Below are positions 1 through 41,302 of a stretch of DNA of 41,302 bases, one piece after another. The stretch comes from Desulfobulbaceae bacterium. Its GTDB lineage: Bacteria; Desulfobacterota; Desulfobulbia; Desulfobulbales; Desulfocapsaceae. Each line of letters begins with the position of its first letter. Position 1 is the first letter of the stretch. The notes beneath the pieces were generated by a model, which was given only the letters and a program-made list of their open reading frames with translations, searched no databases and had not been told where the DNA came from. The DNA is taken from positions 1 through 41,302 of the forward strand of contig JALSMA010000057.1 of the NCBI GenBank assembly GCA_026988015.1, in the 5' to 3' direction. A program made the position numbers and the translations under genes.

Positions 1-2
1 CG

Positions 3-25
3 CTCAAAATTTGGTAAATTTTGAG
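3..25. repeat. Perfect inverted repeat at left edge
   Basis: Two perfect 10-base arms (CTCAAAATTT and AAATTTTGAG) flank a 3-base loop. No T-run follows on the plus strand, and the minus-strand continuation lies outside the window. It lies about 175 bases past the 3' end of parB and could be a terminator for a gene beyond the edge or for parAB. The rest of 26-200 is AT-rich and holds no gene or DnaA box that I can see. Confidence 0.4.
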
Positions 26-200
26 GATAGTCTAATTTCAAGTCGAAAACAGGCATTTTGTCGTCAATAGTTTAATAAATTAACAAGTTACGCTGTCTAC
101 TATAAAAAACGTTGGGACAGCAGTGACGAAATATATTAATTTGCCATAGGAATCCTGAATAACAAAAAAAGATTAAAATTCATAGAGAATATGATCCTGA

Positions 201-1073
201 CTAGATATTTTCCCCGGCAATGATTTCAATGACTCGCTCAAGATCGTCGAGTGAGTAATATTCTATTTCTAATTTACCGCGGCTTCCATTTTGGACTAGG
301 TTTACCTTAGAATGTAATTTGTTGGTAACACGATTTATAAGTGATCGTGAAAAAGATTCTGGCAAGGTTGTTGTTTCTTTTGGTTGTCTGCTTTTTGAAC
401 CCATTCGCTCCTGCTTTATCCGGGAAGTGAGCTTCTCAGCCTGACGAACGGACATTCCTTTTGCAACGATATGGTCTCTTGCTTTTCTCATTGCAGGGGT
501 ATCATCAGAAAGGCGTAATATTGCCCTAGCGTGCCCCTCCGTAAGTGTCTTTTGTGCTATATCATTCTGTATAAAATCAGGTAGTTGTAGTAACCTTAGG
601 CGGTTAGTTATGGTAGATCTTTTTTTTCCTACCCTTTCCGCCGCCTGTTCCTGTGTGTATGAGAAAAGTTTTATAAGCTTATCGTATGCCTCTGCCTCCT
701 CAATGGGGTTAAGGTCCTGTCGTTGCACGTTTTCTATCAGGGCAAGTTCTAGGAGTTCATCTTCCCCACTGACCTCCCGTAATACAACAGGAACCTCTGA
801 TAGTCCAGCAAGTTTGGATGCTCGTAGTCGCCTTTCACCCGCAACCAGTCCAAAAGTTCCATCTCCTTTTGAAACAACCACTAGGGGTTGAATAACACCC
901 TTCTCCTCTATCGAACGGGCAAGTTCCTGAAGACTCCCTTCATCAAAATGTGTTCGTGGTTGAAACTGATTTGGAATAATTTTACTTAACTCGCAAGAGA
1001 AGTATTTTTCCTCCTCGTCTTCTTGATTGAATAAAAGGTCAACTCCTCTCCCTAAGCCTTTCATTTTTGCCAT
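201..1073 (-). CDS. parB: Chromosome-partitioning protein ParB
   Basis: ParB binds parS centromere sites, spreads along DNA as a CTP-dependent clamp and stimulates the ParA ATPase, so aiding chromosome segregation. The 290-residue protein has the ParB/Srx nucleotide-binding domain at about residues 25-115 with the AGERR motif near residue 78 and the ENVQRQDLNP box near 115. A central helix-turn-helix follows (AAERVGKKRSTITNRL, about 145-160), then a C-terminal dimerisation domain. Length is normal for chromosomal ParB. The ATG is preceded on the minus strand by AGGGTG. The gene begins 9 bases after the parA stop, so the two are co-transcribed. A perfect parS site lies upstream of parA. The identification is secure; that this is the chromosomal rather than a plasmid copy is inferred from housekeeping neighbours. 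Confidence 0.95.
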   Translation of the reverse strand: MAKMKGLGRGVDLLFNQEDEEEKYFSCELSKIIPNQFQPRTHFDEGSLQELARSIEEKGVIQPLVVVSKGDGTFGLVAGERRLRASKLAGLSEVPVVLREVSGEDELLELALIENVQRQDLNPIEEAEAYDKLIKLFSYTQEQAAERVGKKRSTITNRLRLLQLPDFIQNDIAQKTLTEGHARAILRLSDDTPAMRKARDHIVAKGMSVRQAEKLTSRIKQERMGSKSRQPKETTTLPESFSRSLINRVTNKLHSKVNLVQNGSRGKLEIEYYSLDDLERVIEIIAGENI

Positions 1074-1082
1074 TTTTTCACC

Positions 1083-1856
1083 CTATTTCTGTCTACGTAA
1101 AAATTCATTTGCCAGCTTTATGTATGCCTGGGCACCTGTAGATTTGACATCATATTCTATCACTGACTGCCCATGACTCGGACATTCGCTCAATCTGACG
1201 TTTCTTGGGATAACCGTTTTGAAAACTTGCTCGCCAAAATGTTTTTTGATTTTCTCCTCAACCTGAAAAGTTAACCTGTTTCGTTTGTCAAACATAGTGA
1301 GAAGAAGTCCCTCAATAAAAAGTAATTTGTTGAGCGATTTTTTAACAGAGCGTATTGTACTTATGAGTTGTGCTAGCCCCTCCATTGCAAAGTACTCACA
1401 CTGCATTGGGATGAGTACTGAGTCCGCAGCAGTAAGGCTGTTTATTGTTAACAGACCAAGCGATGGGGGACAGTCTATAATTATATAATCATAGTCTTCA
1501 CGAATTTCCTTGAGAAGGTTCTGCAAAACATATTCCCGGTCAGGTAAAGGGAAGAGTTCCATTTCTGCAGCCGCCAAATCAATACTAGACGGGATCAGTG
1601 TTAAGGGGTGTTTCGTATTCGGTACCACCAACACATCTTTTATGGGAAGTTCCCTTGTGTAACAATGGTACAGTTGGGCTTTTTCCTGTTTCTTCCCCCC
1701 CCCGATACCTGATGTTGCATTCCCTTGTGGGTCTGAATCAACCAATAACACTTTTTTATTCTTCCGTGCCAGGGCAGCAGAGAGACTCACCGCAGATGTC
1801 GTTTTTCCCACACCGCCCTTTTGATTTGCTATGGCAATAATTTTTCCGACTGTCAT
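1083..1856 (-). CDS. parA: Chromosome-partitioning ATPase ParA (Soj)
   Basis: ParA is a deviant Walker ATPase that binds DNA non-specifically as an ATP dimer and moves ParB-parS complexes. The KGGVGKTT deviant Walker A lies about ten residues from the start, followed by the DSDPQGNAT motif and the IIDCPPSLG Walker B-like motif. At 257 residues it is the short Soj-type form without an N-terminal regulatory helix-turn-helix. An upstream in-frame start would add seven residues, but the ATG at 1856 has GGGGAG five to six bases upstream and gives the usual short N-terminus, so I prefer it. It is the first gene of the parAB pair and is divergent from nadB; parS lies in the intergenic space. Confidence 0.95.
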   Translation of the reverse strand: MTVGKIIAIANQKGGVGKTTSAVSLSAALARKNKKVLLVDSDPQGNATSGIGGGKKQEKAQLYHCYTRELPIKDVLVVPNTKHPLTLIPSSIDLAAAEMELFPLPDREYVLQNLLKEIREDYDYIIIDCPPSLGLLTINSLTAADSVLIPMQCEYFAMEGLAQLISTIRSVKKSLNKLLFIEGLLLTMFDKRNRLTFQVEEKIKKHFGEQVFKTVIPRNVRLSECPSHGQSVIEYDVKSTGAQAYIKLANEFLRRQK

Positions 1857-2056
1857 TTTTACTCCCCGTTTGCACAAATGGTGAACATAGAGAAACTCTC
1901 CCTCTTTTCTATCTTATTTGGCTCACAATCACAACGGTTTTAGGAGCAATTGTTGCGGTTTTTGTTTTTCTTTCCCATAACACACCTTTTCTTGCCTTTA
2001 TTCGCTCATGGGGATAAGTTGTATTTAACTGAGAATATACAATTGTTTTTATTTTG

Positions 2057-2078
2057 CAATGTTTCACGTGAAACATTG
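2057..2078. promoter_or_regulatory. parS centromere site
   Basis: The 16-base core TGTTTCACGTGAAACA at 2060-2075 matches the bacterial parS consensus perfectly, and the palindrome continues without mismatch to 22 bases. It lies between divergent parA and nadB, 18 bases before the nadB start. ParB should load here, and the position means ParB could also influence both flanking promoters. Confidence 0.95.
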
Positions 2079-2095
2079 ATTGGGTGGGATGAGTG

Positions 2096-3739
2096 ATGGA
2101 ATCTGATTTTCTGGTGGTTGGAAGTGGTATCGCGGGCCTGTCATATGCATTGAAGTGTGCTGCATTGGGTTCAGTGGTGGTAGTGACAAAGAAGAAAGAT
2201 GTGGATACGGCAACTAATCTCGCGCAGGGGGGCATAGCTGCAGTAATGGAGGAGAAGGATACACTTACCTCCCATATTGGTGATACGTTGGAGTCTGGGG
2301 CTGGTCTTTGTGATGAAGCCGTTGTGGAGATGGTGGTGGGGGCAGGTCCGCGGAGAGTGTCAGAGTTGGTTGAAATTGGGGTAAAGTTTGTAAAGGATAG
2401 TGGGAATAGTTCTGGGTACTCTCTTGGTAGGGAGGGGGGACATAGCCACAGGCGAGTGGCGCATGCCAATGATTTAACAGGAAGGGAGATTGAGCGAGCC
2501 TTGCTTGGAAAGGTTCGAAAGAATAGTAACATAGAATTGTTGGAAGAGCATGTTGTTGTAGACCTTCTCATGGTTGATGGTGAGATGTACGGGTGGAAGG
2601 AGGGTGGGGGACAAAAGTGTGTCGGAGCCTATGTGATGTTCGATGGGGTTGTAGAACCTTACCGAGCAAAGGTGACTGCACTGTGCAGTGGGGGTGTGGG
2701 AAAGGTCTATTTGTATACAACAAATCCTGATATTGCCACTGGAGATGGTGTAGCAATGGCCTTTCGGGCAGGGGCAGAGGTGCAAAATATGGAGTTTGTA
2801 CAGTTTCATCCAACATGTCTGTATCATCCAGAAGAAAAAAATTTCCTAATATCGGAAGCGGTAAGGGGTGAAGGTGGAATCCTCATTGGCAAAGATGGTG
2901 AGCCTTTTATGGAAAAATATGATCCACGCAAGGATCTAGCAACTAGGGATACAGTGGCGAGGGCGATTGATAAAGAAATGAAGGAGACTGGAGAGGATTG
3001 TGTTTATCTCGACATTACTGGTCGGGATCCTGAATTTATAAAGCAACGGTTTCCAACGATATTTGAAAGGTGTCTGTCACATGGCATTGATATAACCAGG
3101 CAACCTATACCTGTGGTACCAGCCGCGCATTATATGTGTGGTGGGGTGCGTACCGATCGTATGGGAAAAACTACCATACCGGGACTCATTGCCCTTGGGG
3201 AGACTGCATGTACAGGTTTGCATGGAGGGAATCGTCTCGCGAGTAATAGCCTTTTGGAGGCTGTCGTTTATGCTGACAAGGCTGCTGGATTCTGCAAGGC
3301 AATATGGAGCAATTTGAGAAAGACTGAATTACCGGTGGTTGATCGGTGGAAATGTGGCGATGCGAGGAATCTTAGTGAGGAAATTCTCATCAACCATAAC
3401 TGGGATTCAATAAGAAGGCTGATGTGGAATTATGTGGGTATTGTAAGGTCAATGGAGCGACTTGCACTAGCGAAAAAACGCATGGATTTTATTTATGCGG
3501 AAATAGCGCAACACTATAAAGAGTATTATGTGACACCGAATATGATAGAATTACGTAATATAGCATTGAATTCATTATTAATAATTCAATCTGCTATACA
3601 TAGAAAGGAGTCCCGTGGACTCCATTTTGTGATTGACTATCCAGACAAACTTCCATTTCCAAGTCAAACGATATTCAAGCGAAAAGGAAGTTCAATTAGC
3701 TGGGATATTGAAATAATTAAGGAGAGAAGCAATGAGTAG
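2096..3739 (+). CDS. nadB: L-aspartate oxidase NadB
   Basis: NadB is a cytoplasmic FAD enzyme that oxidises L-aspartate to iminoaspartate, the first step of de novo NAD synthesis; under anaerobic conditions fumarate can serve as acceptor. The N-terminus has the FAD dinucleotide-binding motif VVGSGIAGLS. Further on are the family signatures NLAQGGIAAV, the catalytic-loop HSHRRVAHANDLTG, the RDTVARAID segment, and GLIALGETACTGLHGGNR followed by ASNSLLE near the FAD. About 547 residues is normal. A GTG lies one codon upstream of the chosen ATG; GGGTGGG lies just upstream and serves either. The 3' end overlaps the next gene by 8 bases, so it heads a three-gene operon. nadA and nadC are not in the window. 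Confidence 0.95.
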   Translation: MESDFLVVGSGIAGLSYALKCAALGSVVVVTKKKDVDTATNLAQGGIAAVMEEKDTLTSHIGDTLESGAGLCDEAVVEMVVGAGPRRVSELVEIGVKFVKDSGNSSGYSLGREGGHSHRRVAHANDLTGREIERALLGKVRKNSNIELLEEHVVVDLLMVDGEMYGWKEGGGQKCVGAYVMFDGVVEPYRAKVTALCSGGVGKVYLYTTNPDIATGDGVAMAFRAGAEVQNMEFVQFHPTCLYHPEEKNFLISEAVRGEGGILIGKDGEPFMEKYDPRKDLATRDTVARAIDKEMKETGEDCVYLDITGRDPEFIKQRFPTIFERCLSHGIDITRQPIPVVPAAHYMCGGVRTDRMGKTTIPGLIALGETACTGLHGGNRLASNSLLEAVVYADKAAGFCKAIWSNLRKTELPVVDRWKCGDARNLSEEILINHNWDSIRRLMWNYVGIVRSMERLALAKKRMDFIYAEIAQHYKEYYVTPNMIELRNIALNSLLIIQSAIHRKESRGLHFVIDYPDKLPFPSQTIFKRKGSSISWDIEIIKERSNE

Positions 3740-4310
3740 GAAGTATGTAATCTCAGTTATGTCAAAAGACAGACCGGGTATAATTGCAGATATAACCACT
3801 GTAATTTATGACCTTGGCGGAGATTTGGCCGATTTGAATCAATCAATACTTGGTGGTTATTTTACTATGATTCTTATGGCAGAGTTTGACGGTCCTGTTA
3901 CGAGGAAGATTCTGTTAACTCGGTTTTCCGAGATACAGTCTGAAACTCCGGTTGCTGCACTGATAAAAGAGGTCAAAGAAGTTATGTACGGTAGCCATGG
4001 TAGACTGCCAGATGATACATTTGTGGTAACGGCTCAAGCGGATAACAGGAAAGGGCTTGTTAAGACTTTGGGTGATTTTTTTTATAGTAGGAATATCAAT
4101 GTGTTAGATTTAGTTACGGCTATTGATAAAAACTGTTATACCATGATATTTCAGGTTGACTTGAGTCAGGTTGACTCAATGAAAAGTTTGCGAAGTGAGT
4201 TAACCTCACTAGGAGAACGTGAAGAGATGGAACTTGTGCTGCAGCATAATGACATCTATATGGCAACAAATGAGGTCGGTACCGCACTTGAAACAATAAT
4301 AGGGGACTAG
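3732..4310 (+). CDS. Double ACT-domain protein, GcvR-like
   Basis: The 192-residue protein has two ACT domains in tandem. The first begins at the start with VISVMSKDRPGIIADIT; the second begins near residue 95 with FVVTAQADNRKGLVKTLGDFF. There is no helix-turn-helix or catalytic domain, so it should be a small-molecule-sensing regulator. GcvR, the E. coli antagonist of GcvA in glycine-cleavage control, has the same architecture. ACT proteins of this kind are commonly found beside UPF0210 genes, as here. The GAGAGAAGCA region serves as ribosome-binding site inside the end of nadB. The ligand is unknown; an amino acid is expected for the family. Confidence 0.8.
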   Translation: MSRKYVISVMSKDRPGIIADITTVIYDLGGDLADLNQSILGGYFTMILMAEFDGPVTRKILLTRFSEIQSETPVAALIKEVKEVMYGSHGRLPDDTFVVTAQADNRKGLVKTLGDFFYSRNINVLDLVTAIDKNCYTMIFQVDLSQVDSMKSLRSELTSLGEREEMELVLQHNDIYMATNEVGTALETIIGD

Positions 4311-4316
4311 GAGAGT

Positions 4317-5696
4317 ATGCTTCGCTCAGATCAAATAATGGCAACAGTAGAGATGGTCCAGAAAGAAAATCTTGATGTTCGAACGGTCACAATGGGAATT
4401 AATCTGCTGGACTGCAGATATGGATCAGTGAAAAAGACCTGTGAAATAGTAGAAGAAAAGATTGCAAGATTTGCGGGAGATTTTGTTGAAAAGTGTGATG
4501 AAGTGGCTGTGAAGTATGGAATACCTGTAATTAACAAACGAATATCTGTAACTCCTGCAGCGCTGGTAGGTGCAGGTTTTAGCAGCGATGATTTTGTGAA
4601 ACTTGCAATAAGTCTGGATAGAGCAGCTGCACAGGCAGGTGTGGATATTCTTGGAGGATTTACAGCCCAGGTTGAAAAAGGAATCACGGTCACAGATAGG
4701 GCTTTCATAGAATCAATTCCCAAAGCCCTGGCGGGGACAAGCAGACTTTGCGCATCGATCAATGTTGGTTCCAGTCATAAAGGGATTAATATGGATGCTG
4801 TAGCTATGATAGGGAGGACTATTAAAGATCTTGCAGAGGAAACTGCGGATAGCGGCGGTTTTGGAGCAGCAAAATTTGTAGTTTTCTGTAACCAACCCGG
4901 TGATAACCCATTCATGGCAGGTGCAATCCATGGAATAGAGGAAGCAGAAGTGGTGCTGAATGTCGGTGTTTCAGGCCCCGGGGTTATTGCAAGATCATTG
5001 AAAAAGACCATAGCTAAAAGGGGAACGGATAATTTAAAGCTGGATGATATCGCAGAGGAAATTAAACAGATTACCTTCAGAGTAACACGATGTGGCGAGC
5101 TCATTGGGCGTCAGGTGTCAAAGATTTTGGGGGTGGAGTTCGGGGTGGTTGATCTTTCGCTTGCCCCAACCCCCAAAATAGGTGACTCGGTGGGAGAAAT
5201 TCTCCAGATTTTAGGGGTTGATGATGTTGGAGCGCCTGGATCTACCGCCATTGTAGCTCTGTTGAATGATGCTGTGAAAAAAGGGGGAATATTTGCTTCA
5301 AAGGCAGTGGGGGGCTTGAGTGGTGCCTTTGTACCAGTTATGGAGGATGCTGTGTTGGCAGAGGCAGTGGGAAAGGGTGCCCTTACCATTGAAAAACTAG
5401 AAGCTCTAACCTGTGTCTGTTCGGTTGGGTTGGATATGGTGCCTATTCCAGGAGATGTTGATGCAGCGACAATTTCAGCAATTATTGCAGATGAAATGGC
5501 AATAGGGATGATCAACAACAAGACGACAGCGGCACGTTTAATACCGGTACCCGGGAAAAAGGCGGGAGAGGTTGTAAATTTTGGGGGGCTTTTTGGGAAA
5601 AGTCCAATAATGGAGGTGAGAAATGTGAATAAGTCTGGACGTTTTATTGCGTGGGGCGGACGTATTCCAGCTCCAATTCACTCTTTTAAGAATTAA
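4317..5696 (+). CDS. UPF0210 (DUF711 / PFL-like) family protein
   Basis: The 459-residue protein has the full length and pattern of the UPF0210 family: N-terminal DVRTVTMGINLLDC, central SGGFGAAKFVVFCN and DNPFMAGA, then the SVGEIL and GSTAIVALLNDAVKKGG segments. Family members have a fold related to the pyruvate formate-lyase barrel but no established reaction. The start is preceded by AGGAGAG and lies only 6 bases after the ACT-domain gene, so the two are certainly co-transcribed. That pairing is widely conserved and suggests the ACT protein controls this protein or senses its substrate, but this is inference. Confidence 0.9.
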   Translation: MLRSDQIMATVEMVQKENLDVRTVTMGINLLDCRYGSVKKTCEIVEEKIARFAGDFVEKCDEVAVKYGIPVINKRISVTPAALVGAGFSSDDFVKLAISLDRAAAQAGVDILGGFTAQVEKGITVTDRAFIESIPKALAGTSRLCASINVGSSHKGINMDAVAMIGRTIKDLAEETADSGGFGAAKFVVFCNQPGDNPFMAGAIHGIEEAEVVLNVGVSGPGVIARSLKKTIAKRGTDNLKLDDIAEEIKQITFRVTRCGELIGRQVSKILGVEFGVVDLSLAPTPKIGDSVGEILQILGVDDVGAPGSTAIVALLNDAVKKGGIFASKAVGGLSGAFVPVMEDAVLAEAVGKGALTIEKLEALTCVCSVGLDMVPIPGDVDAATISAIIADEMAIGMINNKTTAARLIPVPGKKAGEVVNFGGLFGKSPIMEVRNVNKSGRFIAWGGRIPAPIHSFKN

Positions 5697-5788
5697 GTGT
5701 TTTGAAACATAGTAATTTTTAAAAAAAAATTTAAGGATGCGCAACGAAACAGGGGAGGATTTTTACGAGTCCATCAAGGAAAGGTAAT

Positions 5789-5826
5789 AAAAAAAAAGGC
5801 CCTTGAGTAGTTATACTCAGGGGCCT
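5789..5826 (-). terminator. Rho-independent terminator of the tRNA pair
   Basis: Read on the minus strand, GGCCCCTGAGTA, a four-base loop and TACTCAAGGGCC form a 12-bp stem with one mismatch, followed by a run of T residues. It lies just downstream of tRNA-Glu. Confidence 0.9.
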
Positions 5827-5834
5827 TGATCGTA

Positions 5835-5912
5835 TGGCGTCCCCAGTCGGATTCGAACCGGCGTTGCTGGGATGAAAACCCAGTGTCCTGGACCTGACTA
5901 GACGATGGGGAC
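5835..5912 (-). tRNA. tRNA-Glu (anticodon UUC)
   Basis: The minus strand folds into a full cloverleaf: acceptor GTCCCCA pairs with the 3' TGGGGAC, the anticodon arm is CTGGG-TTTTCAT-CCCAG giving anticodon TTC, and the T arm contains GGTTCGAATCC. Discriminator G and an encoded CCA end are included. It is 75 bases plus CCA. Confidence 0.97.
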
Positions 5913-5934
5913 GTATATACAAAAACTAAATATT

Positions 5935-6010
5935 TGGTGGGTCGTGTGCGACTCGAACGCACGACTCTCTGCTTAAAAGGCAGATACTCTACCGACTGAG
6001 TTAACGACCC
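5935..6010 (-). tRNA. tRNA-Lys (anticodon UUU)
   Basis: The minus strand gives acceptor GGGTCGT, D arm with CTCAGTCGGTAGAG, anticodon arm TCTGC-CTTTTAA-GCAGA with anticodon TTT, T arm with CGTTCGAGTCG, discriminator A and encoded CCA. It lies 22 bases upstream of tRNA-Glu in the same orientation, so both probably come from one transcript. Confidence 0.97.
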
Positions 6011-6225
6011 ATGGAGCAAGCCTTTATACAAAGTTGTTTTTCCCGTGTCAAGAAAAAAAGTTAAGGAAATATTATCATGGGAATGATAGAGTTGTCAAGC
6101 AGAGCTTTATCATAATATCACAGGTGCAGGCAAAGTGACCGGCTGGAGATTTGATGTGACCATGGTGATTGAATGGAGTATATTGATAACTCGTTAATTA
6201 TCAGTAATTTCAACAGGGAAAATGA

Positions 6226-6831
6226 ATGGGATTTATAAAAGGAACAGCCAGTTATGTCCGTTTCGCGGTCGAGGGAGAACTACCTGAAAATATATGGGAT
6301 TTTATTGCTGACCGGGTGGTTGCATTTGCCTTTAAAGACATTGATGAAACCTACGATGAGGATTCACTGGGCTGGGTTTCTGTCAGTAATATGTTTGATA
6401 CTGATTTTGACTACGCATCTTATGCATCAGGGAATTATGTGACACTTTCCATGCGTCTGGATGAACGAAAGGTGTCAGGGGCGATAGTGAAAAAATTTGT
6501 TCAGAAAGAGGAAGAGCGGATAAAAAAAGAGAAACAGATTCCCAAGATTCCGCGCAGCATGCGGGTAGAGATCAAAGAACGGGTCCAGAATGAGTTGATG
6601 CGAAAAGCGCTTCCCATGCCTTCAGTTTTTGACCTGTGCTGGAATCTTGAAAACTCGACACTTCTCTTTTTCTCGACAAATAAAAAGGCCCAGGCATTGC
6701 TTGAGGATCTATTCAAGGAGAGTTTTGGGATGACAATTATCCAGCAAATTCCATACCTCTGCGGCGAGCATATTCTTGAGGAAGAAGACGCTGATAAGTT
6801 AGTACGAATAACACCTGACATCTTCACGTAG
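6226..6831 (+). CDS. RdgC-like recombination-associated protein (short form)
   Basis: The 201-residue protein resembles the central part of RdgC, a ring-shaped DNA-binding protein that limits RecA access. Similar features are the GWVS segment near residue 45, a basic helical region about 85-130 rich in Lys, Glu and Arg (KKEKQIPK, then the RVQNELMRKALP segment comparable to the LL-PRAF segment of RdgC), and an ending with STNKKAQALLEDLFKESFG comparable to the SAKKAE segment. It is about 100 residues shorter than E. coli RdgC, and the missing C-terminal function may be supplied by the next gene. The start has CAGGGA upstream. The family assignment rests on remembered motif similarity only. Confidence 0.55.
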   Translation: MGFIKGTASYVRFAVEGELPENIWDFIADRVVAFAFKDIDETYDEDSLGWVSVSNMFDTDFDYASYASGNYVTLSMRLDERKVSGAIVKKFVQKEEERIKKEKQIPKIPRSMRVEIKERVQNELMRKALPMPSVFDLCWNLENSTLLFFSTNKKAQALLEDLFKESFGMTIIQQIPYLCGEHILEEEDADKLVRITPDIFT

Positions 6832-6852
6832 GTTAAAATAGGGCAGAGAATA

Positions 6853-7395
6853 ATGGATTTAGTTGATCTGATATCGGAAAAGAGATTTGTTGGCCAGGAA
6901 TTCCTTACCTGGTTGTGGTGGAAGAGTGAGGAGCGGGGCGGGGTGGTAGCTCTTCCTGGTGAAGGGGATATCGTGGTTGTTTTTGAGAAACACATGCTGC
7001 TTGAATATGGTGAGGGGGACTCCAACGAAAGCTTGATATGTCGCGGACTGCAAACGGAACTGCAGGAGGCCAGAACAGGTTTGTTGATGGGGAAAAAACT
7101 TGAACAGGCGAGAATTCAGCTGGTATATAATGATTATGAGTGGAATTTCACAATGGCTGCGGCCCTGATGGAGTTTCGAAATGTGAAACTGCCCAAGACA
7201 GTGGGCGAATCAGGAAATAATGACAACCCGGAGGAACGTGAAGGAATGATTCTAGAGCGTATTTTCCTCTTCGAGGAACTCAACCGTATAGTACTTGAGC
7301 TTTTCCGGCTCTTTTTACAGATCAGAGTAGGTGCTGAGTGGCGTGAGGAGTTGCAAAAAATAAGAGAGTGGGTCAGTAGGGCGGAAAGGGCTTGA
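6853..7395 (+). CDS. Conserved protein paired with RdgC-like gene
   Basis: This 180-residue soluble protein begins 21 bases after the RdgC-like gene and is surely co-transcribed with it. It has a recognisable N-terminal stretch, FVGQEFLTWLWWKSEE, then beta-rich GDIVVVFEKHMLLE, a basic helix (EARTGLLMGKKLEQARIQL) and a C-terminal amphipathic helix. No signal peptide or catalytic motif is visible. I recall similar genes beside short RdgC proteins in other deltaproteobacteria, which suggests a two-subunit version of RdgC, but no function has been shown. AGAGAATA precedes the ATG as a weak ribosome-binding site. Confidence 0.7.
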   Translation: MDLVDLISEKRFVGQEFLTWLWWKSEERGGVVALPGEGDIVVVFEKHMLLEYGEGDSNESLICRGLQTELQEARTGLLMGKKLEQARIQLVYNDYEWNFTMAAALMEFRNVKLPKTVGESGNNDNPEEREGMILERIFLFEELNRIVLELFRLFLQIRVGAEWREELQKIREWVSRAERA

Positions 7396-7449
7396 TGGCA
7401 TGTTGCGACATCAGCTAATACCCGAAGGGGAGGTGGGGGGGGTAAAAAC

Positions 7450-7551
7450 ATGATGGAGTCTAAAAACTCTTCATCTGCATCTTGTATTCCCTTTAGGAAG
7501 TGCCCTTGTGGTGCATTTGAAGTTTTTTGGAGTCTGCGCCTGCCTACTTAG
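7450..7551 (+). CDS. Possible 33-residue small ORF upstream of gatB
   Basis: An ATG-initiated frame follows the G-rich run GGTGGGGGGGG with six bases between, which could act as a ribosome-binding site. The product would be Ser-rich at the N-terminus and contain KCPCGAFEVFW. There is no homologue that I recognise and it may be chance. The remainder of 7396-7645 holds no other feature that I can support. Confidence 0.15.
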   Translation: MMESKNSSSASCIPFRKCPCGAFEVFWSLRLPT

Positions 7552-7645
7552 CCATCTGGATTTTCAGAAGGCCTCCACAAATTCAGACAGTTTATAAAAA
7601 TACAAATAATCCCATTATCAGTAATGAGATCAAGACGAGAGAATT

Positions 7646-9070
7646 ATGGAGTTTGAAACTGTAATAGGGCTTGAAATTCATGCCCAGCTGAAGACAAAAT
7701 CAAAAATATTTTGTGGGTGTTCAACCGAGTTTGGGGCACCCCCAAACACACATACTTGCCAGGTGTGTCTAGGGATGCCGGGAGTGTTGCCGGTTTTAAA
7801 CAAAAAGGTGGTTGAGTACTCAATCAAAATGGGGCTGGCTACAGATTCCACCATCAACACCTATAATCAGTTTGCACGTAAAAACTATTTTTATCCAGAT
7901 CTTCCAAAGGGGTATCAGACCTCTCAGTTTGACCTGCCCATAGTTGAGTTTGGTAAGGTGGAGATCGAGGTCAATGGTCGGAAAAAAAGCATTGGGATCA
8001 CTCGCATGCACATGGAGGAGGATGCGGGAAAACTGATCCATGATGACCGGGAACCGAAATCCTATGTCGATTTAAACAGAACTGGAACCCCCCTGCTTGA
8101 AATAGTTTCAGAGCCGGATATGCGGTCCCCTGAGGAAGCCTATGCATATCTAAAGAAGCTTCATGCCATTCTGAGGTATCTTGATATCTGTGACGGTAAT
8201 ATGCAGGAGGGGAGTTTTCGCTGCGATGCCAACATCTCGCTCAGGCCTGTTGGCCAGAAAGAACTTGGTACTAGGAGTGAGCTCAAAAACATGAATTCAT
8301 TTAAAAACGTCCAGGCGGCGTTGGAATATGAAGTGCGTCGTCAGCGTGATATTCTCCTTGACGGTGGAAAGGTTATCCAGCAGACTTTGCTCTGGGATGC
8401 TGACAGAAATCGAACTGAGTCCATGCGAGGTAAGGAGGAGGCCCACGATTACCGCTACTTTCCATGTCCCGACCTGGTTCCTATTGTTATTGATGAGGAG
8501 TGGATTGAGGTGATTAGAAAAACCCTCCCGGAGTTACCGGATGCCAGGAGGGATCGTTTTATTGAAGAGCATCATTTGCCGGAATATGATGCTATACTGC
8601 TGACGGGTTCACGTGAGCTGGCCGATTTTTTTGAGGCGGCTGTGGAGAGTGGCGGAAACCCCAAAAAGGTCTCCAACTGGATTATGACTGAGATGATGCG
8701 TGAATTGAAAGGGGCTGATATTTCAGAATGTCTGGTGAAACCTGAGCAACTCGGGGCACTGCTGAAAATGGTCGAAGATGGGATCATATCAGGGAAAATT
8801 GCCAAGACAGTATTTCTTGAAATGATGGAATCCGGACATGATCCAAAGCGAGTTGTGGAGGATAAAAATCTTGTTCAGGTATCGGATCAGGGGGAATTAC
8901 TAACTATTGTGATGGAAATTATAGCAGATAACCCGGGCCAGGCAGAAGATTTTAAAAATGGAAAAACCAAATTGATGGGGTATTTTGTAGGGCAGCTCAT
9001 GCAGAGGACGAAGGGAAAGGCAAACCCCAAGGTTGCCAATGAGTTGTTTGCAAAAGAACTGGCAGGGTAA
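7646..9070 (+). CDS. gatB: Asp/Glu-tRNA amidotransferase subunit GatB
   Basis: GatB is the kinase/transamidation subunit of GatCAB, which converts Glu-tRNA(Gln) or Asp-tRNA(Asn) to the amidated form. The 474 residues open with [15 protein letters not shown] and carry the zinc-site cysteines (CGCS and CQVCLGMPG), the YPDLPKGYQ loop, LHMEEDAGK-type segment [11 protein letters not shown], and the [17 protein letters not shown] signature, followed by the helical and YqeY-like tail domains. Length is typical. gatA and gatC are not adjacent, so the complex must be completed by genes elsewhere. The start has only a purine-rich GAGAGA upstream. The call is secure. Confidence 0.97.
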
Positions 9071-9090
9071 CAGACGGTCACGGGAGGCCA

Positions 9091-9831
9091 GTGGAAAAGA
9101 AAGCGTGGCAGAAAAAAGGGTTGGGACATAGACAACGCCTTCGGGATCGTTTTCTGGAGCGTGGACTGGGTGGTTTTTCAGATGCTGAAATCGTGGAGCT
9201 CCTGCTTTCCTTTGGAACTCCTCGAAGTGACTGTAAAGATCCGGCTCGAAAGGCTTTAACAGCCTTTGGCTGTCTTTCAGCCGTACTTGAGGAACCTCTA
9301 TCCTCCCTTCGTAAAATTGATGGTATCGGGCCCAAAAATGCTTTTGCCATTCACTTTATCCAGGCTGTTGCCAGGCGCTATTTGAGGGACCGGCTTCAGG
9401 GAAAGCGCTACCTGCATTCTTCATCCGAGGTGAGTGATTATCTACTTCACAGTATGCGGGGCCTGAAAAAAGAGGTTTTTACTGTGATATATCTTGATTC
9501 TTCTCACGCCATAATCGATACGGAAACGGTGGCTGAAGGGACGATTAATGTCAATACTGTGTATCCGCGGGAGTTGGTAAAGGGAGCTCTACAAAAAAAT
9601 GCGGCGGCAATGATTGTGGCACACAATCACCCCTCTGGCTCTCTGCAGCCTTCATCTCAGGATATGAAACTCACCAGGACCCTCTGCCTTCTCGGAAGAC
9701 TGATGCAGATTCAGGTTCTTGATCATATAATTATTGGTGATGGTAGTTTTTCTTTTGCAGACAAGGGACTTATGACTGATATAAGCACCCGGTGCCAGCA
9801 AACTATGGAGACTCTGCAGCAGGAGGAATAG
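9091..9831 (+). CDS. radC: RadC-family JAB-domain protein
   Basis: The 246-residue protein has an N-terminal helix-hairpin-helix-like region (GHRQRLRDRFLERGLGGFSD, then the KIDGIGPKNA hairpin near 75) and a C-terminal JAB/MPN metalloprotease-like domain. The metal motif is complete: a Glu in the AEGTINVN strand, AHNHPSG near 175 and the SSQD aspartate. RadC was once thought to be a DNA-repair protein, but that role is disputed and its activity is unknown. The start is a GTG with GGGAGG three bases upstream, a short spacer, 20 bases after gatB. Confidence 0.9.
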   Translation: MEKKAWQKKGLGHRQRLRDRFLERGLGGFSDAEIVELLLSFGTPRSDCKDPARKALTAFGCLSAVLEEPLSSLRKIDGIGPKNAFAIHFIQAVARRYLRDRLQGKRYLHSSSEVSDYLLHSMRGLKKEVFTVIYLDSSHAIIDTETVAEGTINVNTVYPRELVKGALQKNAAAMIVAHNHPSGSLQPSSQDMKLTRTLCLLGRLMQIQVLDHIIIGDGSFSFADKGLMTDISTRCQQTMETLQQEE

Positions 9832-9919
9832 TTCCCGGGGAACCAGCTTGTACCAACTTCGAAGTCGGGACCAGAGTGTGCCTTGTCTTCTCATCCTTTA
9901 TCCTCAGTTTCATAGTTAA

Positions 9920-11050
9920 ATGGCCACATCTCTCTATATTCACATTCCTTTTTGTACACGTAAGTGCAACTATTGTTCTTTTAACTCCTATTCGGGGCGT
10001 GAGACACTCCAGGAACGATATGTTGATGCCTTGTGTGTTGAGATGGCTAGGTTGCGGCCAGGTAGGGATACGGGACGTCTAGAGACTGTGTTTCTGGGAG
10101 GAGGGACACCTACTCTGCTATCTCATGGTCAATTGAGTAAGCTTTTTAGGTCATTGGTGTTTCATTTTCAGTTGGCAGATGATGTCGAATTGAGTATCGA
10201 GAGTAATCCGGGGACGGTGGATATTGAAAAGCTGCACCGTTTGAAGGAGTTAGGGGTGAATCGCCTCTCTTTTGGTGTTCAGTCTTTCAATGATGGTGAG
10301 CTGAAAGGTCTCGGGCGTGTCCATTCGGCAAAAGAGGCACAGTTTGCCGTGGAGATTGCGCGGCGGGCAGGGTTTACTAATATCAGCCTTGATCTCATGT
10401 ATGGCCTACCAGGGCAGACACCTGCGAGCTGGCGGGACAGTCTCGAAACGGCAGTCGCCCTGGGGGTAAACCATCTATCCCTGTATCAGCTCACAGTGGA
10501 GGAGAAAACACCGCTGGAGAGGATGCTGGCTGAGGGAACAAGAGTGTTGCCGGATGAGGAACTGTTTGCTGAGATGGATAGCATTACGGAGGATATCAGC
10601 GTACAGGCAGGGTTTGAGCAGTATGAGATATCAAATTATGCGAGAGAAGGCAGCTGCTGCCGGCATAATATCGTTTATTGGGAAAACGGTGAATATTACG
10701 GGGCTGGAGCTGGAGCGGTTTCTTTTCTTGAGAACAGGAGAAGTCGTAACGAAAATGACCCGCTAAGCTATTGCAATCTTATTGAAAACAGCAAAACAGT
10801 TATTATGGAGAGTGAAACGCTTACCAGGGATGCATCGTTCAGGGAAACTGTGATTATGGGACTCAGGATGCATCGCGGAGTGTCTGTTGCGTCGCTTGTA
10901 AAGCGTTATGGTATTGATCTTGAGCGTTATTATGGGGAAAGCCTCACCAGGATGATAAACGAAGATCTGCTTGTGCTGAAGGACCATATTCTTCAGCTGA
11001 CAAAAAGGGGTAGGGTTTTTGCTAACCTGGTCATGTCGGAACTGGTGTGA
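9920..11050 (+). CDS. hemW: Radical SAM haem chaperone HemW (HemN-like)
   Basis: The N-terminus has the radical-SAM cluster motif C12-x3-C16-x2-C19 in FCTRKCNYCSF, followed by the GGGTPTLL motif, ESNPGT and NRLSFGVQSFND, all typical of the HemN/HemW family. At 376 residues it matches HemW, which is shorter than true oxygen-independent coproporphyrinogen oxidase HemN and acts as a haem chaperone; HemN's extra N-terminal residues are absent. Haem supply fits the many c-type cytochromes encoded in the window. No clear ribosome-binding site precedes the ATG, so the start is chosen from the conserved SLYIHIPFC beginning. Confidence 0.9.
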   Translation: MATSLYIHIPFCTRKCNYCSFNSYSGRETLQERYVDALCVEMARLRPGRDTGRLETVFLGGGTPTLLSHGQLSKLFRSLVFHFQLADDVELSIESNPGTVDIEKLHRLKELGVNRLSFGVQSFNDGELKGLGRVHSAKEAQFAVEIARRAGFTNISLDLMYGLPGQTPASWRDSLETAVALGVNHLSLYQLTVEEKTPLERMLAEGTRVLPDEELFAEMDSITEDISVQAGFEQYEISNYAREGSCCRHNIVYWENGEYYGAGAGAVSFLENRRSRNENDPLSYCNLIENSKTVIMESETLTRDASFRETVIMGLRMHRGVSVASLVKRYGIDLERYYGESLTRMINEDLLVLKDHILQLTKRGRVFANLVMSELV

Positions 11051-11270
11051 AGTGGCTGCATCGGGTTCCCTGGAGAGCAGGTAAAAAGTTCCTGATTCAA
11101 TAGCAGGGAAGAATTGTGATCTCACGATATTTCCCCTTGCCGAGACGCCAGCAGGAATAACTAAGTGCTCCCTTTGTTGGAAAAAAATAAAACTCGTAAA
11201 GTTCTGTACATCCACACATTGTTTCAATATAATTAGGCAGCAGTTGGTATATTCTTCTTCAGCGGGACAA

Positions 11271-13703
11271 ATGACTAGATCTAAACCATTTTTTTTTAGA
11301 TGTGTTGCTTTGCTACTCTTGGCCGCAGTTGGTGTGTTTATAGTTATTCACAGTAATGCTATCAGGCGTCAGGTGCAGAGAGACCTGGAGAAACAGGCTC
11401 AGGTGGTGGCTCCTTCTTTGTGGAATCTGAGCCCGGCACAGTCGCAAAAATACATCAGTGTTGTAGCCGATCAGTATCAATATCACTCCCTGATAGTGAG
11501 AGATGACACTGGAGAGATATTTTCAAGGGCCGATGGGGCTCCTCTATCTGCAATGGGCAGAGTTTTTGACTCTGTAGGCCTTTTTCCGGTGAGCAGTTTT
11601 TCCACAGATATTGTCTTTAACGGGAATTCCATTGGAAGCATTGAGGTGGAATGGTACGATACATCTCTTTATGTGTATTTTTATGTTCTTGTTATAACAC
11701 TTCTTTTTGTCGTTATTCTTTATCTGTATAGTCGCCTGATCGGTATTAACCTGAAACTTGAAGAAACCGTTCGCCGCAGAACAGAAAAACTGCAGCACAG
11801 CGAAGCCAGGTTTAAGGCCATTTTGAACAATCATTACCAGCTCACCGGTCTCCTTGACCCGAATGGGGTTTTGCTATCAGCAAATCCTGCATCTCTTGCC
11901 ATGATACGGGAGGAGGAAGATGATATTGTGGGGCTTTCTTTTTGCGAATGTCCCTGGTGGGCTAAAAACAAAAAACTGAAAGGAAAGATTAAAGCAGCAG
12001 TTCGGGAGGCTCAGAAGGGAAATTTTGTTCGTTTTGAGGTGGAATTTGCAGATGAAACCGGAACAATGCGTACCATTGATCTTTCCCTGAAGCCTGTAGT
12101 CAATGATTCCGGTAAACTTATCTATATTGTCCCTGAAGGTCGTGACATCACTGATCTTAAAAACTCACAACGGGAAACCTTAAAGGAAAAATTATTCATT
12201 GATGCAGTAATAAAGAGTTTTCCGGGGATATTTTTCATTTATGATGATGAGTTTCGGCTCATTCGCTGGAATAAAAATCACGAGATAGAGACCGGATACA
12301 GTGCCGAAGAACTGCAGGGCAAAAGTATTCTCAGTCATTTTACTGCAGAGGATCGCGAAAAGGTAAGAGGTGCGCTTCAATCCTATGATCCACTCAATCC
12401 TTCAATGACCCTTGAACTCACTCCTGTCAACAAAGATGGCAGCACAAGACCCTACCTTTATCATGGCACCATGGTCCACATAGAGGGACGTCCTTATGTG
12501 ATCGGTACCGCTTTTGATATCAGTGAAAGAAAGGTGATGGAGGAGGAGTTGCAGCAGGCGCTGAAGATGGAAGCAATAGGTACCCTCGCCGGTGGCATAG
12601 CCCATGATTTCAACAATATCCTTGCCGCAATTCTTGGCTATACCGAACTGAGTAGAATGCTTGAGGCTGGAAAGAATCCCAAACTTGCAGGTTATCTTGC
12701 CAATATTAACAGCTCCACACTCAGGGCCAGGGATCTGGTTCAGCAGATTCTGACCTTCAGCAGGAAGGGGGAACAGGAGCGTGCTGTCCTTGAAGTATTG
12801 CCCCTGATCAAGGAAACCCTGAAAATGCTTCGCTCCATTATTCCTGCAAACATTATTATCAGGGAAAACCTGCAAAGTACAGATGCTGTGATCCTTGCCA
12901 ACCCAACTCAGATACATCAGCTGCTTATGAATCTGTGTACAAACGGGTACCAGGCCATAGGGTCTGACAATGGAACCATCTGCATCAGTCTGAAAAGTGT
13001 TATGCATAACGTACCAGACAGTGCGGATGGGGAGGTTACACCCTGTCTTCACCTGCAGGTTGCAGATGATGGTTGTGGGATGGACAGCGTGACTCTGGAG
13101 AAAATTTTTGATCCTTACTTTACCACCAAGGGAGTGCAGAAGGGGACCGGGCTTGGTTTGTCCCTGGTGCATGGCATCATAGAATCGCATGGAGGGACGA
13201 TAGCGGTGGAGAGCACTCCGGGCCAAGGAACAGTTTTTGACATCTATCTTCCCCTGGTTGACAGAACGGATGAGAAAAGGAGTCACCTGCAACAGCAGGC
13301 GACGGCAATCAGCAGTACCGAGTACCACCTGCTCTGTGTGGATGATGAAACAGCCATTCAGGATATATTTAAAGAGTATATCTCGGGGATGGGCTACAAA
13401 GTGACCTGTCTCAGTGATCCTGTTGCTGCACTGCATGAGCTGCAGCAGTATCCGGAAAAATTTGACTTACTGATAACAGATATGACCATGCCCCTGATGA
13501 CCGGACGGCAGCTTGCAGAAAAAATACTTTCCCTGAATCCTGATTTTCCAATAATTATCTGTACCGGATTCAGTGTGGAAATTGACAGGGAGCAGGCATT
13601 GGCCATAGGAATCAGAGAATATATAGAAAAGCCTGTTGATTTCAACAAACTTTCACAGGCAATCGGTCGGGTGCTGGAAGAGAATGACAAACAAACGCTA
13701 TAG
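11271..13703 (+). CDS. Hybrid histidine kinase with two PAS domains and receiver
   Basis: The protein is a membrane sensor of 810 residues. Transmembrane helices at about 10-28 and 135-155 enclose a small extracytoplasmic sensor. Two PAS domains follow (about 178-295 and 305-420), then a HisKA domain with the phosphoacceptor His445 in AGGIAHDFNNILA, an ATPase domain (N box near 545, DDGCGM and GTGLGLSLV), and a C-terminal receiver with the phospho-accepting Asp737 in LLITDMTMP. This HDFNN-type kinase class often acts on sigma-54 activators or through its own receiver. I chose the ATG at 11271 because AGCGGGA precedes it; a TTG at 11244 would add nine residues. Its 3' end overlaps the next gene, which encodes a periplasmic binding protein, so the two probably form one sensory unit. 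Confidence 0.92.
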   Translation: MTRSKPFFFRCVALLLLAAVGVFIVIHSNAIRRQVQRDLEKQAQVVAPSLWNLSPAQSQKYISVVADQYQYHSLIVRDDTGEIFSRADGAPLSAMGRVFDSVGLFPVSSFSTDIVFNGNSIGSIEVEWYDTSLYVYFYVLVITLLFVVILYLYSRLIGINLKLEETVRRRTEKLQHSEARFKAILNNHYQLTGLLDPNGVLLSANPASLAMIREEEDDIVGLSFCECPWWAKNKKLKGKIKAAVREAQKGNFVRFEVEFADETGTMRTIDLSLKPVVNDSGKLIYIVPEGRDITDLKNSQRETLKEKLFIDAVIKSFPGIFFIYDDEFRLIRWNKNHEIETGYSAEELQGKSILSHFTAEDREKVRGALQSYDPLNPSMTLELTPVNKDGSTRPYLYHGTMVHIEGRPYVIGTAFDISERKVMEEELQQALKMEAIGTLAGGIAHDFNNILAAILGYTELSRMLEAGKNPKLAGYLANINSSTLRARDLVQQILTFSRKGEQERAVLEVLPLIKETLKMLRSIIPANIIIRENLQSTDAVILANPTQIHQLLMNLCTNGYQAIGSDNGTICISLKSVMHNVPDSADGEVTPCLHLQVADDGCGMDSVTLEKIFDPYFTTKGVQKGTGLGLSLVHGIIESHGGTIAVESTPGQGTVFDIYLPLVDRTDEKRSHLQQQATAISSTEYHLLCVDDETAIQDIFKEYISGMGYKVTCLSDPVAALHELQQYPEKFDLLITDMTMPLMTGRQLAEKILSLNPDFPIIICTGFSVEIDREQALAIGIREYIEKPVDFNKLSQAIGRVLEENDKQTL

Positions 13704-14835
13704 TATTCTATTGTTTCTTTTATGGGCAGGGATCTCTTTTTTTCCTCAGGTTTGTATCGGGGGGGAGGGGAAGTTGCAAGTGACCTTTATTGCCATATCC
13801 ACACCAGAGGAAAAATTCTGGGGAAGTATCATTTCCATGGCACAGGCGGCTGCTGATGATCTCGATATCGACCTTGAAATTCTGTATGCCGAGCGAAACC
13901 ATATCGAAGCAGTGGAGCTTGCCCGGGAGGTGAGTAACCGTGTTGAAAAGCCTGATTATCTCATTGTTGTCGGTGAAAAGAGGATCGGAGGAAAATCACT
14001 GGCATTGGCTCAGAAGGCTGGTATTGATACCATGCTTTTTGGTGACCTCACAGAGGGAGAGAAACGACAGTTTGGCCGGCCTCGTCAACAGTTCAGTCAC
14101 TGGATTGGCAGTCGGAGTGTGGATGATTTTTGCCTGGGGAGAGAAGCTGCACTTGCCATCATTAGCCGGGGATTTCGACAGGAAATGACTGATAATGAAG
14201 GATTTCTGAACTTAATTGCCTTAGCTGGGGTTGAGGCTACTGTATTTGGTGACAGACGGGTACGCGGGCTACTTGATGCGCTTCAGGATGACAGAAAGAC
14301 CCGTCTTCTTCAGGTGGTTCCTACAGATCTTACAGAGGAGGATGGCTACCGGATCACCAAGGGGTTATATCATCGTTATGAGACGCGGTTTGGCAAGAAA
14401 ATTGGAGCCATCTGGGCTGCCAACAGTCAACTGGCCCTTGGGAGTATCAGGGCGACAAGGGAGATGGGTTTGGCTGCTGGTGAGGATTTTGTTGTCTCTG
14501 GTATCGGCTGGGAGCCGGAGGCCCTTGAAGGTATTGCTGCTGGTGATCTGCTCACGGTGAACGGGGGCCATTTTGCCGATCTGGCCTGGATTCTGGTGAT
14601 GCTCTACGACTATCATCATGGCATTGATTTTATAGATGATGACAGCAGTGGCGGCAGTTACTCTCTGAACCGGGAGAACCTGGATGCGTATCTACAGCTG
14701 TTTGGGTCCGGAGACTGGCAGCAGATCGATTTCACCCGTTTTTCCAAAGTACTCTCTCCTGAAATAAATGTTTATAACCTTAATTTTGATGGTATCATGG
14801 CGCAGTTTGCAGAGGGCTCCAAGATACTCTACTAA
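13684..14835 (+). CDS. Periplasmic sugar-binding-like protein, sensor partner
   Basis: The 383-residue protein has a hydrophobic signal peptide at about 7-25 and then a type I periplasmic binding fold like ribose-binding protein or LuxP: VTFIAISTPEEKFWGSII at the start of the first lobe, PDYLIVVGEK, a central hinge region, and the IGAIWAANSQLALGSIRA segment of the second lobe. No ABC permease or ATPase is adjacent. It starts 20 bases before the kinase stop, so translation is coupled. LuxP-LuxQ and similar pairs suggest that the loaded protein signals through the kinase. The ligand cannot be read from the sequence. Confidence 0.8.
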   Translation: MTNKRYSILLFLLWAGISFFPQVCIGGEGKLQVTFIAISTPEEKFWGSIISMAQAAADDLDIDLEILYAERNHIEAVELAREVSNRVEKPDYLIVVGEKRIGGKSLALAQKAGIDTMLFGDLTEGEKRQFGRPRQQFSHWIGSRSVDDFCLGREAALAIISRGFRQEMTDNEGFLNLIALAGVEATVFGDRRVRGLLDALQDDRKTRLLQVVPTDLTEEDGYRITKGLYHRYETRFGKKIGAIWAANSQLALGSIRATREMGLAAGEDFVVSGIGWEPEALEGIAAGDLLTVNGGHFADLAWILVMLYDYHHGIDFIDDDSSGGSYSLNRENLDAYLQLFGSGDWQQIDFTRFSKVLSPEINVYNLNFDGIMAQFAEGSKILY

Positions 14836-14889
14836 TTCTCGGTTGTTTTATTTTTGTTTCTGTTCCCGGTTCCGGGGAATTACTCTTTT

Positions 14890-14925
14890 ATGGTCACCCA
14901 TTGACAATATGGTCACTTATGTGAC
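14890..14925. repeat. ATGGTCAC direct repeats and inverted GTGAC
   Basis: ATGGTCAC occurs at 14890-14897 and 14909-14916, 19 bases apart (near two helical turns). The second copy forms an inverted pair GTCAC-TTAT-GTGAC at 14912-14925. It lies between the binding-protein gene and nifV, upstream of the sigma-54 promoter, and could be an activator or repressor site. Confidence 0.35.
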
Positions 14926-15029
14926 AAAAACGAATATTAATGGAGGGTCGTGGTGTTGGCGTTGGGTGTTTCTTCTGTTGATGTCCAGGGTAATATATTG
15001 AATTTATAGTGTAAAAAAAATAATTATTC

Positions 15030-15045
15030 TGGCATGGTGTTCGCT
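15030..15045 (+). promoter_or_regulatory. Sigma-54 promoter of nifV
   Basis: TGGCATGGTGTTCGCT matches the -24/-12 consensus TGGCACG-N4-TTGCW at ten of twelve defined positions and keeps the invariant GG and GC ten bases apart. The expected transcription start is about 30 bases upstream of the nifV start codon. No perfect TGT-N10-ACA NifA site was found upstream; TGT-N10-ATA near 14990 is one base off. Confidence 0.75.
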
Positions 15046-15087
15046 ATTCTCTTTTTGCACAGTCTTTATTACAGAGGAGAAGGAGCA

Positions 15088-16233
15088 GTGAATAGCAATG
15101 CGAAGCATTTAGCCAAGGTTATTGATACAACGCTGAGGGAGGGGGAACAGAGTCCCGGGCTGCATTTTGATGTCGAGCTAAAGAGAGAGATCCTGAAGGG
15201 GTTGGTTGAACTCGGTGTTGATGAGATCGAACTGGGGATAGCAGTAAGGGAAAACGGTTCTCTTAAAGAGCTTGCAGAATACGTTCACGCGGTGTATCCA
15301 GGGCAGAATTTTTCCCTGTGGTGTCGTTGTCTGCAGGAAGATATAGACTTTGGGACCTCTTTGAAACCGGATTGCCTGGCCCTGTCAATCCCTGCATCGG
15401 ATCTTCATCTTCAGAAAAAGCTGGGCAGAGACAGAAAATGGGCTGTGGAACGGCTCAGGGAATCGGTATGCCGCACCTTGGAATCAGGGGTTTCCCGGGT
15501 GGCTGTCGGGTTGGAGGATGCAAGCCGTGCTGATCCTGATTTTATCCTGGAACTTGCCCATGCAGCCCGTGAATCTGGGGCTTTTCGGCTCCGTCTTGCT
15601 GATACGGTTGGAATTGCGACACCAGCGATGATTGGTGGGATGCTTGCAGGGGTGCAAGAGGTGGGGATTGAACTTGGAGTGCATTGTCACAATGATTTTG
15701 GAATGGCCACAGCTAACACCATCACAGCTTTTGAGAAGGGTGCGCTGTGGGGTGATGTCACTATCCTTGGTCTTGGTGAGCGAACCGGTAACAGTAGGTT
15801 GGAGGAGGTGCTTTCCTATCTGGTGCTGCAGAGAGGGAGCGAACGGTATGATCTCCAGGAGATGGTGCAGTTGTGCCGGAATCTTTCTCGAAAGTTGAAA
15901 CGTGAGATCGTCCCTTGCCAGCCCATAATAGGAGAGGAAATTTTTTCCTGCGAAACCGGAATGCACCTCCAGGGGCTTCTGGCTGATCCCGCAACCTATG
16001 AACCTTTTAATCCGGAAAGGGTTGGTGCCAGGAGATCTCTTCTTATTGGAGCGCAGACGGGCCGACATGCTATTGCCTCTGTTTTTGATCGTCTGGGCCT
16101 GGTGCGACCGTCGGCACAAATGTTGAAGGAACTCACCAACCTGGTCCGGCGGGTGGCCAGGCAGCGGCAATCTTTTTTAAATGACCATGAAGTAGTGGCA
16201 CTGTTCAGTTGCCATTTTACCAAGCAGTCCTGA
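15088..16233 (+). CDS. nifV: Homocitrate synthase NifV
   Basis: NifV condenses acetyl-CoA with 2-oxoglutarate to make homocitrate, the organic ligand of the nitrogenase iron-molybdenum cofactor. The DRE-TIM barrel motif appears as IDTTLREGEQSPG at the start, with metal-binding HCHNDFGMA near 200 and the GLGERTGNSRLEE signature near 235. At 381 residues it is the short NifV form without the LeuA regulatory domain. The chosen GTG has GGAGAAGGAG immediately upstream; a longer frame would add 18 poorly conserved residues and start inside the promoter. The sigma-54 promoter just upstream and the neighbouring nif and mod genes support NifV over isopropylmalate synthase. Confidence 0.93.
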   Translation: MNSNAKHLAKVIDTTLREGEQSPGLHFDVELKREILKGLVELGVDEIELGIAVRENGSLKELAEYVHAVYPGQNFSLWCRCLQEDIDFGTSLKPDCLALSIPASDLHLQKKLGRDRKWAVERLRESVCRTLESGVSRVAVGLEDASRADPDFILELAHAARESGAFRLRLADTVGIATPAMIGGMLAGVQEVGIELGVHCHNDFGMATANTITAFEKGALWGDVTILGLGERTGNSRLEEVLSYLVLQRGSERYDLQEMVQLCRNLSRKLKREIVPCQPIIGEEIFSCETGMHLQGLLADPATYEPFNPERVGARRSLLIGAQTGRHAIASVFDRLGLVRPSAQMLKELTNLVRRVARQRQSFLNDHEVVALFSCHFTKQS

Positions 16234-16330
16234 TTAATACCTGTTCATTGAAGGATTTTTCCGTAGCTCTTTGTTGATGCTAAGAGTTTTACCATTGAAA
16301 TATCAACTATATGCGTCTCAGTGACATTTC

Positions 16331-16435
16331 CTGCGTGATGTTTACAGTAAAACTTTTCACGCTCATCTGGCCCTTGCGGAAACCTTTGTCTTTGCTGCCG
16401 AAATTGCAGATATTCTTCCACCCAGGAAGAGATAA
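16331..16435 (+). pseudogene. Relic of dihydrolipoamide dehydrogenase C-terminus (lpd-like)
   Basis: A 34-codon open end reads LRDVYSKTFHAHLALAET and ends in DILPPRKR before a stop. The HAHLALAET stretch resembles the C-terminal active-site region of dihydrolipoamide dehydrogenases (usually HAHPTLSE or similar). Nothing recognisable of the remaining 400 or so residues is present upstream in the window. It lies 25 bases before the gcvT relic, and Lpd is the L-protein of the glycine cleavage system, which strengthens the reading. The assignment is tentative. Confidence 0.4.
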
Positions 16436-16459
16436 GTCCTGAACCCTATGGAAACCGAT

Positions 16460-16730
16460 ATGAGCACGCTTCACCGGACAATATTTCTTTGAACAGCATC
16501 AGCAACTGGGTGCAAAACTTGTTGAATTTGGCGGTTGGGAAATGCCGATACAGTATCGGGACTGGATAATAGCAGAACATATGTTCATCCGGGAGTAAGC
16601 AGGCCTTTTCGATGTTTCTCACATGAGTAGGTTGGTGCTGAGGGGGCAGGGAAGTGTGACTTTTCTCCAGCATGTGTTGACCAATAATGCTGAGGCACTG
16701 TCTGTGGAGGAGATCCAGTATACTCTGACC
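16460..16730 (+). pseudogene. Decayed gcvT (glycine cleavage T-protein) fragment
   Basis: The ATG at 16460 begins MSTLHRTI as in aminomethyltransferase GcvT, then the frame shifts and continues [19 protein letters not shown] and [16 protein letters not shown] interrupts after FIRE, followed in frame by AGLFDVSHMSR and VTFLQHVLTNNAEALS. Similarity stops near residue 95 at IQYTL. GcvT normally has about 360 residues, so this is a truncated remnant with a frameshift and a stop codon. It fills most of the space between convergent nifV and modC. Loss here may date from insertion of the nif-mod block beside a glycine-cleavage locus, which is inference. Confidence 0.85.
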
Positions 16731-16744
16731 CCCTCACTACTCTC

Positions 16745-17476
16745 TTAAGCTGTTGATGACAATTTTTCTACTGGGTCCGATTCCAGCCAGTGGCGAGGTG
16801 CAACTCTATCAATGGCTGGGAGGACTATGGCCTGAAAACGCTGCAACCAGTCCTCACTTCTTTTACCATCTTCCACTGCAACTATCTGGTCACTGAGAAC
16901 TGCTGCTTCCTGTACATCATGGGTCACCAGGATGATGGGGATATTGAGCTGTTTTTTGATGTTCAGTATAGTCTGCTGCAGGGAGTGTCTGGTCTTGATG
17001 TCAAGCGCCGAAAAGGGCTCATCTAGAAGGAGCATCTCGGGTTCTGAGGCTAGTGCCTGAGCCAGTGCTGCCCGTTGTCGTTCGCCGCCTGAGACGTGGG
17101 CAGGTTTTTTAGAACTGAGGTGGCTGATCTCCATAAGTTCAAGCAGAGGAGTTACCAAGGAAGGATTTATGCAGCCAAAGGCCACATTTTTGTACACGCT
17201 CAGGTGCGGAAAGAGGCTGGCTTCCTGAAACACATATCCCAGCTTTCTGCTGCGCGGTTCCAGGTAGATATTTTTGCTGCTGTCAAGGAGGGTTTTTGAT
17301 CCAAGCACAACTGTTCCAGAATCAGGCTTGTCGAGGCCGGCCAGGATACGGATGATGGTGGTTTTCCCTGATCCTGATGGTCCTGCAAGGGTCAGTAACT
17401 CTCCTGCCGGACATGAAAATGTCAGGTTAAGGTCGAAGTGGGCCAGTTTTTTGGTGATTATTGCATTAAGCAGCAT
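16745..17476 (-). CDS. modC: Molybdate ABC transporter ATPase ModC
   Basis: This is the ATP-hydrolysing subunit of the molybdate importer. Walker A is GPSGSGKTT near residue 33, the Q-loop is YVFQEASLFPHL, the ABC signature is VSGGERQRAALAQALA and Walker B is LLLDEPFSALD, followed by the H-loop VTHD. It ends at 243 residues and so lacks the C-terminal molybdate-binding (MOP/TOBE) domain present in classical ModC of about 350 residues. It overlaps modB by 11 bases and is the last gene of the operon. Specificity for molybdate is inferred from the neighbours. Confidence 0.9.
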   Translation of the reverse strand: MLLNAIITKKLAHFDLNLTFSCPAGELLTLAGPSGSGKTTIIRILAGLDKPDSGTVVLGSKTLLDSSKNIYLEPRSRKLGYVFQEASLFPHLSVYKNVAFGCINPSLVTPLLELMEISHLSSKKPAHVSGGERQRAALAQALASEPEMLLLDEPFSALDIKTRHSLQQTILNIKKQLNIPIILVTHDVQEAAVLSDQIVAVEDGKRSEDWLQRFQAIVLPAIDRVAPRHWLESDPVEKLSSTA

Positions 17477-18128
17477 GGTTTTTTCTCTCCAGAATATTTA
17501 CAGCCAGCAGGATGAGATAAGAGACCAGCAGAAGGGCAATGGAGAGTTGCCAGGCTTCCTGATAGCGCATGGCTTCCACGTATTCAAAAACGGCAATGGA
17601 GGCGACTTTTGTTTCGCCGGGGATGGATCCTCCAATCATAAGAATTACCCCGAACTCTCCCATGGTGTGGGCAAAGCAGAGGATGGCGGCACTGGCAATT
17701 CCAGGCAGGGAGTTTGGCAACACCACTCTGAAAAAAGCAGAGAACCTGGAACAGCCAAGGACAGAGGCGGATTCCAGAAGACGCCGGTCAAGTTTGGCAA
17801 AGATGCTTTTTAAGGGCTGCACCGCGTAGGGAATACCATGAAGCATAGCTGCAATAACGATGCTGCCGAAAGTGAAAATGAGCGGACTGCCAAGGGAACT
17901 TTGATGAAGGCGTCCCACCACCCCTTCTGGACCCATAACCATAAGCAGAAAAAATCCAAAAACAGTGGGGGGGAGTACCAGTGGCAGACCCAGTAGGGAT
18001 TCTACAAAGGTGATACCCCGCATTGGATAAAAGACAAGGATGTAAGCCAGAGGAGCCGCAACGAGAAGTAACAGCAGGGTGGTGATTCCGGCAAGCTGCA
18101 GAGAAAGGACAAGAGGTGTGTAGTCCAT
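17466..18128 (-). CDS. modB: Molybdate ABC transporter permease ModB
   Basis: The 220-residue inner-membrane permease has about five or six hydrophobic helices: near 8-30, 45-70, 80-105, 130-160 and 190-212. The characteristic ModB segment PLVLPPTVFGFFLL lies near 48, and the cytoplasmic coupling loop EAA-like motif ESASVLGCSRFSAFFRVVLPNSLPG... lies near 140. The start is two bases after the modA stop, so translation is coupled. Length and motifs match ModB well. Confidence 0.93.
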   Translation of the reverse strand: MDYTPLVLSLQLAGITTLLLLLVAAPLAYILVFYPMRGITFVESLLGLPLVLPPTVFGFFLLMVMGPEGVVGRLHQSSLGSPLIFTFGSIVIAAMLHGIPYAVQPLKSIFAKLDRRLLESASVLGCSRFSAFFRVVLPNSLPGIASAAILCFAHTMGEFGVILMIGGSIPGETKVASIAVFEYVEAMRYQEAWQLSIALLLVSYLILLAVNILERKNHAA

Positions 18129-18130
18129 GA

Positions 18131-18889
18131 CTAGAGATACCCGTGCCTGCGGATAATGTTTTGAGCCGGTTCTTCAGTGAGATAGGATTGAAAGTTTTGA
18201 GAGAGGTTCTGGTTTTTTGCATGTACGATAACACAGCCCCACTGCTCAATGGGGGGACTTTCAGGTATTGGCCAGTACTGGCCTTTTTGTCCTTCCTGAG
18301 AGAGGGCCTGTGACAGGGCAATGAACCCGAATTCTGCAGCACCGGATTGGGCAAAGAGAAAAGTCTGTCCCACGGATTGGCCATATACAAGATAGGGTTG
18401 CAGTTCTTTTAGCAGTTTCAATTGATGCAGGGTCTGTCTTGGAACTTTGCCGTACGGTGCAGTTTCCGGATTTGAAATTGCTATCTTTCCGACCTGTTCC
18501 GAAATGATATCCTGCCATGAACTGTCAGCAGAATGGTGATACCTGCTCCAGAGCACAACCTGTCCTGCACTATACTGAAAAGGGGGCTCGCACAATCCTT
18601 TGCCGTATAACAGGAAAGGACGCTCTTTGTCAGCTGAAAGGAAGATATCATAGGGGGCACCCTGAAGTATCTGGGCATAGAGTTTTCCCGACGAACCGAA
18701 GCTGAGGGTGGTTCTAACACCCTGTTCTTCTCTGTACATTTTGGCGAGTTCTTCAAGAGGACGTATGAAATTTGCAGCAGCAGCAATGAAGAGATTTTCT
18801 GCTGCAAGAGATGGAGCAGCGCAGAGAATTGCGACAAGCAGGGCAACAGCAAGAAAGGGTGATGATTTCACAGCTTGTTTTGAAGCCAT
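18131..18889 (-). CDS. modA: Molybdate-binding periplasmic protein ModA
   Basis: ModA captures molybdate (or tungstate) in the periplasm for ModBC. The 252-residue protein has a signal peptide at about 8-29 ending in ALA-type residues (APSLAAENLF). The mature part opens with LFIAAAANFIRPLEELA and then has TLSFGSSGKLYAQILQGAPYDIFLSAD, which provides the serine residues of the oxyanion site. It closes with FQSYLTEEPAQNIIRRHGY, typical of ModA. GGAGAG lies before the ATG, and the gene begins inside the last 22 bases of modE. Confidence 0.95.
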   Translation of the reverse strand: MASKQAVKSSPFLAVALLVAILCAAPSLAAENLFIAAAANFIRPLEELAKMYREEQGVRTTLSFGSSGKLYAQILQGAPYDIFLSADKERPFLLYGKGLCEPPFQYSAGQVVLWSRYHHSADSSWQDIISEQVGKIAISNPETAPYGKVPRQTLHQLKLLKELQPYLVYGQSVGQTFLFAQSGAAEFGFIALSQALSQEGQKGQYWPIPESPPIEQWGCVIVHAKNQNLSQNFQSYLTEEPAQNIIRRHGYL

Positions 18890-19239
18890 TTACTACTCTC
18901 CTCATCAAGAAATTGTTCCATTTTTTTCTGGACCTTCCAGAACAGCTGCAGCAGCCTGATTCCAGTTTCGCTGAGTATTGCTCCCCCTCCCTGGTTGCCG
19001 CCCCGCCTGGTAATAACCACGGCTGTTCCAGTTTGGCGGTTCATGGATTTCACAAGGTTCCAGGCATGTTTGTAGGACATCTTCATCTCTGTGGATGCCT
19101 TACTTATGGAGCCATGGAGCTGGATCTTTTCAAGAAGGACAGCACGCCCGTAGCCGACAAGTGTTCCTTCCTCACCTTCAAGCCAGATCCGGCCATGCCA
19201 GCCGGGCTTGGGTTTTAATTGTTTCTTTTTATGTCCCAT
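18868..19239 (-). CDS. ModE-like regulator, DNA-binding domain only
   Basis: The 123-residue protein is a winged helix-turn-helix of the ModE N-terminal type: GYGRAVLLEKIQLHGSISKA, MSYKHAWNLVKSMN (recognition helix) and TRRGGNQGGGAILSETG (wing). Full ModE has about 260 residues with two C-terminal molybdate-binding MOP domains; none is present here. With ModC also lacking the domain, no MOP module is encoded in this operon, so how molybdate would be sensed is unclear. It sits between nifA and modA in the same orientation and probably regulates the operon. AACGAG is a weak ribosome-binding site. Confidence 0.88.
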   Translation of the reverse strand: MGHKKKQLKPKPGWHGRIWLEGEEGTLVGYGRAVLLEKIQLHGSISKASTEMKMSYKHAWNLVKSMNRQTGTAVVITRRGGNQGGGAILSETGIRLLQLFWKVQKKMEQFLDEESSKWLQNKL

Positions 19240-19292
19240 ACTCGTTGTGTACAGTAAAGCATATTGCCTGTAAAGTTTAATGAGGTATTGGT

Positions 19293-20894
19293 TTACTGCT
19301 CAAGCGCAAAACGTGGCTTTTCCAGGTTGAACTTCTTTATCCGATAGCCAATCTGGCGCTGCGTCAGGCCGAGTTCCCTGGCTGCCCGGGCCTGGACCCA
19401 GCCGTTACGCCTGAGAGATGCCTCGATTTCCTTTCGTTCAATATCCTGCAGGGATCCATGGCCTACAACAGGAGCTTGTTCCGACGCCACAGCTGTGTCC
19501 ACTGGAGTGGCATGTCTAGGATTAAAGGTCATGTGTTCTTTGAGATCAGCAGGTAGAATAATGGCATCGTCGGCCAGGATTACAATGCGTTCAATGAGAT
19601 TCTGCAATTCACGAACATTACCGGGCCAGTCATAGCTCACTAAAAAGTCCAGTGCTGTGGCACTGAGCAAAATATTCTTGTCATTTCTGGTATTGCTTGA
19701 GAGCAGAAAGTGCTCGATAAGCAGAGGGATATCATCACGTCTGTGCCTGAGAGCTGGCAGGTTCAGGGGAAGGACGTTTAAACGGTAGAAGAGGTCGCTG
19801 CGAAACAGCCCCTGATCCACATTGCCCTGCAGATTGACATTGGTTGCGGCAATGATTCTTACGTCAACGCTGATGGTGCGGGTGCCACCGATGCGTTCAA
19901 ATTGTTTTTCCTGAAGAACTCGCAGCAATTTTGACTGGAGCAGAAGGGGGAGTTCCCCTATCTCATCCAGGAAGATTGTTCCGCCGTCTGCCAGTTCAAA
20001 TCTGCCGGGTTTTGAGGTTGTGGCCCCGGTAAAAGCACCTTTGTCATGGCCAAAAAGTTCACTTTCGAGGAGATTTTCAGGGAGCGCTGCGCAGTTAACC
20101 TTGATAAAGGGTTTATCATTGCGACCGCTTGCCTCGTGGATGGCGCGGGCGGCGAGTTCCTTGCCGGTCCCTGATTCTCCAAGAAGGAGAACCGTTGCCT
20201 GACTGGGTGCCACTTTTTCTATGGTCCAGTAAACCTCCTGCATGGGTTCGGAGTTGCCAATGATATAGTGGCGGTTAAAGCGGCTGTGCAGCTCGGCCTT
20301 GAGTGATTTGTTTTCCGCCATGATCCGTTCTTCCTGCCTGGCGATGGCATGGTGTAGCACCAGAAATTGACCTATGAGGGTGGCCAGGATCTCAAGGAAG
20401 CTCATATCCTCTTCAAAGGAAATCTCAGGGCCAAAGAGGCGGTCAACGGTGAGTACACCCACCGGACTCTCCTCAACTTTCACAGGAACTCCGAGGAATG
20501 AGTGTTCTTCTTTTCTGATCCGGTTCCTTGCCCCTGTTCTGTTTAAAAAGAGGGGGTCGCTGTGAATGTCCGGTACTATACATGCTGATCCGGATTGAAA
20601 GATCTGACCGCAGATTCCTTCTGACATCCCATATATTCCACGCTGTTCCTCTTCCACACTGAGACCATAGGATGCTTTGATCGAGAGGCGTTTTCGAATG
20701 GGATCGTGTAGCACCAGGGTGGCCCTCTCCATCTGTAGTGTATCATGAAGTACCTGTAGTACTCTGCTCAAGGTGGTGTCGAGGTGGACTGCACGCCCTA
20801 TCAGTTTACACACCTCTGAGAGTGCTTTAATTTTGAGTGTTTCCACATGGTGACGGGGGGGGGATGAAGGGCTGCTATGTATATCTGACATCAT
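19293..20894 (-). CDS. nifA: Nif-specific sigma-54 activator NifA
   Basis: The 533-residue protein has an N-terminal GAF domain (about 25-180), a central AAA+ domain (about 210-445) and a C-terminal Fis-type helix-turn-helix (about 490-525, [20 protein letters not shown]). The AAA+ domain has Walker A GESGTGKE, the sigma-54 contact loop GAFTGA, and Walker [13 protein letters not shown]. The linker between AAA+ and helix-turn-helix contains no cysteine, so the oxygen-sensitive cysteine motif of rhizobial NifA is absent; no nifL is adjacent. It lies divergent from nifH and 53 bases upstream of modE, so nifA-modEABC may be one transcript. Confidence 0.93.
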
Positions 20895-21058
20895 TTTCAG
20901 TCTCCTGGTTTTCGTCTTATCTTCAACAACGCACTAAGCATAAATGGTGCCATTGTTGTAATTGGCTGAAAATATGGACAAATGGTTGGTGGTGGCCCCA
21001 GGTGCCCCATCAGTTTGTTACAAAAATGTGGTCTTGTTGGGAGTGAAATGTACTTTTT

Positions 21059-21074
21059 TGTATCTTATTCTACA
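21059..21074. promoter_or_regulatory. NifA upstream activator site
   Basis: TGT-N10-ACA (TGTATCTTATTCTACA) fits the NifA binding consensus exactly. It lies about 195 bases upstream of the proposed sigma-54 element of nifH and 165 bases from the nifA start, so it could serve either. The stretch 20895-21391 otherwise contains only the elements listed here; I see no gene in it. Confidence 0.55.
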
Positions 21075-21266
21075 TATTGGATCTCAGGGAAATCCTTGTA
21101 TCTGTGAGAATTGTTATTGGTGCGGTGTCACGTACTACCTTTTTGTTCCATTCATTCCATAATGTCCTGTTTAACACCAAAGGAGTTCGGATGAAGGTTA
21201 GTCTGAAAATGGCTTTTGTGTCTGTATGTTCCTGTAATATCGATTCGATGTCCATTTTTTAGGAAA

Positions 21267-21282
21267 TGGCATGTTAATTGAT
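21267..21282 (+). promoter_or_regulatory. Probable sigma-54 promoter of nifH, imperfect -12
   Basis: TGGCATGTTAATTGAT matches the -24 element (TGGCA-G) well and TTG of the -12 element, but has GA where the nearly invariant GC is expected. It is the best candidate in the 497-base nifA-nifH gap and would give a leader of about 100 bases. Confidence 0.45.
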
Positions 21283-21312
21283 AAAGGGAGTGTGACAAAC
21301 GGCAACTGAATC

Positions 21313-22222
<910 letters not shown>

Positions 22223-22313
22223 CGGGAAACACCATAAAGTAAATACTATGGCCCATTTCAAAAACAATGAAAAAAGTGGCAGCCGGGCTGACCACAACGC
22301 TGGAGATACAATT

Positions 22314-22670
22314 ATGATGCTTATGATTCGTTCAATTATTCGTCCCGAGAAGGCTGATGCTGTTATGACAGCTCTCATGGATGCAGGATTTCCTGCTGTA
22401 ACCAAATACGCTGTTGCCGGGCGCGGTAAACAGCGTGGTATCAAAATAGGGGATATTACCTACGATGAGCTTCCCAAAGTGATGCTGATGAGTGTTGTGG
22501 ACGCTGGAGATAAAGAATTTATTATCGATACCATCATGGATGCTGCCCGGTCTCCTGGTAAGGGAGCTTTTGGTGACGGAAAGATATTTGTCACAGAAGT
22601 GGAGGAATCCTACACCATTAGCTCAGGTATCAAAGAGACCGGGAAAAATATTGAGGAGGCTGCTGCATGA
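22314..22670 (+). CDS. nifI1: Nitrogen regulatory PII-family protein NifI1
   Basis: NifI1 and NifI2 are PII-like proteins that together bind and inactivate NifDK when ammonium is plentiful (2-oxoglutarate low), as shown in methanogens. The protein has MIRSIIRPEKADAVMTALMDAGF, the T-loop region around KQRGIKIGDITYDELP, and the C-loop GDGKIFVTEVEES that binds nucleotide. The chosen start MMLMIRS has GGAG upstream and gives 118 residues, the family length; an in-frame ATG at 22248 would add a hydrophilic 22-residue extension without a good ribosome-binding site. The stop overlaps the nifI2 start. Confidence 0.93.
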   Translation: MMLMIRSIIRPEKADAVMTALMDAGFPAVTKYAVAGRGKQRGIKIGDITYDELPKVMLMSVVDAGDKEFIIDTIMDAARSPGKGAFGDGKIFVTEVEESYTISSGIKETGKNIEEAAA

Positions 22671-23041
22671 AAGAGGTCATTGCCGTTGTGCGAATAAATA
22701 TGATGAACCAGACCAAGCAGGCACTTTCGGACTGCGGTGTTGATGCCTTTTTTGCCCATGAAGCTCATGGGCGTGGAAAGGGATTTGTAAATCCCCAGGT
22801 TCTTGAAGGTGTCGAACAGGGTTACGAAGAAGCGGCTTCCGTCCTGGGCGAGAAAGGGAAGCTATATCCAAAGCGTTTACTCACTGCGGTGGTTGATGAC
22901 AGTATGGTCAAGTGTGTGGTGGATACCATTATCAGCACTAACCAGACAGGAATGCCGGGAGACGGGAAAATCTTTGTTATGCCAGTGTTCGATGCGGTTA
23001 GAGTGAGAACAGGAGAAACAGGCGAAGAGGCCATTAAGTAA
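22667..23041 (+). CDS. nifI2: Nitrogen regulatory PII-family protein NifI2
   Basis: The 124-residue partner of NifI1 begins KEVIAVVRINMMNQTKQALS and has the NifI2-type HEAHGRGKGFVNP T-loop start, the long T-loop up to LYPKRLLTAVV, and GDGKIFVMPVFDAVRVRTGE at the end. Its ATG overlaps the nifI1 stop (ATGA), so translation is coupled. Position between nifH and nifD is diagnostic for this pair. It should form a hetero-oligomer with NifI1 that blocks NifH access to NifDK in the absence of 2-oxoglutarate and ATP. Confidence 0.95.
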   Translation: MKEVIAVVRINMMNQTKQALSDCGVDAFFAHEAHGRGKGFVNPQVLEGVEQGYEEAASVLGEKGKLYPKRLLTAVVDDSMVKCVVDTIISTNQTGMPGDGKIFVMPVFDAVRVRTGETGEEAIK

Positions 23042-23091
23042 TCCTCAACTATCAAAAAAGTAAAAAGGGAATCATCCAGACTATAAGGAGT

Positions 23092-24741
23092 ATGGAAATG
23101 GCAACATCGACTGCGTCAAAAAAGGTGCAATGGACGCCCACTGATGTCAAAGCGGAATTATTGAAAAAGTATCCGCCCAAGGTGGCTCGTAAACGTGCTA
23201 AACAAATAATGATAAACGAAACTTCTGATGGAGAGATCTCTCCTCAGATAACAGCAAATGTTCGTACTATTCCTGGTATTATAACCATGCGTGGCTGTAC
23301 CTATGCAGGTTGTAAGGGCGTTCTCATGGGGCCCACCAGAGATATTGTCAATCTGGTGCATGGGCCAATTGGTTGTGGTTTTTATGCCTGGCTTACCAGA
23401 CGTAACCAGACTGATGCCGGAGCTGATGGGGAAAACTATATACCATATTGTGTATCAACGGATATGCAGGAGCAGGACATTATTTTTGGTGGAGAGAAGA
23501 AGCTGGCTTTGGCCATACAGGAAATTTATGACATTATGCACCCGAAAGCCATTGCAGTGTTCTCAACCTGCCCTGTTGGTTTGATAGGGGATGATGTTCA
23601 TGCCGTGGCCAAAAGCATGACGGCAAAACTGGGTGACTGCAATGTGTTTGCTTTTTCCTGTGAAGGGTACAAGGGCGTAAGCCAGTCGGCTGGTCATCAT
23701 ATCGCCAATAACCAGGTATACAGGCATGTCATTGGCGAAAATGATGAGCCGGTGAAAGGTGAGTACAAGGTAAATCTTCTCGGTGAATACAATATTGGTG
23801 GTGATGCGTTTGAAATTGACAGGATTCTGGAAAAATGTGGGATAACACTTACCCTGACTTTTTCTGGAAATGCAACCTATGATCAGTTTGCCACTGCACA
23901 TCAGGCAGATTTGAGCATGGTCATGTGTCATCGTTCTGTCAATTATATTGCAGATATGCTGGAAACAAGTTTCGGAATCCCATGGATAAAAGTGAATTTT
24001 ATCGGAGCGAATTCCACTGCCAAATCTTTGAGAAAAATTGCAGCTTATTTTGAAGATCAGAAACTGATTGATCGTGTGGAAGAAGTTATCCGGGAAGAGA
24101 TGCTTGATGTTGAGGTTGCTGCCAGAGAAGTACGAAGTAGGACAGAAGGGAAGACGGCTATGTTGTTTGTTGGCGGTTCCAGGGCGCACCATTATATAGA
24201 GCTTTTCAATGAGCTTGGGATGAAGATCCTTTCCTCAGGATACGAATTTGGACACCGTGACGATTATGAAGGTCGACAGGTTCTTCCAAACCTGAAAGTA
24301 GATGCTGACAGCAGGAACATAGAAGAAATTGAAGTTCAGCCTGATGAAAAAAGATACAAGCCACGCAAGAGTGAGGAACAGATGGCAGCTCTTGAAAAAT
24401 CCGGAATGAAATTCAAGGAATATGAAGGGCTTGCTCCGGACATGGATGAAAACACTTTGATTATCGATGACTTGAATCAGTATGAAGCGGAAAAACTTGT
24501 AGAACTGCTGAAACCTGACCTTTTTTGTGCGGGAATTAAGGAGAAGTTTTCCATTATGAAAATGGGTGTTCCCATGAAGATGCTCCACAATTATGACTCT
24601 GGTGGTCCATATGCAGGATTTAAGGGAGCAGCAAACTTCTACTACGAGATCGACAGATTGCTGAGTTCAAATGTCCGGGAGTTTTTGAAAGCTCCATGGC
24701 AGGAGAACCCTGAACTGACCGGCGCGTATGTCTGGGAGTAA
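23092..24741 (+). CDS. nifD: Nitrogenase molybdenum-iron protein alpha chain NifD
   Basis: NifD holds the iron-molybdenum cofactor and half of each P-cluster. P-cluster cysteines appear in RGCTYAGCKG (69/74), GPIGCGFYAW (95) and FSTCPVGLIGDD (160). Cofactor residues are Cys279 in VMCHRSVNYI and His499 in MKMLHNYDSGGPY, and the catalytic-pocket His lies in SQSAGHHIANN (202/203). At 549 residues it is longer than proteobacterial NifD because of an insertion of about 50 residues (roughly 398-450) that is known from clostridial NifD. A second ATG two codons in is an alternative start. Confidence 0.98.
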   Translation: MEMATSTASKKVQWTPTDVKAELLKKYPPKVARKRAKQIMINETSDGEISPQITANVRTIPGIITMRGCTYAGCKGVLMGPTRDIVNLVHGPIGCGFYAWLTRRNQTDAGADGENYIPYCVSTDMQEQDIIFGGEKKLALAIQEIYDIMHPKAIAVFSTCPVGLIGDDVHAVAKSMTAKLGDCNVFAFSCEGYKGVSQSAGHHIANNQVYRHVIGENDEPVKGEYKVNLLGEYNIGGDAFEIDRILEKCGITLTLTFSGNATYDQFATAHQADLSMVMCHRSVNYIADMLETSFGIPWIKVNFIGANSTAKSLRKIAAYFEDQKLIDRVEEVIREEMLDVEVAAREVRSRTEGKTAMLFVGGSRAHHYIELFNELGMKILSSGYEFGHRDDYEGRQVLPNLKVDADSRNIEEIEVQPDEKRYKPRKSEEQMAALEKSGMKFKEYEGLAPDMDENTLIIDDLNQYEAEKLVELLKPDLFCAGIKEKFSIMKMGVPMKMLHNYDSGGPYAGFKGAANFYYEIDRLLSSNVREFLKAPWQENPELTGAYVWE

Positions 24742-24825
24742 AGGAATCCTGGAAAGAGCTTGATCAAGATTGAAAAAAGAAACCAGGATAACAGTTTATA
24801 AAAACGTACTAAGAGGTATGTGCCA

Positions 24826-26199
24826 ATGTTACTACGTCATACACCAAAAGAAATTGGGGAGAGAAAAGCAGTAAATATCAACCCCGCCAAGACTTGTCAA
24901 CCCGTGGGAGCCATGTATGCGGCTCTCGGTATTCACGGTTGCCTTCCCCATTCGCATGGGTCTCAAGGATGCTGCTCGTATCATCGTTCAGCTCTTACCC
25001 GTCATTATAAAGAACCAATTTCGGCTTCAACTTCTTCTTTTACAGAAGGGGCATCGGTTTTTGGCGGTCAGGCCAATCTTCTACAGGGAATAAATAATAT
25101 TTTCTCTGTTTATGAGCCTGACGTCATAGCCATCCATACCACCTGTCTTTCTGAGACCATTGGTGATGATCTGCCTCAGATCAGAAAGAAGGCAGAGCAG
25201 GAGGGGAAAATTCCCGAAGGGAAATATGTGATAGGAGCCTCAACACCAAGTTATCAGGGGTCTCATGTCACCGGGTTTTCCAATATGGTCAAGGCCATGG
25301 TGGATTTTTCCGAGAAGACAGAGACAAAAAACGGAAAGATCAATATCATTCCCGGTTGGGTTGAGCCTTCTGATATGGAAGAAATCAAACGCATGGCAAA
25401 ACTTACCGGCGTGGACACAATTATGTTTCCAGATACTTCCGGTGTGCTCAATGGCCCTATGACAGGAGAATACAAGATGTTCCCGGATGGGGGAACCACC
25501 ATAGAAGAGTTGAAGTCCACAGGTGATTCCACGGGAACTCTTGCGCTTGGTGATTGGTGCTCGGCAGACGCAGCTCGGACACTTGACAAAAAGTGTAAAG
25601 TTCCATGCAAGGTGCTGGATATCCCTTTTGGTTTGAAAGCCACTGATCGTTTTGTTGATGCGATGCGGACTGTGGCGGGGGTTTCAGTCTCCGATGAGCT
25701 GGTTTATGAGCGTGGACAGCTCGTGGATATGTTAACTGATATGCACCAGTGGACATACAAGAAAAAAGTGGCCATAGCAGGTGATCCGGATCATGTGATT
25801 GCCATGGTGGAGTTTCTTTTAACGTTGGGAATGCAACCTGTACACATTGTGACAGGAACGCCCGGCAAAAAATTTGAAAAACGGATTGAAGAACTGACAA
25901 AAGACAAGGGTTTTGAAGTGAATGTGAAAGCTAAGGGGGATCTCTTCCTTCTCCATCAGTGGATAAAGAATGAGCCGGTGGATCTTCTTATTTGTAATAC
26001 CTATGGAAAATACATCGCAAGAGATGAAGATGTTCCTCTGTTGCGTTGGGGATTCCCAATTCTTGATCGTCAGGGGCATCAGTATTTTCCAACCGTTGGC
26101 TATAAGGGTGGGCTTCGTTTGCTGGAGAAGATTCTTGGCCTTCTTCTTGACCGGAAGGATCGGGATTCACCGGAAACAAAATTTGAACTTGTTCTGTAG
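24826..26199 (+). CDS. nifK: Nitrogenase molybdenum-iron protein beta chain NifK
   Basis: NifK completes the alpha2beta2 dinitrogenase. P-cluster ligands are in NPAKTCQPVGAMYAALG, GSQGCCSYHRS and HTTCLSETIGDD, with the serine of TPSYQGSHVTGF. At 457 residues it lacks the N-terminal extension of about 50 residues seen in Azotobacter-type NifK, in line with the clostridial form, which pairs with a NifD carrying an insertion. AAGAGG lies nine bases before the chosen ATG; a GTG two codons upstream is in frame. The next gene starts 11 bases after the stop. Confidence 0.98.
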   Translation: MLLRHTPKEIGERKAVNINPAKTCQPVGAMYAALGIHGCLPHSHGSQGCCSYHRSALTRHYKEPISASTSSFTEGASVFGGQANLLQGINNIFSVYEPDVIAIHTTCLSETIGDDLPQIRKKAEQEGKIPEGKYVIGASTPSYQGSHVTGFSNMVKAMVDFSEKTETKNGKINIIPGWVEPSDMEEIKRMAKLTGVDTIMFPDTSGVLNGPMTGEYKMFPDGGTTIEELKSTGDSTGTLALGDWCSADAARTLDKKCKVPCKVLDIPFGLKATDRFVDAMRTVAGVSVSDELVYERGQLVDMLTDMHQWTYKKKVAIAGDPDHVIAMVEFLLTLGMQPVHIVTGTPGKKFEKRIEELTKDKGFEVNVKAKGDLFLLHQWIKNEPVDLLICNTYGKYIARDEDVPLLRWGFPILDRQGHQYFPTVGYKGGLRLLEKILGLLLDRKDRDSPETKFELVL

Positions 26200-26210
26200 G
26201 AGGAGCAGCA

Positions 26211-27305
26211 ATGTATGACGGAGCATATCAGCACCATGTGAATTTGCATGTAAGGCTTCCTGTTGCTGCAAGATCAAACCATCGCTTGACAGGAGACAGC
26301 TCTGAAAAGTTTGACCCTTCTTATGCAATGTTGCCGGAAGAGGCGGCAGCTTGGGTTAGGGCTCTGCTGGAAGGGAGAAAGAAAATTCAGTCAATCGAAC
26401 TGGCAGGGCCTGGAGATGTTTTCACATCAGCAAATGTTACTCTTGAATGCCTTGAGTTGTTGCAGTCGGATATTCAGGGAACTGAATGTTCGCTGACCTG
26501 TCTCGGGACGGGAGTCGCTGAGGTGGCTCCCGATCTTGCCCGTCTTGGCGTGAAAACAGTGACTTTGCTGGTGAATACAGTGGATGTTGCAACTGTACGT
26601 AAGCTGTATGACTGGATTCGCCCGGCTAAAAAGACAGTACCCATGGACCAGGCGGCTGGGATGCTGATAGAATATCAGGCTGAAGCTGTTAAGGCGTTGA
26701 CGGCGGTAGGTATCAAAGTTGTGATACGAACAACAGTGTTTGCAGGAGTAAACGATGGAGAGCTGGCTGAGATCGCCGAAAGAATGGCTGAGTTTGGTGC
26801 AAGCGCTCTGGAGCTTGAGGGAGGAGAGGGGGTTGATCTTAAAAAACATGTTAAAGAACTGGCAGGGGTTCTCTCAGTAACTCTTTATGAAGCACCCTCA
26901 GAACTGACACCTCCCGGTAGCCCTCAGACCTGCAAAGAAATCAGTTTGCCGGCAGCAACCAGTGAACGTCCCAATGTAGCGGTGGTTAGTACCAATGGTA
27001 TGGAGGTTGACGTGCATCTCGGCCTGGCATTGCAGGTACTTATTTATGGGCCCAGGGAGGATGGACTGCCGTGTCTCCTGATGACAAGAAAAACACCGGG
27101 TGCAGGTGGTGGAAAGGAAAGATGGAAGGCATTTGCCAAAGATTGTCTCTATGACTGCTTCGCCCTGTTGGCAACACACGCAGGAGATGCCCCCCGCAAA
27201 GAGTTTGCGCAACAGGGAATCAGAGTGATTTTGACAGAAGACAACGTTGAAGGTCTGGTTGATGTCCTTTTTGGCGGTGTAAAAAAGAAGAAATGTGGAA
27301 TGTAA
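26211..27305 (+). CDS. NifB/NifX-type protein lacking the radical-SAM cysteines
   Basis: The 364-residue protein follows the architecture of NifB, the radical-SAM enzyme that builds the cofactor precursor, fused to a NifX-like cofactor-binding domain. NifB-like landmarks are YQHHVNLHVRLPVA at the N-terminus, the SAM-contact motif AGPGD at 65-69, LVNTVD at 120-125 and FAGVND at 177-182. The C-terminal NifX-like domain spans about 252-356 (NVAVVSTNGMEVDVHLG and TPGAGGGKERWKA). Where NifB has CNIQCNYC the sequence reads RSNHRLTG (21-28), so all three SAM-cluster cysteines are gone, as is the HCxxC motif of NifB. The reading frame is intact and has a strong GGAGGAG site, so it is not a pseudogene. 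It may carry or protect NifB-co or FeMo-co; true NifB must be elsewhere. Confidence 0.8.
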   Translation: MYDGAYQHHVNLHVRLPVAARSNHRLTGDSSEKFDPSYAMLPEEAAAWVRALLEGRKKIQSIELAGPGDVFTSANVTLECLELLQSDIQGTECSLTCLGTGVAEVAPDLARLGVKTVTLLVNTVDVATVRKLYDWIRPAKKTVPMDQAAGMLIEYQAEAVKALTAVGIKVVIRTTVFAGVNDGELAEIAERMAEFGASALELEGGEGVDLKKHVKELAGVLSVTLYEAPSELTPPGSPQTCKEISLPAATSERPNVAVVSTNGMEVDVHLGLALQVLIYGPREDGLPCLLMTRKTPGAGGGKERWKAFAKDCLYDCFALLATHAGDAPRKEFAQQGIRVILTEDNVEGLVDVLFGGVKKKKCGM

Positions 27306-27397
27306 ATCCTGCAATTGGCAAATTCGGCGTTTACGCTAACCAGCCGGAGATGCGAGATGCAATGGCGTTGACGTATTTGCATACTTCAATCCATTGA
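27293..27397 (+). CDS. Possible 34-residue small ORF overlapping the NifB-like gene
   Basis: An ATG within the last codons of the NifB-like gene opens a frame of 34 residues (MWNVNPAIGKFGVYANQ, then MRDAMALTYLHTSIH). AAGAAG precedes it weakly. I recognise no family. The rest of the 27306-27581 gap shows no promoter match to sigma-54 that I could find. Confidence 0.2.
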   Translation: MWNVNPAIGKFGVYANQPEMRDAMALTYLHTSIH

Positions 27398-27581
27398 TAA
27401 CGAGGCAGATTTGGTAAAATTGCTAATCCCACAGGGCAAAGAAAATGAAGAAATCTATACTTGCTGAAAAAGTGCATGACAGGCCTTAATAGATGGTTAG
27501 CAACATATCTATAAACAGGAAATACATTTTTTCGTTTTGTTAAGTACAGGATTGACTTGAAAAATAGAGGAGATTTGAGTA

Positions 27582-27884
27582 ATGGCTTTACCAGAAAGAA
27601 TGATACTTGTATGCCAGTCTTTTCGCATACTTGGAGGTAAGAAAGGAATTTGTCACAAGGAAACTGACGGGTTTCTGCAGTATATAGAAGAGGAGGTACT
27701 GGATCGTGGGCTGGATTGCCTGGTCAGCGCCACTACCTGCTTGAAGCTCTGTGATAACGGGCCTATCATGGTTATCCAGCCTGAAAACTGGTGGTTTAAA
27801 GGTGTGAACAGTGAAGAGATCATTGATGCGATTCTTGATGGCTTGGAAGATGGTGTGCCTGTTGCTGAGTATCATTTAATATAA
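27582..27884 (+). CDS. Thioredoxin-like [2Fe-2S] ferredoxin
   Basis: The 100-residue protein belongs to the thioredoxin-fold [2Fe-2S] ferredoxins known from Clostridium pasteurianum and Azotobacter vinelandii nif regions. It begins PERMILVCQSFRILGGKKGICH (first ligands C11 and C24) and has TTCLKLCDNGPIMVIQPENWW (the remaining two cysteines, four apart), then the GVNSEEIIDAILDGLEDG helix. Such proteins bind MoFe nitrogenase and have been proposed to protect it or assist its maturation. GGAGAT lies before the ATG. It follows the nifB-like gene by 276 bases in the same direction. Confidence 0.88.
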   Translation: MALPERMILVCQSFRILGGKKGICHKETDGFLQYIEEEVLDRGLDCLVSATTCLKLCDNGPIMVIQPENWWFKGVNSEEIIDAILDGLEDGVPVAEYHLI

Positions 27885-27915
27885 CCCTTAAAGCAGGTCG
27901 AGAACTTGGTGGTGA

Positions 27916-27947
27916 ACATTGCCCTGAGAGTGGTTCCAGGGCAATGT
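27916..27947 (+). promoter_or_regulatory. 11-bp perfect hairpin just before the GNAT gene
   Basis: ACATTGCCCTG and CAGGGCAATGT pair perfectly around a 10-base loop. There is no T-run after it, so it is not a classic terminator. It ends eight bases before the ATG of the next gene and would cover its ribosome-binding region. Confidence 0.6.
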
Positions 27948-27955
27948 GATATTTC

Positions 27956-28435
27956 ATGAAAAAAAAGAGAGATCTTCGTGTTCGCAAGGCAAAACCTTCA
28001 GATTTGAACTCCATGCTGGGTCTATTGAGCCTTCTTTTCTCCATCGAAAAAGATTTCTTCTTTAACGAGGCAAGGCAGTGTCGGGGGCTTGTGCAAATGC
28101 TTGAGTATCAGATGGCAGAAGTTCTGGTGGCCGAATCCAGGAATCGGGTGATAGGGATGTGTACCGGGCAGCTGGTGATTTCAACAGCCGAAGGTGGCTA
28201 TTCTCTGCTGGTGGAGGATTTGGTTGTGGAACCATCCAGTCGTGGACAGAGGGTTGGCAGAATCCTTCTTGATAAACTTGAAAGGTGGGCAGTGGGGAAA
28301 GGTGCCACTCGCCTCCAACTTCTTGCGGATAAATCAAACAAGAAAGGGCTAGGTTTTTACACAAAGAATGGCTGGCAGCGAACAAATCTGATTTGTTTAC
28401 TTAAAAAACCTGAAGTGAAGGACAATGATTTTTAA
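27956..28435 (+). CDS. GNAT-family N-acetyltransferase
   Basis: The 159-residue protein has a single GNAT fold: LRVRKAKPSDLNSMLGLL at the N-terminus, central strand SLLVEDLVVEPSSRGQRVGRILLDKLERWA carrying the acetyl-CoA-binding Q/RxxGxG/A motif (RGQRVG), and the final GFYTKNGWQ typical of the family. The substrate is unknown. It sits between the nif-type ferredoxin and the HEPN-like gene. No Shine-Dalgarno sequence is apparent; the upstream region is occupied by a hairpin, so expression may be controlled at translation. Confidence 0.88.
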   Translation: MKKKRDLRVRKAKPSDLNSMLGLLSLLFSIEKDFFFNEARQCRGLVQMLEYQMAEVLVAESRNRVIGMCTGQLVISTAEGGYSLLVEDLVVEPSSRGQRVGRILLDKLERWAVGKGATRLQLLADKSNKKGLGFYTKNGWQRTNLICLLKKPEVKDNDF

Positions 28436-28455
28436 CGATTCATTCGGCGGGACAA

Positions 28456-28917
28456 ATGGAAAACAATAGCTTATCAACACTGGTTGGATTTGGGGACATA
28501 AAGAAAAAACCAGATGCCATTGATGACTGGGAGATTTTCCTCAGCGATGGTGATGCTTTTCTGCGAACAGCAGTAGGTGCTCATAAAAAAGGAAGGAAGG
28601 TTTTCAGCCCTGAAATTCTCTATAATATTGTTGCAATGGCCATTGAGAAATTTGTAATGGCGGCACTTATGCAACGGGGAGAACTTCCCTGGAATCACAC
28701 CATGGGGGATCTGGTGGCGGCCATGGATGAGGTTTTCCCGGATGAAATATCCAGTATAAAAGAGGGACTTCTCGATCTTGACCGGTATCAGGAAATCTGT
28801 GATGTGGATGCCTTCAATATAACACCACCCGATGAGGATGAGATACCAAACATGTTGGATCTTGCTGTGCAAATGCAGGCGCTGGTACGTAAAACCACAG
28901 GGGAGACATGTCAATGA
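28456..28917 (+). CDS. HEPN-like all-alpha protein
   Basis: The 153-residue protein is predicted mostly helical and resembles HEPN-domain proteins: a first helix with DWEIFLSDGDAFLRTA, a central PEILYNIVAMAIEKFVMAALMQ helix, and GELPWNHTMGDLVAAMDEVFP, comparable to the H-x-L segment of HEPN proteins. The canonical RX4-6H ribonuclease motif is not evident, so catalytic activity is doubtful. GGCGGGA lies before the ATG, 20 bases after the GNAT gene. Its end overlaps the next gene by 10 bases. The family call is from general pattern and is moderate. Confidence 0.6.
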   Translation: MENNSLSTLVGFGDIKKKPDAIDDWEIFLSDGDAFLRTAVGAHKKGRKVFSPEILYNIVAMAIEKFVMAALMQRGELPWNHTMGDLVAAMDEVFPDEISSIKEGLLDLDRYQEICDVDAFNITPPDEDEIPNMLDLAVQMQALVRKTTGETCQ

Positions 28918-29210
28918 CAAAACGATCGTTGGGGGTGATAAAGGAAATCCTTGAATCCGCCGGGATGGGTTTCAACTACGCTTATGAAGACCTGGTTTTC
29001 CTGGATCATAGTGGTTTTCTGTTGCAGTTTGCAGAGAAGAAAGGCGAGGTGTTGATTCACGTTAATGTTGAGGCAGAACAGGATGCACTGGCACTTGATA
29101 TTGCGCTTCTTCAGGAAAGGGCTTCGGAGCAAAATATGGTCTTTCTGCACGGGCAACAGTACAAATTGAGAGAAGCCGATGGAGAAAATGTTACGCTGGA
29201 ATTTTTGTAA
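28908..29210 (+). CDS. Unknown protein of nif accessory cassette
   Basis: The 100-residue acidic soluble protein is not one I recognise. It has an N-terminal helix (SLGVIKEILESAGMG), then alternating strands (DLVFLDHSGFLLQF, GEVLIHVNVEAE) and a helix before the final strands (MVFLHGQQYKLRE). No cysteine, signal peptide or membrane helix is seen. The start lies inside the last codons of the HEPN-like gene with GGGAG upstream, so the two are translationally coupled and may form a complex. Confidence 0.75.
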   Translation: MSMTKRSLGVIKEILESAGMGFNYAYEDLVFLDHSGFLLQFAEKKGEVLIHVNVEAEQDALALDIALLQERASEQNMVFLHGQQYKLREADGENVTLEFL

Positions 29211-29223
29211 ACGTTTACAAAAA
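29202..29223. promoter_or_regulatory. 22-base perfect palindrome, LacI/CcpA-like operator
   Basis: The sequence at 29202-29223 is a perfect palindrome with the core TGTAAACGTTTACA, which matches operators of the LacI/PurR family (TGnAAnCGnTnnCA). It covers the stop codon of the preceding gene and lies 40 bases before the Nif11-like gene. Confidence 0.6.
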
Positions 29224-29262
29224 ACAAAACAAACCAAAAGAAAGTGAGGAGAGGAGAATACA

Positions 29263-29484
29263 ATGGCAAGAGAAGATGTGGAGAGATTGTTGATTGCAGG
29301 GGGAGAAGACAAGCATATCCGAGCAAAGTATGATGCACCCGCCACCATGGATAAATTTGTGGAAATGGCTACCGCTGATGGTTATGTGTTCACCCTTGAA
29401 GAGCTTGGTGCCGTGCTGAAAGATTCCGGGGATGTTTTTGAAAAAAATGGAAATCCCCCTAAACGCTCCATCTGGTGGGCGTAA
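29263..29484 (+). CDS. Nif11-like small protein
   Basis: The 73-residue protein has a Nif11 domain: VERLLIAGGEDKHIRAKY followed by DKFVEMATADGYVFTLEELGAVL. Nif11 domains occur as small proteins in nif clusters and as leaders of ribosomally made peptide natural products. Here the tail is short (NGNPPKRSIWWA), with no Gly-Gly cleavage site, no cysteine-rich core and no modification enzyme nearby, so a stand-alone nif-associated role is more likely. GAGGAGAGGAGA gives a very strong ribosome-binding site. Confidence 0.8.
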   Translation: MAREDVERLLIAGGEDKHIRAKYDAPATMDKFVEMATADGYVFTLEELGAVLKDSGDVFEKNGNPPKRSIWWA

Positions 29485-29663
29485 AAGAGGCGGTCGGTGT
29501 GGGGCTGAGAATTACCGTCCCATGCCATTTCCATGCTGGTGTCAAGGGGGACGGTTGCAGGAGGAGTGGCTTAGCTGATCAAATTCTGCTATGGTGACTG
29601 GCAGTGAAATGATGAATCGCAGTCATGCAGTTCTGAAACAAAAAGCCACCAGCAGTCTGAGCC

Positions 29664-31571
29664 ATGCCCCAAACAGTCATCACCATTCAAAAGAGAAGGA
29701 TATACATCACTTTTGCCTGTGGATTCCTGGTCCTGGCTGTTTTTCTTGGATATCACCACACCTTGCACAGCCCTTTCCTTCTCGATGATGGGCCAAATAT
29801 TGTTCAGAACCCTTATATTCAGATCAACGATCTGAGCCTTGATTCTCTGAAAAAAGTGTTTTCACCTGAACAGCCCTCAGCCAGGCGTCCGGTTGCCAGT
29901 CTGAGCTTTGCCTTGAATTACCTTTACTCCGGCTATGATCCAGCGGGATTTCATATCGTCAATATTTTCATTCATATCCTGACGGCCTTCACTGTTTTTC
30001 AGCTTTTTTTGTTTTATTTTACTCAGACGACCCGGACTGAAACTGATGCCATGGGACTTGCGTTTGTTGCTGCACTTTTGTGGGCAGTAAACCCACTGCA
30101 GACCAGTGCTGTCACCTACATTGTTCAGCGCATGACCATACTCAGTACCCTGTTTTTTCTGGTAGCACTTCTGGCCTATATCAGGGCGAGAGAGATACAG
30201 CTTTCAGCATATGGGGGGGCAGACAGGAACCTCAAGGCTCCAGTCCTGCTTGTAGCTGCCGCTTGTCTCTGGTTTCTTGCCATGAAAACAAAAGAAATCG
30301 CCGCAATCATGCCCCTTATCCTTCTACTGCATGAGTTCTTTTTCTTCAAATCCTTCTCAAAAAAATCAGTCGGAAAATATCAGTATATCCTCTACAGTGC
30401 TGGGTTTATACTTCTATTATTGTTGTATCAGGTGGTCTCTGATCCGGCTTTCTGGTTGAACTTTGTTAAGAGTTATGAAATGCGGGATTTCACACTTGGG
30501 GAACGACTGCTGACAGAGGCAAGGGTGGTGCTGCACTATATGGGGCTCTTTATTCTGCCGCTACCTTCACGGATGACAGTTTATTATGATTTTCCGGTCT
30601 CAACGTCATTACTGACTCCCGTGACCACCCTGCTCAGCTTTATTGCACTGGCGGGTATGAGCCTCTTTTCAATGGTGGCGACCAAAAAATATCCCCTGCT
30701 CAGTTTTGGACTGTTTTGGACCTTGCTTGCTCTGATTATTGAATCAACGGTGCTACCTCTGGAACTGGTTTTCGAGCATCGATTCTATCTGCCGTCTGTC
30801 GGTTTCTCACTGGCAATAGTTGCTGGTAGCTGGGGATTGTTTACTCGTTGGACCGGAAAGGTGAGGTCCTTTGCTCTTATCTGGGTGCTGCTCTGTTCTG
30901 TTCTGTTGATTCTTACATACAGCAGAAATCGGGACTGGCGCAACGAGCTTTCCATCAGTCTGGATGCCGTTGAAAAAACCCCCCATCTGCAAAGGGCTTT
31001 AAATAATCTAGCCGGGGCATATATACGCAGCGGAGATTTTGAGAAGGGAAGGGATACTCTGGAACAGGCGCTGCAATATGATCCTGACAGTGTGGTTGTT
31101 CTGGCAAATCTCTTTATGCACGCTGTGGATCAGAAACAGGGCAACCAAGTAGAGTATTATCTGCAAAGAGTGAAGGTGGCGATCAGCGAAGGTCATTTTA
31201 CCTGTAAGCAGAGTAGTAATGTTCTTATGGCTGCAGAAGTTCTTGTGCAGAGTGGTCGTTTCAGCGATGCAATTTACCTGCTTGAGTCACTCCGCCCATG
31301 CAGAACAAAAAATGCGATCTACTTTGATAACCTGGGTATCTGTTATAGCAAAACAGAAAATCATTTAAAGGCGATAGAAAATTACCAGAAAGCTTTACAG
31401 CTTGATCCTGACAATCCTTACACTTTATTCAGTCTCAGCAAGTCATATCTTTTGAACCATGACCGGCAAAACAGTATACTGATTTTACAAAGATTACAGG
31501 GGAGGGATATCCCCGGTGACCTGCAGCCCCACCTGAAAAAACTCAGACATTTTCTTCAGAGGGACAACTAA
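29664..31571 (+). CDS. TMTC-like membrane protein with TPR tail
   Basis: The 635-residue protein has an N-terminal helix near 12-30, a loop with the FLLDDGPNIVQNP motif (acidic pair as in GT-C glycosyltransferases), about ten further membrane helices up to about 425, and a C-terminal periplasmic tail of about 200 residues with TPR repeats, clearest at AIYFDNLGICYSKTENHLKAIENYQKALQLDPDNP (written in two parts: the helix pair from about 570 to 605). Proteins of this design resemble animal TMTC O-mannosyltransferases and bacterial protein glycosylation enzymes. The acceptor is unknown. Ribosome-binding site is weak. It separates the nif accessory genes from the nap operon. Confidence 0.8.
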   Translation: MPQTVITIQKRRIYITFACGFLVLAVFLGYHHTLHSPFLLDDGPNIVQNPYIQINDLSLDSLKKVFSPEQPSARRPVASLSFALNYLYSGYDPAGFHIVNIFIHILTAFTVFQLFLFYFTQTTRTETDAMGLAFVAALLWAVNPLQTSAVTYIVQRMTILSTLFFLVALLAYIRAREIQLSAYGGADRNLKAPVLLVAAACLWFLAMKTKEIAAIMPLILLLHEFFFFKSFSKKSVGKYQYILYSAGFILLLLLYQVVSDPAFWLNFVKSYEMRDFTLGERLLTEARVVLHYMGLFILPLPSRMTVYYDFPVSTSLLTPVTTLLSFIALAGMSLFSMVATKKYPLLSFGLFWTLLALIIESTVLPLELVFEHRFYLPSVGFSLAIVAGSWGLFTRWTGKVRSFALIWVLLCSVLLILTYSRNRDWRNELSISLDAVEKTPHLQRALNNLAGAYIRSGDFEKGRDTLEQALQYDPDSVVVLANLFMHAVDQKQGNQVEYYLQRVKVAISEGHFTCKQSSNVLMAAEVLVQSGRFSDAIYLLESLRPCRTKNAIYFDNLGICYSKTENHLKAIENYQKALQLDPDNPYTLFSLSKSYLLNHDRQNSILILQRLQGRDIPGDLQPHLKKLRHFLQRDN

Positions 31572-32147
31572 CTTGCCCGTCAACTGAGTTGCTTCCGCGC
31601 ACTGTCGAGAAACGCTCCAGGAAGTAAAGAGCCTCAAACTGTGTAACCTGATTATTATCGAGAAACTCTGTCCCAGAAAAGTCGGAACTGTGCCGTGTTA
31701 CATATATGCAGCGCCATAAACTAGTCCATGTCGAAGCCGCTGTGCAGGAACTCTGTATAATGGAGATGAGTGCTCTTCTTTCCACGGATTCAAGCTGTTA
31801 GCAGTATTTCCGATTCTGTTCCGGGAATTAAACAGGATCAAAGATGTCTCAATAGAGTCCTAAGTGCTAAAGAAATAAAGGAAATTCTTTTACCTTGGGG
31901 ATGCTTTTTTTTTAAATCTCACTTGACAGAGAGTGTCATGTTGTGGCAGCATTAAAATGCTATTGGAACTTGCTCCCGATAGGAAGTGCTTACTGTCTGG
32001 CAAGGGTTCTTATTTGTAATCAATTGAAAATAATTGTTTTAAATAGTTTTACCAGTGGCCGTGATGGCTTTTTCTGCCAGCAACAGTCTGTCTTGTAAAT
32101 TGGTGGGGGCAGGCTGTTTGTTTAAAACTGTTTCAAGAGGAGGAACA
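31572..32147. other. Intergenic region upstream of napD
   Basis: This 576-base stretch holds no gene that I can support. It contains a small hairpin AGCAT-TAAA-ATGCT at 31948-31961 and an AT-rich inverted pair CAATT/AATTG near 32020-32036 that is only loosely like an FNR-type site. The nap promoter should lie here. I found no sigma-54 element. Confidence 0.5.
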
Positions 32148-32378
32148 ATGCCTATCTTAAGTTATCTGGTGTTGCCCCAGGATGGAGCTATGGATCAGTT
32201 ATGTTCTGATCTATCCAGTATGGAATATTGTGAAATAATACCTGCGGATAATCAGGAGGTTGTGGTTCTGGTAACTGACACCCCTGACGATAAAGTTGAA
32301 GAAACTCTTCAGGAAACGTTGAAAAACTTACCTTCGTTACAATCATTCAGCATGACCTATGGTCATAATGCCGTATAA
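32148..32378 (+). CDS. napD: NapD-like chaperone for NapA
   Basis: NapD is a small cytoplasmic protein that binds the NapA twin-arginine signal and holds export until the molybdenum cofactor is inserted. The 76-residue product has the ferredoxin-like fold pattern of the family: PILSYLVLPQDGAMDQLCSDL, then CEIIPADNQEVVVLVTD, and a helix before LQSFSMTYGH. A longer frame exists, but the ATG at 32148 has AAGAGGAGG just before it. It lies immediately upstream of napA, the order seen in many nap operons. Family identity is supported mainly by size, fold pattern and position. Confidence 0.75.
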   Translation: MPILSYLVLPQDGAMDQLCSDLSSMEYCEIIPADNQEVVVLVTDTPDDKVEETLQETLKNLPSLQSFSMTYGHNAV

Positions 32379-32403
32379 CAAACAGGGAGAAAAAGAGGAT
32401 AAT

Positions 32404-34722
32404 ATGAAGCTAAACAGAAGATCATTCATTAAGTCTGCGGCTGCGGGCAGTGCCATTGCAGCGGCTGGGTCAATTTTCCCTGGAATCAGCTTTGCCAACT
32501 GGAAAGAACAGACAGGTTCTGCAGGACAGATTACCTGGAAAAAGGCACCATGCCGTTTTTGTGGAACCGGTTGCGGGGTCCTTGTAGGGGTATCCGGAGA
32601 TCGTGCTGTGGCAGTTAAGGGCGACCCAAACTGCAGTGTCAACAAGGGATTGTGCTGCGTGAAAGGCTTTCACGTGGTACAGGCTCTGTATGGTAAGGAC
32701 AGGCTTCGCACAGCGAAGGTCAGAAGGGGGGGCAAGATGGTGGAAGTACCCGTATCTGAAGCCCTGGATATCATTGCCGCCAAGATGAAACAGACCATCA
32801 AGGAGACAGGTAAGGACTCTGTTGCCATGTATGGTTCCGGTCAGTGGACTATTCCGGATGGTTATGTTGCCTCCAAACTGTTCAAAGGCTGCATTGGAAC
32901 AAATAATGTTGAGGCCAATGCCAGGCTCTGTATGGCCAGTGCTGTTACAGGATTCCTGACCTCTTTTGGTACCGATGAGCCCATGGGTTGCTATGAGGAT
33001 ATCGAGCATGCTGATGTCTTTGTGACCTGGGGAAATAATATGGCTGAGATGCATCCGGTGCTTTTCTCCCGTATGCTGGCTTCTAGGAAACGTCGTGGAA
33101 ATGTCGAAATCATAGATCTTGCCACCCGTTCGACCCGCTCCAGTCAGGCATCTGACAAATCTATCCTCTTTAAGCCAAATACTGATCTAGCTGTAGCCAA
33201 CGCCATCTGTTACGAGATTATTCGTAACGACTGGGTTAACTGGGACTTTGTCAAGAAGCACACAACCTTCCATAAGGGCAAAACCAATATAGGTTATGGC
33301 ACCGAAGATCATTTCAAATTTAAAGATGCCCCCGAGGATATCAGCTTCGAAGAGTATAAAGAGTTCCTCAGTGATTACACCCCGAAGAAGGTAGAAAAGA
33401 TTTCTGGTGTTTCAGCCCGGGATATCAAGTATCTGGCGTCTCTTTATGGGGATCCAAGTAAAAAGTGTACCTCATTCTGGTGTATGGGAATGAATCAGCA
33501 TGTGAGGGGAACCTGGATTAACAATCTGGTTTACAATATTCATCTGCTCACTGGAAAAATTTCTACTCCTGGGAACAGTCCATTTTCCCTCACCGGACAG
33601 CCAAGTGCCTGTGGAACCGTTCGTGAAGTCGGGACTCTGACCCATAAACTGCCCCATGGTGTGGTCATGAAGGAAGCTCATCGTAAGATGGCGGCAGAAA
33701 TATGGGATGTTCCTCTTACCAACATTGACCCAAAGCCGACCTACCATACCGTGGAGATGTTCCGGGCCCTGGATCGCGGTGATATCCGTTTTATCTGGAT
33801 TCAGGTAACCAACCCTATGATCACCATGCCGAACCTGACCCGCTACCGTAATGGTGCTCTTAAGGACGATAGATTTATCGTTGTTTCAGATGTTTATCCG
33901 ACACCCACCACTGATGTCGCTGACGTTGTTCTGCCAGCCGCCATGTGGGTGGAGCAGGAAGGGATGTATGGTAACTCCGAGAGACGTACGCAGCATTTTG
34001 ATCGTATTGTTCCAGGGCCGGGGGAGACTATGTCTGATACCTGGCAGATCATTGAGGTGGCAAGAAGACTTGGATACGAGAAACAGTTTCCATGGGGTGA
34101 GGATGAGTACATCGGAAAGATCTGGGAAGAGTACAGGCGTTTTCATGATTCACCGAAACATAACATGGCGCCTTATGATGTTCTGAAAAAACGCTCTGGT
34201 GTACAGTGGCCCTTTGTTGATGGCAAGGAAACCAGATGGCGCTTTAATTCCAAGTATGATCCAGCCTGTAAGCCGGGAAGTGAGTTTGACTTTTACGGCA
34301 AAAAAGATGGTAAGGCCTGGATTTGGGCCCGCCCCTATGAGCCCGCCGCAGAGTCTCCAGACGATGAGTATGACTTCTGGCTCAATACCGGTCGTGTCAT
34401 AGAGCACTGGCATACCGGTACCATGACCCGCAGGGTTCCGGTGCTACATCGCGCGGTACCTGAATCTTATGTGGAAATTCATCCTGAAGATGCTATGAAC
34501 CTTGGAGTAACCAACGGAGAGATGGTGAAGATTATCTCCAGGCGCGGTGAGGTGACCATGAAAGCTTCAATTGATGGACGTGGTAAACCGCCACGTGGAA
34601 TGGTGTTTGTCCCTTTCTTTGATGAGTCCTATAAAATCAATGAGGTTACTCTGGACGCTTTCTGTCCCATCTCAAAGCAGCCAGACTACAAAAAATGTGC
34701 CGTTCGCCTGGAGAAAGCGTGA
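32404..34722 (+). CDS. napA: Periplasmic nitrate reductase catalytic subunit NapA
   Basis: NapA reduces nitrate to nitrite in the periplasm with a bis-MGD molybdenum centre and one [4Fe-4S] cluster. A twin-arginine signal (NRRSFIKSAAAGSAIAAAG) spans about 4-31. Cluster ligands are in CRFCGTGCGVLVG near 50-60 and the fourth near 85 (CVKG). The molybdenum-ligating cysteine is in NARLCMASA near 180. Later signatures include TGQPSACGTVREVGTL and WIQVTNPMITMPN, both typical of NapA rather than formate dehydrogenase. At 772 residues it is of the shorter, Desulfovibrio-like size. It overlaps the next gene's start. Confidence 0.96.
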   Translation: MKLNRRSFIKSAAAGSAIAAAGSIFPGISFANWKEQTGSAGQITWKKAPCRFCGTGCGVLVGVSGDRAVAVKGDPNCSVNKGLCCVKGFHVVQALYGKDRLRTAKVRRGGKMVEVPVSEALDIIAAKMKQTIKETGKDSVAMYGSGQWTIPDGYVASKLFKGCIGTNNVEANARLCMASAVTGFLTSFGTDEPMGCYEDIEHADVFVTWGNNMAEMHPVLFSRMLASRKRRGNVEIIDLATRSTRSSQASDKSILFKPNTDLAVANAICYEIIRNDWVNWDFVKKHTTFHKGKTNIGYGTEDHFKFKDAPEDISFEEYKEFLSDYTPKKVEKISGVSARDIKYLASLYGDPSKKCTSFWCMGMNQHVRGTWINNLVYNIHLLTGKISTPGNSPFSLTGQPSACGTVREVGTLTHKLPHGVVMKEAHRKMAAEIWDVPLTNIDPKPTYHTVEMFRALDRGDIRFIWIQVTNPMITMPNLTRYRNGALKDDRFIVVSDVYPTPTTDVADVVLPAAMWVEQEGMYGNSERRTQHFDRIVPGPGETMSDTWQIIEVARRLGYEKQFPWGEDEYIGKIWEEYRRFHDSPKHNMAPYDVLKKRSGVQWPFVDGKETRWRFNSKYDPACKPGSEFDFYGKKDGKAWIWARPYEPAAESPDDEYDFWLNTGRVIEHWHTGTMTRRVPVLHRAVPESYVEIHPEDAMNLGVTNGEMVKIISRRGEVTMKASIDGRGKPPRGMVFVPFFDESYKINEVTLDAFCPISKQPDYKKCAVRLEKA

Positions 34723-35366
34723 TGAACAAGAGAGCCAAGATAACCACTGGTGTGGTCATCGGTTTTGCTGCTGTCTGTTTTTCCTGGACTGTCGTATCCA
34801 TGTCAGCACAGGCAGCACCCGGTGTTCAGGAGGGGTTCGACTGGAGTGGTGAGAAAATTTACAACCGCTACAACGATACACCATTGCAGGCCATGACAGG
34901 CACCGATGGGAGACGGACACTGAATACCTTTTATGAGAGGCGTCAGTATCCAGGATCGCCTCCCATCGTACCCCATAAGGTCGCTGAGGCATTTTCAGGA
35001 GACACCGCAAAGTGTATATCCTGTCATGGTCGTGGCGGCTATGATGCCGAGCAGGATGCCTATGCACCTGTAACTCCACATCCGGAAAATGAAAACTGTT
35101 TTCAATGTCATGTTCCGATAACAACCGAAAATCTGTTTGTGGAGAGCGATTGGGAGTCGGTTTCACCATCAAGGCTTGGCAGGTCTATGATGGGAGGCTC
35201 ACCGCCTCCTGTCCCCCATAGCCTGCAACTTCGGGAAGATTGTATCGCTTGTCACACAGGCCCGGGAGCGGTGGCTGAAATCAGAGTGGAACATGGATCA
35301 CGTGGTAACTGTCGGCAGTGTCATGTACCCCAAGTGACTACCACCACTTTTGAACGAAATAATTAA
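34722..35366 (+). CDS. Tandem NapB-like tetrahaem cytochrome c
   Basis: NapB is the dihaem electron donor of NapA. This 214-residue protein has a signal peptide or anchor at about 8-28 and then two NapB-like modules. Module one has PPIVPHKV, CISCH and CFQCHVP; module two has PPPVPHSL, CIACH and CRQCHVPQV. Each matches the E. coli NapB pattern PPxIPHS ... CLQCH ... CLQCHVPQ. The protein therefore carries four haems instead of two and looks like a duplicated and fused NapB. The ATG overlaps the napA stop codon, so translation is coupled. Confidence 0.85.
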   Translation: MNKRAKITTGVVIGFAAVCFSWTVVSMSAQAAPGVQEGFDWSGEKIYNRYNDTPLQAMTGTDGRRTLNTFYERRQYPGSPPIVPHKVAEAFSGDTAKCISCHGRGGYDAEQDAYAPVTPHPENENCFQCHVPITTENLFVESDWESVSPSRLGRSMMGGSPPPVPHSLQLREDCIACHTGPGAVAEIRVEHGSRGNCRQCHVPQVTTTTFERNN

Positions 35367-35381
35367 GGGCTGAAAACAGTT

Positions 35382-36011
35382 ATGAACAAAATACCTTATG
35401 GTGTTGGAGTGTTTTTTGTGGCACTAGCAGCCGTTGTTCTGGTGGATCAGTCAGCGGTGGCCTCGGGAGCAGCGGGTGCTGAATCGGTAACTGATCGAAT
35501 CAACCATGCGACTGAGCCGTATGACAGTATGAGAGTCTCAACAGCCTATGAACTGTCAGTGAAAACTGTGCAGTCAAAAGAACAGTATCAGGGTGGCGAC
35601 TTCAAGGTTCTGGCACGGAAAGATCAGATCAGCCGTTTTCGTTGCAGCGTTTGTCATAATGACAAGCCGGTATTGATACAAAATGGTGCACTTTTTACCC
35701 ATGGTGACGTAAAACTTAACCATGGCCTTGGAAACAACCAGCTTACCTGTAATGAATGTCACAGTATGGGAAACCGTGATTTTCTGGTGGATAAAGAAGG
35801 TCAGAAAATCGATTTTGACCACAGCTACCAGTTGTGCGGAAAGTGTCATTTCCGCCAGAAGCGTGACTGGCTGGGAGGTGCCCATGGAAAGCGTGAAGCG
35901 TATTGGGCCGGAGAACGGGTGGTAAGAAACTGTACCAGCTGTCATAATCCTCACTCCCCTGCCTTTGCAACAAAGATGCCGGCGACATATTCTTTGCCGT
36001 TGGATGAATAG
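35382..36011 (+). CDS. Periplasmic tetrahaem cytochrome c
   Basis: The 209-residue protein has a signal peptide (about 1-28, ending before SGAAGA) and four CXXCH motifs: CSVCH, CNECH, CGKCH and CTSCH. The additional histidines in THGDVKLNHG and DFDHSY could be distal ligands. It resembles soluble donors such as NapM of Desulfovibrio in haem number only; I cannot assign a family with confidence. It lies between the NapB-like gene and the NrfC-like gene, so it most likely passes electrons from the NrfCD-like module to NapA. Confidence 0.8.
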   Translation: MNKIPYGVGVFFVALAAVVLVDQSAVASGAAGAESVTDRINHATEPYDSMRVSTAYELSVKTVQSKEQYQGGDFKVLARKDQISRFRCSVCHNDKPVLIQNGALFTHGDVKLNHGLGNNQLTCNECHSMGNRDFLVDKEGQKIDFDHSYQLCGKCHFRQKRDWLGGAHGKREAYWAGERVVRNCTSCHNPHSPAFATKMPATYSLPLDE

Positions 36012-36019
36012 GGGAAACC

Positions 36020-36982
36020 ATGGATTCCAGAACGAATAATGAAGATCAGATAGAAACAGAAGGTATGGCAGACAATAAAAGTTCTCGTCGGCAATTTCTG
36101 AAAAAGATGTCCATTGCAGCGGCTGCAGGTTCCGCAAGTCTTGTGGTGGGAGGCTGTGGCGGCTCTCTCAAAACTGAAGAGATGGGCTTGAAGTGGGAAG
36201 AGTACTTTAAAGAGCATTACCGCCTGATGACCCAGGAAGAAAAGGATGCCACTGTCAAGCGCCTTGAGCGTCTTGCAAAGCTTGAACGTGGCATTGATGT
36301 TCAGATGTCAAACCAGGAGCCGCATGAACAGGTTCTATATGGATACGCATTTAATATTTCCCGCTGCAAAGGCTATATGGATTGCGTGGAGGCCTGTGTC
36401 AAGGAGAACAACCTTGATCGTCGTGCCAAGACTCAATATGTACGGATTTTTGAAATGGATCCCGGAAAGCTTGATCCCACCGCGGGTGATGGACAATTTT
36501 TCCATGAGGTACCGGTGGATAATAAATTTTATATGGGGGTCCAGTGTTTTCATTGCGAGAATGCTCCCTGCATAAAGGCTTGTCCCACCAAGGCTACTTG
36601 GCGTGAGCCCGATGGAATCGTGGTTGTGGACTATGACTGGTGTATTGGTTGTCGTTACTGTCTTGCAGCCTGTCCTTACTGGGGGCGCCGTTTTAACTGG
36701 GGTGATCCGGAAGTGCCAAAAGAAGAGATAAATCTGAATCAGCATTATCTCGGGAATCGTATGCGGATGAAAGGGGTCATGGAAAAGTGTACCTTCTGTG
36801 TCCAGAGGACTCGTAAAGGGAAGTTGCCTGCATGTGCAGATGCCTGCCCAACCGGTTCCAGGGTATTCGGCAATCTCCTTGATCCGAACAGCGAAATCCG
36901 ATTTGTTCTGAAGAACAAGAAGGTTTTCCGGTTCAAAGAGGATTTGGGAACTGAGCCCAAGTTCTGGTATTTCATGGATTAA
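36020..36982 (+). CDS. NrfC-like periplasmic iron-sulphur protein
   Basis: The 320-residue protein has a twin-arginine motif (SSRRQFLKKM near 22-31) followed by a lipobox-like VVGGCGG, so it is exported folded and possibly lipid-anchored. It then carries four cluster-binding segments of the DmsB/NrfC type: CKGYMDCVEAC, CFHCENAPCIKACP, CIGCRYCLAACP and CTFCVQRTRKGKLPACADACP. The first segment has Tyr where the second cysteine of CxxCxxCxxxC is expected, so one cluster lacks a normal ligand set. It should connect the NrfD-like quinol-oxidising subunit to the cytochromes. GGGGA precedes the ATG; an internal ATG fifteen codons on would also keep the signal. Confidence 0.9.
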   Translation: MDSRTNNEDQIETEGMADNKSSRRQFLKKMSIAAAAGSASLVVGGCGGSLKTEEMGLKWEEYFKEHYRLMTQEEKDATVKRLERLAKLERGIDVQMSNQEPHEQVLYGYAFNISRCKGYMDCVEACVKENNLDRRAKTQYVRIFEMDPGKLDPTAGDGQFFHEVPVDNKFYMGVQCFHCENAPCIKACPTKATWREPDGIVVVDYDWCIGCRYCLAACPYWGRRFNWGDPEVPKEEINLNQHYLGNRMRMKGVMEKCTFCVQRTRKGKLPACADACPTGSRVFGNLLDPNSEIRFVLKNKKVFRFKEDLGTEPKFWYFMD

Positions 36983-37025
36983 CACACCTGCGATGCACAG
37001 GGTCAAAAAGAGAAGGGAAAATTAA

Positions 37026-38252
37026 ATGACTACCACCCCTAAGAAAGGATTTATTGCTTTTATAATGGACTGTACCCGCTGGTCTTTTACTGGCGGAATA
37101 GCATACATGATCTATCTTCTGGTTCTGCTGGCCTTGATTGTTTCCGGCATATATGCCTACAGCCAGCAGTTTCAGCATGGTTTGATCATCACCGGCATGA
37201 GTGATATTGTGAGCTGGGGTCTGTATATATCCAACTTCACATTTTTTGTTGGTGTGGCAGCTGCTGCTGTTATGCTGATCCTTCCCGCCTATATCTTAAA
37301 GGATAAGGATCTGCATCAGGTGGTTATAATTGGTGAGGGCGTGGCTGTAGGTGCCCTTGTCATGTGCCTGCTGTTTATAACTGTGGATATGGGTGGGCCT
37401 CTTAAGGTCTGGCATATGATTCCAGGTATTGGCCAGTTTAACTGGCCCTCTTCCATACTCACCTGGGACATGCTGGTGCTCAACGGATATCTTGCCCTAA
37501 ACAGCCTTGTGCCCCTCTATATCCTCTACTGTAACTATCATGGCAGGAAACCTGTGGGGTGGAAATATAAGCCGTTTGTCTTTCTTTCTATCTTCTGGGC
37601 AGTATCAATTCACATGACAACAGCTTTTCTCTATCAGGGGTTGCCAGCCAGGCCATTTTGGAATAATCCGTTACTTGGACCACGGTTTCTAGCTTCTGCT
37701 TTTGCTGCAGGGCCGGCGGTTATCATGATGGTGCTCATTGTCATTAAAGAAAATACTGATTATGCCATTGATTCTAATATATTCCAGAAGCTGAAAAGAA
37801 TCATAGTTGCCTCAGCAATTATCAATCTGGTGATGCTTTTCTCTGAAGTATTTAAAGAATTTTACACATTTACTCACCACAGTCTTTCGGCTCAATATCT
37901 CTTTTTTGGTCTTGAGGGACACGATTCTCTGGTTCCATGGATCTGGACCGCAATCAGCCTCAATATTCTGGGTACGCTGCTCTTTGCCTTTGACCCAACT
38001 AAAGGAAAACCTAGATATCTGATGGTTGCGGCAATCAGCCTCTTCACCGGAATATGGATTGAGAAAGGTTTTGGGCTGATCATTCCCGGATTTGTACCCT
38101 CTCCCTTAGGTGAAGTGGTGGATTATACTCCAAGTATACTTGAGATCCAGGTAACGGTTGGAATTCTTGCTGCCGGGGCGTTTGTGGTAACCATGCTCAT
38201 TAAGCCGGCACTGGCCATAGAAATGAGGCTTCGAGAAAAAGCTTCGATGTAG
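37026..38252 (+). CDS. NrfD/PsrC-family membrane subunit
   Basis: The 408-residue protein is an integral membrane subunit with about ten hydrophobic helices, beginning near 22-40 and ending near 375-395. It belongs to the NrfD/PsrC family, which oxidises menaquinol and passes electrons to a partner iron-sulphur protein, here the NrfC-like gene 43 bases upstream. Features of the family are the GLYISNFTFFVGVAAAAVM segment near 60-80 and the SWGLY stretch. No haem ligands are expected. It is the last gene of the nap operon and is followed by a terminator. GGGA lies before the ATG. Confidence 0.9.
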   Translation: MTTTPKKGFIAFIMDCTRWSFTGGIAYMIYLLVLLALIVSGIYAYSQQFQHGLIITGMSDIVSWGLYISNFTFFVGVAAAAVMLILPAYILKDKDLHQVVIIGEGVAVGALVMCLLFITVDMGGPLKVWHMIPGIGQFNWPSSILTWDMLVLNGYLALNSLVPLYILYCNYHGRKPVGWKYKPFVFLSIFWAVSIHMTTAFLYQGLPARPFWNNPLLGPRFLASAFAAGPAVIMMVLIVIKENTDYAIDSNIFQKLKRIIVASAIINLVMLFSEVFKEFYTFTHHSLSAQYLFFGLEGHDSLVPWIWTAISLNILGTLLFAFDPTKGKPRYLMVAAISLFTGIWIEKGFGLIIPGFVPSPLGEVVDYTPSILEIQVTVGILAAGAFVVTMLIKPALAIEMRLREKASM

Positions 38253-38292
38253 ACAAACACAGCTCCACAATCCAGGAGGAGATGTATATAAG

Positions 38293-38324
38293 GGCCGGGT
38301 TGCATTTGCAATTCGGCCTTTTTT
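38293..38324 (+). terminator. Rho-independent terminator of nap operon
   Basis: GGCCGGGTTGC, loop ATTT and GCAATTCGGCC form an 11-bp stem with two G-T pairs, followed directly by six T residues. The region 38325-38558 contains no further gene that I can see. Confidence 0.92.
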
Positions 38325-38558
38325 GTGTGGTATATTGTCACGTTACGTATCTTCTAGACCATTTCCTCTTCCCCTTTTCATTTGACTGCGATCCGGATTA
38401 CAGAGATGCTTTATCGGGTACTGGCATAGTTGTGTTATTAACCCATAGGGTATTTTCTTTTCTCACGCGGCAGTGGCAGTTTGCAGTCAATCTTGTTTTG
38501 CTATAATTTTTCTGATATCATATACGAAGTAGTAACTGCTAATCTGAAAAAGGATACA

Positions 38559-38600
38559 ATGCCATTAACGTTTGTTTGTGTAAATGAAAATAAATACTGA
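38559..38600 (+). CDS. Possible 13-codon leader ORF overlapping STAS-PilZ start
   Basis: AAAAGGA is followed after five bases by an ATG that opens a 13-residue frame (MPLTFVCVNENKY) ending 17 bases inside the STAS-PilZ gene. The real gene has no ribosome-binding site of its own, so this leader may couple translation. Confidence 0.35.
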   Translation: MPLTFVCVNENKY

Positions 38601-39429
38601 AATTCGACAGCAGATTTTTATTGTTACCTGTGAAGGAAGCCGGCTGGATGCGTCTTTTGCTCAAAGTTTTTTCACATCCATGCAGGGCTTTATCCAGAAG
38701 GGGCATATGGATATTGTGCTCGACCTCTCAAGTGTGGATTTTGTCGATTCCACGGGACTTGGTGCCATTGTGCGCTGTCTGAAAGAGTTGAATGGACGTG
38801 GGCAGCTAGTACTCTGCGGAGTAAATGAGATGGTACTCAGCCTGCTAAAGATGACCCGACTTGATGATATCTTCATTCAGGCCGCAGATCGGGACGAAGC
38901 TCTAAAACGTTTGAAGCTTGAACAGGAGAAAAAAGCTGCAGCAGCACCGGTTCAGAAGGAAACAGAAGATACAGTTGTAAAGCCGAAAGAGGAGAAACCG
39001 AAGAGTAAGGGATTTGATGAATCTCTGCTGGCCTCGTTAAGCATGGAAGATGGAGAGGCTGTCCAGGAGGTTGATACGGGCGAGAGGCGGCGTCATCGCA
39101 GGATCACAAACAAACAGATTCTTGGTGAAGATATAATTGTTTACTGCAGCAGCAATACGTCAGGGAAACGTATTACCGGGGTAATCCTTGATATCTCGCC
39201 AAGCGGGCTTCTGTTGGTGTCTCCCTCGAAACTCTCTGTTGGAGACGAATTTGTTATTACGGGGCGTATTGGCAGAAATTTTAAATTTAGAGAACGTGCT
39301 GTAATTCGTAACTACAGGGACGGAAAATATGGATTCGAGTTCATAAAACCGACTCGGGAAACCACTTCATTTCTTAATCAACTCACAGGTTCTGTGATGT
39401 TGAGCGCAAAAGGGCGTTTGAATAGCTGA
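38584..39429 (+). CDS. STAS-PilZ fusion protein
   Basis: The 281-residue protein joins an N-terminal STAS (anti-sigma-factor antagonist) domain at about 1-110 to a C-terminal PilZ domain at about 165-275. The STAS domain has the phosphorylatable Ser56 in FVDSTGLGAIVR. The PilZ domain has the cyclic-di-GMP signature: an Arg-rich RRRHRR at 168-173 and DISPSG at 203-208. A lysine- and glutamate-rich linker separates them. It is followed by an RsbW-like kinase and a PP2C phosphatase, the usual partners for STAS proteins, so a phosphorylation switch tied to cyclic-di-GMP is expected. The start lacks a good ribosome-binding site. Confidence 0.9.
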   Translation: MKINTEIRQQIFIVTCEGSRLDASFAQSFFTSMQGFIQKGHMDIVLDLSSVDFVDSTGLGAIVRCLKELNGRGQLVLCGVNEMVLSLLKMTRLDDIFIQAADRDEALKRLKLEQEKKAAAAPVQKETEDTVVKPKEEKPKSKGFDESLLASLSMEDGEAVQEVDTGERRRHRRITNKQILGEDIIVYCSSNTSGKRITGVILDISPSGLLLVSPSKLSVGDEFVITGRIGRNFKFRERAVIRNYRDGKYGFEFIKPTRETTSFLNQLTGSVMLSAKGRLNS

Positions 39430-39450
39430 ACAGACGGATTTTAATGTCTC

Positions 39451-39897
39451 ATGGTATTTGAAAACAGCGAGATTGATTCAGGCTCATCCATTATCTTTCG
39501 TATTCCGGCACGTCTTGCCGATGTCCGCCTTGTAGGAATTTCTGTTCACTCTCTTTTCAGTAAAATGGGTTTTGGTGATGTGGATACCTTTCAACTCGAA
39601 CTGGCCATCACTGAATCAGCCAATAACATTGTAAAACATGCATACAACTATGAGGAGAATGTTTATATAACCGTAAAATTTACCATCACCGAAGACCGGG
39701 TAATCTGTACTTTTGTGGATACCGGGAAGTTTGAAAATTTTCTGAAAAATAATGGTCAGGGAGAAATAGCCACAGACACAAAAGTGCTTCCACCGGACTC
39801 CAGGGGGATATGTATTATCTGTGATGTAATGGACGAGGTGAGTTATCGCAGATCTGGAGATAGGAACGTGTTAACACTGGTAAAATATTTTGACTGA
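39451..39897 (+). CDS. RsbW-like anti-sigma/serine kinase
   Basis: The 148-residue protein is a GHKL-type ATPase of the RsbW/SpoIIAB class. The N box is ELAITESANNIVKHAY near 50-65, and the G1/G2-type segments are FVDTGKFE and DSRGICIICDVMDEVSYR. It should phosphorylate the STAS domain encoded just upstream and sequester a partner (sigma factor or other target). It begins 21 bases after the STAS-PilZ gene and overlaps the phosphatase gene by 8 bases. There is no sigma factor gene in the window, so the target is unknown. Confidence 0.88.
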   Translation: MVFENSEIDSGSSIIFRIPARLADVRLVGISVHSLFSKMGFGDVDTFQLELAITESANNIVKHAYNYEENVYITVKFTITEDRVICTFVDTGKFENFLKNNGQGEIATDTKVLPPDSRGICIICDVMDEVSYRRSGDRNVLTLVKYFD

Positions 39898-41092
39898 TTC
39901 CCTGGAAAAGAGCTATCACGCCAGGAAGAATACCATTCTGGTAGTGGATGACAGTGAAGCAGTACGAATATTGATCTCTGCCTTTCTTCGTGAAGGTGGA
40001 TACACTATTGTTGCTGCAGAAAATGGCAGGCAGGGCCTCGATTGCTGCCGGCAGGAGCCACCGGATCTTGTTCTGCTCGATATTGCTATGCCTGTAATGG
40101 ATGGCTTTTCCCTCTGTGCCATACTCCAGATGGATGAAAAGCTGTGCCATATTCCCATTATCATGCTTTCGGCCCGTGATGATGTAGAGTCAAAAATGCG
40201 TTCCTTTGAACTTGGGGCAGTTGATTATATAATTAAGCCGGTGAGCAGAGGAGAGCTGCTGGCACGCATAAAAACCCACTTGACCATCAGCAGATTGACC
40301 TATTCCCTGCAGGAGGCAAACAAAAAACTTCTCATTAACCAGGAGCAATTACTGCGTGGAATTCATGCAGCCGCAGATCTTCAGAAAAATCTGCTTCCCA
40401 GGCGTGTTCCTGACTGCCGGGAACTTCACTTTGCTGCGTATTTTAAACCGTGTGAGGAAGTTGGTGGGGATATTTACAATATTCAACGGCTGGATAAAAA
40501 ACATCTCGCAGTCTACATTCTGGATGTATCCGGTCACGGTTTTCCGGCTGCCATGATGGCAGCTCTTGCCACTCAGGCCTTAAGCGGTGGTACCCACACC
40601 CTGATTGCTCAAGGGCAGGCTGGCGAAAGGCCTGCATCTCCTGCACAGGTTATCCGGGAGTTGAACAGGGAGTTCCCCATATCACGTTTTACCCTCTACC
40701 TCACTAGTATCTATCTCCTCTTTAACACCGAAGATTTCAGTTTTCGCTACTGTTGTGCTGGACATCCGCCACTGCTTCATATGAGCGGTAAGGGGACTGT
40801 AAGTCTTCTTGATGCTGGTGGCCCACCTGTCGGGATGGATGGGGTCTGGGATGAAGGTGAGGGGAAGCTTGAGAGCGGAGACAGGCTTTTTTTCTACACT
40901 GACGGAATCACCGAGCATAACAGTATTGGTGGTGAACTCTACGGCCAGGGGCTGCTCATTGACTCTATAGAGCAGAGCCATGGCCTTCCGTTGCAGGAAG
41001 CTGTGCAAGCCATTGTCGGTGATTTGAGGCACTTTGGCGGACAAGTCGACGCGGACGATGATGTGACACTGCTGGTAGTGGAAAGAGAGTAG
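39890..41092 (+). CDS. Receiver-PP2C (SpoIIE/RsbU-type) phosphatase
   Basis: The 400-residue protein has an N-terminal receiver domain (about 14-130; VVDDSE, phosphoacceptor Asp64 in LVLLDIAMP, Lys near 113 in IIKPVSRGE), a coiled-coil-like linker, and a C-terminal PP2C-like phosphatase domain with EEVGGDIYN, LDVSGHGFPAAMMA, FYTDGITEHNS and DADDDVTLLVVE metal-binding motifs. It should dephosphorylate the STAS domain when its receiver is phosphorylated. The start codon appears to be TTG within the end of the kinase gene; no ATG lies before the receiver motif. The kinase that phosphorylates it is not nearby. Confidence 0.9.
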   Translation: MTDSLEKSYHARKNTILVVDDSEAVRILISAFLREGGYTIVAAENGRQGLDCCRQEPPDLVLLDIAMPVMDGFSLCAILQMDEKLCHIPIIMLSARDDVESKMRSFELGAVDYIIKPVSRGELLARIKTHLTISRLTYSLQEANKKLLINQEQLLRGIHAAADLQKNLLPRRVPDCRELHFAAYFKPCEEVGGDIYNIQRLDKKHLAVYILDVSGHGFPAAMMAALATQALSGGTHTLIAQGQAGERPASPAQVIRELNREFPISRFTLYLTSIYLLFNTEDFSFRYCCAGHPPLLHMSGKGTVSLLDAGGPPVGMDGVWDEGEGKLESGDRLFFYTDGITEHNSIGGELYGQGLLIDSIEQSHGLPLQEAVQAIVGDLRHFGGQVDADDDVTLLVVERE

Positions 41093-41247
41093 CTCCACCT
41101 GATGCCAGGAGGCTGTCCGAGGATTCTCCTTTCAGCCAAACGCTTCATTATTTCTGAAAATAATACCTATAATATTAACTAGATTGTCCTCAAAAAGTCA
41201 CAACCAACTGTTATTGTAGAGTAAAGACTTTAAAAAGGTAGTACACT

Positions 41248-41302
41248 ATGCAAGCATACAGAGCAATACTCAACAAAAGGCTTGCACATGATACGTTACA
41301 AA
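41248..41302 (+). CDS. Possible start of a gene running off the right edge
   Basis: An ATG preceded by AAAAAGGTAG opens a frame of 18 codons (MQAYRAILNKRLAHDTLQ) that reaches the window end without a stop. It is too short to identify. The space 41093-41247 holds nothing else that I can support. Confidence 0.35.
   Translation, partial: MQAYRAILNKRLAHDTLQ

Follow-up and report, generated by a model that had tools for sequence, protein, structure and literature searches.

A NifB paralog without radical-SAM cysteines, encoded behind nifK, is a probable carrier, not a producer, of the nitrogenase metal cofactor

The window, i.e., the whole analysed stretch of 41,302 nucleotides, is the entire contig C57 of its genome. 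Its nif genes lie on the forward strand, as do the ribosome-binding site, the ferredoxin-type gene, and all segments of the protein under study that are detailed below. They comprise nifH, nifI1, and nifI2 (21392..23041; taken from their open reading frames, nifH being named by eye), nifD (23092..24741; TIGR01282, 647.1 bits, slightly below the cut-off of 653.55), and nifK (24820..26199; TIGR01286, 445.4 bits, above the cut-off of 427.3). The nifI proteins match genes annotated as P-II family on a Nitratidesulfovibrio plasmid. The gene under study (26211..27305) has its ATG 11 bases behind the end of nifK (26199) and is preceded by the ribosome-binding site GGAGGAG (26199..26205), whose first base is the last base of nifK. 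It encodes 364 residues without an internal stop, in agreement with the preliminary description of an intact frame and a strong ribosome-binding site 11 bases past nifK. Downstream, a [2Fe-2S] ferredoxin-type gene (27582..27884) scores 54.2 bits with NF041612, below the cut-off of 150, and also matches a gene annotated as (2Fe-2S) ferredoxin. Behind it, at 27956-29210, lie a gene of the GNAT type and two small ones; the latter encode 153 and 100 aa and gave no Pfam match at E values up to 1. Further downstream of the nif genes, at 32055-36982, a cluster of the periplasmic nitrate reductase type with multihaem cytochromes was recognized by eye.

Based on open reading frame, translation, family profiles, and homologs, the gene product was classified as a Cys-less NifB paralog (pseudo-NifB). 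Its N-terminal part is a radical-SAM-type barrel without the cluster cysteines (residues 14-225; 26250..26885), supported by Pfam PF04055 and an AlphaFold model; the Radical_SAM profile (PF04055) matches residues 32-191 with 36.2 bits (cut-off 29.5). The C-terminal part is a NifX-like, predicted cofactor-binding domain (residues 252-357; 26964..27281), assigned by PF02579, the 1p90 profile, and the fold of 9ian_F. Nitro_FeMo-Co (PF02579) covers residues 263-347 with 25.8 bits, just below the cut-off of 26.3, and reaches 26.9 bits, above it, in the genome search. The motifs AGPGD (residues 65-69; 26403..26417), VNTVD (121-125), and GVND (179-182) are present. Thus, Pfam matches and translation bear out the NifB layout with a NifX-like domain and these three motifs, as it had been read from the sequence. 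In the profile search, a check proposed at that stage, Radical_SAM lies above its cut-off, while the NCBIfam nifB model TIGR01290 gives 97.9 bits, far below its cut-off of 343.65. Neither the NifX model TIGR02663 nor the NafY N-terminal domain PF16844 matches the protein at E values up to 1.

The AlphaFold model has a mean pLDDT of 89.0 and a pTM of 0.81. Its barrel finds the best PDB match in NifB 7jma (Z 26.3, rmsd 1.6 A over 202 residues), well ahead of viperin, which follows as the second kind of protein (18.5). Foldseek also retrieves chain 9ian_F, the NifX of the NifEN-NifX complex, at rank 29 (E 3.1e-6). With the family profile, the NafY core 1p90 is a weak hit (E 0.007). In the likewise weak single-sequence alignment (E 0.44), H269 is paired with the histidine of the HFG motif in 1p90.

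Within its own genome, the window protein otherwise matches only a single gene, hit in two pieces on contig C34. This NifB carries HPC, CNIKCNYC, ExRP, and CKRCRADAVG and scores 378.8 bits, above the NifB cut-off. Its gene is preceded by nifE (623.2 bits, cut-off 505.1) and a nifN-type gene (312.7 bits, just below 326.8), such that the catalytic nifB and the nifEN genes, whose search elsewhere in the genome had been advised, were found together. The window protein thus represents a second, cysteine-free copy. In the alignment of both, S22, L26, and D29 occupy the positions of the SAM-cluster cysteines of NifB, and SNHRLTGD (residues 22-29; 26274..26297) stands where NifB has CNIKCNYC as its CxxxCxxC site. 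The claimed loss of CxxxCxxC therefore stands, whereas the replacement given for it, RSNHRLTG, is one residue off; the loss of HCxxC holds in the same alignment. The protein was said to lack the radical-SAM cysteines, and none stands at the aligned positions. Indeed, all nine cluster cysteines of NifB are missing, the K1 and K2 positions included (cluster ligands assigned according to passages of PMC7145814 and PMC6053413).

The NifB motif set used for the motif tests follows a passage of PMC5715403. In the family alignment of 91 rows, L132 stands in the wrong frame; its motif region is free of cysteines, and it was excluded from all counts based on 90 rows. Cx3Cx2C is missing from the window protein, and the three SAM-cluster columns hold Cys in 0, 0, and 13 of the 91 rows, two or more never occurring in one row (0/91). 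HPC is missing as well; the string was found in one of 18 members read (L136), and a Cys occupies the HPC column in 41/91 rows, within a poorly aligned stretch whose alignment is uncertain near this position. ExRP is absent, the C63/ExRP loop being a gap in 89/91 rows, among them the window protein. The same is true for Cx2CRxDAxG, of which neither Cys column is filled, and TxTxN appears as T118-L-L-V-N122 with L in place of the second T. AGPG is retained (residues 65-68). K1-type ligands are kept by some members, namely a counterpart of H43 in 12/91 and of C129 in 10/91 rows. Both occur in L130, L131, L133, L134, and L157 of family f26 and in L069, L089, and L110, with the SAM-cluster cysteines absent; the window protein has neither.

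Other positions are invariant. Within the barrel, G68, G99, W135, R137, P138, and Q156 are found in 90/90 rows, and three of them belong to the barrel family signature W-I-R-P (residues 135-138; 26613..26624). Within the NifX-like domain, H269, R293, R304, W305, D315, and C316 are equally constant. His269-Leu-Gly (27015..27023) is the counterpart of the cofactor-ligand motif His-Phe-Gly of NafY (PMC8496260), i.e., the HxG motif of NafY and NifX. The same cofactor His is conserved in true NifB (34/34 rows), and hence it can tell neither NifB-co from FeMo-co nor the family from NifB.

The Cys-less gene reveals dN/dS values of 0.10-0.23 in the 13 usable of 14 pairs, one pair giving no value and the pair of the window and L035 having a dS of 1.6; in two of the same pairs nifK yields 0.02-0.04. 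This purifying selection, together with open frames in 80 loci, confirms the view that the gene is being kept as a protein. A frameshift or assembly error that hides the cysteines is ruled out, since the Cys-less protein recurs in 80 other loci, including two isolates. We calculated a tree from 28 of the 91 family rows and 29 of the 34 NifB rows, rooted with three proteobacterial NifB. All 28 family rows form one clade with support 100/100, placed among NifB of the phylum to which they belong. Its stem measures 1.24 changes per site, a length that leaves the exact placement unsure. The branch of L159 is very long, and the make-up of L056 is odd. Judged from this clade and from the shared C63/ExRP loop gap, the family is apparently of single origin. 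Overall, sequence comparison supports a NifB-family pseudoenzyme that is kept by selection and lacks the radical-SAM cysteines.

The two parts of the protein differ in what is conserved. In 16 paired genomes, the mean pairwise identity of the family amounts to 37.9% in the barrel and 60.7% in the NifX domain, compared to 66.3% and 57.9%, respectively, in true NifB of the same genomes. The NifX domain is more alike than the barrel in 120/120 family pairs versus 3/120 NifB pairs. Columns fixed at 95% in these genomes number 15/223 (family) versus 80/234 (NifB) in the barrel. The wider sets of 89 family rows (omitting L132 and L160) and 34 NifB rows give 21/223 versus 56/234 fixed columns in the barrel and 35/105 versus 13/104 in the NifX domain, but they mix unlike host spreads, and the pairing of 16 genomes is the fairer comparison. 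Identities and fixed columns thus indicate that constraint is gone from the barrel and retained on the NifX domain. As far as sequences tell, the latter is kept, not tightened (27/105 fixed columns in the family versus 25/104 in NifB, paired genomes).

The search among relatives covered 96 genomes, i.e., the window's own and 95 others. The Cys-less protein gave matches in 53 of them, whereof 48 were assigned the Cys-less protein and five (G062, G067, G068, G081, and G084) true NifB only, on the basis of score, coverage, and place beside nifK. A search with nifK matched the identical 53 genomes, such that the Cys-less gene occurs in 48/53 genomes with nifK and in 0/43 without. The nifK matches in G008, G059, G063, and G076 contain one in-frame stop codon each, which are sequencing errors or real breaks. 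In G004, two near-equal Cys-less copies are located on C11 and C99 (L010), each behind nifK; the genome is 8% contaminated, and the pair could result from a duplication in the assembly.

A scan of named genomes, with further host groups possible outside the phylum, was evaluated for the best 80 of 134 confirmed loci. These are mostly labelled Desulfobulbaceae, Desulfocapsa, Desulfobulbus, cable bacteria, and uncultured deltaproteobacteria, with some Proteobacteria, and the isolates that have the protein include Desulforhopalus vacuolatus DSM 9700 and Desulfobulbus alkaliphilus DSM 24258. Three loci are labelled Desulfovibrio or Pseudodesulfovibrio (L069, L089, and L110). L089 and L110 match the NifB query better than the window protein and were considered as possible cysteine-bearing intermediates; this was rejected, as neither sequence has the motif. 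In the tree, which does not include L110, L089 groups within the family. The 80 named loci and the 96 relatives overlap, some contigs being identical, and a single metagenome-assembled genome contributes both contigs L037 and L038; the counts are therefore not independent.

Phylum-wide, the family profile identifies the Cys-less protein in at least 19/394 genomes, 18 of which score at least 337 bits while the protein of G363 is split in two pieces; this is a lower bound, with some weaker matches (186 bits and below) uncounted. By lineage, ten belong to the window's order, six to family f26, two to f51, and one to f87. Among 30 loci read, the top 18 all lack CxxxCxxC and the next 12, from 297 bits downward, all have it. 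On plasmids, among the 30 listed of 201 matching records, a single place covers at least 80% of the query. It is located on the Nitratidesulfovibrio plasmid and was rejected as a family member, as the gene has the NifB cysteines.

The same gene was to be looked for beside nifK in related genomes, and it was found there: among the best 80 of 134 loci, nifK lies at most 450 bp upstream in 71, or in 72 counting L100, whose contig starts with a cut nifK. In L092, the locus starts at the edge of its contig. A [2Fe-2S] ferredoxin-type gene is located downstream in 78 of the same 80 loci. The usual order is nifH-I1-I2-D-K-Cys-less gene-ferredoxin, behind which most of these loci show the GNAT-type gene and the two small genes, partly or wholly, and some of them nifE-N-B further downstream. 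In seven loci (L051, L054, L061, L070, L080, L093, and L105; four of them named cable bacteria), the gene lies away from nifK. These loci, from cable bacteria and some of their relatives, combine the Cys-less gene with ferredoxin, GNAT-type gene, and small genes in a separate module. A PII-like gene is found a few kb away in L051, L054, L070, L080, and L093, in L080 beside a putative ammonium transporter (by eye).

The gene had also been supposed to take the place usually held by nifE. This is not supported by the one Desulfovibrio-type operon read, that of the Nitratidesulfovibrio plasmid, which has the order nifK-ferredoxin-nifE-nifN-nifB without the Cys-less gene; the ferredoxin gene comes after nifK, and then nifE. 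Relative to this order, the Cys-less gene is an insert between nifK and the ferredoxin gene. In G062, G067, and G081, the ferredoxin gene directly follows nifK; G062 additionally contains a Nif11 gene downstream of ferredoxin. In G084 (L153, about 7434-7490), the gap between nifK and ferredoxin holds a Nif11-like small gene and, before ferredoxin, a stub resembling the C-terminal tail, whose matches are pieces of about 10-17 residues with a best E of 0.015 among the matches listed. G068 has no Cys-less gene, and no ferredoxin match was found within the 9 kb read. Several nifK-bearing relatives without the gene, and the stub in G084, imply that the gene is dispensable and was lost in the line of G084.

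In the genome of the window, five further PF02579 matches are located on contigs C1, C28, and C38, four of them small proteins above the cut-off. The NafY N-terminal domain (PF16844) was not detected in this genome, and 13 chosen genomes of the phylum revealed neither this domain nor NifX above the model cut-offs; 14 control genomes likewise gave no match above cut-off, and so these absences lack a positive control. G060 and G073 have the Cys-less gene plus a weak stand-alone NifX-like gene behind nifB. The strongest NifX-like genes occur in G067 and G081 (60.5 and 51.8 bits; cut-off 112), two genomes without the Cys-less gene. A simple replacement of NifX by the Cys-less protein is unsupported, as G060 and G073 have both.

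Taking these findings together, we consider it moderately probable that this NifB-NifX paralog is no longer an enzyme and now serves, along with NifDK, as a nitrogenase cofactor carrier and assembly factor in the manner of NafY, NifY, or NifX. In this group of sulfur-metabolising bacteria, it would probably carry the metal cofactor and no longer make it. This reading builds on an N-terminal module joined to a cofactor domain, a gene beside nifDK, and constraint kept on the cofactor domain. In NafY, the N-terminal domain binds apo-NifDK and the C-terminal domain FeMo-co; H121, within the HFG motif, serves as the key ligand of FeMo-co, and NifX and NifB reportedly share this motif (PMC8496260). 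NifX holds NifB-co through H35, as stated in a passage of PMC13128457, and H35 belongs to the same motif according to the papers rather than by alignment. By analogy, the NifX-like domain of the window protein would hold NifB-co or FeMo-co through His269. The barrel, released from catalytic constraint, could act as a docking module on NifDK, much like the N-terminal domain of NafY on apo-NifDK, or else on NifEN or NifB. Production from the nifK message would put the carrier at apo-NifDK for hand-over, where it may support the trafficking or insertion of FeMo-co, although nitrogen fixation would not depend on it.

In favour of the carrier we count the inverted constraint, the invariant H269, D315, and C316, the NafY-like two-part layout, the linkage to and co-occurrence with nifK, the absence of a NafY N-terminal domain and of NifX above cut-off in 13 genomes, the dN/dS values, the match of the barrel to NifB over viperin, and the Foldseek match to a NifX chain. 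Against it stand the dispensability of the gene and the four small PF02579 proteins in the genome, each of which could be the carrier. Moreover, the linkage to nifK fits any role related to NifDK, and in seven loci the gene lies elsewhere. The preliminary description had proposed a pseudoenzyme that binds NifB-co or FeMo-co: the pseudoenzyme is confirmed, and predicted cofactor binding is favoured, given that conservation is concentrated in the NifX-like domain and that its cofactor-ligating His is invariant.

The protein could instead regulate true NifB or serve as its decoy, binding NifB or NifEN and metering the flow of NifB-co without delivery to NifDK. Such a function would suit a protein that is paralogous to NifB and shares its barrel fold, but the barrel, the part it has in common with the catalytic half of NifB, has drifted most, and the gene is linked to nifK and ferredoxin while nifB lies on another contig and elsewhere several genes downstream; we regard this as unlikely. 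Somewhat less likely still is a structural prop for cofactor-free NifDK, similar to NifY and NafY, which would hold open or shield the insertion path and use the NifX fold as a protein-binding surface only. The operon position agrees with it, as does the copurification of NifY and NafY with MoFe protein lacking only the FeMo-cofactor (passage of PMC6016461), but a His269 invariant in 90/90 rows is hard to explain without a metal cluster. Residual chemistry, in which GPGD or the Cys and His residues of some members bind SAM or a different cluster, appears very improbable: the kept AGPG, the K1-type ligands of some members, and the Cys at the HPC column in many of them leave room for it, but the SAM-cluster columns never hold two cysteines in one row, the C63/ExRP gap is nearly general, and all nine of the cluster cysteines are missing from the window protein. 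A decaying duplicate or misassembly, to which the remnant in L153 might point, is refuted by the open frames, the dN/dS values, and one clade spread across the group, and its probability is negligible.

With regard to the carrier and its evolution, a further-reading scenario is put forward tentatively. NifB may have duplicated and lost its Fe-S clusters, the copy now collecting NifB-co or FeMo-co for NifDK in a lineage-specific insertion route, with the K1-type ligands as traces of the former enzyme. Such a route, proposed with the same reserve, would extend to most nifK-bearing relatives examined, and the K1-type traces to some branches. Most of what is known about how FeMo-co is carried and inserted comes from Azotobacter, the organism of the carrier papers; in a phylum where 13 genomes revealed neither NafY domain nor NifX above the cut-offs, a conserved NifB-derived pseudoenzyme could supply a carrier. 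If true, a radical-SAM enzyme would have been re-used as a metallocofactor chaperone, providing a new part for nitrogenase engineering. In any case, labels such as 'nifB' or 'radical SAM' in nif operons need a cysteine check. The nif operons of Desulfobulbaceae are treated in PMC7341956. Searches of the open-licence PMC literature revealed no description of the Cys-less NifB family. A 2017 survey excluded 28% of putative NifB, most of them without Cx3Cx2C, with a NifX domain, and taken for NifX (passage of PMC5715403); members of the Cys-less family may be among these dropped entries.

Compared to known systems, the protein shares with NifB of the NifB-NifX form (TIGR01290) the barrel fold, the domain order, AGPG and GxND, and a NifX-like domain with the cofactor His, and the family joins the NifB of its own phylum in the tree. 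It differs in the loss of CxxxCxxC, HPC, ExRP, and Cx2CRxDAxG, in a score far below the curated cut-off, and in that the barrel of the family, not the NifX domain, drifts. With NafY and NifY it has in common two parts, a C-terminal NifX-type domain with the His of the FeMo-co motif, and a gene near nifK, which is also where nifY is found in gammaproteobacteria; in contrast to NafY, the N-terminal part is a dead radical-SAM barrel and not PF16844. The NifX fold and, by motif, the cluster-ligating His are shared with NifX (TIGR02663; PMC8496260 and a passage of PMC13128457), but the Cys-less protein adds a barrel of more than 200 residues, and its gene lies behind nifK while nifX lies behind nifEN in Azotobacter (same passage of PMC13128457). 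NifB3 of Paenibacillus is likewise a NifB copy without a cluster motif; according to PMC8287671, NifB3 of two strains has neither Cx2CRxDAxG nor a NifX domain, and its authors regard nifB3 and nifB4 as possible pseudogenes. The Cys-less family, on the other hand, is conserved, has lost the cysteines of the SAM cluster, and has retained its NifX domain.
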